A stretch of DNA of 47,916 bases from a virus, in the IMG/VR virus record IMGVR_UViG_3300034012_001149, positions 1 to 47,916 of that record; one strand, 5' to 3'. Below, in pieces: positions 1-47,916 of the stretch; position 1 is the first letter of the stretch; each line of letters begins with the position of its first letter. Below the pieces are notes generated by a model. It was not told the DNA's origin and did not search any database. It saw only the letters and a list, made by a program, of their open reading frames with translations. The position numbers were made by a program, and so were the translations under genes.

Positions 1-83
1 AGCAGCAGGGTGACGTATTTCCAGAACGTGTCAGTTACGCGCCCCGCCAAACTGGCAATGACACCATGCAGTACGCCGCTCAT
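1..83 (-). CDS. Partial small protein of unknown function (3' end outside window)
   Basis: A minus-strand reading frame opens with ATG at 83, two bases after the stop of the upstream gene, and stays open to the window edge, giving a 27-residue N-terminus beginning MSGVLHGVIASL. The segment is fairly hydrophobic with a W-K pair, so it could begin a small membrane or holin-like protein, but too little is present to say. The close spacing suggests translational coupling to the gene ending at 86. I saw no strong ribosome-binding site. The call rests on the open frame and operon position only. Confidence 0.55.
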   Translation of the reverse strand, partial: MSGVLHGVIASLAGRVTDTFWKYVTLL

Positions 84-85
84 GG

Positions 86-559
86 TCAGGTAAGCCCGTT
101 GCCAGAGATGATCCAGCTTGTGCTGGTAACCTTGATGGCCGTAGCCACACCGTAAGCCGCCAGCGTTCTGCTGCCCGTGGTTCCCGCTCCAGCCAAGTAC
201 ATCGTGTCCGTGGTGATGGCAATCGTCACGGTGTTGATCATGTTGATGAACGTGACCGTGGTGCCGACCGGGAACGCCACGCTGCCGTTTGCAGGGATCG
301 TGAACGTGCGGGCGTTGTTGTCCGTGATCGGGTGGACGATGCTCTTTCCAGAGTCAGACAAAACAAGCGTGTAAGCCGCGCTTTGAGCGTTCTGGGGCAG
401 GCTGATAACGTTGTTAAGGTTTACGCCCAACGCAGACTGAACGGCATTGACCGCGTCGGCCAAGTCGTTGTGGTGCGGCGCATGGTCATTCGCGCTGACC
501 GTGGTGTTGGTTTTGTTGGCGGCGACATTGTCAAGCGCGCCGGGATAGGTGCTTGGCAT
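86..559 (-). CDS. Virion surface/fibre-like protein
   Basis: 157 residues. The N-terminus carries a polar segment with the pattern HHNDLADAVNAVQSALG (about residues 29-45), which recurs at the start of phage head- or tail-fibre proteins. The rest is rich in T, S, V and G and looks beta-structured, with a segment like those in phage surface proteins (SGKSIVHPI, IPANGSVAF). It lies at the distal end of the head-gene run, consistent with a decoration or fibre subunit. The start has a strong GGAGG eight bases upstream. I am fairly sure it is a structural protein, but the precise role is inferred. Confidence 0.7.
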   Translation of the reverse strand: MPSTYPGALDNVAANKTNTTVSANDHAPHHNDLADAVNAVQSALGVNLNNVISLPQNAQSAAYTLVLSDSGKSIVHPITDNNARTFTIPANGSVAFPVGTTVTFINMINTVTIAITTDTMYLAGAGTTGSRTLAAYGVATAIKVTSTSWIISGNGLT

Positions 560-609
560 TTATTGAGCCTCCACATAGGTAGCGGCGTTCGCTGCTGTCA
601 TGCGCCACC

Positions 610-990
610 TCAAGCGTGGGAGATCGTCGCGCTGTTCATCGTGACCGACTGGCCCGACGCGAGGTTCGGGTTGTCGAGGATCAGGTCCGCTGCGCTGGCG
701 CCCACCGTCAGGCCGGTGATGATGTCGACGTCCGCGCTGGTGGTGACCGTGGCCTTGGCCGCAACACCAGCCGCCGAAGCGTTCGTGTTCAGGATGCCCG
801 CCGTGGCGCCGTTGGCGTCCGAGAAGGTCAGCACCGTGCCGGAGACCGTGCCAGCAGTGGCCGCCAAGGTGAAGGTGGCCAGCAGCACATCACCAGACGT
901 GAACAGCTTGAGCTTGCCACTGGCGCCAATGTCGGTGACCACCGCGTTCATGCGGGCGGTCTTGGTAGCGGTGCGGTAGATGACAGCCAT
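610..990 (-). CDS. Small beta-rich virion protein, possibly capsid decoration
   Basis: 126 residues beginning MAVIYRTATKTARM. It is almost entirely small and beta-forming residues (A, T, V, G), with no transmembrane segment or catalytic motif. The sequence style and the place in the head operon, after the two adaptor-like genes, fit a capsid decoration or minor virion protein. The start is preceded by GGGAG at good spacing. No named family is recognised, and the role is inferred from context. Confidence 0.65.
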   Translation of the reverse strand: MAVIYRTATKTARMNAVVTDIGASGKLKLFTSGDVLLATFTLAATAGTVSGTVLTFSDANGATAGILNTNASAAGVAAKATVTTSADVDIITGLTVGASAADLILDNPNLASGQSVTMNSATISHA

Positions 991-1002
991 GGTGGGCTCC
1001 CG

Positions 1003-1647
1003 TTACGTGATTCGTTGAAAGCGCACCCTCATGGGTGCATGGTTCATGCCGCCGTTGACGAAGGCACGCGCCTGCGTGACGCCTGAGCGGAATCTGGACG
1101 CGTACATGCCAGCAGCGGCAAGGTTGGTGTAGGGCTGGTCGGGGGTCACGAGCAGCCGGGCCAGAGCGCCGGCCGCCACGTCGTCCAGATACCGCTCCAG
1201 CAGAACGCCGTCGACCTCGGCTGAGGTGCGGCTAGGAACGAGCGCGATGCGCCCCGTGATCGCCCCTTGCACAGCCTCAGCGGGCCGGGGCGTCACGGTG
1301 ACCTCTTCCTGGTTGAACTGCGTGAAGACCTGGGGCGCGCCGACCAGCGACTGCCAGTCCCGCGTGTAGAGCCGCTCCAGTTCGAGCTGGCTCTTGCGCT
1401 CCAGCTTGCGACCGACGTAGTAGAGCGACAGCACCTGGGCCAGGATGTAGCCCCGGGGCACGTCGATGTCGCACACGTTCTCCCCGGCCTTCACGTTGAT
1501 CGGGTCGAGATCCTCTTGCAGCAAGAGCGTGTCTCGACAGAAGTCGATGCACGCGTTGCGAACCGCGATGACAGCTTGCGCGTCAAAGCAGGCCGGCGCG
1601 TACGGCAGCACGTGCGGCAAGAAGGACTCGTACGGAACTGGGGTCAC
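1003..1647 (-). CDS. Head-tail connector/adaptor-like protein
   Basis: 214 residues starting at a GTG whose GTGA overlaps the stop of the preceding gene, so the two are translationally coupled. The mixed helical N-terminus (FDAQAVIAVRNACIDFCRDT) and beta-rich middle resemble podophage proteins found between coat protein and tail genes, which form the head-completion or adaptor ring. It probably binds the portal with the protein encoded just upstream. No catalytic motif is visible. Assignment as a head-tail joining protein is from position and general resemblance. Confidence 0.65.
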   Translation of the reverse strand: MTPVPYESFLPHVLPYAPACFDAQAVIAVRNACIDFCRDTLLLQEDLDPINVKAGENVCDIDVPRGYILAQVLSLYYVGRKLERKSQLELERLYTRDWQSLVGAPQVFTQFNQEEVTVTPRPAEAVQGAITGRIALVPSRTSAEVDGVLLERYLDDVAAGALARLLVTPDQPYTNLAAAGMYASRFRSGVTQARAFVNGGMNHAPMRVRFQRIT

Positions 1648-2333
1648 TTCGTCCCGCCCGGCGAGTTAGGGTTGAAGCCCCCCATGGACGCGTTCGGGTT
1701 TGAGGCGACTTCGGACGCCGTCTTGCCCTGCATGGCCCCCTGGAACTGCGCGAAGTACGCGGTGGCGAGCTGCGCGTTGTTGGCGTACTCGGCGTCCTTG
1801 GTGTAGGCCCGGAACAGGATGTAGTTCAGCAGCGACGTCATGTAGATGTCGTCGATGGAGATCGTGCTCACCAGCGTCGCGTCTGTTGGCGCGGCCACGT
1901 AGATGACTTCGACCTGCCCCATGCCGGAGGCCGGCTGCGGCGGGTACACGTAGAACGTCTTGGGGTCCAGCGGCGTGTAGACGTAGTGCTTGGCTGCGGC
2001 GCTGGGCGTGGAGCTGTGCCAGCCCTTGATCTGAGCGTCCAGGATCTCGCGGGTGACCACGCGGACCGCGTCGCCGGGGGTGCTACCGTTGGTGCCCATG
2101 TTGCGCACCACGTCCACCAGAGACACGCCGTCAGCGGGCAGCACCTGCTTGGTGCCGGCCACGAGCTGCAACGAGACGTTCTTGACGCAGGCGTTGGGCT
2201 TGTAGAGCGCGATCTCGCGCTGCCCGTCGTTCAGCCAGTCCAGCAGCTCGGTCTGAGGCCAGCGGATGTTCGTCGGGTCTTGAAGGACGACGGCGGCGCG
2301 GGCAAGAAGCGACGCCACAGTGGTGACAGCCAT
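1644..2333 (-). CDS. Phage adaptor (gp4-type) head-completion protein
   Basis: 229 residues. The N-terminus has the layout of phage head-to-tail adaptors: VASLLARAAVVLQDPTN, then RWPQTELLDWLNDGQREIA, a pattern I recognise in adaptor proteins downstream of coat genes (DUF6682-like, from memory). These assemble as a dodecamer below the portal and start the tail channel. The start has AGGAG seven bases upstream. It is the first gene after the hairpin following the coat gene, and overlaps the next gene by a GTGA junction. The ligand-binding details are unknown. Confidence 0.75.
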   Translation of the reverse strand: MAVTTVASLLARAAVVLQDPTNIRWPQTELLDWLNDGQREIALYKPNACVKNVSLQLVAGTKQVLPADGVSLVDVVRNMGTNGSTPGDAVRVVTREILDAQIKGWHSSTPSAAAKHYVYTPLDPKTFYVYPPQPASGMGQVEVIYVAAPTDATLVSTISIDDIYMTSLLNYILFRAYTKDAEYANNAQLATAYFAQFQGAMQGKTASEVASNPNASMGGFNPNSPGGTK

Positions 2334-2377
2334 GAAGACTCCTGACTGAGTTAGGACCTACTCACATGCTAACACGA

Positions 2378-2393
2378 GGGCCCCGAAGGGCCC
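2378..2393 (-). terminator. TTCG-loop hairpin after the coat gene
   Basis: On the minus strand, GGGCCC-TTCG-GGGCCC forms a perfect six-pair stem with a very stable loop, 19 bases past the coat-protein stop and before the adaptor genes. No T-tract follows, so it may be a partial terminator, a pause, or an mRNA 3' end protecting the abundant coat message. Confidence 0.6.
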
Positions 2394-2411
2394 CCGCGTC
2401 AGCTATTGCTA

Positions 2412-3401
2412 TCAGCCCTTGACGACTGCGTAGGCCAGAGCTTCCGGCTTCACGACCTTGCGGCCGTAGATCATCAGGCCGCGCACCAGGGTCCCGAAGT
2501 CATTCGGGTTGGGCAGGCTCTCGACCTTGTTGATCTGGCTGGCGAAGGTCATGGCCGACTTGTGGCCGGCGATCATCACGTGCCGCTTGATCTTGCCGGC
2601 GTCCGCGCCACCCGTGTAGTTCTGGTTGGCGGCGGCCTTGGGCAGCAGGTTCGACACGTAAATGTCGAAGCGGTCGATGCGCCCGATCTTGCCGTTGCGC
2701 AGGATCGACTGGCTGTCGCCAGTGACGTACGCCTGAGCCAGGGGGGACTGCATCAGGAGTTGGCGCTCGTACGGCGTGAGGACCAGGAAGCGGTCGCTCT
2801 CGGGCACGTTCTGCTCGTCCAGGATGTTGCCCATCGACACGATCGTGTTCAGGATCAGCGGGGGGCTGGAAGCAGCCGCGTAGTCCAGAGGCGACGCGTC
2901 GGTGCCCATGTTGTACTGGCCGGACAGCGCACCAGCGGTCGCGCCGACGTTGGCCGCAGCCGCGTCGCTGAACGTGTTCAGGAAGCAGTCGGTGTCGAGC
3001 CGGATCTTCATCTGGTTGGCCGCGTCCGTCGTGAACATGTCCATCAGATTGGGCTGAGACTGGTACTCCAGCACGTCGGAGACGTTCACGCCGAAGTAGA
3101 AGCCCTTGTCGATCTGCAACTCGATCGTGTTCGGGACCGGCACCTCGTAGGTCAGCGACTGGCCCACCGTGTAGGCGTTGATCGTGATCGTCGGGATGTT
3201 GTTGATGATGACCTTGTCGCCCATGTTCTTGATGTCGCCTTCCCAATTGGTGTTGGAGACATCGCCGAACGTGGTGCTCGCGTAGAACTTGACGTTCAGC
3301 TTGGACGACCAGATGGCCGGAATGAAGGTGCCGGAGTAGGCCGGGTTCGTGTTGAACGGGGCCTGTACGGCATAGGCTGCGCCTGGGGTGATGGTAGACA
3401 T
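2412..3401 (-). CDS. Major capsid (coat) protein
   Basis: 329 residues, the size and style of podophage HK97-fold coat proteins. Recognisable blocks are the N-terminal IPAIWSSKLNVKFYASTTF, the MGDKVIINNIPTITI strand region, the QIDKGFYFGVNVSDV segment typical of P22-type or related coats, and the C-terminal RHVMIAGHKSAMTFASQINK region. It follows the scaffold-like gene, as expected for a capsid-assembly pair. The start has AGGAG eight bases upstream. The hairpin just after its stop may separate its message from the adaptor genes. Confidence is high that this is the coat protein; the exact subfamily is uncertain. Confidence 0.9.
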   Translation of the reverse strand: MSTITPGAAYAVQAPFNTNPAYSGTFIPAIWSSKLNVKFYASTTFGDVSNTNWEGDIKNMGDKVIINNIPTITINAYTVGQSLTYEVPVPNTIELQIDKGFYFGVNVSDVLEYQSQPNLMDMFTTDAANQMKIRLDTDCFLNTFSDAAAANVGATAGALSGQYNMGTDASPLDYAAASSPPLILNTIVSMGNILDEQNVPESDRFLVLTPYERQLLMQSPLAQAYVTGDSQSILRNGKIGRIDRFDIYVSNLLPKAAANQNYTGGADAGKIKRHVMIAGHKSAMTFASQINKVESLPNPNDFGTLVRGLMIYGRKVVKPEALAYAVVKG

Positions 3402-3448
3402 GTGAGAAGCTCCTAGTTCACGGTTTTCAACTCACCACCCCCGGGGAC

Positions 3449-4441
3449 TTACGGTGTGACCCGTCCCTCCGCGAGAGCAGCGTTCAGTTCTGCTTCGAGC
3501 CGGCCAGCCTCGTCCACCGCCCCCTTCTGCATCAGCCGCATCAGCCGCATGCTCTCGGTCTGATACTCGGCGCCCGTGTAGGTGCGCTTGGTGTTGGCAG
3601 TGGGGGTGGAGGCGCTCGACTTGCTCGGCGCGACCTGACGTTGCAGCTCTTGTTTGGCGGGTGCGGGGGCCGGCGCCGCAGCGTTCGGGTCCAGCGTCGG
3701 GTGCTTGCCGAAGAAGTTCTCGAAGACTTCGAGAACCGTCTTCACGTCGCGGCGGCCGGCTGCGTCCTTCAGTGCCATGTCCCACGTCACCGTGGTCCCT
3801 GGAATCCGGGCGCCGAGCCACTCCTGGCACTCGGCTGTAGCCTGCACCTTGTCCCAGCCCGGAAGGCGAGCGTCGAGCGCCTCGAAGAAGCGTTCGTTCG
3901 CCGTCTTGGCCGTGGACTCCACGACTTCACCGACCTGACCTTTGGCTTCGGCGAGCTGCCCTTGCAGCGCCTCGATTCGCTCGACGTACTTCGTCTCGCG
4001 CTTGCCAAATTCCTCTTTGGCGATACGGCGAGCGAGGTCCACCAAGTCCTCACCAAAAGCGTCAACGTCCTTTTTCGTCACCAGATCGGCTTCGGGCTCG
4101 GGAGGCGGAGCCTCCTTGACCTTCAACTGCTGCGTGAGCTGCGACACCGACTCCGTGAGCGTTTGCACCTGCTGCTGTAGCGCAGGCACTTGGCTGTTGT
4201 ACTGACCTTGCAGCGACAAGTAGCGTTGCCGCCACGTGTTGCTGTCATCGTCAGCCGGTTTCGGCGGCTCAGCCGGCGCAGGTGCCGGGGCTGGTGCCGG
4301 AGCACTTCCCTGCGGGTCCTTGGGCGAATCGGGTGGAGGGTCGTCCGGCTTGGGTTCGTTCGCTTTGAGGGCGTCTGCAACCTGACGTTCGTACTGCTCC
4401 AGCGCATCAGCCTGCGCCTGGACCTGTTTGGGCAATGCCAT
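3449..4441 (-). CDS. Capsid scaffolding-like protein
   Basis: 330 residues starting MALPKQVQ; this ATG has GGAG five bases upstream and is preferred over an ATG 14 codons earlier. The sequence is acidic and hydrophilic, with a Pro/Ala-rich linker near residues 40-65, a predicted coiled coil (about residues 70-115, runs of Q and L), a second helical part around 150-210, and a basic, helical C-terminus. That layout and its position between portal and coat genes fit an internal scaffold that directs coat assembly and then leaves. There is no enzyme motif; a scaffold-protease fusion is not supported. Confidence 0.7.
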   Translation of the reverse strand: MALPKQVQAQADALEQYERQVADALKANEPKPDDPPPDSPKDPQGSAPAPAPAPAPAEPPKPADDDSNTWRQRYLSLQGQYNSQVPALQQQVQTLTESVSQLTQQLKVKEAPPPEPEADLVTKKDVDAFGEDLVDLARRIAKEEFGKRETKYVERIEALQGQLAEAKGQVGEVVESTAKTANERFFEALDARLPGWDKVQATAECQEWLGARIPGTTVTWDMALKDAAGRRDVKTVLEVFENFFGKHPTLDPNAAAPAPAPAKQELQRQVAPSKSSASTPTANTKRTYTGAEYQTESMRLMRLMQKGAVDEAGRLEAELNAALAEGRVTP

Positions 4442-4505
4442 GAATACTCCATCGCCGGCCCCGCAAGGATGGGGCTTGGGCAAGTTGAAAAACCGACGCC
4501 GGGCG

Positions 4506-4748
4506 TTAGGCCTTGGGCGCTCGGACCTTCTCTGCCACCTGCGGAGCGTTCCGCAGAAGGTCGAGAATCTCAGCGACTTCCTTGGCCATGCCTTGCAGCC
4601 TTGGAGTCGCTTCGCCGGACGAGTCCAGCAAGTTCAGTTGCAGCCTTCGGAGTTCGGTGTCCAGCAGCGCCAGGAGCACCTCTCCATCAGGGTTGCGAGC
4701 CAGCCGCGCCAGTGCTTGGTACTGGTGGGCGTCTGGCCGGGTTAGCAT
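4506..4748 (-). CDS. Small helical phage protein of unknown function
   Basis: 80 residues beginning MLTRPDAHQYQALARL, largely helical with leucine-rich spacing and repeated E/R pairs. It lies one base past the stop of the upstream gene, in the portal-to-scaffold interval where podophages carry small accessory genes. The start codon sits inside a GTTAGCAT sequence, one of the recurring GTTAGCA motifs. I do not recognise a function. Confidence 0.65.
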   Translation of the reverse strand: MLTRPDAHQYQALARLARNPDGEVLLALLDTELRRLQLNLLDSSGEATPRLQGMAKEVAEILDLLRNAPQVAEKVRAPKA

Positions 4749-4749
4749 T

Positions 4750-5298
4750 TCAGCAAGCCTTGCCGTGGGACTTCAGCGCACCGCGCTTGACCAGTCCGCC
4801 GTCGGCAAAACCAAATGCGGAGCGAACGCGCTCACCGACAGGTCGGGAATCGGTTCCCGTGCCACTGGAGCGAGCGCTGTCTCGGGAGGCCTTGGCGCGT
4901 TCAGCCAAAGACCGCGTGTCCGTCGTCGTCGAAGAGCCCTGGCGCTCAGAGCCCCCCATGCGGGAGGTTACCGAGCGCGAGTCCGTATCCGCGCTGCCCA
5001 TACGGGCGCGGGTGAGAGTGTCCTTTGCGCGGGCAGAAACCGACTTGCTCTCGTCGTCCTTGGGGTATCGCTTGGCGACGACCTCAACGCGCTGGGGCGC
5101 GGCAGGGGCAGCGGCAGGCGAACTCTTGGGGGCTGCCGGCTTGCTCGGGGCTTTGCGCACCGGGGCGCTGGCCGTCTGGGGCTTCGCCGGCATCAGCTCG
5201 TCATCGCGCCGCAGATCAGCGCCGTCTTCGGGCATGCTGCTCACTTCGCCGCCGTCGTAGTAACGGCCAACCTTCTTGGTCTTCATGAGGGACTTCAT
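4750..5298 (-). CDS. Disordered basic virion-associated protein with FADGG motif
   Basis: 182 residues, very rich in S, R, K, A and P, and probably disordered. It contains YDGGEV near residue 14 and FADGGLV near 165, short glycine motifs common in podophage virion proteins. An ATG at codon 5 (MKTKKVG) is an alternative start. The first ATG lies one base after the stop of the 52-residue gene upstream, so coupling is likely. Function is unknown; a minor capsid or ejected protein is plausible. Confidence 0.6.
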   Translation of the reverse strand: MKSLMKTKKVGRYYDGGEVSSMPEDGADLRRDDELMPAKPQTASAPVRKAPSKPAAPKSSPAAAPAAPQRVEVVAKRYPKDDESKSVSARAKDTLTRARMGSADTDSRSVTSRMGGSERQGSSTTTDTRSLAERAKASRDSARSSGTGTDSRPVGERVRSAFGFADGGLVKRGALKSHGKAC

Positions 5299-5299
5299 T

Positions 5300-5458
5300 T
5301 CAGCGGGCCTTTCGCTTCATTGCGGGTGTCTTGGCGGGGAACTTCACGCCCTTCTTGGCGTACTCGGCTTTCTCCTCGGCCATCAGCCGGGGCGACGCAC
5401 CGCCGCGCTTCAAGGCCTTGGCCTCTTCGTTGGCGTGTGCTTGCATCGAGCGCTTCAT
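5300..5458 (-). CDS. 52-residue basic protein, unknown
   Basis: A short frame, MKRSMQAHANEEAKALKRG to the end MKRKAR, with a good AGGAG eight bases before the ATG and a stop one base before the next start. It is lysine- and alanine-rich, with EEKAEYAKKGVKF in the middle. Size, ribosome-binding site and tight packing with both neighbours support a real gene. It resembles small basic proteins next to portal genes in other podophages; the role is unknown. Confidence 0.7.
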   Translation of the reverse strand: MKRSMQAHANEEAKALKRGGASPRLMAEEKAEYAKKGVKFPAKTPAMKRKAR

Positions 5459-5506
5459 GGGTTCAGCTCCTAACAGTCGCGGTTGTATCCGAAGTAGGCG
5501 CTAACG

Positions 5507-7585
5507 TCAAGCCCCTGCGGGCTCGAAGTTGTCCGTCACGGGTGCTCCGTCCATCAACTGCTGCCCGCCCGGGGCCGCCTGCTGGCCGGGGTTCGGCAGT
5601 GCCTGGGCGCCCTGGGGCATGCCCATCTGCATCATCTGCTGGAGCTGCTGCTGCACGCGCAGGCGCTGCGGAGGCGGCACCACTTCGTCTGGGTGCACGT
5701 CGAGCTGCTTGACCGTCTCGCGCAGCAGCGTGGCCCGGCCGTCCAGGCCCATGATCTGCATGTCGATGGGGTTGGCGGTGGCGGCCAGGAACTCGTTGCG
5801 CCGCACCTGGGCGGCTTCCTTGGCCAGCACGGAGCTGACGCCACGGGCCACGATCTGCGCGTCGCCCTTCAGCTCCGGGTCGTCGCTGTACTTCATGTTG
5901 TGGAAGTACAGGCGCTCCAGCAGCTCGCTCATGGCGCGGTCGATGTTGGACACCACCTGCTTGATGGACTTGTTGGCGTTGTTCATGAGCATGCTCATGC
6001 CAGACGCCGTGCGCCCTGCCCCACCCGCCGGGGCGCTGCCGGTCATGTAGCGCGGCACGCCCGAATACTCGTCGGCCAGCACGCTGAACTTCTCGTAGAC
6101 GAACAGCAGCTCCTGGGCGTTGGAGTTGGGCTGGAAGAAGCCCACCGGCGCAGCCGAGGACCCCATCGGGTCGCTCGTGACTTGGTGGATCTTCCAGGGG
6201 TAGAGGTTCGTGATGTCCTCGCCTGCCGGCATGCGGTCGATGTTGACCCACGCCTGCGGCCCCGAGCTGATCCCCATGTTGTTGGCCAGCGCCCGGGCGG
6301 CGGAGTTGCACATCTCCTGGCAGTCCTTGATGAGGTCGTAGACCGAGTTGCCCCAGAAGGTCCCCGGCACGTCCTCGTAGGAGGCCTTGTAGTAGGGCTT
6401 GCGCCCCAGCGGGTCGAAGTTCAGCGACGCCTTGATGACCTTCTCGCCGATGAGCCACGCCTCGCAGGGGTACTGCTTGGCGGTGTCGGGCACCTCGGTC
6501 TCATCGAGCCCCCAGTCGCGCAGCATCTGGCCCGAGACCATGCCCCAGAACTGGAGCGCGTCGATCAGGTGCTCGGAGTTCTGCATGACCGCAGTCGTGG
6601 AGCGGCCCTCGGCCTGCGCCTTGGTCGAGTCAACGACGAGCCACTCCTGCAAGCCGCCGCGACCGTAGTCCTCAAGCACCATGCGGATGGCGCCGTCGTC
6701 GTAGCCCTCGACGCCGATCATCGCCTCCAGGTCGGCTTGGCGCAGCTTGTGCCGCTCGATGAGGTAGCCGTCCTGGATGCCGGTGGACGCCGGGCTCGGG
6801 TAGATCATGAACGGGTCGACGCGCTCCCACTCCAGCACAAGGTCGTCGATGATCGAGAGCTGAAAGCCGCCCATCGCGTCGGCGTTCCACTTCAGCCTGG
6901 GCTTGCGCCGGATGATCGGGCCCTTCAGGAACGCGCAGGGGAACGTGGTCAGGTCGTCGATGAAGGCGTCCACCGCCGGCAGGAACCCGCCCTCGATGAG
7001 CTGGTCCTCCATCTTGTCTTCCATGCGGCGGGTGCTGTACTTCGCCTGATCCTGGAGGTTGTACACGTACTCCTGGCGCAGCTCGTTGAGGTAGCGGCGC
7101 AACTGGATGGGTGGCAGGGCCTGCCCCGTGGCCTGGATGACCATGGCCACCTGCTGCACGGCGTGCTGGCGCAGCTCCTCCATCAACGGGGGCGGCAGGT
7201 CCGGCGAGGGTGTGGGGCGCAGCGTCCACGGCTTCTCGCTGCCCTGGCCGAGCATCACGTCACGTAGCCACCCAGAGGCGCCACGGCACTTGTTGCTCAT
7301 GAGCATCATGAAGATCTCGGAGCCGCCCTGCTCGCGGATCTTGGTCAGCACGTCGGGGTCGTACTCCCCGCGCCGGGCGCGCACCGCCTTGAACATGCGC
7401 GGCTCGACCGTCTGCTCCTTGGCTTTGCGAGCCTCGGTCCAGCAGCGGCGAACGTGGCCTGCAAGCTCACGGATGAGCGGCTGGGCCTGCGCAACTTGCG
7501 CGGCCTTGCGCTCCTGGTCGGCGACGTCTTTGGCCGACATGGCGGGCAGAATCCCGCCCACGCTGATACCAAGGGTCGGAGTCAT
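5507..7585 (-). CDS. Portal protein
   Basis: 692 residues, within the usual size for large podophage portals. It forms the 12-subunit ring at the capsid vertex through which DNA is packaged and ejected. Recognisable are the helical N-terminus (DQERKAAQVAQAQPLIREL), a region with WTLRPTPSPDLPPP, a central LVLEWERVDPFMIYPSP block, EDVPGTFWGNSVYDLIKDCQ typical of such portals, and a Gln/Pro-rich C-terminus. It lies directly after the large terminase gene. A 13-base motif containing GTTAGCA lies 31-43 bases upstream. No strong ribosome-binding site precedes the first ATG; ATG at codon 16 is an alternative. Confidence 0.9.
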   Translation of the reverse strand: MTPTLGISVGGILPAMSAKDVADQERKAAQVAQAQPLIRELAGHVRRCWTEARKAKEQTVEPRMFKAVRARRGEYDPDVLTKIREQGGSEIFMMLMSNKCRGASGWLRDVMLGQGSEKPWTLRPTPSPDLPPPLMEELRQHAVQQVAMVIQATGQALPPIQLRRYLNELRQEYVYNLQDQAKYSTRRMEDKMEDQLIEGGFLPAVDAFIDDLTTFPCAFLKGPIIRRKPRLKWNADAMGGFQLSIIDDLVLEWERVDPFMIYPSPASTGIQDGYLIERHKLRQADLEAMIGVEGYDDGAIRMVLEDYGRGGLQEWLVVDSTKAQAEGRSTTAVMQNSEHLIDALQFWGMVSGQMLRDWGLDETEVPDTAKQYPCEAWLIGEKVIKASLNFDPLGRKPYYKASYEDVPGTFWGNSVYDLIKDCQEMCNSAARALANNMGISSGPQAWVNIDRMPAGEDITNLYPWKIHQVTSDPMGSSAAPVGFFQPNSNAQELLFVYEKFSVLADEYSGVPRYMTGSAPAGGAGRTASGMSMLMNNANKSIKQVVSNIDRAMSELLERLYFHNMKYSDDPELKGDAQIVARGVSSVLAKEAAQVRRNEFLAATANPIDMQIMGLDGRATLLRETVKQLDVHPDEVVPPPQRLRVQQQLQQMMQMGMPQGAQALPNPGQQAAPGGQQLMDGAPVTDNFEPAGA

Positions 7586-7638
7586 GTATCGCCCGGTTAG
7601 ATGGTGGCTTTGGCGATGTTAGCACGTGCTTCGGCGTT

Positions 7639-9108
7639 TCAGTACACCCGCTCGACCTTCTTGACTTCGCGCCGGCCGGACTGGAGTGCCACGCCTCGCA
7701 CGTTCATGTCGATCACGCTGTCGGCGTACTGGTTGGCGTCGTGCACGTGGCTGAAGGAGTTCTTGTACGGCCGGTCCTCCAGCTCCCCGTTCTTCTTGAT
7801 CTTGTAGCGGTAGCCGTAGCGGAACCCCCGGATCAGCGTCTCGCACGAGGGGTCGATGAGGTACATCGCCTTACCCTCCAACTGCTGAACCAGCAAGCGT
7901 TCAACGGCCTGGATGCGCCGCTCGGGGTCGTTGGTGGGCGGGCGCACGCACTTGTACCCGGCCTTCTTGAGCACGTCCACGAGCGACATCTCGTTCATCT
8001 GCTGCTTGGCGAAGCCCGCCGGGTCCGGGGCGCACACGAACGTGGCGCCGGCGAAGTTGTTGGCGATGAACGGGTTGAGCTTGGTGCTGATGAACGTCTC
8101 GATGCCCATGTTCTCCGCCGTTATCTCCCCCAGGGTCAGCACGCGCCCACGCGGGTCGCGCTGCTTCAAGACGGCCGCCGGCGTGCGCCCGAAGTCCACG
8201 CCGATCACGATCGGGTACGACTCCCCACGGATGAACTTCAGCGGCTCCCGGGCCACGTGGAAGTCGTACGTGAAGGTCTTCTCGTAGACGGGGGTGCCCG
8301 ACAGGGACCGGCCGTACTCCGATCGTAGATACACACGTAGCCAATCCTCGGTCTTGCCCGGGATCAGGTTGGGGTAGTAGGCCTTGGGCAGGTGGTCGTA
8401 GTTGTCGCACTCCGGGTTGACCACCCACTCGTTGAGGTCCTTGTCCTCTAAGACTTCCTCGGGCTCCTCGCCGAAGCGCTCCGTGTAGACCTCGGGCTTC
8501 ATGATGGCCGCAGGCTGCGTGTAGATCGCCCAGTTCGACGGCGGGTTCTCCATCTTGTCGTGCCACCACGTGTCCTCATCGGGCATGTTGGTGTCGAAGA
8601 GCGCGCAGCTCCGGGTGGGCCCGCCGTCCTTCATCGAGGGGTAGCGGTTCAGGCGGCCCAGCAGGCCGTCCACGACCTCGCTGTGCAGCTCCCGGGCCTC
8701 GTTGCCCCACAGGAACGTGGTCTCAAGGCTGAGCGCCTTTCGCACGTCGTCAGGGGTGTCGAGCGCGATGAACAGCCACTCCGACTCCACGCGGGTGTTG
8801 TCCGGCAGCGTGGCAATGAGCGTGAAGGTCTTCTCCACGGCCTTCCACACCCCGGCCTCGCCCGGGGGCAGCCAGTCGAAGACGGTCTTCCTCGTCGTGA
8901 GCGCCAACTGGTCGGCGGTGTTACGCACGATGACCGCCCGGGTCTTGCGCACCCCGTTCTTGTTCGGGGCCTGCCCGCAGGCAAGGCGCACCAGCTCGTG
9001 CACACAGGTCACCGACTTGCCGCCGCCCACCGGCCCGGCGAGCACGCGCACGTAGGCCTCATCGAGCATGAAGCCGCGCTGGGTCTTGGTCGGGTCGTAG
9101 ACGCTCAT
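7639..9108 (-). CDS. terL: Terminase large subunit
   Basis: 489 residues from the ATG at 9108, four bases after the upstream stop with GGAGG upstream; an ATG ten codons earlier is less likely. It is the ATP-driven motor and nuclease that packages and cuts DNA. The ATPase part has a Walker A motif, GPVGGGKS at residues 25-32, and an acidic ETTFLWGNEARE region as a candidate Walker B/coupling segment. The RNase H-like nuclease part has GVDFGRT with D305 as the likely first metal ligand and a later VCAPDPAG block. It is packed between the small-terminase candidate and the portal, the standard order. Confidence 0.95.
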   Translation of the reverse strand: MSVYDPTKTQRGFMLDEAYVRVLAGPVGGGKSVTCVHELVRLACGQAPNKNGVRKTRAVIVRNTADQLALTTRKTVFDWLPPGEAGVWKAVEKTFTLIATLPDNTRVESEWLFIALDTPDDVRKALSLETTFLWGNEARELHSEVVDGLLGRLNRYPSMKDGGPTRSCALFDTNMPDEDTWWHDKMENPPSNWAIYTQPAAIMKPEVYTERFGEEPEEVLEDKDLNEWVVNPECDNYDHLPKAYYPNLIPGKTEDWLRVYLRSEYGRSLSGTPVYEKTFTYDFHVAREPLKFIRGESYPIVIGVDFGRTPAAVLKQRDPRGRVLTLGEITAENMGIETFISTKLNPFIANNFAGATFVCAPDPAGFAKQQMNEMSLVDVLKKAGYKCVRPPTNDPERRIQAVERLLVQQLEGKAMYLIDPSCETLIRGFRYGYRYKIKKNGELEDRPYKNSFSHVHDANQYADSVIDMNVRGVALQSGRREVKKVERVY

Positions 9109-9112
9109 GGAG

Positions 9113-9625
9113 TCACTCAGCCTCCAGCACGTTGACATCCTGCACGGCCTGGATGGGGCGTGGGCTGTTGGTCATGCTGATGCTCCTGTCGCCCAGGTTG
9201 ATCTGGATCGAGAAGCCCGTGCCGGCACCCACCGGGCCCTTGACCTCCTTGGGTTCGAGGTTGCCGAGCTTGGCGAAGGTCTTCAGGGCCTCCAGGCGCT
9301 GCGACAGGGGCACTTCGGGCCCCATGGCCTGCATCCACGTCTTGTCGCGCAACTCCGCAGCCTGCATGGCCGCCATGACCTGGAATGTGATGCCGTCCTT
9401 GTCCAACTGGGCCCGCTGCGAGGCCAGCGCGACCTGGAAGGGGCGCAATTCGCACAGCCGGTGGTAGTCCTCGACCGAGAAACCGTACCTGGAGGCCACA
9501 ACCAGCTCGTCCTCGCGCCCAAGGGCGAGGTAGAAGAGCATTTCAGGGGGTACTGGGGGTAGCTGGACCGGCCGAAAGTCCGGTTCGAGGGGGAAATCGT
9601 CGATTTCGTCGTCACTGGGGCCCAT
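9113..9625 (-). CDS. Likely terminase small subunit
   Basis: 170 residues starting at an ATG with GGAGG six bases upstream, not at the ATG 27 codons earlier. The acidic N-terminus (GPSDDEIDDFPLEPDF) leads into a helical block (MLFYLALGREDELV, YGFSVEDYHRLCEL, PFQVALASQRAQL) resembling a DNA-recognition HTH, then a longer helix and a beta-rich C-terminus ending EAE. Its stop is four bases before terL. I infer the small terminase subunit, which selects phage DNA; sequence alone does not prove it. Confidence 0.65.
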   Translation of the reverse strand: MGPSDDEIDDFPLEPDFRPVQLPPVPPEMLFYLALGREDELVVASRYGFSVEDYHRLCELRPFQVALASQRAQLDKDGITFQVMAAMQAAELRDKTWMQAMGPEVPLSQRLEALKTFAKLGNLEPKEVKGPVGAGTGFSIQINLGDRSISMTNSPRPIQAVQDVNVLEAE

Positions 9626-9773
9626 TTTTCGCCTCCGCAGCGCGCCTGACGGCTTGCAGGTACTTGTCCAGGGCCGTTCGGATGACGTCGGCGAGAGCAA
9701 CCCCACGCTTTTGGGCCAGTTTTCGGGCCTCAGCGACCATTTCGTCGGGCAGGAAGAGGTTGTGGCGCTTCAC
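9612..9773 (-). CDS. Ribbon-helix-helix DNA-binding protein
   Basis: 53 residues from a GTG at 9773, (M)KRHNLFLPDEM followed by two helices with the ADVIRTALDKYLQA pattern. This is the ribbon-helix-helix (CopG/Arc) fold: one short strand that contacts DNA, then two helices for dimerisation. Its 3' end overlaps the next start by 14 bases and contains that gene's ribosome-binding site. It may repress the divergent control region just upstream or help DNA recognition for packaging. The GTG has only a weak ribosome-binding site, so the exact start is less sure than the fold. Confidence 0.7.
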   Translation of the reverse strand: MKRHNLFLPDEMVAEARKLAQKRGVALADVIRTALDKYLQAVRRAAEAKNGPQ

Positions 9774-9782
9774 GACGGGCTT

Positions 9783-9908
9783 TCAGCAGCCGTAGCCCAG
9801 GCAGAACAGCCACGCCATGAGCCGGAAGGCGGCTCCGATGGCCACGCAGCACACCGCCCACAGCGCGATCAGGCCGCCGACGTTCCAGAAGTCCCCACGC
9901 ACACGCAT
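9783..9908 (-). CDS. 41-residue membrane protein, first gene of the late run
   Basis: MRVRGDFWNVGG is followed by a hydrophobic span of about 25 residues ending CLGYGC, so a single membrane segment is likely. GGAG eight bases before the ATG supports the start. It is the first gene transcribed leftward from the divergent control region. A tiny membrane protein here could be a holin-like or inner-membrane accessory, but I see no partner lysis gene, so the role is open. Confidence 0.6.
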   Translation of the reverse strand: MRVRGDFWNVGGLIALWAVCCVAIGAAFRLMAWLFCLGYGC

Positions 9909-9949
9909 TTGCGGTATCTCCATGTGATGCGGGACATGTTAGCACGTGG

Positions 9950-10041
9950 TGCGCAACGTGTGTATGTGGTCTGGGTGTTGTTTTCTGGTTGGGAGGGGGG
10001 TGCGACGGGGTAGTAGGTACTGCGTAACGTGTGTATGTCGT
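9950..10041 (+). repeat. Pair of 21-base direct repeats in control region
   Basis: TGCGCAACGTGTGTATGT at 9950 and TGCGTAACGTGTGTATGT at 10021 are the same apart from one base, and match again except at one position to 21 bases. They are 71 bases apart, roughly seven helical turns, and suit a repeated regulator site or paired promoter elements. Confidence 0.7.
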
Positions 10042-10077
10042 GGGTGTCGGGTCGTCGTGAGCGCAGCCCGTAAGCCA

Positions 10078-10105
10078 GGGGGGCCGGGTGGGGGCGGGGG
10101 TGGGG
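10078..10105 (+). other. G-quadruplex-type tract
   Basis: Five runs of three to six G (10078-10083, 10086-10088, 10090-10094, 10096-10100, 10102-10105), separated by loops of one or two bases, fit the short-loop G-quadruplex pattern. The tract lies on the plus strand inside the divergent control region, where it could affect transcription or replication. It has not been tested. Confidence 0.7.
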
Positions 10106-10580
10106 CCACCCCGGGGGGTCGAGTAGCAGTGCCGCCTATGGTGTAGACGGGGTCAAGTGCTAACGGTAGCAGCCCCGCCTACAGTGGAGAGACCCGGCGT
10201 CCAGCGCGAAACAACGCGAAGAGCCGGGGGCAAGGTAGGTTTCCGCCCGTGCGTCCCACGGGTACTGTATTCCGAGACGCCGCGGATAGTCGCACGCCAA
10301 AAGGGGGGAAACCCCGTGATGGCCGGGCGTCATGTCGCAACCTGCCTCGCAGGATGGTTTCCGTACGTGCTCCGATGGTTTGGACTAAGGCACGTTCCCG
10401 GATTTCCCACAAAAACCCTTCATATCGCGGACTGACGGTTCCGACCAAGCAACTGACCGTCGCGCCACGGGGGGCGCAAATGCCCCTGCACCATCAGCCA
10501 ATGCACATTCGCAACCACGGGGTGTGCATTACCGGGCGGTGCCCGAATCCCCTCTCATTCACTTACTGGAGAACCTCATC

Positions 10581-11111
10581 ATGGATATCAAGCAACTTAT
10601 GCAAGCCATCGGTCGCATCGGCAAGGCCGCAGCCAAGCTCACCAAGGACGTCCAAGCCGTCGCGGTGGAGTGCGCCTTGCACGCCGTCGATCACGGGAAC
10701 GTAACCCCCGCCAACGAACTGGTGGAGAACATCGGCAAGGGCATGCGCCGCGCATCCCTGCGGGCTTGGTTCGAGAAGAACACCTGCATGTTCATCCCCA
10801 AGGGTAAGGACAAGTTCGGGTTCGACTCCGAGCGCGCCAAGGCCATGAAGGCCGAAGACCGCGCCGCCCTGCGTGAGCGTCTCCTGGCCCTGCCCTGGGA
10901 AGACGCCAAGCCCGAGGCGCCCATCGTGTCCGTGTTCGACGTGTCCGAGGCCGTGGACAAGTTCATGAAGCGCATGGAGGGCATGGTCAAGGATGCCAGC
11001 GTGAGCGTGCGCAACCGCGAACTCCTGGAGATCCTCAACCAGCAAGTGTCCATATACCACGCCCAGCGTGTGATGGCCTCGATCAAGACCGACGGCGCTG
11101 ACGCCGAGTGA
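10581..11111 (+). CDS. Conserved early phage protein of unknown function
   Basis: 176 residues from the ATG at 10581, preceded by GGAG nine bases upstream. MDIKQLMQAIGRIGKAAAKL opens a helical N-terminus; a middle block (NIGKGMRRASLRAWFEKNT, then a short beta segment and KFGFDSERAKAMKAED) matches a widespread early phage protein whose members pair an RxxAMRAWFE-type helix with a lysine-rich strand. The C-terminal half is helical. It is the first gene of the rightward operon, followed by a stable hairpin, so it may be expressed very early. Function is not known to me. Confidence 0.75.
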   Translation: MDIKQLMQAIGRIGKAAAKLTKDVQAVAVECALHAVDHGNVTPANELVENIGKGMRRASLRAWFEKNTCMFIPKGKDKFGFDSERAKAMKAEDRAALRERLLALPWEDAKPEAPIVSVFDVSEAVDKFMKRMEGMVKDASVSVRNRELLEILNQQVSIYHAQRVMASIKTDGADAE

Positions 11112-11123
11112 GCCTAGCGGGTA

Positions 11124-11139
11124 GGCCCCTTCGGGGGCC
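11124..11139 (+). terminator. TTCG-loop hairpin after first early gene
   Basis: GGCCCC-TTCG-GGGGCC follows the stop by 12 bases and overlaps a partial copy of the palindrome array (CTAGCGGGTAG). It has no T-tract, so it may pause or weakly terminate, or protect the mRNA 3' end. Confidence 0.6.
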
Positions 11140-11197
11140 CTCCCAGTAGGTTTACCAACCCCGACACTATCCGCTAGTGTCCCAACCAGGAGGCATC

Positions 11198-11476
11198 ATG
11201 CCCACAGTCCATCGTGTAGCAGCCGGCACACTATCCGCTAGTGTGCGCGGCCCGAGACTCCCCGCTGCGCTCGACTTCCATGCAGTGCAAGCGGCCCGCA
11301 TCCCCCAAACCAGCGCACGCCCAGGCTACTCGGGCACCCGTCCGGGCTCCAAGATCAAGAGCCCAGGCATCTATCAGGCCGCATGCGTTAACGGGTTCCG
11401 CTACCCCAACCAGTTCCGCGAGCCCGGCCCCGGCAAGTTCTGGAACGCCAAGAACGACAGGAACACTAGCCGGTAG
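11198..11476 (+). CDS. Small basic protein with palindrome sites in its gene
   Basis: 92 residues starting MPTVHRVAAG, with AGGAGG four bases before the ATG. It is basic and rich in G, P, R and N, ending FWNAKNDRNTSR, without a recognised domain. One palindrome sits just before its ribosome-binding site, one lies inside codons 11-16, and one overlaps the last codons and stop, so a protein bound to the array would cover the gene at both ends. It could be the site-binding protein under its own control, but no DNA-binding fold is visible. The strong ribosome-binding site is the main support. Confidence 0.6.
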   Translation: MPTVHRVAAGTLSASVRGPRLPAALDFHAVQAARIPQTSARPGYSGTRPGSKIKSPGIYQAACVNGFRYPNQFREPGPGKFWNAKNDRNTSR

Positions 11477-11524
11477 TGTGTTGCGGGCAAAGGGGCCCGC
11501 GGAGCACTCATCGCGCACCAGTCC

Positions 11525-11568
11525 GTCACGATCATGGAGTCCGACGGATTTCCAAAAATGATCGTGAC
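11525..11568. repeat. 11-base inverted repeat abutting a palindrome
   Basis: GTCACGATCAT (11525-11535) and ATGATCGTGAC (11558-11568) are perfect complements around 22 bases. The right arm touches the palindrome at 11569. The same ATCGTGAC block flanks the copy at 11705 in opposite orientation. Confidence 0.75.
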
Positions 11569-11645
11569 ACACTAGCGGGTAGTGTGTCGTCAGGCCCTCC
11601 GGGGCGCTGAATCTCGGGGACACTAGCGGGTAGTGTGCCCCCATG

Positions 11646-11676
11646 TAATAAGACAAGATCCGTTTTTGTCTTATTA
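11646..11676. repeat. 11-base inverted repeat in AT-rich centre
   Basis: TAATAAGACAA (11646-11656) and TTGTCTTATTA (11666-11676) form a perfect stem around nine bases. It lies midway between two oppositely oriented palindrome copies and is made of the TGTCTWATT unit that repeats through the region. Confidence 0.8.
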
Positions 11677-11986
11677 GTTGTCTAATTATCGTGACCCCCA
11701 AAACACACTACCCGCTAGTGTGTCACGATGATTTCCATCTTGTAATTAGACAATTAGACAATTAGACAAGAAAAAGGATCACGTGTACGTGAGGACTCGC
11801 CGGGTCTGAAAGCGGCCACGCGCCGCGCAAATTCCGAGACCCCCAAAAAGGCGCTGGTCCTCCGCCAAAAGTTGTCTAATTGTCTAATTGCACAAAAAAG
11901 AGGCAGCGCACACTACCCGCTAGTGTGTTTTGGCCTTTTGCATTAAGACAAGCCCACCCCCCGTTTGTCTAATTGCTTGTCTTATT
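11647..11986. repeat. Ten TGTCTWATT repeats (iteron-like, AT-rich)
   Basis: Exact copies of TGTCTAATT or TGTCTTATT, on either strand, lie at 11647, 11667, 11679, 11744, 11752, 11760, 11873, 11881, 11966 and 11978, with a near match at 11942. Three run in 8-base tandem at 11744-11768 and two at 11873-11889. In a GC-rich genome this AT-rich repeat cluster looks like replication-origin iterons or an unwinding element. Confidence 0.8.
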
Positions 11987-12020
11987 ACCCCCTCCACACC
12001 CTAACGTGGGTATACACACC

Positions 12021-12617
12021 ATGCACATGAACGCAAAGTCCATGCAGTTCACCCGTCACGCCCATGTGGGCAAGCGCAGCCAAAACCATGGCCTGTTCAA
12101 GTTCTGGGCGCGTGACTACAAGAACACCGCCAAGCGCCAGGACTGGGCGTCCTTCCTGCGTGAGCAGAACCGGGGCCTGCTGGCCGAGTTGCACTCCGCC
12201 CAGGTGGAGAAGCAGGAGGCTGAAGACGCCGCGATGGACGAGTGGGTGCGCAAGGAGTCGGCTGCGCAGGACGAGGATGAAGAGTACCGCCGCCGCGCCC
12301 GCATGAACGCTCGATGGCTCGAAAACCTGGGCGAAGGCACCCTGTTCTGGCATCGCGAGTGGGATGAATCCTGGACCCTGTGCCGGGTGTGCTACTCCGA
12401 GCCCGACGCATGGTACGACGGCGATGGCCCTGACTGGTACACCCAGGAGCTCGCCCAGATCACCCTGAGCCGCGACCTGTTCGCATGGGTAGTCACTGAC
12501 TACACCGCCCCCAAGGACGACGACGACGACGCCCACGCCCTCATCCCCCTGATGGACACCTCACTGGAGGTTCTCCAGACCACGCTGATGGTCAAGCACA
12601 TCCTCACCAACACCTAA
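12021..12617 (+). CDS. Acidic helical early protein of unknown function
   Basis: 198 residues from the ATG at 12021, the first of several close ATGs (also at codons 3 and 8). The N-terminus is basic with K and R; the middle is a long charged helix, likely coiled coil, and the C-terminal part is tryptophan-, tyrosine- and aspartate-rich (WHREWDESW, DGDGPDWYTQEL, TAPKDDDDDAH). The gene begins right after the origin-like repeats, so it could be a replication accessory, but no motif supports that. No strong ribosome-binding site is seen. Confidence 0.6.
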   Translation: MHMNAKSMQFTRHAHVGKRSQNHGLFKFWARDYKNTAKRQDWASFLREQNRGLLAELHSAQVEKQEAEDAAMDEWVRKESAAQDEDEEYRRRARMNARWLENLGEGTLFWHREWDESWTLCRVCYSEPDAWYDGDGPDWYTQELAQITLSRDLFAWVVTDYTAPKDDDDDAHALIPLMDTSLEVLQTTLMVKHILTNT

Positions 12618-12634
12618 CCAAACAAGGAGCCCCC

Positions 12635-12724
12635 ATGGACGACAAGCCCGCCCGCCCCATCGACGCCCTCTTCGCCGCTGCATTCGGCGCAGCCATCGGG
12701 CTGCTGCTCGCAGCATTCATCTGA
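12635..12724 (+). CDS. 29-residue single-pass membrane peptide
   Basis: MDDKPARPIDA is followed by an uninterrupted hydrophobic stretch of about 18 residues ending AAFI. AAGGAG lies six bases before the ATG and the frame fits between two genes. The composition is that of a small membrane protein; the role is unknown. Confidence 0.55.
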   Translation: MDDKPARPIDALFAAAFGAAIGLLLAAFI

Positions 12725-12747
12725 CCCGAGCCCAACCAGGAGCACTC

Positions 12748-13008
12748 ATGCCACGCACCATCGAACTCCAGCTCACCTCGGAAGACATGGCCAACATCGC
12801 CAAAGACCTCCCCGGCTGCGACTGGAAACCCCTGTGGGCAGCCATCGGCTACCTCGCCTCGTGGGCGGCTCACACCTACCCCATCGTGCGCATCTACCGC
12901 GACGGCAACGGCCCGGACATTGCAGCCGTCTACCTCAAGGCTGACGGCGAACTCGGCTACGTCATCGGTGCCGTCTGGCACGACACGCACTACGGGTTCC
13001 ACTCGTGA
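12748..13008 (+). CDS. Small early protein, unknown
   Basis: 86 residues beginning MPRTIELQLTSEDM, with AGGAG before the start and a GTGA overlap with the next gene. It appears as a compact alpha/beta domain with an aromatic-rich middle (CDWKPLWAAIGYLASW) and ends GAVWHDTHYGFHS. I do not recognise the family. It opens a run of tightly overlapping small genes. Confidence 0.65.
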   Translation: MPRTIELQLTSEDMANIAKDLPGCDWKPLWAAIGYLASWAAHTYPIVRIYRDGNGPDIAAVYLKADGELGYVIGAVWHDTHYGFHS

Positions 13009-13169
13009 ACCACCTCTACCTGCCCATCTGCACGCACTGCTATGCGGTGCGAGTCGAACCCCACCGGGCCAAGGCCCCGCGCCCTACCTGCATGGACTGT
13101 GGGGAGCAAGTCGCCCGTGCCACCAAGCGCACGGTAGCACCCATGCACGGTAGCACCCATGCACGGTAG
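13005..13169 (+). CDS. 54-residue zinc-ribbon protein
   Basis: A GTG start overlaps the preceding stop (GTGA). C9-x2-C12 and C29-x2-C32 form a four-cysteine zinc ribbon, with basic residues between. The last part of the frame is written by the 16-base tandem repeat, so changes in repeat number would change the C-terminus. Small zinc ribbons in phages often bind nucleic acid or host transcription proteins; the partner is unknown. Confidence 0.65.
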   Translation: MNHLYLPICTHCYAVRVEPHRAKAPRPTCMDCGEQVARATKRTVAPMHGSTHAR

Positions 13170-13194
13170 CACCCATGCACGGTAGCACCCATGC
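13131..13194 (+). repeat. Four perfect tandem copies of a 16-base unit
   Basis: The unit ACGGTAGCACCCATGC occurs four times without a mismatch. Because 16 is not a multiple of three, each copy is read in a different frame. Each copy supplies an ATG; the last one begins the following 26-codon frame. It covers the end of the zinc-ribbon gene. Confidence 0.95.
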
Positions 13195-13271
13195 ACAAGA
13201 GCAACTACATGCTCATCACCAACCCCGAGGACCTCAAGGGCCTCAACAACAAAGGAGGACTGCACCGATGA
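13191..13271 (+). CDS. Possible 26-residue leader peptide
   Basis: ATG in the last tandem repeat opens MHKSNYMLITNPEDLKGL and ends in an ATGA overlap with the next start. It contains that gene's GGAGG site, so reading it could control the next gene. Weak evidence: only the overlap and open frame. Confidence 0.4.
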   Translation: MHKSNYMLITNPEDLKGLNNKGGLHR

Positions 13272-13486
13272 GCCTTCGCGCCCGCAACAACGCGCTGCGC
13301 AAGCAACGCATCCGTGAGGGACTGCACACCCTCGCACGCATCGCCGGACCACGGTGCCCGGAGTTCGAGCCGGGCTGCGCCGTCTGTCAGTCCTACAGGT
13401 TCATCGACATCGCGCAGCGCTTGCCCACCTTCGACGAGGTCCTGGCCAGGACGCGCAGCACTCACGACGGAGAGCCGGGTCCATGA
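13268..13486 (+). CDS. Small cysteine-containing early protein
   Basis: 72 residues, MSLRARNNALRKQRI onward, with GGAGG upstream of the ATG and a stop overlapping the next start. The N-terminus is basic; C30, C37 and C40 with R/E-rich surroundings could bind a metal, though a fourth ligand is not obvious. The C-terminal part RLPTFDEVLARTRS is helical. Family not recognised. Confidence 0.65.
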   Translation: MSLRARNNALRKQRIREGLHTLARIAGPRCPEFEPGCAVCQSYRFIDIAQRLPTFDEVLARTRSTHDGEPGP

Positions 13487-13806
13487 CCGCCACAGCATGG
13501 GGGCACCTGCCCAACGCCGAGAGGATAGACAGAGTCCTTGAGTCCCTGCGAGCCCACCCCGACCGATGGGACGCAGCCTTGGACGCAGCCTGGGTCGCAG
13601 CCAGGGACGCAGCCAGGGACGCAGCCTTGGACGCAGCCGCAGCCTTGATCGCCTGGGACGACTGCGGTCCATACATGGACATGGACCCGACAACGCTGAG
13701 AGTCCTCTACAGGCTCGAACCAGACAACCACGCCGCCCTGTTGCTGCTGCCCGCAGCGATAGCAATCAACCCCCAACCCACAACCTCAACCATGGAGACC
13801 CCATGA
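13483..13806 (+). CDS. Alanine-rich repeat protein, unknown
   Basis: 107 residues from an ATG that overlaps the previous stop. The N-terminus (AWGHLPNAERIDRVLESL) is followed by DAALDAAWVAARDAARDAAL, a nearly perfect four-residue helical repeat encoded by repeats of GACGCAGCC, then a loop and helix. Such DAARDAA repeats occur in many phage proteins, some of which mimic DNA or bind host factors, but no function is clear here. The last codons form the overlap with the next gene. Confidence 0.65.
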   Translation: MTATAWGHLPNAERIDRVLESLRAHPDRWDAALDAAWVAARDAARDAALDAAAALIAWDDCGPYMDMDPTTLRVLYRLEPDNHAALLLLPAAIAINPQPTTSTMETP

Positions 13807-14078
13807 GCACCCTGCTCCAACTCAACTTCCACACCGACCCGGGCCACGGCTGGCTCGAAGTCCCGCGCACCCTCGCCGTGGCCCTGCACATCATCCCCAG
13901 GATCAGCCACTACAGCTACCGCAGCCACGACGGGGACACGCTGTACCTCGAAGAGGACTGCGACGCAGCCGTGTTCGTGGAAGCCGCCAAGGCTCAGGGC
14001 TTCGTCATCAAGACCGTGGAGCGCAACAGCCCGAGAGCGGACTCCTTCATCCGCAGCCTGCGCAGGGTGGGCACATGA
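13803..14078 (+). CDS. Small early protein, unknown
   Basis: 91 residues beginning MSTLLQLNFHTDPGHGW, starting in an ATGA overlap and ending in another. The middle SHYSYRSHDGDTLYLEED and the following helix (AAVFVEAAKAQGF) resemble a small phage protein with a beta-hairpin and helix. The C-terminal part is basic. Function unknown. Confidence 0.65.
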   Translation: MSTLLQLNFHTDPGHGWLEVPRTLAVALHIIPRISHYSYRSHDGDTLYLEEDCDAAVFVEAAKAQGFVIKTVERNSPRADSFIRSLRRVGT

Positions 14079-14425
14079 TCGACCGCATCGCCAACCGCGA
14101 CGCCAGACCCTTCGTCATTCGCCGCCGCCCCTTCAACGGCAACAACCTGCACGCACGGTGGACCGAAGACGACCTGCGCTACGTGGTGCACAGCTACGGC
14201 TCATGGCCGCTGTTCGTCTACGACTGCACCACCAGTAGGTGGTACGAGAACCAGGACCGCTTCAGCGTGACCACATCCAAGCACCGCTCCCAGACCCACC
14301 CGCACCCCGACGATGGCACGACGCTGCTGTCGCGTGAGGACATGGTGACCCTCGCCATCCAGGGCATGGTGCCCCTCGTGGCATACAAACTCTTCAACCC
14401 AACCCCGCAACTGGAGACCGCATGA
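14075..14425 (+). CDS. Small early protein, unknown
   Basis: 116 residues starting MIDRIANRDARPFV, sharing four bases with both neighbours. The first half is basic and aromatic (GSWPLFVYDCTTSRWYENQDRF), suggesting a compact beta domain; the C-terminal half is helical with LSREDMVTLAIQGMVPLV. No family is recognised. Confidence 0.65.
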   Translation: MIDRIANRDARPFVIRRRPFNGNNLHARWTEDDLRYVVHSYGSWPLFVYDCTTSRWYENQDRFSVTTSKHRSQTHPHPDDGTTLLSREDMVTLAIQGMVPLVAYKLFNPTPQLETA

Positions 14426-14658
14426 CACACGCATCCCCTGCCCTGTCCGCTGGCCACAAGGCCAACTTCAACAACCTGCTGCGCGCAGCCAAGAACCAAG
14501 ACCTCGCGCTCATGCAGTGCACCGACGCCAGTACAGGCGAGCCCGTGGCCACTGTGTGCATGGTCAACCGTGACGCCGAGGGCAACGTGGAGTTCGCTCC
14601 CGTGGCCAAACTCTTCAACACCAACCCCTATGAGGAACTCTTGCCGCCTAACATCTGA
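14422..14658 (+). CDS. DUF6117-like small protein
   Basis: 78 residues. The order LSAGHKANFNNLLRAAKNQD, then DLALMQCTDASTGEPV, a hydrophobic strand, and the end FNTNPYEELLPPN matches a small conserved family I recall as DUF6117, found in phages and their hosts. The name is from memory. It begins in the ATGA overlap of the previous gene and ends the tight run; GTTAGCA follows five bases after its stop. Function of the family is unknown. Confidence 0.7.
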   Translation: MTHASPALSAGHKANFNNLLRAAKNQDLALMQCTDASTGEPVATVCMVNRDAEGNVEFAPVAKLFNTNPYEELLPPNI

Positions 14659-14714
14659 ATCAGTTAGCATCTCACCCCTCGTTCCCTTTCTCATTCATTC
14701 ACACAGGAACTAAC

Positions 14715-15719
14715 ATGCGCTATCAACACATCAAGACCTCCATCCTGGAGCAGTTCAAGGCCCCCAACGGCAACAAGGTCGTGCCGTTCATCCTGGGAGC
14801 CCCAGGTGGCGGCAAGTCCGCATGTGCCCGCGACATCGTGGGCGAGCTGGGCATCGAGCCGTCCAAGGTCATCGAGTTCAACGCATCCTTGCGTGACCCG
14901 GTCGACGTCATGGGCCTGCCCGCATCCAAGGGTGACCACTCCGAGTGGCTGCCCCCGCAGGAGTTCTACTCCATCCGCCAGGGCCAGGGTCGCGCAGCAC
15001 TCATCCTGGAGGAACTCAGCGACGGCAGCGTGGCCATGCAGAACGCGCTGTGCCGCGTCATCTACGACCGCCACGCAGGCCAGCTCCCGCTGACCGAGCA
15101 ACTGTTCATCATCGCAACTGGCAACCGCACCGAGGACAAGAGCGGGGCCAACCGCATCACCAGCAAGCTCGCCAACCGCACGCGGCGCTTCGACTTCACG
15201 GAGAACCTCGACGACTGGTCCGAGTGGGCGCTCGACAATGACCTGCCCGTCGAACTCATCCAGTTCATGCGCTTCCGCCCGGGCTTGCTGTCCGAGTTCG
15301 ACGCCAACCGCTTCTGCAACCCGACGCCCCGTTCGTGGGAGCGTGTGTCGTACATCCCCGACAGCTTGCCCGAGCAACTGTTCTTCGACAACGTGGCCGG
15401 CGAGGTGGGTGAGGGCGCGGCTGCCGAGTACACGGGCTTTCGCAAGATCTTCCGTGCGCTGCCCAACATCGACGCGCTGCTGCTCGACCCCAAGGGTGCC
15501 GACGTTCCCGATGACCCGGCGGTGCGCTTCGCCATCACGGGTGCGCTGGCCCGCAAGGCCACGAAGGACAACTTCGACCGCATCACGACCTACACGGCGC
15601 GGCTGCCCAAGGAGTTCGACGTCATGACCGTCAAGGATGCGTTGAAGCTGTGCAAGGACGTGCAGAACACCCGCTCGTTCTCTGAGTGGGCGACGCGCAA
15701 CGCCGAGGTGCTGATGTGA
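14715..15719 (+). CDS. MoxR-type AAA+ ATPase
   Basis: 334 residues. Walker A is GAPGGGKS (28-35), Walker B is LILEE (96-100), and the sensor-1 region is FIIATGNR (131-138), followed by basic residues (NRTRRF) suited to an arginine finger. The ASLRDPVDVMGLP block after Walker A is characteristic of MoxR ATPases, which remodel protein complexes with a VWA partner. The partner gene lies at 17690. The start has AGGA and lies behind a GTTAGCA motif at 14663. The stop overlaps the next start. Which complex it acts on is unknown. Confidence 0.9.
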   Translation: MRYQHIKTSILEQFKAPNGNKVVPFILGAPGGGKSACARDIVGELGIEPSKVIEFNASLRDPVDVMGLPASKGDHSEWLPPQEFYSIRQGQGRAALILEELSDGSVAMQNALCRVIYDRHAGQLPLTEQLFIIATGNRTEDKSGANRITSKLANRTRRFDFTENLDDWSEWALDNDLPVELIQFMRFRPGLLSEFDANRFCNPTPRSWERVSYIPDSLPEQLFFDNVAGEVGEGAAAEYTGFRKIFRALPNIDALLLDPKGADVPDDPAVRFAITGALARKATKDNFDRITTYTARLPKEFDVMTVKDALKLCKDVQNTRSFSEWATRNAEVLM

Positions 15720-16000
15720 CTCGCCTGGAGTGGCGCAGGCCCCCCCGCTACAGCCCCAACAGCGGGGTCGGAGAGGCGTGGGACCTGCACGACTTCGACG
15801 ACGCCTTGGTCAACTGGCGCATCCGGGGCCGCATCACGTACCTGGGCTTGACCCGCCGTGCCGACTGGGCCGACAGGATGCAGCAGTGGCGCATCGACCG
15901 CAGGGGTGGCGACCACTCCACTCGCGTCATCGAAATCGAGGCCAAGAGCGTCGAAGAGGCGAAGGCCACGGCTCTGGCCATCATCGTACTTACTAACTGA
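15716..16000 (+). CDS. Small protein between MoxR and DUF3150-like genes
   Basis: 94 residues from a GTG in a GTGA overlap with the ATPase stop. It has a W- and R-rich N-terminus (RLEWRRPPRYSPN) and a helix near the C-terminus. It is co-translated with the ATPase and so is a candidate accessory of the same module. The family is not recognised. Confidence 0.65.
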   Translation: MTRLEWRRPPRYSPNSGVGEAWDLHDFDDALVNWRIRGRITYLGLTRRADWADRMQQWRIDRRGGDHSTRVIEIEAKSVEEAKATALAIIVLTN

Positions 16001-16012
16001 AAGGAGAGCAAC

Positions 16013-16891
16013 ATGCTCACACGTGTTTCCAAGCTGGCCGACAAGGCCGTTCTCGTCAAGCTGACCATCCGTCGCGCAGCACTCACCAAGCGCGACAACG
16101 CACTGACCGCCAAAGTGCAGGCCGCCGAGGGTGACGCCGGTATCACCGTGCTCACCAAGCTGTTCCAGGATAAGCACAGCCCGATCAACCGGATCATGGC
16201 GGCCGTGAACGAGGTGTACACGTACCACAAGACGCACACCCTGCCCTACGTGGACGCTGGCCCGCGCATCCTGCCCAACGCCAACTACTTCGCCTACACC
16301 CAGGAGGTGCAGCACCGCACGGTCAAGGTCGAGCACCTGCTCACGCACTACATGCCGCACTACGACCAACTGGTGCTGCAAGACGTGGCGTACCGCAACT
16401 CGGGCCGGGCCGCTGGTCGTGCACACGTTGACGAGTACCCGAGCGCTGACGCCTTCCGACGCAGCATGTCACTGGAGTACAAGTTCCAGCCCATGCCCGA
16501 CGCGAGGCACTTCCTGTTCGACCTGTCCGACTCCGACCTGCAAGCCTGCGAGCAGGCCGAGAACGACGCGCTGGCCGCAGCCAACGCCGACACCATCAAC
16601 CGCATGCTCAAGCCCCTCGGTGCGCTGGTGGAGCGCCTGGGCGAGTACCAGGGCCAGAAGGGCGAACGCTTCCACAACAGCGTGATCTCCAACGTGCTCG
16701 ATGGCATCAAAGAGGCACGCAGCCTGATGCTGTTCCCGACGCCTGAGCTGACCGCTCACATGGACGAGCTGGAGACGCTGGCCAAGCGTTACCTGGACAA
16801 CGTCGAGATGGTCAAGGGCAGCGCCATGGTGCGCAACGATGCACGCGCCAAGCTCGCAGAGGCAGCGGACAAGATGTCCGCGTACTTCTGA
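16013..16891 (+). CDS. DUF3150-like helical partner of the MoxR/VWA module
   Basis: 292 residues, almost all helical. The segments SPINRIMAAVNEVYTYHKTH, LPYVDAGPRILPNANYF and the later ARSLMLFPTPELTAHM helix fit the family I recall as DUF3150, commonly next to phage MoxR and VWA genes. AAAGGAG precedes the ATG. The stop TGA overlaps the ATG of the next gene. It may hold the ATPase and VWA proteins together; no catalytic residues are evident. Confidence 0.7.
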   Translation: MLTRVSKLADKAVLVKLTIRRAALTKRDNALTAKVQAAEGDAGITVLTKLFQDKHSPINRIMAAVNEVYTYHKTHTLPYVDAGPRILPNANYFAYTQEVQHRTVKVEHLLTHYMPHYDQLVLQDVAYRNSGRAAGRAHVDEYPSADAFRRSMSLEYKFQPMPDARHFLFDLSDSDLQACEQAENDALAAANADTINRMLKPLGALVERLGEYQGQKGERFHNSVISNVLDGIKEARSLMLFPTPELTAHMDELETLAKRYLDNVEMVKGSAMVRNDARAKLAEAADKMSAYF

Positions 16892-17100
16892 TGGGTGCGG
16901 CGGGTAGCAAGCTCCGCCAACTCAGTTGGCGCTCGCCTACGTTCTGCGTCAACGTCGTGCAGTTCACCAACCCCGACGAGACAGCCATCAACGTGTTCAA
17001 CGAGGGCCGCGCAGAGTCCTCGCACGTATTGCCCGGCCACGTATCACTCGCCGAAGCCCTCATCTGGTACGGCACCCTCATCAAACTCAAAGGAGAGTAA
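16891..17100 (+). CDS. Small protein in the MoxR/VWA operon
   Basis: 69 residues, MGAAGSKLRQLSWRSPTF to KLKGE, starting in a TGATG overlap with the DUF3150-like gene and ending five bases before the next GTG. It has an alternation of strands and a C-terminal helix. Overlap with both neighbours is the main support. Function unknown. Confidence 0.6.
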   Translation: MGAAGSKLRQLSWRSPTFCVNVVQFTNPDETAINVFNEGRAESSHVLPGHVSLAEALIWYGTLIKLKGE

Positions 17101-17104
17101 CCCT

Positions 17105-17665
17105 GTGAAAACAACGGACATGTTCCAGACAGCCCGGGTACTGACCCTGCCCGGCGTCAAGACCACGATGACCCTGGACCCCAGGAGCATCCCCCCACGG
17201 CTGCGCAAGATGGCAGCTCGCATGATCGAAGACGGTGTGGCTGTGGGCGGCTGGTCGTCCAAGTCAGCCAAGATCGCCCAGATCGTCGCTGAGAACTTCG
17301 GCATCTCGCTTGGCTGCGTGCGCCCAAGCAACCACTACACGGATGTCCCCAAGGACGACGCCGTACGTGCTGAGGTGGTTCGCATCATGGAGGTCGATCT
17401 CGTGCAGTACCTGCTGCAAGACCACGGCAGATACTTCGACCCGACTAGAGTCAAAGACAACCACCGCACTGTGGCGGCCGAACTCGTGACAGGGGAAAGA
17501 GACTGGGCCCACTTCTACTCAAAAGCCCGCATGAAAGAGGCCGTAGCCGTCAGCATCGCGTACCACCGCAAGCAGGCCGTCACTGACCATCGGCACAAGC
17601 AGGCCGCGAGGTTCCTCATGGAAGACACGCCGATGGCACTGCACACCATCCCACCCAACGTCTAA
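17105..17665 (+). CDS. Unknown protein of the MoxR/VWA operon
   Basis: 186 residues starting at a GTG with GGAG nine bases upstream; an ATG at codon 6 is possible. A helical, basic protein with SIPPRLRKMAARMIEDG, and an SAKIAQIVAENFGISLG segment that could be an HTH, then a histidine-rich C-terminus (AYHRKQAVTDHRHKQA). It could bind DNA, but the HTH is only suggestive. It sits between the DUF3150-like and VWA genes. Confidence 0.6.
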   Translation: MKTTDMFQTARVLTLPGVKTTMTLDPRSIPPRLRKMAARMIEDGVAVGGWSSKSAKIAQIVAENFGISLGCVRPSNHYTDVPKDDAVRAEVVRIMEVDLVQYLLQDHGRYFDPTRVKDNHRTVAAELVTGERDWAHFYSKARMKEAVAVSIAYHRKQAVTDHRHKQAARFLMEDTPMALHTIPPNV

Positions 17666-17689
17666 CTCACTCACCGAAAGGACAACACC

Positions 17690-18808
17690 ATGACCATCAC
17701 CAAGCTCGACAAGGCCAAGGTCGCCATCGTCACCCAGCACCCCTTCTTCGCCAGCATCTTGTTGAAGCGCAAGCTCATCGAGGACATCACGATCCCCACG
17801 GCCGCTGTCGATCAACGCGGTCAGATCTACTACAACCCGGACTTCATCGAGAAGCTCACGGTCGACCAAGCCGTGTTCCTCCTCGCCCACGAGGTCGGTC
17901 ACGTCATCGGCCAGCACGCCTCACGGCGCGGTGCCCGGCAGGCCAAGCGGTGGAACATGGCCGGCGACGCCTGGATCAACGACATGCTCAAGGACGCCAA
18001 GATCGGCGACTTCATCGCCGGCGGCGTGGACATGCCCGGCTCCAAGGACGACACGGTCGACGCCATCTACAACAAGCTGCCCGAGGACCAGGACGGCAGC
18101 GGCCCGGGCAACGGCCCCGGCGGTATCGGCGACGACCTGATCGAGCGTGGGGCACCACTCACGCAGGACGAGGCCGACAAGATCGACGCCGAGACGCGTG
18201 TGGAAGTCGCTCAGGCTGCCCAGGCTGCCAAGATGCAAGGCAAGCTGCCCGCATCGCTCCAGAAGATCATCGCCGACCTCATCGACCCGGGCACGCCCTG
18301 GTACGAGATCCTTGAGCGCTACATGACGTCGTTCAAGCGCGGTGAGGTGTCGTGGGCACGGCCCAACCGACGCTTCGAGCAGTACCTGCCCTCCCCCGGC
18401 AAGGTCGCCGAGATGGGCGAGGTCGTCATCCAGATCGACGTCAGCGGCTCCATCAGCCCGCGTGAGTTGAACTACTACAACGGCCACCTCGCTCGCATCA
18501 TCGAGCTGTGCGCCCCGGAGCGTGTGCACGTCTTGTACGTCGACACCCACGTGTGCAAGCACGACACCTTCGAGCGAGGTGAGGAGTTCGCCCTGGAGTT
18601 CTACGCTGGCGGCGGCACCGACATGGAGGCCGGGTTCAAGTACCTCGACGACAAGGGCATCGACCCCGAGGTGTTCGTGTGTTTGACCGACGGCTACACG
18701 TCGTTCGACCCGAGTAGCAAGCCCGCCTATCCTGTCGTGTGGTGCATCTCGACTGACGTGGAGGCGCCGTACGGCGACGTCATCCACTTCACCATGGACG
18801 CATCATGA
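17690..18808 (+). CDS. VWA-like metallopeptidase, partner of MoxR
   Basis: 372 residues. The N-terminal part contains HEVGH (H67, E68, H71), a zinc-peptidase motif, in the context FLLAHEVGHVIGQH. An acidic, glycine-rich linker (about residues 133-150) leads to a VWA-type domain with a complete metal-ion-dependent adhesion site: D250-x-S252-x-S254, T310 in GGGTD, and D334 in LTDG. This pairing resembles DUF2201-type proteins. With MoxR it probably forms an ATP-driven remodelling or maturation system; whether the peptidase is active is inferred. GAAAGGA precedes the ATG. Confidence 0.9.
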   Translation: MTITKLDKAKVAIVTQHPFFASILLKRKLIEDITIPTAAVDQRGQIYYNPDFIEKLTVDQAVFLLAHEVGHVIGQHASRRGARQAKRWNMAGDAWINDMLKDAKIGDFIAGGVDMPGSKDDTVDAIYNKLPEDQDGSGPGNGPGGIGDDLIERGAPLTQDEADKIDAETRVEVAQAAQAAKMQGKLPASLQKIIADLIDPGTPWYEILERYMTSFKRGEVSWARPNRRFEQYLPSPGKVAEMGEVVIQIDVSGSISPRELNYYNGHLARIIELCAPERVHVLYVDTHVCKHDTFERGEEFALEFYAGGGTDMEAGFKYLDDKGIDPEVFVCLTDGYTSFDPSSKPAYPVVWCISTDVEAPYGDVIHFTMDAS

Positions 18809-18945
18809 AAGAACTCGACGAACTCCTGGCTGCCTTCGAGCGGCTACTCCAAATCTGCCACGAGGCGCTGTCCCCCACGGCAACGGCTCGGCAGAAGAGC
18901 GAGGCACGGGCAGTCATCAACGACTGGCTCAAGTCTCGCGCATGA
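18805..18945 (+). CDS. 46-residue helical protein after the VWA gene
   Basis: MKELDELLAAFERLLQICHEAL and a second helix ending INDWLKSRA form a helical hairpin. The start overlaps the VWA stop (ATGA), so it is likely coupled and may bind that protein. A TTCG hairpin follows six bases after its stop. Confidence 0.65.
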   Translation: MKELDELLAAFERLLQICHEALSPTATARQKSEARAVINDWLKSRA

Positions 18946-18950
18946 CCCCC

Positions 18951-18964
18951 GGCCCTTCGGGGCC
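18951..18964 (+). terminator. TTCG-loop hairpin at end of MoxR/VWA operon
   Basis: GGCCC-TTCG-GGGCC lies just after the 46-residue gene and before the next transcript segment. No T-tract follows, as at 2378 and 11124. Confidence 0.55.
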
Positions 18965-18998
18965 ACTTCCTCACTCAATCATTGAAAGGTAAGCCATC

Positions 18999-19706
18999 AT
19001 GGCACTCGTTCGCATCTCCAAGCAGCTCATCACCGAGGTGGAGAGCCGCATCAGCCACCTGCGCGCAGCAGAAGTCGACGCAACACCCGCCCCCTCGTTC
19101 GAGGTCCAGTCTTTCATCGGCGACGGCGTTGAGCCGCTTGCGACCCAGATCCTGTGGGGCGAGCACCTGCACCTGAAGTCCCAGATGCCGTCGTCGTGGG
19201 TCAACAAAGCCTCGGCCGTTGCATTCGAGACGCTGTACAGGCACGACGATGGGCACAACGAGACGACCGCGCACGTGAAGTTCACCAAAGCCAGCGTCCC
19301 CGTGCCCCCGGGCACGTCCGTGGGGTGGGAAGGCAAGATCGTGGTGCGGGTTCCCTACTCCGACATCGAAGCCGCAGCAGCCGATGACCTGCACATCCAC
19401 CACACCGTCGCTCGGCACGTCATGGCTGTCGTCGAGCGCGAGAAGGCCGAGCGCAAGATCAGGAAGGTCTGGAACGACCGGCAGGCGCAGATCGTGCAGT
19501 TCCTCCTCAAGTGCAAGTCGCTCAACGAGGCGATCAAGCTCTGGCCGCAGGTCAAGTTGTACGTGCCCTCACACTACATCGACACGGTCGAGACTGCGGT
19601 CGTGCGCCTGCCGGTCGTGGTGCGCAAGGAGAAGGTCACCGAGGGGCTCGACTCGGACGGTCTCACCGCTGCGGCCATCGCTGCGCGTCTGGCGGGAGTC
19701 ATCTGA
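18999..19706 (+). CDS. Conserved phage protein, possibly nucleotide- or DNA-related
   Basis: 235 residues starting MALVRISKQLITEVESRI with AAAGG upstream. Helical N-terminus, a middle with possible strands (KIVVRVPYSD), then a long helix (VVEREKAERKIRKVWNDR) and the C-terminal block LLKCKSLNEAIKLWPQVKLY that I have seen conserved in phage proteins of unknown function. A link to the Nmad5 family crossed my mind but I cannot support it. Function left open. Confidence 0.6.
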   Translation: MALVRISKQLITEVESRISHLRAAEVDATPAPSFEVQSFIGDGVEPLATQILWGEHLHLKSQMPSSWVNKASAVAFETLYRHDDGHNETTAHVKFTKASVPVPPGTSVGWEGKIVVRVPYSDIEAAAADDLHIHHTVARHVMAVVEREKAERKIRKVWNDRQAQIVQFLLKCKSLNEAIKLWPQVKLYVPSHYIDTVETAVVRLPVVVRKEKVTEGLDSDGLTAAAIAARLAGVI

Positions 19707-19813
19707 TGAACACCTGGATCAAGTTCAAGTCCCTGTTCCAGCCCGCTGCTGCCGAAGTGTTGGCAGCGCAGCGCAGCGGAGCAGGTGTGCGCCGATTTGA
19801 ACGGGAGGGATGA
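19706..19813 (+). CDS. 35-residue peptide, unknown
   Basis: MNTWIKFKSLFQPAAAEV onward, beginning inside the previous stop (TGATG) and ending directly before the next ATG. The N-terminus is amphipathic. Only the tight packing supports it. Confidence 0.5.
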   Translation: MNTWIKFKSLFQPAAAEVLAAQRSGAGVRRFEREG

Positions 19814-20077
19814 ATGATGGAACTCAGAGATCAAGACGGGACGCTGTTGATGTCGGTGGGCAAGACGGGCGGGCCGGCTTTTCCGACTAGGGCTTACGAC
19901 CTCGAACGTCAGACATGGACACGCGAAGAAGGCATGACCCTGCGCGATTACTTCGCGGCCAAAGCCATGCAGGGGATCGTTGCCGCAGACAGCGACCCCA
20001 GCCCGGAGAAAGTCGGCAGTATTGCGGAGCAAGCGTACATCTTGGCCGCCGCCATGCTGAAAGCGAGGACCGCATGA
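19814..20077 (+). CDS. Small conserved phage protein (GMTLRDYFAAKAM)
   Basis: 87 residues with GGPAFP near residue 19 and GMTLRDYFAAKAMQG near 40-54, a pairing that is frequent in small proteins of siphophages and podophages and their prophages. A second ATG at codon 2 is possible. Function unknown. Confidence 0.75.
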   Translation: MMELRDQDGTLLMSVGKTGGPAFPTRAYDLERQTWTREEGMTLRDYFAAKAMQGIVAADSDPSPEKVGSIAEQAYILAAAMLKARTA

Positions 20078-20382
20078 CCCCCCTGCGCCCCCGCGTGGCC
20101 GACACCCTGGACATCATCCACGAGCGCCAGCCCGTGGCCATGGCCGACATCGCCTACCGCCTGGGATGCGAAGCCGCCACGGCCAAAACCTACCTGCACC
20201 AGCTCCACCAAGCCGGCCTGATCGTGCCGTCCAGCCGTGGCCGCTGGGCACGCTGGCGCATCGCGCCGCCGCCACCGCCGCCCGAGCCTGACTCGGTAGC
20301 CCTGCAACGGGCCATCGAGCAAGCGTCCAGCATCTGGCATTACGCGCGCCGCATTGCCGCCATCTCAGGAGTCCACCAATGA
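20074..20382 (+). CDS. Winged-helix/HTH DNA-binding protein
   Basis: 102 residues from an ATGA overlap. LDIIHERQPVAMADIAYRLG, then CEAATAKTYLHQLHQAGLIV and a basic wing (PSSRGRWARWRI) give a complete winged helix-turn-helix, followed by a proline run and a C-terminal helix. It is a candidate phage transcription regulator, perhaps of the GTTAGC sites, but no link is shown. Confidence 0.75.
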   Translation: MTPLRPRVADTLDIIHERQPVAMADIAYRLGCEAATAKTYLHQLHQAGLIVPSSRGRWARWRIAPPPPPPEPDSVALQRAIEQASSIWHYARRIAAISGVHQ

Positions 20383-20570
20383 TCCGCATCCCGAATCCTT
20401 TTCGCACCCCGAGCCCCAAGGAGTTGATGGCCCGAGAACTCGACCAGGCCAGGCGCGGACTGCTTGAAGCCCAGACCGGGCGCGATTACGCCATGGCAAT
20501 GGTCAACTATCACCTGAACCGCATTGACCGACTGCGGGCGCAGTTGGAGATGGCGGGGGAGGGGCAATGA
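20379..20570 (+). CDS. Small coiled-coil protein
   Basis: 63 residues: a basic start (MIRIPNPFRTPSPKELM) followed by one long helix with heptads (LDQARRGLLEAQTGRDYA, YHLNRIDRLRAQLEM). Proteins of this pattern are common in phages between regulatory and accessory genes. Shares four bases with each neighbour. Confidence 0.7.
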   Translation: MIRIPNPFRTPSPKELMARELDQARRGLLEAQTGRDYAMAMVNYHLNRIDRLRAQLEMAGEGQ

Positions 20571-21157
20571 CTGACCTGAAGAAAGCCGCCCAGCAAGCGC
20601 TGGAGGCGTTGGAAGGAGGCGCCGATTCGTGGCGTTTGATCGGGCCTGCAATCGACGCCCTCAAGGCCGCGCTGGAGCAGCCGGAGCAGGAGCCGGTGGG
20701 CGATTCTTATGCCGACCTTTTTAACGCACTGCAACGCATTGAAACTGCGGCAGTATTTTTGCCGTCATTTAAGATCACCCACGAGGGAGGGCTTGAAGCG
20801 GTGGTGCAAAACATTGTGGATGCCATCGCCGCGCTGGAGCAGACGGAGCAGCCAGAGCCAGTGGTTTGGGGCGTTGACTGGGGCAGTCATGGCGATAGAT
20901 CATGCTGCACGATCATCAAGCAGCACACCGATGGCAATCGGGAAGTGGTAGCGGTTGAGTACGCGCCGTCATACACCCACCCACCCCGCCGCGAGGCGAA
21001 GCAGGAGCAGCCGAATCAAGGCGGCAAAACCGGATGGCCCCCCGGCCTGCTACAAGACGACTGTAGGGGGCTCAGCAAGTGGCTGGCTTCGCAACCTGAT
21101 GCTCGACGCAGAGTCCGCGAGGCGGTGGCCGCGCTGAAGGAGAAGAACATGACCTAG
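20567..21157 (+). CDS. Accessory phage protein with AAQQALEALE start
   Basis: 196 residues. The DLKKAAQQALEALEGG opening and EQPEQEP-like acidic segments are typical of variable accessory proteins in phages of beta- and gammaproteobacteria. A central segment (VVWGVDWGSHGDRSCC) may be a small beta domain; the C-terminus is helical. Codon use in the middle is slightly more AT-rich than its neighbours. Function is unknown. It ends the second run of overlapping small genes. Confidence 0.65.
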   Translation: MTDLKKAAQQALEALEGGADSWRLIGPAIDALKAALEQPEQEPVGDSYADLFNALQRIETAAVFLPSFKITHEGGLEAVVQNIVDAIAALEQTEQPEPVVWGVDWGSHGDRSCCTIIKQHTDGNREVVAVEYAPSYTHPPRREAKQEQPNQGGKTGWPPGLLQDDCRGLSKWLASQPDARRRVREAVAALKEKNMT

Positions 21158-21161
21158 CCAC

Positions 21162-21190
21162 TTGCTAACTCGTTAGCCCTCAGTCACAAT
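21162..21190 (+). promoter_or_regulatory. Candidate sigma70 promoter with GTTAGC operator
   Basis: TTGCTA (21162-21167), 17 bases, CACAAT (21185-21190). GCTAAC-TC-GTTAGC at 21164-21177 is a perfect palindrome over the -35 and spacer, and another GTTAGCA follows the -10 at 21192. The gene at 21225 lies 35 bases downstream. Confidence 0.6.
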
Positions 21191-21224
21191 CGTTAGCACC
21201 TGTTCAACAACTCAGTCATTCATC

Positions 21225-21620
21225 ATGAACATGTACACCGCCAAAGACCTTCGCGCCGTCATCAACTGGATGGGGCACGACAAGCTCCTGGAGTTCCTCG
21301 ACGAGAAGGAAATCTTCCCCGCCCACCGCATCACCACGGCCAAGCGCACGTACCGGCTGTACGACGAGGCAGCACTCACCAAGTGCAAAGCCCTGCGGGT
21401 CATCCACGACGCGGAGATGGCGCTGGCCAAGAAGCCCGTGGCCCCCGAAGCCCCCCAAGAAGCGCAGCCCTACGCCCCGTCTGTTGCGGCACTGCACCTC
21501 GCCGTGGAGCGCATGGCCGAGGAAGTGGCCCACATCCGCAAGCAGATTGACACCCTGGTCAAGGAGCTGGGCGGCAAGCCCTTCGACGACGAAGGCGTAA
21601 GCGCAGGAGGCACAGCTTGA
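21225..21620 (+). CDS. Likely DNA-binding regulator with C-terminal coiled coil
   Basis: 131 residues. The first 55 have the form of a small HTH (TAKDLRAVINWMGHDKLLEF, then PAHRITTAKRTYRLYDEAAL), which I read as a MerR- or excisionase-like fold. A Pro/Ala linker and a C-terminal helix with heptads (LAVERMAEEVAHIRKQIDTL) follow. It is transcribed from its own candidate promoter carrying GTTAGC sites, which suits a regulator under its own control. Other functions are possible. Confidence 0.6.
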   Translation: MNMYTAKDLRAVINWMGHDKLLEFLDEKEIFPAHRITTAKRTYRLYDEAALTKCKALRVIHDAEMALAKKPVAPEAPQEAQPYAPSVAALHLAVERMAEEVAHIRKQIDTLVKELGGKPFDDEGVSAGGTA

Positions 21621-21853
21621 AGTGCCCCACATGCGGAACCTGGACCCAGGTGCTGGAGACTCGCAAGCGGGCGAACAACGCGACCAGGAGGCGCTACGAG
21701 TGCGCGAACCTGCATCGCTTCACCACTGTCGAGTCCGTCCTCGCCCCGACTGGCCCTTCCTGTTCTACGAGCACGAAGGAGTCACCTACCTCAACCGAGC
21801 CTCGCGAAGAAAACGCGACCTCGACAGCTACGGAGAATCCCCATGGTGAATAA
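21617..21853 (+). CDS. Zinc-ribbon protein (TTG start)
   Basis: 78 residues opening at a TTG that overlaps the previous stop, with AGGAGG seven bases upstream. (M)KCPTCGTWTQVLETR, then RRRYECANLHRF matches a widespread phage ribbon related to the NrdR N-terminal domain. C3, C6 and C29 are visible ligands; H32 could be the fourth. The tail is Ser/Thr/Glu-rich. It probably binds nucleic acid. Confidence 0.75.
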   Translation: MKCPTCGTWTQVLETRKRANNATRRRYECANLHRFTTVESVLAPTGPSCSTSTKESPTSTEPREENATSTATENPHGE

Positions 21854-22052
21854 GCATGGATGCACCGGCCCTTGCGACCAAGGCCGGCAAGACTGCCCCC
21901 ACCCGCAGGCGTGCGAGGTAGGGGACGACGAGCCTAAGTTCTACGGACGCGACTGGGCCATGGACGGACTCAAGGCTGCGGTCATGGTGGCCGTAGTCGT
22001 GGGCGCCGTCAGCCTGTTGTTCGGCACGGTGTACGAGAGGTTCGGAGCATGA
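21843..22052 (+). CDS. Cysteine-rich single-pass membrane protein
   Basis: 69 residues. The N-terminus holds C7, C11, C18 and C24 with HGC and CPHPQAC patterns; residues about 42-62 are a membrane segment (KAAVMVAVVVGAVSLLF). It overlaps both neighbours by a few bases. The Cys-rich end may bind a metal on the cytoplasmic side. Function unknown. Confidence 0.7.
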   Translation: MVNKHGCTGPCDQGRQDCPHPQACEVGDDEPKFYGRDWAMDGLKAAVMVAVVVGAVSLLFGTVYERFGA

Positions 22053-22264
22053 CCCGCGACGACGTCATCAATTTGGCGCGCCAGCACGGCAAGCCTGTGC
22101 AGGAGAAGAACGCCGAAGTCGCATACCTGTTCACGCTCGAGGGCGTCAACGCGCTGCTCGCTGCCGAGCGCGAGGCGTGTGCTACCGCGTGCGAGGAGTT
22201 TTACAGCATTGAGTGGCTGGCCCAGCACTGCGCCGCTGCCATCCGCGCACGGGGGAACACATGA
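22049..22264 (+). CDS. Small conserved phage protein (EREACATACE)
   Basis: 71 residues. LLAAEREACATACEE and the end QHCAAAIRARGN match a short conserved pattern in many small phage proteins. Both ends are in ATGA overlaps. Function unknown. Confidence 0.7.
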   Translation: MTRDDVINLARQHGKPVQEKNAEVAYLFTLEGVNALLAAEREACATACEEFYSIEWLAQHCAAAIRARGNT

Positions 22265-22620
22265 ACCCACCACCGTCCACCAAGGGCCGCACGATCATCA
22301 AGATCAACGCGTTCACGCAGGCTCGACTCATCCGCCTGCTGCTCGACGGCGACCTCAACTGTGCGGAACTGGCGCAGGAGACCGGCCTGCACTACGTGAC
22401 AGTCCTCCAGTACACACGCGAGCTTCACCGTGCAGGCGCGGCCCACATCGTGCGCTGGAAGAAGGACTCACGTGACCGCGACAGCCTGAAGGTCTACAAG
22501 CTCGGCGTGGGCAAGGACGCCAAGCGCGACAAGCTCACCGCCGCTCAACGGCAGGAGCGCGTGCGCAAGCGCAAGCAGATGGCCAGCCTGTTAGGACTCA
22601 CTGCGGGGCCCCCACAATGA
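22261..22620 (+). CDS. Winged-helix DNA-binding protein
   Basis: 119 residues from the ATG at 22261, which overlaps the previous stop. AFTQARLIRLLLDGDLNCAE, LAQETGLHYVTVLQYTREL and HRAGAAHIVRWKKDSR form helix-turn-helix plus wing; the C-terminal part is strongly basic (QRQERVRKRKQMAS). It could be a transcription regulator or nucleoid-type protein. It is a candidate for binding one of the repeated sites in this genome, with no direct proof. Confidence 0.75.
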   Translation: MNPPPSTKGRTIIKINAFTQARLIRLLLDGDLNCAELAQETGLHYVTVLQYTRELHRAGAAHIVRWKKDSRDRDSLKVYKLGVGKDAKRDKLTAAQRQERVRKRKQMASLLGLTAGPPQ

Positions 22621-22799
22621 CCGACAAGGAAATCCTCGGGCGACTCGTTCGCATCGAGACCCGCCTGAGCAAGCTCATGGCCTTCTTCGGGCTCAACCCG
22701 ACGACAGGCGAACCCACCACCCAACGAAAGGACACTGATGACCCGCGAAAGAAGCACACCCCTGACTACGCCAGCCAACAACGTCCAGATAGGCGGTGA
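22617..22799 (+). CDS. Small protein overlapping DUF3310 gene
   Basis: 60 residues: helical N-terminus (TDKEILGRLVRIETRLSKLM), then a polar tail. It starts in an ATGA overlap and its last 62 bases overlap the DUF3310 gene in another frame. The first part is convincing; the tail may not matter. Confidence 0.6.
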   Translation: MTDKEILGRLVRIETRLSKLMAFFGLNPTTGEPTTQRKDTDDPRKKHTPDYASQQRPDRR

Positions 22800-22980
22800 C
22801 CACTACAAGTCCAAGTCGATCCAGCCCTGGGACTACATCGCGGCCAACCACCTCGGGTACTTCGAGGGGAACATCGTCAAGTACGTGAGCCGCTGGCGCG
22901 ACAAGGGTGGGCTGGCTGACCTGCTCAAGGCCCGGCACTACCTGGACAAGCTCATCGAGCTTGAGGAGAACGCGCAATGA
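22738..22980 (+). CDS. DUF3310 protein
   Basis: 80 residues with VQIGGDHYKSKSIQPWDYI, EGNIVKYVSRWRDKGG and LLKARHYLDKLIE, the recognisable order of the DUF3310 family (found in phages of many hosts, including T7-like ones). The function is not established; a nucleotide-related role is sometimes proposed. AAAGGA lies just before the ATG. Confidence 0.85.
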   Translation: MTRERSTPLTTPANNVQIGGDHYKSKSIQPWDYIAANHLGYFEGNIVKYVSRWRDKGGLADLLKARHYLDKLIELEENAQ

Positions 22981-23333
22981 CCGACAGCGAGTACCGGGAG
23001 ATGCTGAACCACCACCAGCAGCTCCTGAATCAGCAGGTGCGGGACCAGATGATGCGGGCGTACCCAGACCCGAGCGACCCGTCCTCGACCGCATACAGGG
23101 AGTACCTGAAAGCGCAGCAGGCCGCCATGATGAACTCCGCGTTGAATACCCAGTTCGGGCAAGCGAAGACTGCCCCAGCGCGGCACATCAGTGTCGGGGG
23201 CACCAAGCTCCACGAGAAGGACGTGCGCGAGCTGCACAACCTCATCGAGTTCATGAAGTTCGCCACCGAGGCCAGCGAAGAGATGAAGGCGCTGTGGACG
23301 GCCTTCGTCGTGGCCAGGAAGTTGGAGGGTTGA
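22977..23333 (+). CDS. Helical early protein, unknown
   Basis: 118 residues, rich in Q, M and E. MTDSEYREMLNHHQQLLNQQ opens a long helix; the second half has LHEKDVRELHNLIEFMK and a leucine/alanine helix. No family recognised. It overlaps the DUF3310 stop by four bases and abuts the next gene. Confidence 0.65.
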   Translation: MTDSEYREMLNHHQQLLNQQVRDQMMRAYPDPSDPSSTAYREYLKAQQAAMMNSALNTQFGQAKTAPARHISVGGTKLHEKDVRELHNLIEFMKFATEASEEMKALWTAFVVARKLEG

Positions 23334-23609
23334 ATGGGCATCCGCAACTGGATCAGAAGGTGGCTCAACGCTGACCTCAAAAAGCCGGTCCTTGTGGCCG
23401 CTTCGCAGCCCGACCCTCAGCGGGAGTCCACCGCGACGTGCCGAGTGTCTGTCCTCAAGGCGCTGAACGGGCGCGTGCTGGAGGTGGGGACCTACAAGCC
23501 CAACACCAGAGGCCCGGACTGGACCTTTGAGCTGTTCATCGTGCCGGAGAACGCGACCATCGCGTCCGCCATCACAACCGTGTTCGCCATGAAGGCGTTG
23601 GAAAACTGA
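23334..23609 (+). CDS. Small early protein, unknown
   Basis: 91 residues. Basic N-terminus (MGIRNWIRRWLNADLKK), then strands including SVLKALNGRVLEVGTYK and WTFELFIVPENATI, then a C-terminal helix. Starts directly after the previous stop. It precedes the structured region before the DNA polymerase gene. Confidence 0.65.
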   Translation: MGIRNWIRRWLNADLKKPVLVAASQPDPQRESTATCRVSVLKALNGRVLEVGTYKPNTRGPDWTFELFIVPENATIASAITTVFAMKALEN

Positions 23610-23683
23610 GGGCCCCTGAGTCGCATTTCCGTATTGCACATGCGGCTCGCCCACCTTCAGGGGCCCGCGATTCGCGGGTGGGC
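23610..23683 (+). promoter_or_regulatory. Structured leader with alternative hairpins
   Basis: GGGCCCCTGA (23610-23619) pairs perfectly with TCAGGGGCCC (23657-23666), enclosing an inner CGCAT/ATGCG stem. A competing fold pairs GCCCACC (23649-23655) with GGTGGGC (23677-23683), around CCCGCG/CGCGGG. The two folds share bases, so both cannot form. This looks like an attenuator or antiterminator upstream of the polymerase gene, though no T-tract is seen. Confidence 0.5.
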
Positions 23684-23767
23684 GGGTCTCCTAACCACGT
23701 AACGCCAGTGGAATGTGCATCGGCGTGACAGCACGGAGAGACGGCACTTACAAGGAGAACCCACAAC

Positions 23768-25699
23768 GTGATGCCCGTATACCTGGACTTCGAGTCGTAC
23801 TGGTCGACCGACCACACGCTCTCGAAGATGTCCCCAACCGAGTACGTCATGCACCCCGACACCGAGATCATTTCGGTGGCCATCAAGTGTGCGGACTACC
23901 CCACCGACGTCATCTTCGGCGAGGCCGAGATCAAGCGCCACCTCGATGCGCTGGACTGGTCGACCAAGATGGCCATCGGCCACAACATGAGCGGCTTCGA
24001 TGCGCTCATCCTTGCGTGGCGCTTCGGCATCCGCCCCAAGATGTGGGGGTGCACCGCCGCCATGGCCCGCAGCAAGTACGGCAAGACCTGTGGCGTGTCG
24101 CTCAAGGCGCTGTCCAAGGAGCTGGGAGTCGGCGCCAAGCTGGACCTGGAGGCCACCAACACCAAGGGCAAGCACCTCAAGGACTTCACGCCCGATGAGC
24201 TGCGCGCAATGGAGAAGTACAACAAGGTCGACACCGAGCTGTGCGCCAAGCTCTTCAAGCTGCTGGCCAAGGGCTTCCCCAAGAACGAGCTGGTGCAGAT
24301 CGACATGACCACGCGCACGCTGGTCGAGCCCAAGTTCGTGCTGGACGTAGACCTCGTGGAGGGCGCACTCAACGACGTGCGTGCCGAGAAGCAACGCTCG
24401 CTGCTGGACTTGGCCAAGCAACTCGACATCGAGGGCATGACAGCCGTTGCCCTGGAGCACGGCGTGAGCATCGAGGAGCAGATCCGTGCAGAGCTGGCCT
24501 CGGCGCCGAAGTTCGCGGCACTGCTGACCAAGCTCGGCGTGGAGGTGCCGTACAAGACCTCGCCCACCAACCCCGACAAGGAGGTGCCGGCGCTGGCCAA
24601 GACCGACGAGGCGTTCATCAAGCTCCAGGACCATCGCAACCCGCTGGTGGCCGCTGCTGCGCGTGCTCGGCTGGAGGTCAAGTCCACACTGCTGGAGACG
24701 CGCCTGCAAGCGTTCCTGCGTGCAGCCAAGGTGTGCGGCGGCAAGCTGCCCGTGCCGCTCAAGTACGTGGGCGCAGACACCACTGGGCGCTGGTCCGGTG
24801 AGCAGTACAACATGCAGAACCTGCCGCGCATCTCGCCGGGCAAGCCCAAGACGAGCGACGCGCTGCGCATGAGCCTGTTGGCACCCAAGGGGCACAAGGT
24901 CATCGTGGCGGACCTGTCAGGCATCGAGCTGCGGGTCAACCACTTCCTGTGGAAGGTCCCCTCCTCCATGGCGCTGTTCAAGGCCGACCCGGAGAAGGCC
25001 GACCTCTACAAGGACTTCGCATCTTCGCTGTACGACGTGGCTGTGGAAGAGGTCGCCAAGGATCAACGTCAGGTGGGCAAGGTCGCGCACCTGGGCCTGG
25101 GGTTCGGCGCTGGCGCACCCACGTTCCAGAAGGTCGCCAAGCTCATGGCGGGCATCGAGCTGTCAGATGGCGAGTCCATCAACATCGTGGGCAAGTGGCG
25201 CGAGGAGTACGACGAGATCGTCGACGGCTGGCGCACGTTCCAGGACAACCTGCCCAACATCCTCCAGGGCATCGAGTCATCCATTGACCCGTGGGGTCTG
25301 TGCGTGACCGAGAAGAACGCGGTGCGGCTGCCCTCCGGGCGGCGCATCTACTACCCGTCCCTGGTCAAGGAGCGCGACCAAGTCACGGGCAAGTCCGAAT
25401 GGTGGTACGGCCAAGGTCGCCATCGCGCCCGCATCTACGCCGGCAAGGGTGTGGAGAACCTCGTGCAGGCGCTGGCCCGTGACGTCATCGCCGACAACGC
25501 CCTGGCGTTTCGCAAGGCCACTGGCCTGTCACCCGCCCTGATGGTGCACGACGAACTGGTCTACGTGGTCAAGGAGGACGACGCCGAGGACATGCTGGAG
25601 CTGCTCCAGGCGCTCATGCGGACTCCGCCCACGTGGTGGCCCGAGCTTGTGACCTGGAGCGAAGGTGACATCGCGCAGTGCTACGGTGCAGCAAAGTGA
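23768..25699 (+). CDS. Family A DNA polymerase with 3'-5' exonuclease
   Basis: 643 residues, start GTG at 23768 (ATG one codon on) with GGAG upstream. The exonuclease has D7/E9 (YLDFES), N73/D78 (GHNMSGFD), and Y151/D155 (YNKVD). The polymerase has motif A D382 (VADLSGIELR), motif B R434-K438 to F446-G447, and motif C D595 in HDE, all expected catalytic residues. It replicates the phage genome. In motif B the residue four after the conserved lysine, equivalent to F762 of E. coli Pol I, is leucine (L442), a type known from many temperate-phage polymerases. Motif A has G where Q is usual. No 5' nuclease domain is present. Confidence 0.97.
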   Translation: MMPVYLDFESYWSTDHTLSKMSPTEYVMHPDTEIISVAIKCADYPTDVIFGEAEIKRHLDALDWSTKMAIGHNMSGFDALILAWRFGIRPKMWGCTAAMARSKYGKTCGVSLKALSKELGVGAKLDLEATNTKGKHLKDFTPDELRAMEKYNKVDTELCAKLFKLLAKGFPKNELVQIDMTTRTLVEPKFVLDVDLVEGALNDVRAEKQRSLLDLAKQLDIEGMTAVALEHGVSIEEQIRAELASAPKFAALLTKLGVEVPYKTSPTNPDKEVPALAKTDEAFIKLQDHRNPLVAAAARARLEVKSTLLETRLQAFLRAAKVCGGKLPVPLKYVGADTTGRWSGEQYNMQNLPRISPGKPKTSDALRMSLLAPKGHKVIVADLSGIELRVNHFLWKVPSSMALFKADPEKADLYKDFASSLYDVAVEEVAKDQRQVGKVAHLGLGFGAGAPTFQKVAKLMAGIELSDGESINIVGKWREEYDEIVDGWRTFQDNLPNILQGIESSIDPWGLCVTEKNAVRLPSGRRIYYPSLVKERDQVTGKSEWWYGQGRHRARIYAGKGVENLVQALARDVIADNALAFRKATGLSPALMVHDELVYVVKEDDAEDMLELLQALMRTPPTWWPELVTWSEGDIAQCYGAAK

Positions 25700-25789
25700 C
25701 ACACAGTGACGTACGGACAAGCAACTTGATTCTGGGGGGAAGTATGTGTAATGTGGTGGCACTTCTGCTAACACCTTACAGGCTAACAC
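25700..25789 (+). promoter_or_regulatory. Leader with two GTTAGC-type sites and a possible promoter
   Basis: TTGATT near 25726 and TGTAAT 15 bases further on (or TAATGT at 17) could be a weak promoter. TGCTAAC (25766-25772) and GGCTAAC (25781-25787) are direct copies 15 bases apart just before the next start. Confidence 0.45.
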
Positions 25790-26392
25790 ATGATAAGCTA
25801 CGACCTAACACGAGCGCGGCTTGCCGTGCAATTCCTCGTGGACTCGTCGTACTTCCATCAGCACGTTCGCAAGCTGCGATCCACCGTCACCAAGCCGCGA
25901 GCCATGCCATTCAAGGACGAGTCCGAGGTGCTCAACGAGCTGCTGGTTGTAGGCCGGCAGAGCGCCCAGGCCATGGAGAACCTGATCGAGGTAGCGCAGA
26001 TCAAGCGCGACGACCGCAACGAGTACCAGCGCCAGTACATGGCAGCCAAGCGCCAGCGCGACCGCAAGATCATCGAGTTCGAGGAGCGGGTGCTTGGCAA
26101 GAAGCTCGGCCCCGAGGCCAAGATCCAGGTGCTTCAGCGGCAGTACGACACCTGGAACCGCGAGCGCGACGCACTCCTCAAGTCGATGGGCAAGGTGCTG
26201 TGGGCCGATCGCAACGAGCGACTGAAGGACTTCTGGGCGCGCAAGGAGCGCGAGTTCGATGCCCTCATCGAGGAGGCCAAGGTCAGCGGCCCGGTCAAGC
26301 GCAAGCGCATCGTGCAGGTAGCGGCCAAGCCCTCGACAGCGTTCGGGGAGAAGCTCACGAAAGCCATTCAGTACCCCCCGCCCAAGCGTTGA
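25790..26392 (+). CDS. Coiled-coil protein of the replication region
   Basis: 200 residues. An N-terminal helical domain is followed by a long charged coiled coil with QRQYMAAKRQRDRKIIEFEE and QRQYDTWNRERDALLKSM, then a basic helix. No catalytic motif is seen. Its place between the DNA polymerase and the nuclease cluster suggests a replication or recombination accessory, but I do not recognise the family. Its end overlaps the next candidate promoter. Confidence 0.65.
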   Translation: MISYDLTRARLAVQFLVDSSYFHQHVRKLRSTVTKPRAMPFKDESEVLNELLVVGRQSAQAMENLIEVAQIKRDDRNEYQRQYMAAKRQRDRKIIEFEERVLGKKLGPEAKIQVLQRQYDTWNRERDALLKSMGKVLWADRNERLKDFWARKEREFDALIEEAKVSGPVKRKRIVQVAAKPSTAFGEKLTKAIQYPPPKR

Positions 26393-26417
26393 CAACTACC
26401 CTGCCTGACCCTACAGT
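26389..26417 (+). promoter_or_regulatory. Candidate promoter with overlapping operator
   Basis: TTGACA (26389-26394), 17 bases, TACAGT (26412-26417). The inverted repeat GCCTGA/TCAGGC (26403-26408 and 26417-26422) brackets the -10 and would let a bound dimer block it. Confidence 0.65.
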
Positions 26418-26435
26418 CAGGCTTCAACAACAGGC

Positions 26436-26461
26436 CCCCAGCGACGAATGTCGTTCTGGGG
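26436..26461 (+). promoter_or_regulatory. Leader hairpin before the Cas4-like gene
   Basis: CCCCAG-CGAC-GAAT-GTCG-(TT)-CTGGGG folds as a ten-pair stem with a two-base bulge, ending nine bases before the ATG at 26471. It could hide or present the start. Confidence 0.55.
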
Positions 26462-26470
26462 CGTAACCCC

Positions 26471-27124
26471 ATGAACATGCCCGCGTGGACGTACAGCCAG
26501 CTCGACTCGTTCGAGAGCTGCCCCAAGAAGTTCTTCCACCTGAAGGTTGCCCGCGACGTCGTGGAGCCGCCTTCGGTGCACACCGAGTGGGGGACAAAGG
26601 TCCACAGCGCGTTCGAGGACTGCATCAACAAGGGTGACCCCCTACCCGAAGGGATGACCCAGTGGCAAGGACTGGCCAACAAGCTGGCTCGGCTGCCCGG
26701 CCAGAAGTTGACCGAGGTCAAGTTCGCCATCGACCGTGCGTTCCAGCCCACGGACTGGAAGACTTCGTGGAGCCGCGGGATCGCGGACTTGCTGGTCGTC
26801 CATGGCGACAAGGCCGCAGTGCTGGACTACAAGACGGGTAAGAGGAAGCCCACCGAGCAGTTGGACCTGTACGCCAATTACGTTTTTCACCACTACCCCC
26901 AGGTCAACAAAGTCACGACGGGCTTTGTGTGGCTTAAAGACAAGCGAATCGACTGGAAACCCCTCACAAGGTCTTCACTACCCGAGACATGGCAGGCATT
27001 ATTGCCACGTGTTCGCAAGTTGGAGTCAGCCTACGAAAGAGATAGCTGGCCCGCTCGACCATCGGGGCTGTGTAACGGGTGGTGCCCGGTCACAGCATGC
27101 CAGTTCAACAAGGGGAGAAAGTGA
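26471..27124 (+). CDS. Cas4/AddB-type PD-(D/E)XK nuclease with Fe-S cysteines
   Basis: 217 residues. The nuclease core has H45 (GTKVH), E82, D106 (GIADLLVV) and D119-x-K121 (VLDYKTGK). Four cysteines (C17 near the N-terminus; C201, C205 and C210 near the C-terminus) match the 4Fe-4S arrangement of Cas4 and AddB nucleases that trims single-stranded ends. It lies next to a VRR-NUC nuclease and an HNH-like protein, so recombination or replication-fork processing is likely. No CRISPR genes are present. It has its own candidate promoter and leader hairpin. Confidence 0.9.
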   Translation: MNMPAWTYSQLDSFESCPKKFFHLKVARDVVEPPSVHTEWGTKVHSAFEDCINKGDPLPEGMTQWQGLANKLARLPGQKLTEVKFAIDRAFQPTDWKTSWSRGIADLLVVHGDKAAVLDYKTGKRKPTEQLDLYANYVFHHYPQVNKVTTGFVWLKDKRIDWKPLTRSSLPETWQALLPRVRKLESAYERDSWPARPSGLCNGWCPVTACQFNKGRK

Positions 27125-27125
27125 C

Positions 27126-27302
27126 GTGGTGCGTACGGAGTATTCGTGGTTGACCAGCACTGAATTGGTGCATGTAGTCCTTAACAAGAAGAGCGCCACG
27201 ACGCTTGAAACCGAGCTGGCCCAACGGCTAGATGTCTACATCAAAGAGCAGGAAGGAACTGACCCATGCCCACCCCAGAGGGACGAGTCAAGGAGTCAGT
27301 GA
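27126..27302 (+). CDS. Small helical protein (TxELVHxVLN family)
   Basis: 58 residues from a GTG with GGAG eight bases upstream. LTSTELVHVVLNKKSATTLE and ELAQRLDVYIKE follow a pattern I know from small phage proteins of unknown function. The 3' end overlaps the VRR-NUC gene by 37 bases. Confidence 0.65.
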   Translation: MVRTEYSWLTSTELVHVVLNKKSATTLETELAQRLDVYIKEQEGTDPCPPQRDESRSQ

Positions 27303-27592
27303 GGAGGTTCCTCAAGGACAAGGGGGTCTGGTACTACCAGCCTGTGCAGAACGGCATGGGCGTGGTGGGTATCCCCGATTTCGTGTGCTGCTGGCGGGGT
27401 AGGTTCCTCGCCATCGAAACCAAGGCTCCTGGGAAGCGGAGGGAGACAACCGCTAACCAGGACCGAGTCATCATGCAGATCCACCAGCATGGCGGGGTTG
27501 CCGTAGTGGTGGACGACGTTTCGCAGCTCATTCCCGTTTTTGTTCAGACCGCACTCGAAGGAGCACATCATGACCAAGTCAACTGCGCGTAA
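27266..27592 (+). CDS. VRR-NUC nuclease
   Basis: 108 residues. GIPDFVCCWRGRFLAIETK gives D38, E51 and K53 of the PD-(D/E)XK core, followed by RRETTANQDRVIMQIHQHGG, the VRR-NUC signature region. These standalone phage enzymes act on branched DNA as Holliday-junction-type or flap nucleases. Placement with the Cas4-like and HNH-like genes supports a DNA repair or replication role. Confidence 0.9.
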   Translation: MPTPEGRVKESVRRFLKDKGVWYYQPVQNGMGVVGIPDFVCCWRGRFLAIETKAPGKRRETTANQDRVIMQIHQHGGVAVVVDDVSQLIPVFVQTALEGAHHDQVNCA

Positions 27593-27836
27593 GCTGGAGT
27601 ACCAGAAGGCGTACAACGCCCGACCGGAGGAAGTCGCCAAGCGCGTGAAGAACAACGCCGCACGGCGCGATGCCATCAAGGACGGTCGCGCCCGAGTCGG
27701 CGACGGCAAGGATGTGGCTCACAAGAAGTCGCTGGAGAACGGCGGCACCAACGCGAAGGGCAACGTCGCCGTGGAGTCCCGCGCCAAGAACCGTGGATGG
27801 AGGAAGGGCAGTGGCTCTTACAACCCAGATAAGTGA
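27570..27836 (+). CDS. HNH-like phage protein, altered motif
   Basis: 88 residues, ATG with AAGGAG six bases upstream. Helical N-terminus (YQKAYNARPEEVAKRVK), basic middle, then GDGKDVAHKKSLENGGTNAKG. In related phage proteins the motif is DVDH, the start of an HNH site; here the second aspartate is alanine, but the following H and GG-N pattern remain. It may be an inactive or weak endonuclease or a DNA-binding remnant. The stop lies within the next gene. Confidence 0.7.
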   Translation: MTKSTARKLEYQKAYNARPEEVAKRVKNNAARRDAIKDGRARVGDGKDVAHKKSLENGGTNAKGNVAVESRAKNRGWRKGSGSYNPDK

Positions 27837-28059
27837 ACAGTTCGAGGGCCCCTACGTCAAGACCATCACCAACGAGCTTCGACGTGCAGGGTGCGACCAC
27901 TTGACCGTCCTGAAACGAGCAATGAACCATGAAGATTGGAACTTCGTTTGGGTGTGGCGCACCCGAGCGGGCAACACCGGCCACTACGTCACCGAGGAGC
28001 CCAAGCCCACCAGCGAGGAACTGACCGCGATGTTCGCTGCCATCAAGCTCACTGATTGA
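27811..28059 (+). CDS. Small protein before the helicase gene
   Basis: 82 residues from a GTG with GGAGG seven bases upstream. The frame overlaps the HNH-like gene by 26 bases. An N-terminal helix is followed by HEDWNFVWVWRTRAG and a C-terminal helix (TSEELTAMFAAIKL). No family is recognised. Confidence 0.6.
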   Translation: MALTTQISEQFEGPYVKTITNELRRAGCDHLTVLKRAMNHEDWNFVWVWRTRAGNTGHYVTEEPKPTSEELTAMFAAIKLTD

Positions 28060-28065
28060 CCCACA

Positions 28066-29646
28066 ATGCTTATCCACAAGCGCAAGAAAGCAGTCGTACT
28101 CAAGCTGCGCAACCCTGAACGAGTAACGACCGTCATCCCGACGGCGGTCAAGGTCAACGACCACATGGTGGCGGTGCCGCACCGCCCCGACGAGACCCGG
28201 GTGCTGCGCAACCTGGGCTTCGAGGTCCCCGACCCGATGCCCATCCACTACGACTGGCCCAAGGTCAACGGGGCGCACGACCCGTTCGCAGCCCAACGTA
28301 CCACGGCCAACTTTCTGGCCATGCACTCGCGGGCCTACTGCCTCAACGGCATGGGCACGGGCAAGACGAACTCGGCCCTGTGGGCCTACGACTACCTGCG
28401 GCGCACCAAGCAGGTCAGGAAGATGATCGTCGTGTGCCCACTGTCCACGATGGAGCGCACCTGGGCGGACTCGGTGTTCTTCACCTTCCCGCACCTGGAC
28501 TGTGCGGTGCTGCACGGCACCCGCGAGAAGCGCATCAAGCTGCTGGCGCAGGACGTGCACGTCTACGTCATCAACATCGACGGGCTGACTACCATCCGCG
28601 ACGAGCTGGCCAAGCGAGATGACATCGACTTGGTGGTCGTCGACGAGCTGGCGCTGGCCCGCAACTCAGGAACCGAGCGATGGAAGACACTGAACACGGT
28701 GTGCAACAAGCAGCACAACCGCCGAGTGTGGGGGATGACGGGCTCGCCCACCCCCAACGCACCGACGGACGCCTGGGCACAGTGCCGGCTGGTGACCCCA
28801 GACAACCCCGAGGTCCCGAAGTATTTCGGCAAGTTCCGCGACCGGGTCATGAAGCAGTTGACCCCCTTCAAGTGGGTGGCCCGGCAGGACGCGACGGACA
28901 CGGTGCACGCCATGATGCAGCCGGCGATCCGCTTCGCCCTGGAGGACTGCGTGGACCTGCCCGAGCAGACTGTGGTGACCCGCGAGGCGCCGATGACCAA
29001 GGAGCAGGCCAAAGCCTACAAGGACATGCTGGCCAAGCTGGCGACCGAGTATGCGGGTGGGCAGATCCTGGCGGTCAACGAGGCGGTCAAGGCCAACAAG
29101 CTCATCCAGATCGCCTGTGGCGTGGCCTACGGGACCGATGGCACCGAGGTCGTACTTCCCTCCGGTCCGAGACTGGACGTGCTCAAGGAGCTGATCGAAG
29201 AGTCCACCGGCAAGGTGATCGTGTTCGTCCCCCTGACTGCTGCGCTGGAGTCTGTAGCCCAGGTGTTGAGGGCCGACTGGAGCGTCGAAGTAGTGCACGG
29301 CGAGACCAGTAAGACCGAGCGCGACCGCATCTTCGGCGCCTTCCAGAGCCAGCCAGACCCACGGGTACTGGTGGCCAACGCGGCGACCATGAGCCACGGC
29401 CTGACCCTGACGGCAGCCACCACCATCGTGTGGTACGCCCCAGTGCACAGCAACGAGGTCTACGAGCAAGCCTGCGCCCGGGTCCGCCGGCCCGGCCAGA
29501 AGCGCACCACGGTCATCGCCCACATCGCCGGCACCGACGTCGAGCGGCGTGTCTACAAGCGTCTCCAGGACAAGCAGTCCCTCCAAGGCCTGCTGCTGGA
29601 TATGGTCCGAGAAGGGAGCAAAAGTGAGTTAGCAACTACCCCTTGA
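28066..29646 (+). CDS. SF2 DNA helicase/translocase
   Basis: 526 residues. Walker A is GMGTGKT (95-101), Walker B is VVVDELA with D193/E194, motif III is GMTGSP, and the C-terminal RecA domain has SHGLTLTAATTIV and a QACARVRRPGQK motif VI, as in SNF2-like phage helicases. It likely unwinds or remodels DNA in replication or recombination. The last codons and stop overlap the -35 of the promoter at 29643. No clear ribosome-binding site precedes the ATG. Confidence 0.93.
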   Translation: MLIHKRKKAVVLKLRNPERVTTVIPTAVKVNDHMVAVPHRPDETRVLRNLGFEVPDPMPIHYDWPKVNGAHDPFAAQRTTANFLAMHSRAYCLNGMGTGKTNSALWAYDYLRRTKQVRKMIVVCPLSTMERTWADSVFFTFPHLDCAVLHGTREKRIKLLAQDVHVYVINIDGLTTIRDELAKRDDIDLVVVDELALARNSGTERWKTLNTVCNKQHNRRVWGMTGSPTPNAPTDAWAQCRLVTPDNPEVPKYFGKFRDRVMKQLTPFKWVARQDATDTVHAMMQPAIRFALEDCVDLPEQTVVTREAPMTKEQAKAYKDMLAKLATEYAGGQILAVNEAVKANKLIQIACGVAYGTDGTEVVLPSGPRLDVLKELIEESTGKVIVFVPLTAALESVAQVLRADWSVEVVHGETSKTERDRIFGAFQSQPDPRVLVANAATMSHGLTLTAATTIVWYAPVHSNEVYEQACARVRRPGQKRTTVIAHIAGTDVERRVYKRLQDKQSLQGLLLDMVREGSKSELATTP

Positions 29647-29671
29647 CAGCCGGCCGCGCCGGCACCACAAT
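29643..29671 (+). promoter_or_regulatory. Promoter with palindrome in the spacer
   Basis: TTGACA (29643-29648), 17-base spacer, CACAAT (29666-29671). The spacer is GCCGGC-CGC-GCCGGC, a perfect palindrome, plus two bases. GTTAGCA lies upstream at 29628-29634. It should drive the genes at 29699 and 30112, ending at the terminator at 31091. Confidence 0.7.
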
Positions 29672-29698
29672 TCACTTCCTTACAACAGGAGCTAACAC

Positions 29699-30085
29699 AT
29701 GAAACTGTCTGACGCAGTTAGCTTGTACATCAAGCTGCGTGACAAGAAGGCCGAGATCAAGGCCCAGATGGATGAGGCCGTCAAGCCCATCCAAGAGAAG
29801 ATGGACAAGCTGGAGGCCAAGCTGCTGGAGGCCTTCCAGGCTACCGGCGTGGACTCGGTCAAGACCGAGTTCGGCACTGCATACACGAGCGTTCGCACCA
29901 CGGCCAGCATTGCCGACCGCGACGCCTTCATGGAGTTCGTCAAGGCCCACGAGGAGTGGAGCCTGCTGGAGGTCCGGGCAGCCAAGACCGCCATCGAACA
30001 GTACCGCGCCGCCAACGACGACGAGTTGCCTCCGGGTGTCAACATCCGTGAGGAAAGAGTCGTCAACGTGCGCCGGTCCGCGTAA
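29699..30085 (+). CDS. Conserved partner of the SSB-like gene
   Basis: 128 residues, ATG with AGGAG eight bases upstream. The KLSDAVSLYIKLRDKKAEIK start, a coiled coil, GVDSVKTEFGTAYTSVRTT and the end ELPPGVNIREERVVNVRR follow a family that I have often seen next to phage SSB-like genes. It may bind DNA or the SSB. Function is not established. Confidence 0.75.
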   Translation: MKLSDAVSLYIKLRDKKAEIKAQMDEAVKPIQEKMDKLEAKLLEAFQATGVDSVKTEFGTAYTSVRTTASIADRDAFMEFVKAHEEWSLLEVRAAKTAIEQYRAANDDELPPGVNIREERVVNVRRSA

Positions 30086-30111
30086 ACTCATCCCCCCTAG
30101 GAGTCACCACA

Positions 30112-31077
30112 GTGAACATCATTCCGTTCGAGGGCAAGACCCTCCCCGCCTACCTCAAGAAGTTCAACGTCGAAGAGTTGAACGCCGACCTGACCGCCCA
30201 CGCCGGCGGCGGGTTCCCCGTCATGTCCATCAAGGGCAAGAAGTGGACGGTCGTGCGCGACGGCGAGAAGAACGTCCTGCCCAACCCCAAGGACCCCGAG
30301 AGCCCGGCCACCAGCATCGACGTGGTCATCATCAAGGCCAACAAGGGCACGAGCAAGGTCTTCTACCTCAAGGGCTACGACCCGGAGTCCAGCGACAAGC
30401 AAAAGCCCGACTGCTACTCCAGCGACGGTGTGGCGCCTGCGGCCGACGCGCAGAGCCCGCAGTCCAAGAAGTGCGCCACCTGCCCGCACAACCAGTGGGG
30501 CTCGCGCATCACCGAGAAGGGTGCGTCCAAGGGCAAGGCTTGCAACGACACCGTGCGTCTGGCCATCGCGCCGGCCGGTCAGGTCAACGACCCGATGCTG
30601 CTGCGCGTGCCTCCTGCGTCCATCCGCAACCTGGGCGAGTACGGTCAACTGCTGGCCAAGCGCGGCGTGGGCTACAACATGGTGGTCACCAAGATCGGGT
30701 TCGACGTCGAGGCCGAGTCGCCGAAGCTGACCTTCAAGCCCGTGGGCTTCCTGGACGATGCTTCCTACACCGAGGTGCAGGAGGTCATGGAGTCCGACAT
30801 CGTGCGCGACATCACGGGTGGCAGCCTGACCAAGGCCATCGAGTCCGTGGCTGCTGCCGACGAGCAAGAGACCGCCAAGGAAGCCGAGGCCAAGGAGGTG
30901 GTCAAGCAGGCGGTCTCCAAGGCCAAGCAGGTCACCGACGAGGAAGTCGAGACCGCCGTCAAGGCAGCCGAGAAGCCCGTCGAGAGGCAGGCCAAGCCCA
31001 GGGCTGCGGCCAAGCCCGCCCCGGTGGTCACCGATGACCTGGACGTCGACCTCGACGGGATCGACTTCGACGACTGA
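30112..31077 (+). CDS. SSB-like protein with zinc site and acidic tail
   Basis: 321 residues from a GTG with AGGAG upstream. The N-terminal part has strands consistent with an OB-type domain. C101, C121, C124 and C144 form a likely zinc site (KKCATCPHNQWGS). A long helical linker follows, then an acidic end, DDLDVDLDGIDFDD, of the kind SSB proteins use to recruit partners. Lying among polymerase, helicase and primase genes, it probably covers single-stranded DNA. The fold is inferred from layout, not from a known signature. Confidence 0.65.
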   Translation: MNIIPFEGKTLPAYLKKFNVEELNADLTAHAGGGFPVMSIKGKKWTVVRDGEKNVLPNPKDPESPATSIDVVIIKANKGTSKVFYLKGYDPESSDKQKPDCYSSDGVAPAADAQSPQSKKCATCPHNQWGSRITEKGASKGKACNDTVRLAIAPAGQVNDPMLLRVPPASIRNLGEYGQLLAKRGVGYNMVVTKIGFDVEAESPKLTFKPVGFLDDASYTEVQEVMESDIVRDITGGSLTKAIESVAAADEQETAKEAEAKEVVKQAVSKAKQVTDEEVETAVKAAEKPVERQAKPRAAAKPAPVVTDDLDVDLDGIDFDD

Positions 31078-31090
31078 TGAGAACTACAGT

Positions 31091-31121
31091 GGGGAGGCGC
31101 TTCGGCGACCTCCCCTTTTTT
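31091..31121 (+). terminator. Rho-independent terminator
   Basis: GGGGAGG-CGC-TTCG-GCG-a-CCTCCCC followed by TTTTTTG; a near-perfect ten-pair stem with one bulged A and a U-tract. It lies 14 bases after the SSB-like gene. Confidence 0.95.
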
Positions 31122-31140
31122 GTCTGCACCTGGGGCTTGC

Positions 31141-31392
31141 ATGTCGTACCAAATTGAACAACGAAAAGTGGCGGGCGTGGTGAAGGAAGCCAGCGCCGCC
31201 CTGGAAGGGAAGGACTTCAACCACGGCGAGGTCCTGGTTGGACTGGCCGAACTGCTGGGCCGTGTCATCGTGGACGTGGGCAAGCACCACATCCAGATGG
31301 ATGACATGAAGAAGGTCGTCGTTGACCACCTGGAGCGGACTGTCCGCATCGGGGCCCACGCCACGGAGAAGAGTATCGTCGCACGGGGGTGA
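31141..31392 (+). CDS. Small protein before the primase-helicase
   Basis: 83 residues, MSYQIEQRKVAGVVKEASA onward, helical, with a central GEVLVGLAELLGRVIVDVG helix. It ends one base before the primase-helicase ATG. No family recognised. The ribosome-binding site is weak (GGGG), so part of its expression may depend on readthrough of the terminator upstream. Confidence 0.65.
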   Translation: MSYQIEQRKVAGVVKEASAALEGKDFNHGEVLVGLAELLGRVIVDVGKHHIQMDDMKKVVVDHLERTVRIGAHATEKSIVARG

Positions 31393-31393
31393 G

Positions 31394-34381
31394 ATGGACA
31401 CCCTTGAGTTCCTGCGCACGATCCTGCCCGAAGAGGGCATCCACTACCTAGCACTGTTCCGCGAGGGCTACCAGTTCCCGGCGCACCGCGCATACAGCGA
31501 CCTGGAGACCATGGCCTACGCCATCGACGAGATGGCAACCAAGCCGGGGCTCCAGGTCTACCATGCCTGCGCGACCTACCAGAAGGCGGTCATCGAGATC
31601 GAGACCGATGACCCCGACAAGCCCAAGCGCAAGTACCGCATCCCCGAGAACTGGGACCGGGCCAAGGCGTTCTGGGTGGACATCGACTGCGGCCAGGAGA
31701 AGTTCGACAAGGGCGAGGGCTACCTCACCAAGACGGACGCTGCCAAGGCTGCATTCAAGTTCGCCGACACGATCGGCTGGCCGCGCCCCATGCTGGTGGA
31801 CTCCGGCAACGGGCTGCATGCTTACTGGCCACTGAACAAGTCGCTAAAGTCCGACAGTTGGCGCAAGCTTGCCAACGTGTTGAAGGCTACGCTCGCCCAC
31901 GAGGGCGTGCGGGCGGACCCCACGCGCACTGCCGACTTCAGTTCCATCCTGCGCCCGGTGGGCTCGGTCAACCGCAAGGGCGGGGGGTCGAAGGATGTCA
32001 AGGTCAAGGCGCTTTGCGTCGCCCAGGACGCGAAGGCGTTAGCTACTGCCCTGCTGAAGTACGCCGCCGACCATGGGGTCAAGCAGCCCAAGACCGCTGC
32101 CCCGTCTGCGCCGCGTGGCGGGTCAGATCTCAACTCCGACCTGACTGCGCACCTGTCGTACCCGGACATCCCCAGCATGGGCGTCGAGGTGGCCGGCAAG
32201 TGCGCCCAGGTGGCGCTGATGCGCGACACCGAGGGCGACGTGACCTACGAGCACTGGCGCGGGGTCATCGGGCTGCTCACGCACTGCGAAGACGGCAGGG
32301 CACTGGCCGAGGCCTGGAGCGCACAGCGGGAGAACACCGACCACGCGCAGACCGACTGGCAGACCCGGTTCGACACATGGGGGTCAGGCCCCACCACCTG
32401 CGAGTTCTTCGAGAAGTGCAACCCCGGAGGCTGCACGGGCTGCGAGTTCAAGGGCAAGGTCAAGTCGCCCATCATCCTGGGCCGGGTGATCCCGATCGCC
32501 GTCGAGTCCGAAGTCGAAGTTGTTAGTAGCGAGGGTGAGTCCGAAGTAGTCACGACTCCGGCGCTGCCCACGTCATATGTGTACTCCAACGGCCTGCTCA
32601 CGAGGCTGCTGCCGGACAAGGACGGGGTGTTGCAGTCGTTTCCCTTCTGCACCCTGCTCTTCTACCCCACGGCGCGCATCCGGGGCGAAGACGGCACCTA
32701 CCGCATCGGCATGCGGATGCACCTGCCCAACAAGCGGGTGCGCGACTTCGAGATGTCCCACGAGTCCATGGCGTCGCAGACCGACATGCTGCGGGCGATG
32801 GCCAAGTACGAACTCACACAGAGCAACCACAAGGACGCAGGCTCACACATGGCTGCATACCTTCGAGACCAACTGGAGGCGCTCAAGCGCCAAGTCGACG
32901 AGGTCAGCACGCTGACCAGTTTCGGCTGGAAGCCCGACGGCACGTTCCTCATCGGTGACCGCCTCTACGGCGCCGACGGCACGGTGCGCCGCGTGCTGCT
33001 GGGCGGCTCCGCCACCCGGTACTCTGCGAGCCTGCCGGCCCCCAAGGGCACGCTGGCGGGCTACGCTGACGCGCTGAACTTCATGTACAACCGCGCCGGC
33101 ATGGAGCACTGGCAGTACGCCATCTGCTCGGGCTGGGGGTCCATGCTCACGCCCATGTGCGAGGAGCTGTTCAAGGGCCTGCTGGTGGCGCTGCGCGGCG
33201 GCGACTCGGGCAAGGGCAAGACCACGGCCTGCTACGCGAGCCTGTACGCCTTTGGCAACGCGGAAGGCATGTCGCTCAAGTCCAAGGACGGCTTCACCTA
33301 CAACGCCCTGTGGGCGGTGCTGGGTGCGTTCAACAACCTGCCGGTGCTGCTCGACGAGTTGACCAACATGGACGCGTCCATGTTCTCCGACCTCGCCTAC
33401 GGCGTGTCCAACGGCCAGGAGAAGATCCGCCTGACCTCCAAGGGCGGCTCAGTGGGGTTCGCCAACACCATCCAGTGGCGGCTGTCCCCATTCGTGACCG
33501 GCAACCGCGACTTCCACGGACTGCTCGCCACCACCCAGGCCAACTCCCAGGCCGAGGCCGTGCGCCTCGTTCAGATCAACGTGGACACCTACCCCGTGGT
33601 CCGCCTGGACGAAGACCCCCAGCGCGAGGCCGAGATCGCGCAGCAGTGCGTCGACGCCATGAAGGCCAACGCCGGGTGCGCGGGCGACGCCATGGTGCGC
33701 TACATCGTGCAGAACGTGCCGGCGCTGACCGACGAAGTGCGTGCGATGACGCTGGAGCTGGCCAAGCACCTGCCCGACACCAAGTACCGCTTCTACCGTG
33801 CGCATGCCGCATGCACATTGACCATGTGCAGAGTAGCCCGCGACCTCGGCATCGTGCAGTTCGACCTGGATCGCCTCTTCGATTTCGCGACGTCGCTGCT
33901 GTGGGAGTTGGCCGAGAACGTCACTATCACCAACACCGTGACCATGGAAGACGCCTTCAGCCGCATGATGGCCGAGCTGGCCAGCCGCATCCTCGTGACC
34001 CACGAGTTCCGCGACGCCCGCCACAAGAACGGCCCGGAGACTCCGCGCAACCGCATCCACGGGTCAGTGGCCGGGCGCTACGTGCTGGGCACCACCACGG
34101 CCCGCGAGTACGCAGGGCACATCATGCTCAACCAGAAGGAAGTGCGCGACTGGTGCATGAGCAACCGCACCGACTACAACGCCATGGTCGACCAACTCGA
34201 ACGCGACGGTGCGCTCGTCAAGCGCCTGGACAAGGTGACCCTGACCCGTGGCACCGACTTCCCCACCGTGCAGGCCCGCTGCATCGTCGTCAATGCCCAC
34301 AGACTGGACAAAGACGCGCTAACTCTTGTTAGTAGTAGCTCACATGGAAGTAGTGACAGACAAGCGGTCGGGGAGGTATGA
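31394..34381 (+). CDS. Bifunctional primase-helicase (AEP primase + DUF927-like helicase)
   Basis: 995 residues from the ATG at 31394, with GGGGGTGAG before it. The N-terminal AEP/PrimPol-type domain has DxD at D96/D98 (FWVDIDCG), SGNGLHAYW with H142, and the ILRPVGSVNRKG block. A cysteine cluster follows (C336, C342, C347, C350). The C-terminal ATPase has Walker A GDSGKGKT (603-610) and Walker B VLLDELTN, as in DUF927-type helicases. It should prime and unwind the phage genome. The end is Ser- and His-rich. Confidence 0.92.
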   Translation: MDTLEFLRTILPEEGIHYLALFREGYQFPAHRAYSDLETMAYAIDEMATKPGLQVYHACATYQKAVIEIETDDPDKPKRKYRIPENWDRAKAFWVDIDCGQEKFDKGEGYLTKTDAAKAAFKFADTIGWPRPMLVDSGNGLHAYWPLNKSLKSDSWRKLANVLKATLAHEGVRADPTRTADFSSILRPVGSVNRKGGGSKDVKVKALCVAQDAKALATALLKYAADHGVKQPKTAAPSAPRGGSDLNSDLTAHLSYPDIPSMGVEVAGKCAQVALMRDTEGDVTYEHWRGVIGLLTHCEDGRALAEAWSAQRENTDHAQTDWQTRFDTWGSGPTTCEFFEKCNPGGCTGCEFKGKVKSPIILGRVIPIAVESEVEVVSSEGESEVVTTPALPTSYVYSNGLLTRLLPDKDGVLQSFPFCTLLFYPTARIRGEDGTYRIGMRMHLPNKRVRDFEMSHESMASQTDMLRAMAKYELTQSNHKDAGSHMAAYLRDQLEALKRQVDEVSTLTSFGWKPDGTFLIGDRLYGADGTVRRVLLGGSATRYSASLPAPKGTLAGYADALNFMYNRAGMEHWQYAICSGWGSMLTPMCEELFKGLLVALRGGDSGKGKTTACYASLYAFGNAEGMSLKSKDGFTYNALWAVLGAFNNLPVLLDELTNMDASMFSDLAYGVSNGQEKIRLTSKGGSVGFANTIQWRLSPFVTGNRDFHGLLATTQANSQAEAVRLVQINVDTYPVVRLDEDPQREAEIAQQCVDAMKANAGCAGDAMVRYIVQNVPALTDEVRAMTLELAKHLPDTKYRFYRAHAACTLTMCRVARDLGIVQFDLDRLFDFATSLLWELAENVTITNTVTMEDAFSRMMAELASRILVTHEFRDARHKNGPETPRNRIHGSVAGRYVLGTTTAREYAGHIMLNQKEVRDWCMSNRTDYNAMVDQLERDGALVKRLDKVTLTRGTDFPTVQARCIVVNAHRLDKDALTLVSSSSHGSSDRQAVGEV

Positions 34382-34382
34382 T
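34353..34382 (+). promoter_or_regulatory. Candidate promoter upstream of xis-like gene
   Basis: GTGACA (34353-34358), 18 bases, TATGAT (34377-34382). It overlaps the end of the primase-helicase gene. GCTAAC-tctt-GTTAGT at 34318-34333 lies just before it. The terminator at 34411 follows, so this promoter and terminator could form an attenuator for the small HTH gene. Confidence 0.55.
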
Positions 34383-34410
34383 GCACCTCGTTAGTTCCTA
34401 CAGGTGTTTT

Positions 34411-34455
34411 CCCGGGGTGTGGGTTGGGAGTTCCCGGCCGCCCCGGGTCTTTTTT
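34411..34455 (+). terminator. Terminator or attenuator before the xis-like gene
   Basis: CCCGGGG (34411-34417) pairs with CCCCGGG (34441-34447), followed by TCTTTTTT. A smaller alternative stem, CCCGG/CCGGG, lies inside. It should end the early operon and may attenuate the gene at 34467. Confidence 0.85.
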
Positions 34456-34466
34456 CCGAGGCTTCC

Positions 34467-34670
34467 ATGAAGATGACGCTTGACGCCAAGGGGCTGGCCG
34501 AAGCCCTCAGCCTGCCGGTGCGTACGGTTCAGCAGTACGCATCCCGCTACCCCGACAAACTCCCGCCCAGGCTCAATCTGCCCAGTCGGAAACTGATGTG
34601 GGCTGTGACCGACGTGCAGGAGTGGGTCGAGCGCCACCGCGCAGCTTCGCCGCAAGCTCCGCAGCAGTAG
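34467..34670 (+). CDS. Excisionase-like HTH protein
   Basis: 67 residues, ATG with GAGG five bases upstream. MTLDAKGLAEALSLPVRTVQQYAS and KLMWAVTDVQEWVERHR form a MerR/excisionase-type winged HTH in the place where temperate phages keep the excisionase. It is convergent with the integrase and overlaps its 3' end by 98 bases. It probably directs excision and may also repress int or early transcription; a Cro-like role is an alternative. Confidence 0.75.
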   Translation: MKMTLDAKGLAEALSLPVRTVQQYASRYPDKLPPRLNLPSRKLMWAVTDVQEWVERHRAASPQAPQQ

Positions 34671-35610
34671 GGTTGTAGTAGGTCTGGAGGGACTTGTAGT
34701 CCCGGTGGCCGATGACCGCAGCGAGTTCTTGCAACGAGAGCCGCTTGGCCAACTGACTCGTGGCCTCATGCCGCGAGTCGTGAAAGTGGAGGTCCTTGAT
34801 CCCGAGGGCCTTGCACGCATCTCTGAACTCCACGCCAATGCTTCCAGCGTTGACCGGGAAGACCCGGTCGTCCAGGCGTGGTAACCCCCTCAGCAATTCC
34901 TCAGCACGCTCCGTGAGCAACGCATGGCGGTCATCGCCGTTCTTGCCGTGCAGCACGTAGAGCGTTCCTTGTGCGGAGTCCACGTGGGACCAGCGCAGCC
35001 GCATCAACTCTCCCAGGCGCAGCCCAGTGTGGCACGCGAACTCGAACATCCACGGCACGTACTCGCGCACCTTGGTGGGCGGTGAGACTCCGAAGTGCCC
35101 CCACAGGGCAGCCAGCTCCTGGTCGCTTGGCCGGCGCTTGCGGTGCTTGCCCTTGGCCGGGCGCAGACACGACTTCACCGGGTTGGCCCGCAGCTTAATC
35201 CTCCAACGCTTGATGGCGTAGGTGAAGACCCCCGAGATGACGTTCAGCTCGCGGTTGACGGTGTCGCCGCTCACCTCGCCCTTGCGCTCCTCGCACCAGT
35301 CGACCAGCGCGTCGGTGCAGGCGGTCAGTTGGAGCTTGGTCCAGTCGGCCTTGAGCAGCCGGGTGATCGCGTTGAAGTTCCACTTCCAGTCGTCCTTGGC
35401 TTCGACGACCTCGCGCCTGTAGCGCAGGAACAACTCTTCAACGGTCAGCTTGATGGGCGCGACGTACTCGCCCTCGTCGATCTCGACTTCGAGCTTGCGG
35501 GCGAACTTGTCGGCGTTCGCTTTGCGTTTGAACGTCTTTGAAACTGGGCTAACGCCTTTGCGTCGAACCTGGACGCGGTAGCGGCCGCCGTCTTTGTACA
35601 CGGTAGGCAT
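34573..35610 (-). CDS. int: Tyrosine integrase
   Basis: 345 residues with GAGGAG before the ATG. A small N-terminal arm-binding part (MPTVYKDGGRYRVQVRRKG) and a core-binding region precede the catalytic domain: R198 (TGLRLGE), K223 (HGKNGD), H277-x2-R280 (HFHDSR), H302 (GHRDYK) and Y311 or Y312 as nucleophile. It inserts the phage into the host chromosome at att sites. Its last 32 codons are antisense to the xis-like gene. The attP is expected in the AT-rich segment upstream, but I cannot fix the core. Confidence 0.97.
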   Translation of the reverse strand: MPTVYKDGGRYRVQVRRKGVSPVSKTFKRKANADKFARKLEVEIDEGEYVAPIKLTVEELFLRYRREVVEAKDDWKWNFNAITRLLKADWTKLQLTACTDALVDWCEERKGEVSGDTVNRELNVISGVFTYAIKRWRIKLRANPVKSCLRPAKGKHRKRRPSDQELAALWGHFGVSPPTKVREYVPWMFEFACHTGLRLGELMRLRWSHVDSAQGTLYVLHGKNGDDRHALLTERAEELLRGLPRLDDRVFPVNAGSIGVEFRDACKALGIKDLHFHDSRHEATSQLAKRLSLQELAAVIGHRDYKSLQTYYNPTAAELAAKLRGGARPTPARRSQPTSVSDWAD

Positions 35611-35811
35611 GTGCTCCTCACTGCACGAGTGGAAGCACCAAATTGCCCGGAGAGCCGCGCCCTGTCTAGAGTCTTGCGTCCTCTTCTGGGCACCAGTTTA
35701 ATTCAAAGCTGTTAGATTGGCTTGTAAAATCAAACAGTTAGAGATGTACGGTGTGGTGCAATTGTAGACTGATTTAGATGGTCTTGTGCACGGGAATTGC
35801 ACCACGGCGGG
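35611..35811. promoter_or_regulatory. AT-rich att-like segment upstream of int
   Basis: About 200 bases without a gene, more AT-rich than surroundings. It holds a perfect inverted repeat, GTGGTGCAATT (35753-35763) and AATTGCACCAC (35795-35805), around 31 bases, and three similar TTAGA blocks near 35712, 35738 and 35774. These could be arm sites for integrase and excisionase around attP, or, for the inverted repeat, a bidirectional terminator after the late operon. Confidence 0.5.
35753..35805. repeat. 11-base inverted repeat by attP candidate
   Basis: GTGGTGCAATT and AATTGCACCAC are perfect complements around a 31-base interval. It is seven bases past the late operon's last stop. Confidence 0.8.
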
Positions 35812-36066
35812 TCAGCACTTCCAAGCCCGCAAGCTCTTGTTGATCCGCGAGTTGGGGTCTTTGGCCGTCTTCTCGCTGGTCAGCTTCTCGCGCATCCCTT
35901 TCATCCTGGCACAGAAGGAGTCCCGCCGGGGGCCACCCTCCGGCTGCGGAGCCTTGAGCCCGGGCTTGCCCGGGTTCGCCTTGTTGTATGAGGCGCGCCC
36001 CTTGGCGTTCAAGCCGCCGGACTCTGCCTTGCCTTCCTTGCGTTGCCACGCTGGGCTCTTGGCCAT
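35812..36066 (-). CDS. DUF6321-like small basic protein
   Basis: 84 residues, (M)AKSPAWQRKEGKAESGGLNA then KGRASYNKANPGKPG, and the C-terminal RDSFCARMKGMREKL followed by RINKSLRAWKC. I recognise this as the small basic family I recall as DUF6321, common in phages with long virion proteins. ATG at 36066 with GAGGAG upstream is preferred; it is two bases after the giant gene's stop. Function unknown; it may join or package with virion proteins. Confidence 0.8.
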   Translation of the reverse strand: MAKSPAWQRKEGKAESGGLNAKGRASYNKANPGKPGLKAPQPEGGPRRDSFCARMKGMREKLTSEKTAKDPNSRINKSLRAWKC

Positions 36067-36068
36067 GG

Positions 36069-39000
36069 TCACTCCTCATCCTCGGTCACGAGGTCTTCGA
36101 CAAAGCGACGGGTGTCGCGGTTGAACTGGATGCCGCCCAGCGTGTTGCGCTCGCGCTCGCGCTGGTTCTGCTCGGCCCGCATCAGGGACGACAGGGGCTG
36201 GCGCCGATAGCCGGCTTCCTCGCGGGCGTCTTGCAGCGCCATCCAACGCTCCCGAGCCTCGGCCCGGGCGTCCGGGTCATCCTTGGCCCGCAGGTAGGCG
36301 TTGCGGATCTTCTCCGCCTTGCCCTGGAACTTGTCGTCCGCCTCGCGCTTGACCCGGTCGCGGAACTGGCGCTCGGCGAGCTGAGTGGGCTGGAAGCCGA
36401 TGGCCTGCCAGAACGTGTCCATGCCTGAGATCTCGTCCGGGGAGATCAGCTCGTCGCCGTTGCGCCGCGTCAAGCCTTCGGTGGCTTGCCGGTACGACTT
36501 CATGGCGTTGGTCACGCCCGTGGGCACGAGCTGCTCCACGCCCCGGTAATACTGCCCGTCACGAATTAGGTTGATGCCGTCTGCTGCGCGCAACGTCAGG
36601 CCCCCAGCAGGGCCGCCGAACGCAGCGAAGGCCGCCGACTCCAGGCCCGCCCGGCTGGACAGGTCCAGGTCGTTGAACGGCAGCAGCGACAGCACGTTGC
36701 CGGCGCCGAGCTTTTGAGACAAGTCCACGCCGAGCGCCGCAGGGACGCCACGGGTGATGAGGGTCGCCACCTGCTCGTTGCCAATCCACTCGCGCAGCGC
36801 CTGCTCGGTGTTGAACGGCTCGTCGTCGCCCCCGCCCATCAGCGCACCGAGCGCCCAGGAGATGGCAGCGAACCCGGGTAGGCCGATGGCGCCGGCCATG
36901 ACGGCGGTGTGGCCCAGCAGGAACCCGAGTGCCTTGCGGGCGGCAGCCTGCTCCTGGCCGCTGAAGCTGTTCTTCACGAGCTTGGCCAGCAGCGTGAGCT
37001 GGATGAGCTGGAACTTGCGGAACTGCAAGGCCACCTTGCCGCCTGGGGTGTTGAACACCCTGGGCGCGTTGCCCGCCGTGTAGTCGCCGTGGGTCTGCGT
37101 GATGATGGAGTCGGCGTACTCCAGGGCCGCGTCGGCGTTGCCGGTCTTGGCAAGCTCCATGCGGTAGGCCGCGATGGCAGTCGACAGCCGGTTGACGGCT
37201 TCGAGCTTCTGGGCGACGTTGCGGATCCCCCGGTCGACCTTGTTCCAGCGGTCCTTGACCGGACCCTCGCCTTCGAGGCGGAACTCACCGAGGTCGGTGT
37301 CCATGCCGATGTCGATGCGCCCACGGTCCACCAGCTTGGAGATGGCAGCCCGGACATCTTGCGGCGCGGCCGCGTAGTTGAACTGCTCTCCCAGCTTGGC
37401 CGTCTTGAACATGGGAGCCAAGTCCGTGTAGGCCTTGAGCAGCGCGTTGCCCACCTTCAGGTAGTTGTGCCGCCCGGCCATGACCGGCAGCGACATCATG
37501 AACGGCTGGGTCAGGTTCTGGAAGTAGTACGCCGGGCTCGTGGCCAGATACCAGATCGAGGACAGCCGCGCCAGCTTGGAGGCGATGGGCGTCGGGTCGT
37601 AGTCCATGGACTGCGTGTGCCGCTTCATCAGCTCATTGAACACACCAGACTTGGTGTTCTGCGTCTCCGCGTCGCCGGACTTCACCTCCTTGCGCATCGC
37701 GTTGAAGACGTCCAGGGTCTGGTTGTTGAACTTGGCCCCGGCGATGAACTGCGCGTCCGCCCGCCCCTGGGAGGTGAAGGAGCGCAGCATGTCGATCTCG
37801 CCGGCCACGCCACGGCGGCGCATCTCGGACTTGCGGGCTGAGGCTTCCGCCAGGGACGACAGGTACAGCTCACCCACCACCTTGCGGGCGGCTCGCACTG
37901 CGTTCTTCTCGCCCGGCGCGGCGTCGGCCAGCTCCGAGTCCAGCTCAGAGCGCAGCTTGTTGAAGGCCGAGAGCATGCCGCCGAACATCGTCTGCTGGAC
38001 GGCTTCCTTCTGGCGGAACACCACGTCGGCGAAGGCGCCCTGCTTCTGAAGCTGCGCCACCAACTCACGGGCTTCAGCAGCCGACTCAGCGAACGACACG
38101 TGGTAGTCGTCGCCCGAGTTCTCCAGCTTGGCCTGCGTCTTCTCGTCGGCGTCCAGGTACTTCTGCGAGCGGGCGATGACCACGTAGTCACCGAACCGCT
38201 TGAGCGGCGCGTAGGGCTTGAACTCCTGCAACGCGAACAGCGAAGTGAACCGCTTGAGCTGGTCGGTCTTGTCGGCAGTCAGTCGGGCAGCCTTCTTGGC
38301 ATCGTTGGCCTTCTGGGCCGCCGCGATCAGGACGTCGTACTCAGAGTTGGTCGCGTCAATGACCGTCTGCTTCTTGAGCGACAGCACCTCGTCGCCGTGG
38401 GTGAAGACCGCCCGCACCAGGGCCTTGGACTCCTTGGACAGCGCATCGAACCGCTGCTTCATGTCGGCGTCGATCTTGACGTTGGCGCTCGTGCCCTTGC
38501 GCCAGTCGGGCTTGAAGCCCCACGTGCCCTCGCGGGTGGCGTCGTACAGGTACTGGTTGACCGAGCGTGGGCCGGTGCCGCGCTCGGCCTCGGGGACCCG
38601 GTTGTACAGGTCGGCCACGCGCTCGACTTCGCGCTCCAGCTTGCCGGTCAGGGCCGCACGCTCCTGGTACACCCGGCGCAGGTCGTTGGCCGACTTCACG
38701 CCCAGGTCGACGGCGCGGTTGATGACGTCCTCGGTGAACGTCAGCAGGTTGAGCGCCGTGTTCCCGACGTCGCGCAGCGTGTTGGTGATGGTGTTGACGG
38801 GCTTCTGGAGTTCTGCGGGCAGGGCCTGCCGCTTTAGGAACCGCGCCCCTTGCCCATCGAGCCCTTGGGCTCCACGATTACGTGCGGCTTCTTGCCCGAC
38901 AACTTGTTCTTGCGCAAGCGCTCCTGCGCCTGCTTGAGCAGCTCCATCGCGGCCTGCTTGCGATTTTTCTGCGTTGATGGCGTCATACACGCTCTCCATG

Positions 39001-42000
39001 AAATCCGCCAGGGCGGGGTGATTGTCTTCCAGGTAGACCCGCCCATTACGGTCCAGGTGCATCGCCCAGAGCTGCGCAAACACCTCCTCACGCAGGCGGT
39101 CTGCGGTGAGATCGCCATACTGCGAGAAGTCGAACGGGTACGCCAGCCTCTGCCCCAGCTCGCCCGTCGGGTCGTTCTGGAAAGCGTCGAAGGCCTCGCG
39201 CATCAGCGAGCCCATGGGGATGACCTTCCCGTTCACCACCCGGACGTTGAACCCCGCATCGCCAGAGTAGGCGCCACCCCCGAACTGAACGCCATCGGCT
39301 ACGTGGCCGAACTCGTGGCTGATCGTCCACTCCGAGAGGTCTGAGCTAGGCAGGACTCCGCCACGAATGGCCAGTGCCAGCCCGCCATTGACAGGCATCA
39401 GCGCACCGTCGAAGTCGACGCTCTCGTCGGTCACTACGAACGTGGTGACATCGTCGAGTATCCCACCAAGACCCCTGCTTCGGAGTGTGGCGAGTGCGCG
39501 GGCCACGCCCGGGAAGCGCTCCAGCGACGCGAGGTCTGTGACCGAGCCAGTGAACTTCAGCCGGCCGGAGTCGACTTGCACCGCCTGCCCCTTCTTGAGC
39601 TTGCGGAGATCACCTGCGGCTGCGTCGAGCGTAATGGTGGGCTTCGCGCTGGAACGCTGCATCAACGCAGCGACATCCTGGCGGGTCCAGTTGTTCTCGC
39701 CGTACCCCACGAACTCCTTGCGTGCGGCCTCTGGCAAGTCGGCCCACTTGGGTGCGCCGGGAATGGAGTTGGCGGCTCGGTCCCACGCCTGCCCGGCCTG
39801 CTCGGTGGGCGTCAGGATCTTGTCAACGGGTGCAGCCGGCGCAGGCGCTGCGGCCTCGGCCTTCTTGACCCGGCGAACCTTCGGGGCCTTGGGCGGCTCG
39901 GCACCCTTGGCCTTGCGCACTGCACCGCGCTGGAGGACGCCTTCGGCCTGCTCGATCTCGGCCTGCATCTTCGCCTGTAGGTCAGTGACCTCCTGCTCCA
40001 GTTGCTCGATGGGCACCAGCTTGTTGTTGACGGAGACCTCGGACTTGCCGGCGGCGCGGGCCTGAGCGATCTGCTCTGCACGCTTGGCGGCTTTGTCCTG
40101 CAAGTCCATCGCCTTCTGCGTGATCTTGGCTGCGACCTCGCTGGGGCTCAGGTACTTGGTCTCGACCTGGGAGATTTCCGCGTCGGCGGACTCCACAGCA
40201 GCGTCGTCGCCTTGCTCCTCGGCTGCGGCGCGGCGGGCGTACAGATCGTCCAACTTCTTCTGGTCGGCCTGGGTGATGTTCTCGCGCCCGGCCAGCTCGC
40301 CGGAGTCGCGCCAGTTGGAGACTGAGCCGCCCAATGACGCACTGGTGGAGAAGCCCGCGTCGCGCAGGCTGGGGTCGCGCCCGCCCGTCTCAGGAGCGGT
40401 GTCGGCGCCGAAGGCGGACTCCGTGGCCTCCAGGTCAACGTCGGTGCGCCCACTCGTGGGCGTGTCGGCCTCTGCCGCGCCTTGCGCGGGCGACAGCTTG
40501 GCAGCAAGCTGAGCAACGTAGTCGTCGGTCCAACCGAACTTCTTCTGGGCGCCCTTGATGCGGGCCGCCCGGGTTTTCTGCCCCAGCGCCCCTTCGCCGG
40601 TGACCTTGGCCACGTTCTGGCGCGACTGGCCATACTTGTTGGCGATGGCCTCCTCGGTCATGTTCTCCACGTAGCGGTCGTACAGCATCGCCGCATCGCG
40701 CTCGCCGAAGATCTGGTTGAGCGTGGTCAGCGTGTCGTCTTCAGCCGCCTCGTCGCCCTGCTCGGCGGCGATGTCCTCAGCCACCTTGAAGAGGTTGACC
40801 CGTCGACCCTGCGCCTTGGCGGCGCGAGCCTCGGACCAGACCTGTTGCAGCGATGGCGTGAGTGCTGCCAGTGCGGGAGCGCCGTCGGGCTTGGAGTCTT
40901 CCCAGTCGGTCTCGTCCGTGGCCTCGACAGTCTGCTCTTCCTCAGCAACGGGCTCAGGAGCAACGAAGGCCTGCGACTGTGCCAGGGCGGCCGGGTTGAC
41001 GACACGCCGCTTGCGCTGGACTACGGGCTCGGTGGGCGCCCCGGCCTGCGGCTGCGCAGCAATCTCAGCATCCACTGTCGGTTGCGCCTCCGAGGCCAGG
41101 GCATCCGTTACAGGCTCGGCTGGCGCAGCGGGCGCGGCGCCTTGTGCGGCGGTGGCTGCCAGGGGAGCTTCTCCCTGCGCTTCTGCTTGGACGGCTTGAG
41201 GGGCTTGGACATTGGCGGGGGCCTCCAGTACAGGCAGGGACGTGACTCCGGGCGCTTGGGCCACGGATGGGGTTGGGGCAGCCGCAGGCGGGGTGCCCTT
41301 GACGACACGCAGCCCACCAGCAGGGGTGGGGGCAACAGCGGGCGTAGGCGCAGCAGGCGCAGCAGGCGCAACAGGCGCAGCAGGCGCAACAGGCGCAGCA
41401 GGCGCAACAGGCGCAGCAGGCGCAACAGGCGCAGGAGCCTTCTTGGACTCGATGATGGCCTGGGCCAGGAGCTTCTTGGCCTGCGCGTTCTTGCGCTCGG
41501 CCATGGCGGTGACCACCGGGGTCAGCGACTCCATGGGGAGCCCCGAGGCCCTGATCTCGCCCAGCAAGTTCAGTGCGTTGCCGTTGGGCACCACGCCCAT
41601 GTCGATGAGTTCCTGCTCCTCAGCCGAGTAGACCCTGGAGGCGGCGGGCGGCGGAGCCGGCGCCGGAGTCGGCGTAGTGGGCAGCCCTTGGGCCAGCAGC
41701 GAGGCCTCGATGGCAGTCAGCTCGCGCTCCACGCCATCTTCGCCTGCGACACGGATACCCGACGGGGCGTCGAACGCTGCGGCGATGTCGGCCTCGCGGG
41801 CCTTGCGCTGCTTCTCCAGCTCCTTGGCAGCAAGCGCCGGGGAGATGCCCAGTTGCTGGTCGATGACTTCCTGCGTGCCGAGCCCCGAGTCCGGGCGGAT
41901 CATGCCGAGGATCGGAGCGAGTTGTTCCTGCCGCGCCCGCTCTGCGTCGGCGATGGCCTTGTCCCTGCGCAGCAAGTCGGACTCGACAGCGCGGTTGTTC

Positions 42001-42887
42001 AGGTAGCCCACGGCAAGGCCGGTGCCACCGCCCATGACGGCGCCCATGGCGGCAGAGCCCACAACGCCCTTCATCGGGTCGATGGTCGGGTCGTACTGGC
42101 CGGCTGCGAGGTTGGCGGACCCCTTGGTGATGGCCTCTTCAAGGCCTTCTTGCGTCGCCTCGTAGAGGCCGGTGCGCAGCACGGGCGCGTTGCGCAAGCC
42201 GCGAGTGCCCGCAAGGATTCGCTCGATACCGAGAGCGCCCGTTGCGCCGCCGACCAGCGCAGGCACGACAGAAGCTTCACGAGCTGCTTGCCGAGCCAGC
42301 TCCTCCCTGACTGCCGGGTCGATGTTGGGGCTGCGCATGACCTGCTCATACGCGTCGCCTGCGGCGTCTCCACCTGCGGCCGCACCCCCCAGAACCACAC
42401 CCGCGCCGACACCGGATCGCGCTACGCCTTTCTGGCCGAGCCCGGCGGCGGACGCCAGAGCCTTGGTGCCCTTGATGGCCGCACCGAACGGACCGAAGTT
42501 GCCCCCGATCTCAGCCACCGTCTGGAGGGGGTTCTCCAACACGTACCGGCCCACACCACCGACGGCGTCCCAGCCACCCGCGTCAATAGCCCGACTGCGG
42601 TCCTCGCGGGCCTGCCGCACCGAGTCGGAGTAGGTCTTCTCGCCCTCGTCGATGACGTACTGAAGCCCCCGCGAAACGGGGTTGTCGACCGAGATGAAGT
42701 CGCTGACCGCCTTGCCGATGCCCAGCGCCGAGTTGACCCCGGTGACGATCGTGTCGTTGGCGAACTGAAGTGGGCTGCGAGTCGTCGAGCCCCGAGATGG
42801 CGGGGAAATGAACGTAGGGGTGAACCCCTCGATGGGTGCGGCCGAGCGCCGAGTTGAAGCCTCGGTGAAACCCTCGATGATCGGCAT
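36069..42887 (-). CDS. Giant polyvalent internal virion protein with zincin and HTH
   Basis: 2272 residues. N-terminal glycine-rich, membrane-like segments lie at about 125-165 and 270-300. A Pro/Ala hexapeptide repeat linker is at about 486-514. A sigma-like HTH (MTEEAIANKYGQSRQNV) starts near 743. Long charged helices follow. A zinc-peptidase motif HEFGH is at 1191-1195, with E1267/E1268 as third-ligand candidates. The C-terminal 400 residues fit the LPD38-type domain (APRVFNTPGGKVALQFRKF; membrane-like LGFLLGHTAVMAGAIGLPGF). Such polyvalent proteins are packaged and injected with the DNA to act on the host. Start has GAGGG upstream. Confidence 0.92.
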   Translation of the reverse strand: MPIIEGFTEASTRRSAAPIEGFTPTFISPPSRGSTTRSPLQFANDTIVTGVNSALGIGKAVSDFISVDNPVSRGLQYVIDEGEKTYSDSVRQAREDRSRAIDAGGWDAVGGVGRYVLENPLQTVAEIGGNFGPFGAAIKGTKALASAAGLGQKGVARSGVGAGVVLGGAAAGGDAAGDAYEQVMRSPNIDPAVREELARQAAREASVVPALVGGATGALGIERILAGTRGLRNAPVLRTGLYEATQEGLEEAITKGSANLAAGQYDPTIDPMKGVVGSAAMGAVMGGGTGLAVGYLNNRAVESDLLRRDKAIADAERARQEQLAPILGMIRPDSGLGTQEVIDQQLGISPALAAKELEKQRKAREADIAAAFDAPSGIRVAGEDGVERELTAIEASLLAQGLPTTPTPAPAPPPAASRVYSAEEQELIDMGVVPNGNALNLLGEIRASGLPMESLTPVVTAMAERKNAQAKKLLAQAIIESKKAPAPVAPAAPVAPAAPVAPAAPVAPAAPAAPTPAVAPTPAGGLRVVKGTPPAAAPTPSVAQAPGVTSLPVLEAPANVQAPQAVQAEAQGEAPLAATAAQGAAPAAPAEPVTDALASEAQPTVDAEIAAQPQAGAPTEPVVQRKRRVVNPAALAQSQAFVAPEPVAEEEQTVEATDETDWEDSKPDGAPALAALTPSLQQVWSEARAAKAQGRRVNLFKVAEDIAAEQGDEAAEDDTLTTLNQIFGERDAAMLYDRYVENMTEEAIANKYGQSRQNVAKVTGEGALGQKTRAARIKGAQKKFGWTDDYVAQLAAKLSPAQGAAEADTPTSGRTDVDLEATESAFGADTAPETGGRDPSLRDAGFSTSASLGGSVSNWRDSGELAGRENITQADQKKLDDLYARRAAAEEQGDDAAVESADAEISQVETKYLSPSEVAAKITQKAMDLQDKAAKRAEQIAQARAAGKSEVSVNNKLVPIEQLEQEVTDLQAKMQAEIEQAEGVLQRGAVRKAKGAEPPKAPKVRRVKKAEAAAPAPAAPVDKILTPTEQAGQAWDRAANSIPGAPKWADLPEAARKEFVGYGENNWTRQDVAALMQRSSAKPTITLDAAAGDLRKLKKGQAVQVDSGRLKFTGSVTDLASLERFPGVARALATLRSRGLGGILDDVTTFVVTDESVDFDGALMPVNGGLALAIRGGVLPSSDLSEWTISHEFGHVADGVQFGGGAYSGDAGFNVRVVNGKVIPMGSLMREAFDAFQNDPTGELGQRLAYPFDFSQYGDLTADRLREEVFAQLWAMHLDRNGRVYLEDNHPALADFMESVYDAINAEKSQAGRDGAAQAGAGALAQEQVVGQEAARNRGAQGLDGQGARFLKRQALPAELQKPVNTITNTLRDVGNTALNLLTFTEDVINRAVDLGVKSANDLRRVYQERAALTGKLEREVERVADLYNRVPEAERGTGPRSVNQYLYDATREGTWGFKPDWRKGTSANVKIDADMKQRFDALSKESKALVRAVFTHGDEVLSLKKQTVIDATNSEYDVLIAAAQKANDAKKAARLTADKTDQLKRFTSLFALQEFKPYAPLKRFGDYVVIARSQKYLDADEKTQAKLENSGDDYHVSFAESAAEARELVAQLQKQGAFADVVFRQKEAVQQTMFGGMLSAFNKLRSELDSELADAAPGEKNAVRAARKVVGELYLSSLAEASARKSEMRRRGVAGEIDMLRSFTSQGRADAQFIAGAKFNNQTLDVFNAMRKEVKSGDAETQNTKSGVFNELMKRHTQSMDYDPTPIASKLARLSSIWYLATSPAYYFQNLTQPFMMSLPVMAGRHNYLKVGNALLKAYTDLAPMFKTAKLGEQFNYAAAPQDVRAAISKLVDRGRIDIGMDTDLGEFRLEGEGPVKDRWNKVDRGIRNVAQKLEAVNRLSTAIAAYRMELAKTGNADAALEYADSIITQTHGDYTAGNAPRVFNTPGGKVALQFRKFQLIQLTLLAKLVKNSFSGQEQAAARKALGFLLGHTAVMAGAIGLPGFAAISWALGALMGGGDDEPFNTEQALREWIGNEQVATLITRGVPAALGVDLSQKLGAGNVLSLLPFNDLDLSSRAGLESAAFAAFGGPAGGLTLRAADGINLIRDGQYYRGVEQLVPTGVTNAMKSYRQATEGLTRRNGDELISPDEISGMDTFWQAIGFQPTQLAERQFRDRVKREADDKFQGKAEKIRNAYLRAKDDPDARAEARERWMALQDAREEAGYRRQPLSSLMRAEQNQRERERNTLGGIQFNRDTRRFVEDLVTEDEE
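41347..41432 (-). repeat. 18-base tandem repeats encoding a Pro/Ala linker
   Basis: Near-perfect repeats of an 18-base unit (plus strand AGGCGCAACAGGCGCAGC) code for APAAPV repeats in the giant protein. In-frame units mean copy-number change only alters linker length. Confidence 0.85.
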
Positions 42888-42899
42888 GTCGGACCCTCG

Positions 42900-44225
42900 T
42901 TACTTCGTGACAGGCTTGGCCGCGATGGCCTCTTCGAGCGTGCTGTAGGGCCTGCCGTCTCGGCCGATGAACGCCACCATCGGGGCCCCGTCGGCACCCT
43001 TGCCCAGTGCGGCGCGAACGCCCGCCTTGCTCGCGTCCTTCTGCATGCGCCCCCAGGTGGTGTTGTCCATGCCTACCGGAGCTTCGAGCCCGCCGTTGAG
43101 GACGTTGTAGAGCGGGCGACCGTCTTCGCCGTAGGCAGTGTGCGTGCCGTCTTCGCCCTTGAGGAACCTGGCGGGCCGAGCGCCCTTGTCGCCCGTGACC
43201 TTGGGGAACAAGGAGGTGTACCCATCCGGCACGGGGACTTCGCGCACCCCGCCGCCTTGGCGACCGAGGATTCGCTTGCCGTCATCGGACAGCCCGATGG
43301 GGGTGAAGTTGTCCGCTGCCGTGGGCGGGCGCGTGAACATGCCGCCGGATTTCCGGGCGTTGAACTCATCGCGCTCCAGGCCCAGCCTGCCCGTGTAGTA
43401 GCCCAGCATCCCCTTCTGGTGTGTGCTGTCGTTGGTGATCCTCTGGTCACCCTGGCGGACCTGTTCGAGCTGCGCCCACGCAGTTGGATTGTTCAGCCGC
43501 ATACCATAGTTGATCGCAGACGCGACGCTCTCCGGCGTGATAGGAACCATCGGCTCAACCATCTTATTGAACGCCGTAGCAACCCCCATCTTGCCGTCAC
43601 CCAGCACTAACTTTTGGCCGTCTGGGTACAACTCGTACGACGATTGAAGCGCCTGCGCGGCTTCCTGCACTCTGCCGTTGCGAAGCAGGTAGTCAGCCAG
43701 CTTTAGCCCTTCACCAACCCGTGCCTGACGGTTGGCGATTTCTGCGTTTGAGAACTGAAGGTCGCCCAGCTTGCGGGTGCGCTCGCGGTCGATGCCGGCT
43801 TCGCGCCGGTCGTCCTCAGAGTTGACGAACTGCTGGAGCTGGTTGGCCGTGGACACACCACGGCGACCGAGCCCACGAACCGCAGCAGCTTGGTCAGCGG
43901 CAACGTCTCGGTAGGCGCGAGGCGTGGACGTGACGCCGGGCAGCACGTTGCCCTCGTCGTCTCGGGTGACTGGGTAGTTGTTCTTCGCTGCCCACTCGTA
44001 GTCCTGGCCCCACTTCTCGGTCGTGGTGGGCACGGCAGACAGACGCCGGTCGATCTCGTCGTCCGCTGCCCGATCGCGGCGAAGAAGCTCGCGCTGCTCA
44101 TTGCGGTAGGCACGCTCTGCCTCGCGGTCCTTCTTCGCTTCGTCTTCTTCATTCATCCGGCGGCGCAGGCCCAACCCGCGCACGTAGCCGTCAACCAGCC
44201 CGGCGGCGATGCTTCCTGCTGCCAT
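42900..44225 (-). CDS. Internal virion protein, unknown enzyme status
   Basis: 441 residues with GAGGAG before the ATG. A charged helical N-terminal half (MNEEDEAKKDREAERAYRNE) is followed by a mostly helical middle and a C-terminal third with beta-rich repeats (GQQG-like glycines, DGRPLYNVLNG, GRDGRPYSTLEEAI). It directly precedes the giant gene, so it is probably ejected or internal with it, as in other podophages. No catalytic motif is convincing. Confidence 0.75.
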   Translation of the reverse strand: MAAGSIAAGLVDGYVRGLGLRRRMNEEDEAKKDREAERAYRNEQRELLRRDRAADDEIDRRLSAVPTTTEKWGQDYEWAAKNNYPVTRDDEGNVLPGVTSTPRAYRDVAADQAAAVRGLGRRGVSTANQLQQFVNSEDDRREAGIDRERTRKLGDLQFSNAEIANRQARVGEGLKLADYLLRNGRVQEAAQALQSSYELYPDGQKLVLGDGKMGVATAFNKMVEPMVPITPESVASAINYGMRLNNPTAWAQLEQVRQGDQRITNDSTHQKGMLGYYTGRLGLERDEFNARKSGGMFTRPPTAADNFTPIGLSDDGKRILGRQGGGVREVPVPDGYTSLFPKVTGDKGARPARFLKGEDGTHTAYGEDGRPLYNVLNGGLEAPVGMDNTTWGRMQKDASKAGVRAALGKGADGAPMVAFIGRDGRPYSTLEEAIAAKPVTK

Positions 44226-44235
44226 GAGTCACTCC

Positions 44236-44499
44236 TCAGACGTCGAGTTCGAGCTGCTCGGGGATGACATCCACCTCGGCAGCTTCAGCCTTGCGGCGAC
44301 CACGCTTGGGGGCGGGCGCTTCGGGCTCAGGGGCCTCGAACGACAGCTCGTTGCTGAGCTTCAGGCCCAGCTCGTTGAGAAACGGCATGCCGTCGTCACC
44401 CACACCCGTGAGGTACTCCTTCTTGCCGTCGACCACGGCGAGCAACCGCCCGCCCACGATCTCGCCGCCCACCTTGTCTGCCAATGCGTTGATGTCCAT
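44236..44499 (-). CDS. Small virion-associated protein
   Basis: 87 residues: a helical start (MDINALADKVGGEIVGG), a strand with DGKKEYLTGVGDDG, and an acidic/basic tail with PAPKRGRRK. It lies between two internal virion genes with three bases to the upstream stop. Function unknown. Confidence 0.65.
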   Translation of the reverse strand: MDINALADKVGGEIVGGRLLAVVDGKKEYLTGVGDDGMPFLNELGLKLSNELSFEAPEPEAPAPKRGRRKAEAAEVDVIPEQLELDV

Positions 44500-44502
44500 A
44501 CT

Positions 44503-45615
44503 TCAAGCCCTTCCAATGCCTAACTGCTTTTCGAACTGTAGCCCGTCCTGCCGCATCTTTTCCAACTTGGCAAGGCCGTACTTCCTAACCGTACCCACCG
44601 GCAGGACGAACTCTCCGTCCGACAGCAGTGCGGGCACACGGTCATCCTTGGGGCCGCCGGGGCCGGAGACTTTGCCGCCGCGCTGAGTCGTGGCCCCCGG
44701 GCGCACCTTGGGCGGGCGGCGGCCCACATGACCGCCGTTCTTGTACCCCATGGCGGCGTTGACCTGCTCTTCGGCGAGCGTCTGCGGGTCGTATCCATCA
44801 GAGTCAACTTCGCCGCCGTCAGCGAACTTCAACCCCGCAAAGGTGCCGACTGCTCCGGCGATGTCGCCGTAGAGCCTCTGCTTGGCCTGATAGCCCTGCA
44901 TGTTGTAGTTCGACAGCCCCATTGCGAGGTTGCCCGCGTTGCCGTACATGTCGCCCGACATGCCGTAGCCCCCGCGCATGAACTGGTTGCCCTGGTTCAT
45001 GATGCCCATACCTTGGGCGGAGTTGTTGCCCGCAGCTCCGCCGGCCGCGTTGGCGCCCTGCATGAAATTGCCCGTGTCCATGACCAGCCCGCGACCCATG
45101 CCGGCCACAGCGGTCTTGCGGGCGAAGTCCTCGCCCTCAGCACCGACCCGGATGTTGGTGGCAAGACCCGCCGCCCCCAGGGCGTCGGCGTTCTTGTTGG
45201 CAGCCATCGCATAGGCCATCGCCGAGCCGTCGCCCATGTTGTTGCGGCGGATCTCGCGCATCAACTGCTGATCACGCCTGCCGCTTTGCTGGCTGAAGTC
45301 CGCCACGGCCCGGCCCACACGGCCGTCGACGTCGATACCGCGCTTGGCCTCAGTGAGCAGCTCGTCTTCGAGCCCTGCGAACTGCTTGTAGCGCCCGAAC
45401 TGGTAGTCGGCGTACTCGTCTTGCTTGCGCATCGAGCCGAGGTAGGCGTCTTGCAGCTCCTCGCGCAGCGCAGCGTCTTCTTTAATAGCCGGCAGGTAGT
45501 CACGGTCATAGGCCGTCTTGGTCCAGTCGAACTGTTCCCTGGCGAGTTTCGACTCGTTCTCAATGGCCTGCCCGACGCGAGGGTCCGGCGGCGGGGGTTT
45601 TCCTGACCATCCCAT
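44503..45615 (-). CDS. Virion protein with FADGG and DGEFV motifs
   Basis: 370 residues from the ATG at 45615, with GGAG eight bases upstream. A helical N-terminal third with D/E/K/Q (about residues 15-130), a Gly/Met/Asn-rich middle (GMGIMNQGNQFMRGGYGMSG), KFADGGEVDSDGYD at about 275, and LLSDGEFVLPVGTVRKYG at about 335 are a combination common in podophage internal or tail proteins. It precedes the other internal virion genes, and its start is two bases after the upstream stop. Confidence 0.75.
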   Translation of the reverse strand: MGWSGKPPPPDPRVGQAIENESKLAREQFDWTKTAYDRDYLPAIKEDAALREELQDAYLGSMRKQDEYADYQFGRYKQFAGLEDELLTEAKRGIDVDGRVGRAVADFSQQSGRRDQQLMREIRRNNMGDGSAMAYAMAANKNADALGAAGLATNIRVGAEGEDFARKTAVAGMGRGLVMDTGNFMQGANAAGGAAGNNSAQGMGIMNQGNQFMRGGYGMSGDMYGNAGNLAMGLSNYNMQGYQAKQRLYGDIAGAVGTFAGLKFADGGEVDSDGYDPQTLAEEQVNAAMGYKNGGHVGRRPPKVRPGATTQRGGKVSGPGGPKDDRVPALLSDGEFVLPVGTVRKYGLAKLEKMRQDGLQFEKQLGIGRA

Positions 45616-45617
45616 GG

Positions 45618-46073
45618 CTACTTCTCCAGGTACTCTTCCAAGGTGTCGTTCTGCACCAGGAGCTTGATCTCCGGTGCAACCTCGATGCCCCACTGCATGC
45701 CGCCGATGAGGCGAGCCATGTGGATGAAAACGTCCCCGATGCTGTGCCGGATCACGTTGGCGATCTCAAGACTCTTCTTGTCTTTCGACGCCTCGAAGCG
45801 GTTGGCCGTCAGCCAGTTGACCACCCCCAGCTCGATGAGCGGCATCAGCTCATCCATGTGCTGGCGGTAGAACCTGTTGCGTGGCATCGCGCACAGAGCG
45901 AACATGAACGCGTTGTGCAGGTCCTGGTCCCGAACTTCGCAGTCCTTGTCGAACAGGTCATCCCAGACGTCGCAGACGTGGATGAGCATCATTGCGAAGC
46001 CCACCGCGTCCTCGTTGCCTTGGAAAAAGCGGCGGAACTTGTCAACGGTGTCCGAGTCACGCATGGCTGGCAT
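45618..46073 (-). CDS. All-helical conserved phage protein
   Basis: 151 residues. HVCDVWDDLFDKDCEVRDQD and a second FRRFFQGNEDAVGF block match a helical phage protein family (CxxWDDLxDKD) whose function is not known; the DDL motif superficially recalls prenyl-transferase aspartates but the family is different in size. GTTAGCA lies just before the ATG. An ATG at codon 4 is possible. Confidence 0.7.
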   Translation of the reverse strand: MPAMRDSDTVDKFRRFFQGNEDAVGFAMMLIHVCDVWDDLFDKDCEVRDQDLHNAFMFALCAMPRNRFYRQHMDELMPLIELGVVNWLTANRFEASKDKKSLEIANVIRHSIGDVFIHMARLIGGMQWGIEVAPEIKLLVQNDTLEEYLEK

Positions 46074-46099
46074 TGTACGTTAGCAACTGCTCACTGCAA

Positions 46100-46495
46100 C
46101 TACTCCGCCGGGGGCGGGTTGTACCCAGGCACTGACTCCGGACCAGAGGTCGCCGTGGGCGCAGGCGGGAGTTGCGGCGGCTCCCAGGGATTGACCGTGA
46201 ACTGGGGCACCTCTCCAGGATCGTCGTCGGCGTCGCCCTGGTACAAGGGACCACCGTCATAGTCGGCCAGCAGCTTGTAGAAGGTCGCACGCGGGTCTTC
46301 GGCCATGCGCCAGAAGGGGACGATCTGTCGCTCCACAGACAGCGGCTGGCTGCCGTTTTGTCGCGCCTCAGCAGTCGCGTAGGTGGCCACGCTCAGCACC
46401 ACCTCCTGGGAGTACACATTGACTTCGACCTTGTCGATGCGGTGGTACTGGGCGTTGATGCCGAACGGGGTCGCGCAGTCTTTGATGATGGCCAT
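46100..46495 (-). CDS. Tail- or fibre-associated small protein
   Basis: 131 residues from the ATG at 46495 (MAIIKDCATPFGINAQYHRI). A short beta domain, YHRIDKVEVNVYSQEVVLSV, then ATYATAEARQNGSQPLSVE, is a pattern I associate with phage tail-region proteins, and a Pro-rich tail (WEPPQLPPAP) ends the protein. Nine bases separate it from the desaturase gene. Function is not known. Confidence 0.65.
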   Translation of the reverse strand: MAIIKDCATPFGINAQYHRIDKVEVNVYSQEVVLSVATYATAEARQNGSQPLSVERQIVPFWRMAEDPRATFYKLLADYDGGPLYQGDADDDPGEVPQFTVNPWEPPQLPPAPTATSGPESVPGYNPPPAE

Positions 46496-46503
46496 GGTGG
46501 TTT

Positions 46504-47238
46504 TCAGTTGGTGCGGATCAGGCGGATGAAGGCGGCGCCGGTATCCAGGTGCCACCAGCGGGTACGGAAGTCAGCCCAGCCCGGGTGGTCGTGGTGAGTT
46601 CCGTGGTGCCACTCGCCAGCCGCAGGTAAGACAAACTCAAGCGCCGCAAGGTCTCGCGGCCTGCCTCCCCAGTGGCCAATAACCTGATGAATGGCGCCAG
46701 CGATATGCGAGCTACCCATGGGCATCAGGTATAGGAAAAGAAAGGCCGCCGGCGAAATCAGTAACCCGGCCACCGCGAAGATGGCCCAGAGCGCAGCACC
46801 GTTGCGATGGACAAAATCTGTCACGGGGTCGCCCACCATGCGGCGCAGGCGCACTTTGGCCATCGGCACGTCGCGGAACCCCTTGTAGAACAGATAGGTC
46901 CAGTCGGTGTAGTGAGGATCGAGGTCGGTGTCGGAACGGGCGTGATGGGTGGTGTGCATCGTCGCCCAAGCGTAGGGCGATCCGTACAGCAACGGCACAC
47001 TGTAAAGCGCCATGACGCGATGCCAGAACGGAGTGGTCTTGAACGCCCCGTGAGAGAAGTAGCGATGCAGGCCGACCGACACCATCAGGGTGTGCCACAG
47101 GTGCATGACGAACCAGCCGAGCAGCCACCATGCGCTTGCCTGCTCGGTGACAAGCAGCCAGACGCCGCTCGCCACACTTGCACAACCGACGACGTGAGCC
47201 GCTGAAATGGTCCAGGAGGGAAACCTAAACACGAGCAC
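46504..47238 (-). CDS. Membrane fatty acid (acyl-CoA type) desaturase
   Basis: 244 residues with several membrane segments (about 11-32, 38-56, 150-171). The three histidine boxes are H58-x4-H63 (GLHRYFSH), H95-x2-HH99 (HTTHH) and H212-x2-HH216 (HGTHH), the di-iron ligands of delta-9-type membrane desaturases, with further histidines near 178-189. It introduces a double bond into a membrane fatty acyl chain and needs an electron donor. It is co-transcribed in the late operon and overlaps the upstream gene by 14 bases. It would probably change host membrane fluidity during infection or in the lysogen. Slightly shorter than cellular relatives. Confidence 0.95.
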   Translation of the reverse strand: MLVFRFPSWTISAAHVVGCASVASGVWLLVTEQASAWWLLGWFVMHLWHTLMVSVGLHRYFSHGAFKTTPFWHRVMALYSVPLLYGSPYAWATMHTTHHARSDTDLDPHYTDWTYLFYKGFRDVPMAKVRLRRMVGDPVTDFVHRNGAALWAIFAVAGLLISPAAFLFLYLMPMGSSHIAGAIHQVIGHWGGRPRDLAALEFVLPAAGEWHHGTHHDHPGWADFRTRWWHLDTGAAFIRLIRTN

Positions 47239-47764
47239 CTCCGATCAGAAAGCCGTAGGTAGCCGGTGCCGCTTGCAACGGCGAGCCGTCTGCTACAAAA
47301 GACTCTCCGGCAAAGTGCCCGCCGATCCCCCCTCGGCATACAAGAACGATCAGCCCGTGCGGAAGGGTGACATTCTGGTCTTCGGTGATCCGCAGTGCCT
47401 GAGCCTGGGGCAGCGCCCCACGGTTGGCGGTCCAGTTGAAGCACCAGAACTCAAGCTCGGTGTCGGCCAGCGTGGTCACCGCACCCTTGGGTACGTCCCC
47501 TCGCTCAGGGGAAAACATTCCGGGAACTCGGTCTGGGTACGCTGTGCCGTCGTCGCCCGTCACGATGCCCCTGCCGCGCACGGTGAGCGTGATATTGGCC
47601 GCTTTGGTGCGCTCGACAGCCTGCGACGATATCGTAATCAGCTTCGAGCCCGGCGGCATGATGTGTTGATGGACTTTCCACCCAAAAACCGTAAAGGCTT
47701 CCACGTGCACTCCCGAAGTGCCCGCGTCGTATGAGCCTCGCCAGTCTCGCCTCGATACCGTCAT
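47225..47764 (-). CDS. Cupin-like beta protein, unknown
   Basis: 179 residues, strand-rich, with GVHVEAFTVFGWKVHQHIM, GRGIVTGDDGTAYPDRV and a glycine-rich C-terminus. It might fold as a cupin or beta-sandwich, but a full metal-binding motif is not visible. It starts four bases after the previous stop and overlaps the desaturase gene by 14 bases, so the two are likely co-translated. A role in the virion or as partner of the desaturase is open. Confidence 0.6.
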   Translation of the reverse strand: MTVSRRDWRGSYDAGTSGVHVEAFTVFGWKVHQHIMPPGSKLITISSQAVERTKAANITLTVRGRGIVTGDDGTAYPDRVPGMFSPERGDVPKGAVTTLADTELEFWCFNWTANRGALPQAQALRITEDQNVTLPHGLIVLVCRGGIGGHFAGESFVADGSPLQAAPATYGFLIGGARV

Positions 47765-47767
47765 CGC

Positions 47768-47916
47768 TTACTCCACCGTGTAAATGACTACGGACCCCGG
47801 CACTACCGAGTTGTCCTTCGGGTAGGCGTCTTTCACGGCCTTGATGCGGCTGTAGAACGGCTCGACACGAGGCAAGTGGTGGTCGTCCATGGCGTGCCAG
47901 AGCATGTCCAGTTGCT
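47768..47916 (-). CDS. Partial small phage protein (5' end outside window)
   Basis: The last 48 residues are present: QLDMLWHAMDDHHLPRVEPF, then SRIKAVKDAYPKDN and a short strand. QLDxLW and the later IKAVKxxYPK pattern match small proteins widely found in phage tail regions, whose role is unknown. Its stop is three bases before the next ATG. The frame is open to the window edge; joining it to base 1 would bring a stop at once. Confidence 0.7.
   Translation of the reverse strand, partial: QLDMLWHAMDDHHLPRVEPFYSRIKAVKDAYPKDNSVVPGSVVIYTVE

What the first reader, a model, noticed from the sequence alone, without database searches (positions are those of the whole stretch)
46504..47238. Fatty acid desaturase in the late operon
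A membrane desaturase with all histidine boxes overlaps a late gene by 14 bases. Auxiliary metabolic genes are known in phages, but a lipid desaturase is uncommon, and its position among virion genes suggests expression late in infection, when membranes change before lysis. Alternatively it benefits the lysogen. No phage electron donor (ferredoxin or reductase) is present, so host partners must serve.
Basis: partly seen in the sequence, partly recalled or inferred. Interest (0 to 1): 0.75.

Follow-up and report, generated by a model that had tools for sequence, protein, structure and literature searches.

The report
Phage lipid desaturase behind tail-fibre gene
A virus of bacteria carries a real, conserved membrane-lipid desaturase gene locked to a small barrel-protein gene and placed right behind the tail-fibre gene that recognises the host; such enzymes are known in phages, but this virus-only branch and its fixed partner and position do not seem to have been described.

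Summary
Window 46504-47238(-) encodes a 242-244 aa membrane desaturase with all nine metal-binding histidines, an AlphaFold model at pLDDT 95.7, and mouse SCD1 with its di-iron centre as best PDB match. What is distinctive is the branch. The window protein belongs to an all-virus clade found in 20 viral contigs, supported in the tree, with no cellular member found. In all 20 it directly follows one uncharacterised gene (window 47225-47764, predicted two-cupin barrel), usually with a conserved 8-nt GTGNNTAR start/stop overlap. In seven contigs tested with success, the upstream large gene is a tail fibre. The genes after the pair differ between contigs, so the pair moves or persists as a cassette of the host-recognition locus. 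Both genes are under purifying selection. The window holds no recognised electron donor. Most likely it is an acyl-lipid desaturase made late with the tail proteins that changes the host membrane. Whether this serves fluidity and assembly, lysogens, or a change of the surface that the fibre binds is open. Substrate, host and expression are untested.

The parts
46504..47232 (-). membrane fatty-acid desaturase gene, conserved GTG start (242 aa); the first in-frame GTG is at 47238 (244 aa)
47050..47067 (-). histidine box 1, HRYFSH (H58, H63)
   Evidence: invariant in 90 relatives
46942..46956 (-). histidine box 2, HTTHH (H95, H98, H99); the usual HRxHH arginine is lost in this clade
46672..46689 (-). 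HQVIGH: Q185 in place of the usual Asn of NxxxH, ligand H189
   Evidence: the basal member L107 keeps Asn
46591..46605 (-). histidine box 3, HGTHH within EWHHGTHH (H212, H215, H216)
47225..47232 (-). GTGTTTAG: start of the desaturase overlapping the stop of the partner gene, with GGAGG in front; suggests coupled translation
   Evidence: pattern kept in 13 of 16 relatives
47225..47764 (-). partner gene, 179 aa, predicted two-cupin barrel; directly upstream of the desaturase in 20 of 20 contigs
47768..47916 (-). 3' part of a 129-aa tail-fibre-associated gene (cut by the window end; whole in L016/G003 at 10879-11268)
46100..46495 (-). downstream small late gene (phrog_5084, unknown), likely start at ATG 46495
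45618..46073 (-). 151-aa late gene (phrog_21390, unknown)
44503..45693 (-). virion structural protein (phrog_8003)
34573..35610 (-). tyrosine integrase; context for a possible lysogenic life style

Best explanation
This is a working SCD/DesC-fold membrane desaturase, most likely of the acyl-lipid type. It is translated together with a small two-cupin protein as a fixed pair at the 3' end of the phage's tail-fibre locus. Shown: intact and invariant metal ligands, the (predicted) fold, purifying selection, the fixed and overlapping pair, the place behind tail-fibre genes, and the virus-only clade. Inferred: it is made late from the tail operon, inserts into the host inner membrane, takes electrons from host ferredoxin or reductase, and puts a double bond into acyl chains of host membrane lipids, changing membrane properties during assembly and release. 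That the barrel protein works with it (as partner, regulator or fibre accessory) is inferred from strict linkage alone.
For: All nine His invariant in 90 relatives. Profile hits acyl-CoA desaturase at 4.6e-36. AF2 pLDDT 95.7 and SCD1 di-iron structure as top PDB hit, TMq 0.77. dN/dS 0.08-0.21 in pairs where dS is not saturated. Partner gene directly upstream in 13/13 desaturase-clade loci and desaturase in 19/19 partner loci, together 20 contigs. Overlap pattern GTGNNTAR in 13/16 and correlated divergence r=0.80. Upstream tail-fibre genes in 7 contigs by PHROG. Clade all-virus, SH-aLRT 97. SCD1's CoA-contact residues Arg155/Asp156/Asn148 (identity of these residues from memory) are Thr/Met/Gly in the alignment, which argues against acyl-CoA as substrate.
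Against: No activity, lipid or expression data. The clade departs from the canonical motif at two widely kept places (Asn to Gln in NxxxH, Arg lost in HRxHH), which could mean altered chemistry or substrate. No electron donor in the window. The host is unknown, and two searches for the partner gene in about 700 bacterial genomes found nothing, though those searches had no positive control.
Confidence: 0.6

Rival explanations
1. Receptor-linked module: the pair alters a surface or membrane lipid (for example lipid A or an outer-membrane lipid) that the adjacent tail fibre binds, blocking superinfection or loss of progeny on debris, as receptor-blocking genes next to receptor-binding genes are known to do in other phages (for example T5 llp beside its receptor-binding gene; from memory).
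For: The pair stays with the tail-fibre locus in contigs with different downstream genes. Fold relatives of the partner protein in Prochlorococcus phages P-HM1/P-HM2 match by length two genes that directly follow a glycine-rich host-specificity adhesin and a small gene. Mosig's desaturase also lies a few genes from tail fibres.
Against: No evidence about substrate or receptor. Many phages keep accessory genes near tail fibres. The other phage desaturases often sit beside oxygenase genes, not with this partner. The match of P-HM2 genes to the fold hits is by length only.
Confidence: 0.2
2. Lysogenic conversion: the gene serves the prophage-bearing cell (cold or stress tolerance).
For: Integrase in the window; an integrase-like gene follows the desaturase closely in L019, L023 and L109.
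Against: Lies inside the tail gene run with no promoter-like site found (a weak test). No cellular genome with the pair was found.
Confidence: 0.12
3. The protein is a hydroxylase or acts on a non-lipid substrate, using the changed motif.
For: Asn to Gln/Thr and loss of Arg in box 2 in the clade; weaker profile similarity to alkane monooxygenase.
Against: Best fold and profile match is SCD by a wide margin. The basal member L107 keeps Asn.
Confidence: 0.08

Closest known systems
Stearoyl-CoA desaturase (SCD1, 4YMK/6WF2; human 4ZYO)
   Same: Fold, histidine boxes, di-iron site positions
   Different: About 18% identity, shorter, CoA-contact residues not kept, Gln for the water-ligating Asn
Virus-encoded fatty acid desaturases (vFAD, PMC7300359; cyanophage lipid desaturases, Roitman et al. 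2018, not held, cited there)
   Same: Phage gene, same enzyme superfamily, proposed change of host membrane
   Different: Those in PMC7300359 form four clades, some with host genes; the window clade has a fixed partner gene and sits behind the tail fibre. Not compared directly with their sequences
Pelagibacter phage Mosig FA_desaturase (QOI69044.1)
   Same: All nine ligands, short form, in a gene block near tail fibres
   Different: 26% identity; neighbours are Asp_Arg_Hydrox, aminotransferase and FMN reductase; no partner gene found beside it
P-HM2 small genes PHM2_037/038 (possible fold relatives of the partner protein)
   Same: Predicted barrel fold and place behind an adhesin gene
   Different: No sequence similarity detected, no desaturase beside them; identification with the fold hits rests on protein length

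Membership tests
Membrane-bound fatty acid desaturase (SCD/DesC type) | H(x4)H, HxxHH, HxxHH boxes | tested here: met
   invariant in 90 sequences
Membrane-bound fatty acid desaturase (SCD/DesC type) | Ninth histidine in NxxxH, with Asn | tested here: inconclusive
   His kept in all; Asn is Gln or Thr in most of the clade, Asn in L107
Membrane-bound fatty acid desaturase (SCD/DesC type) | SCD-like fold with membrane helices | tested here: met
   (predicted model)
Membrane-bound fatty acid desaturase (SCD/DesC type) | Makes a double bond in an acyl chain | not testable with these tools
   needs expression and lipid analysis
Pfam PF00487 FA_desaturase (as a curated model, not the superfamily) | Gathering score | tested here: not met
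   no hit to E 10; profile-level kinship with SCD shown
Acyl-CoA desaturase in the narrow sense | CoA-contact residues (Asn148, Arg155, Asp156 in SCD1, recalled) | tested here: not met
   alignment shows Gly, Thr, Met
Phage auxiliary metabolic gene | Encoded by a virus, flanked by viral genes | tested here: met
Phage auxiliary metabolic gene | Close cellular relative that shows a recent host origin (usual, not required) | tested here: inconclusive
   none found; best cellular relatives are distant and outside the clade; sampling is limited

The most novel reading that the evidence does not exclude
A mobile two-gene module of the phage host-recognition locus in which a desaturase and a two-cupin partner chemically change the lipid surface seen by the phage's own tail fibre: enzymatic superinfection exclusion by lipid desaturation.
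Probability: 0.17. Interest if true: 0.8.

Novelty: new variant of a known kind. Interest (0 to 1): 0.52.

Why it matters
Phage desaturases have mostly been read as borrowings that help the host membrane. A virus-only branch, with a fixed partner and a fixed place behind the fibre gene, points to long-standing viral use and ties lipid chemistry to the host-recognition locus, which makes a direct test possible: express the pair, measure lipids, and measure adsorption.

Tried and rejected
Chance ORF: rejected. Recent host gene: no close cellular relative in the 84,980-species scan (its peptide patterns cover the clade only partly) or in 299 genomes of one phylum. Host assignment: searches with a virion protein and the partner gave no usable answer, and negative results there had no positive control. 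A desaturase next to the P-HM2 barrel genes: none found in the two stretches read. The partner in Pfam, PHROGs, PDB sequences or isolated phages: no convincing match. The cyanophage desaturase paper (PMC5776448) is not held. The partner as a metal cupin enzyme: no usual His-x-His metal motif among its invariant residues, so not claimed.

Full report
Observation. The ORF 46504-47238(-) is real. Across relatives the conserved start is the second GTG, at 47232, overlapping the upstream gene's stop by 8 nt as GTGNNTAR (ATG once) in 13 of 16 contigs, mostly with a GGAG-type site in front.

Enzyme. No Pfam desaturase family is hit even at E 10 and NCBIfam only weakly, but single-sequence search reaches SCD (2e-5 to 3e-5), a family profile reaches it at 4.6e-36, and the AlphaFold model (pLDDT 95.7) has SCD structures as its only significant PDB matches. 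All nine ligand histidines are invariant in 90 viral and bacterial relatives. In the window's clade the usual Asn of NxxxH is Gln in most members (Thr in L024, Asn in the basal L107) and the Arg of HRxHH is lost. SCD1's CoA-contact residues (recalled from the structure papers) are not kept (alignment), so an acyl-lipid substrate is more likely than acyl-CoA; this is inference.

Distribution. Among isolated phages only Pelagibacter phage Mosig has a detectable relative of the window protein (25%). In viral contigs, 138 relatives turned up in one scan. In the genome scan of 84,980 species only 10 distant ones did; its patterns were of limited reach. In a tree of 92 rows the window's clade (17 rows) is one all-virus group (SH-aLRT 97; quick method, some long branches, L107 among them).

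Partner and place. Every one of 20 contigs of the clade has a relative of the 179-aa gene directly upstream, and all 19 contigs found by searching with that gene have the desaturase directly downstream. Divergence of the two is correlated (r = 0.80; relatedness of the phages alone contributes to this). The partner is predicted with high confidence as an all-beta protein (pLDDT 92.4) resembling two-cupin barrels at low TM-scores; its nearest fold relatives are uncharacterised phage proteins, with P-HM2 and P-HM1 further down. In P-HM2, genes of the matching lengths follow a glycine-rich adhesin. Upstream of the pair lie tail-fibre genes in seven contigs where PHROG gave an answer (the 691-aa upstream protein of L025 gave none), often through a 129-aa gene of a tail-fibre-associated type. 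The genes after the pair vary: small late genes, an integrase, tail proteins, lysis genes (partly read by eye). Between the window and G004 only about 1.5 kb around the pair aligns at the DNA level (76%).

Virus. SU10-type adaptor and portal, DNA polymerase, helicases, integrase and a 2,272-aa protein related to DarB-like/PLxRFG proteins. Host unknown. No ferredoxin, rubredoxin, Rieske or cytochrome b5 by Pfam or motif; the virus record is incomplete.

Function. dN/dS of 0.08-0.21 where measurable shows that the protein is kept. The best-supported reading is a late-made desaturase of host membrane lipids. The fixed seat in the fibre locus keeps a receptor-linked role alive as a rival. Papers read: PMC7300359 proposes membrane fluidity for virus-encoded desaturases; PMC7678222 and PMC11480375 report further phage cases.

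Noticed in passing
L026:1391-4721: A phage contig with a desaturase beside a 4'-phosphopantetheinyl-transferase-like gene; ketoacyl-synthase and FabG-like genes occur among the neighbours scanned, hinting at phage fatty-acid or polyketide gene blocks.
   Followed up: no
L036-L091 (many), L006: Other phage desaturases often sit among Asp_Arg_Hydrox, TauD and FMN-reductase genes: a recurrent oxygenase block in phages.
   Followed up: partly
L156:27671-30419 (P-HM2): Two small genes directly after a glycine-rich host-specificity adhesin, possibly fold relatives of the 179-aa partner.
   Followed up: partly
L022:6892-7506; L118:7448-8383: A different cupin-like late gene near the pair in some contigs (in L118 in a longer, 311-aa frame).
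   Followed up: no
window 36069-42887: 2,272-aa late protein with Ala-Pro-rich repeats, related to DarB-like/PLxRFG phage proteins in its C-terminal part.
   Followed up: no
L092 (G008 contig C169): A Bacteroidetes bin contig with two desaturase frames, one with an inner stop, falling among phage sequences in the tree: perhaps a binned phage contig.
   Followed up: no
G002 and G004: Two contigs from different samples are 99.9% identical over 50 kb.
   Followed up: no
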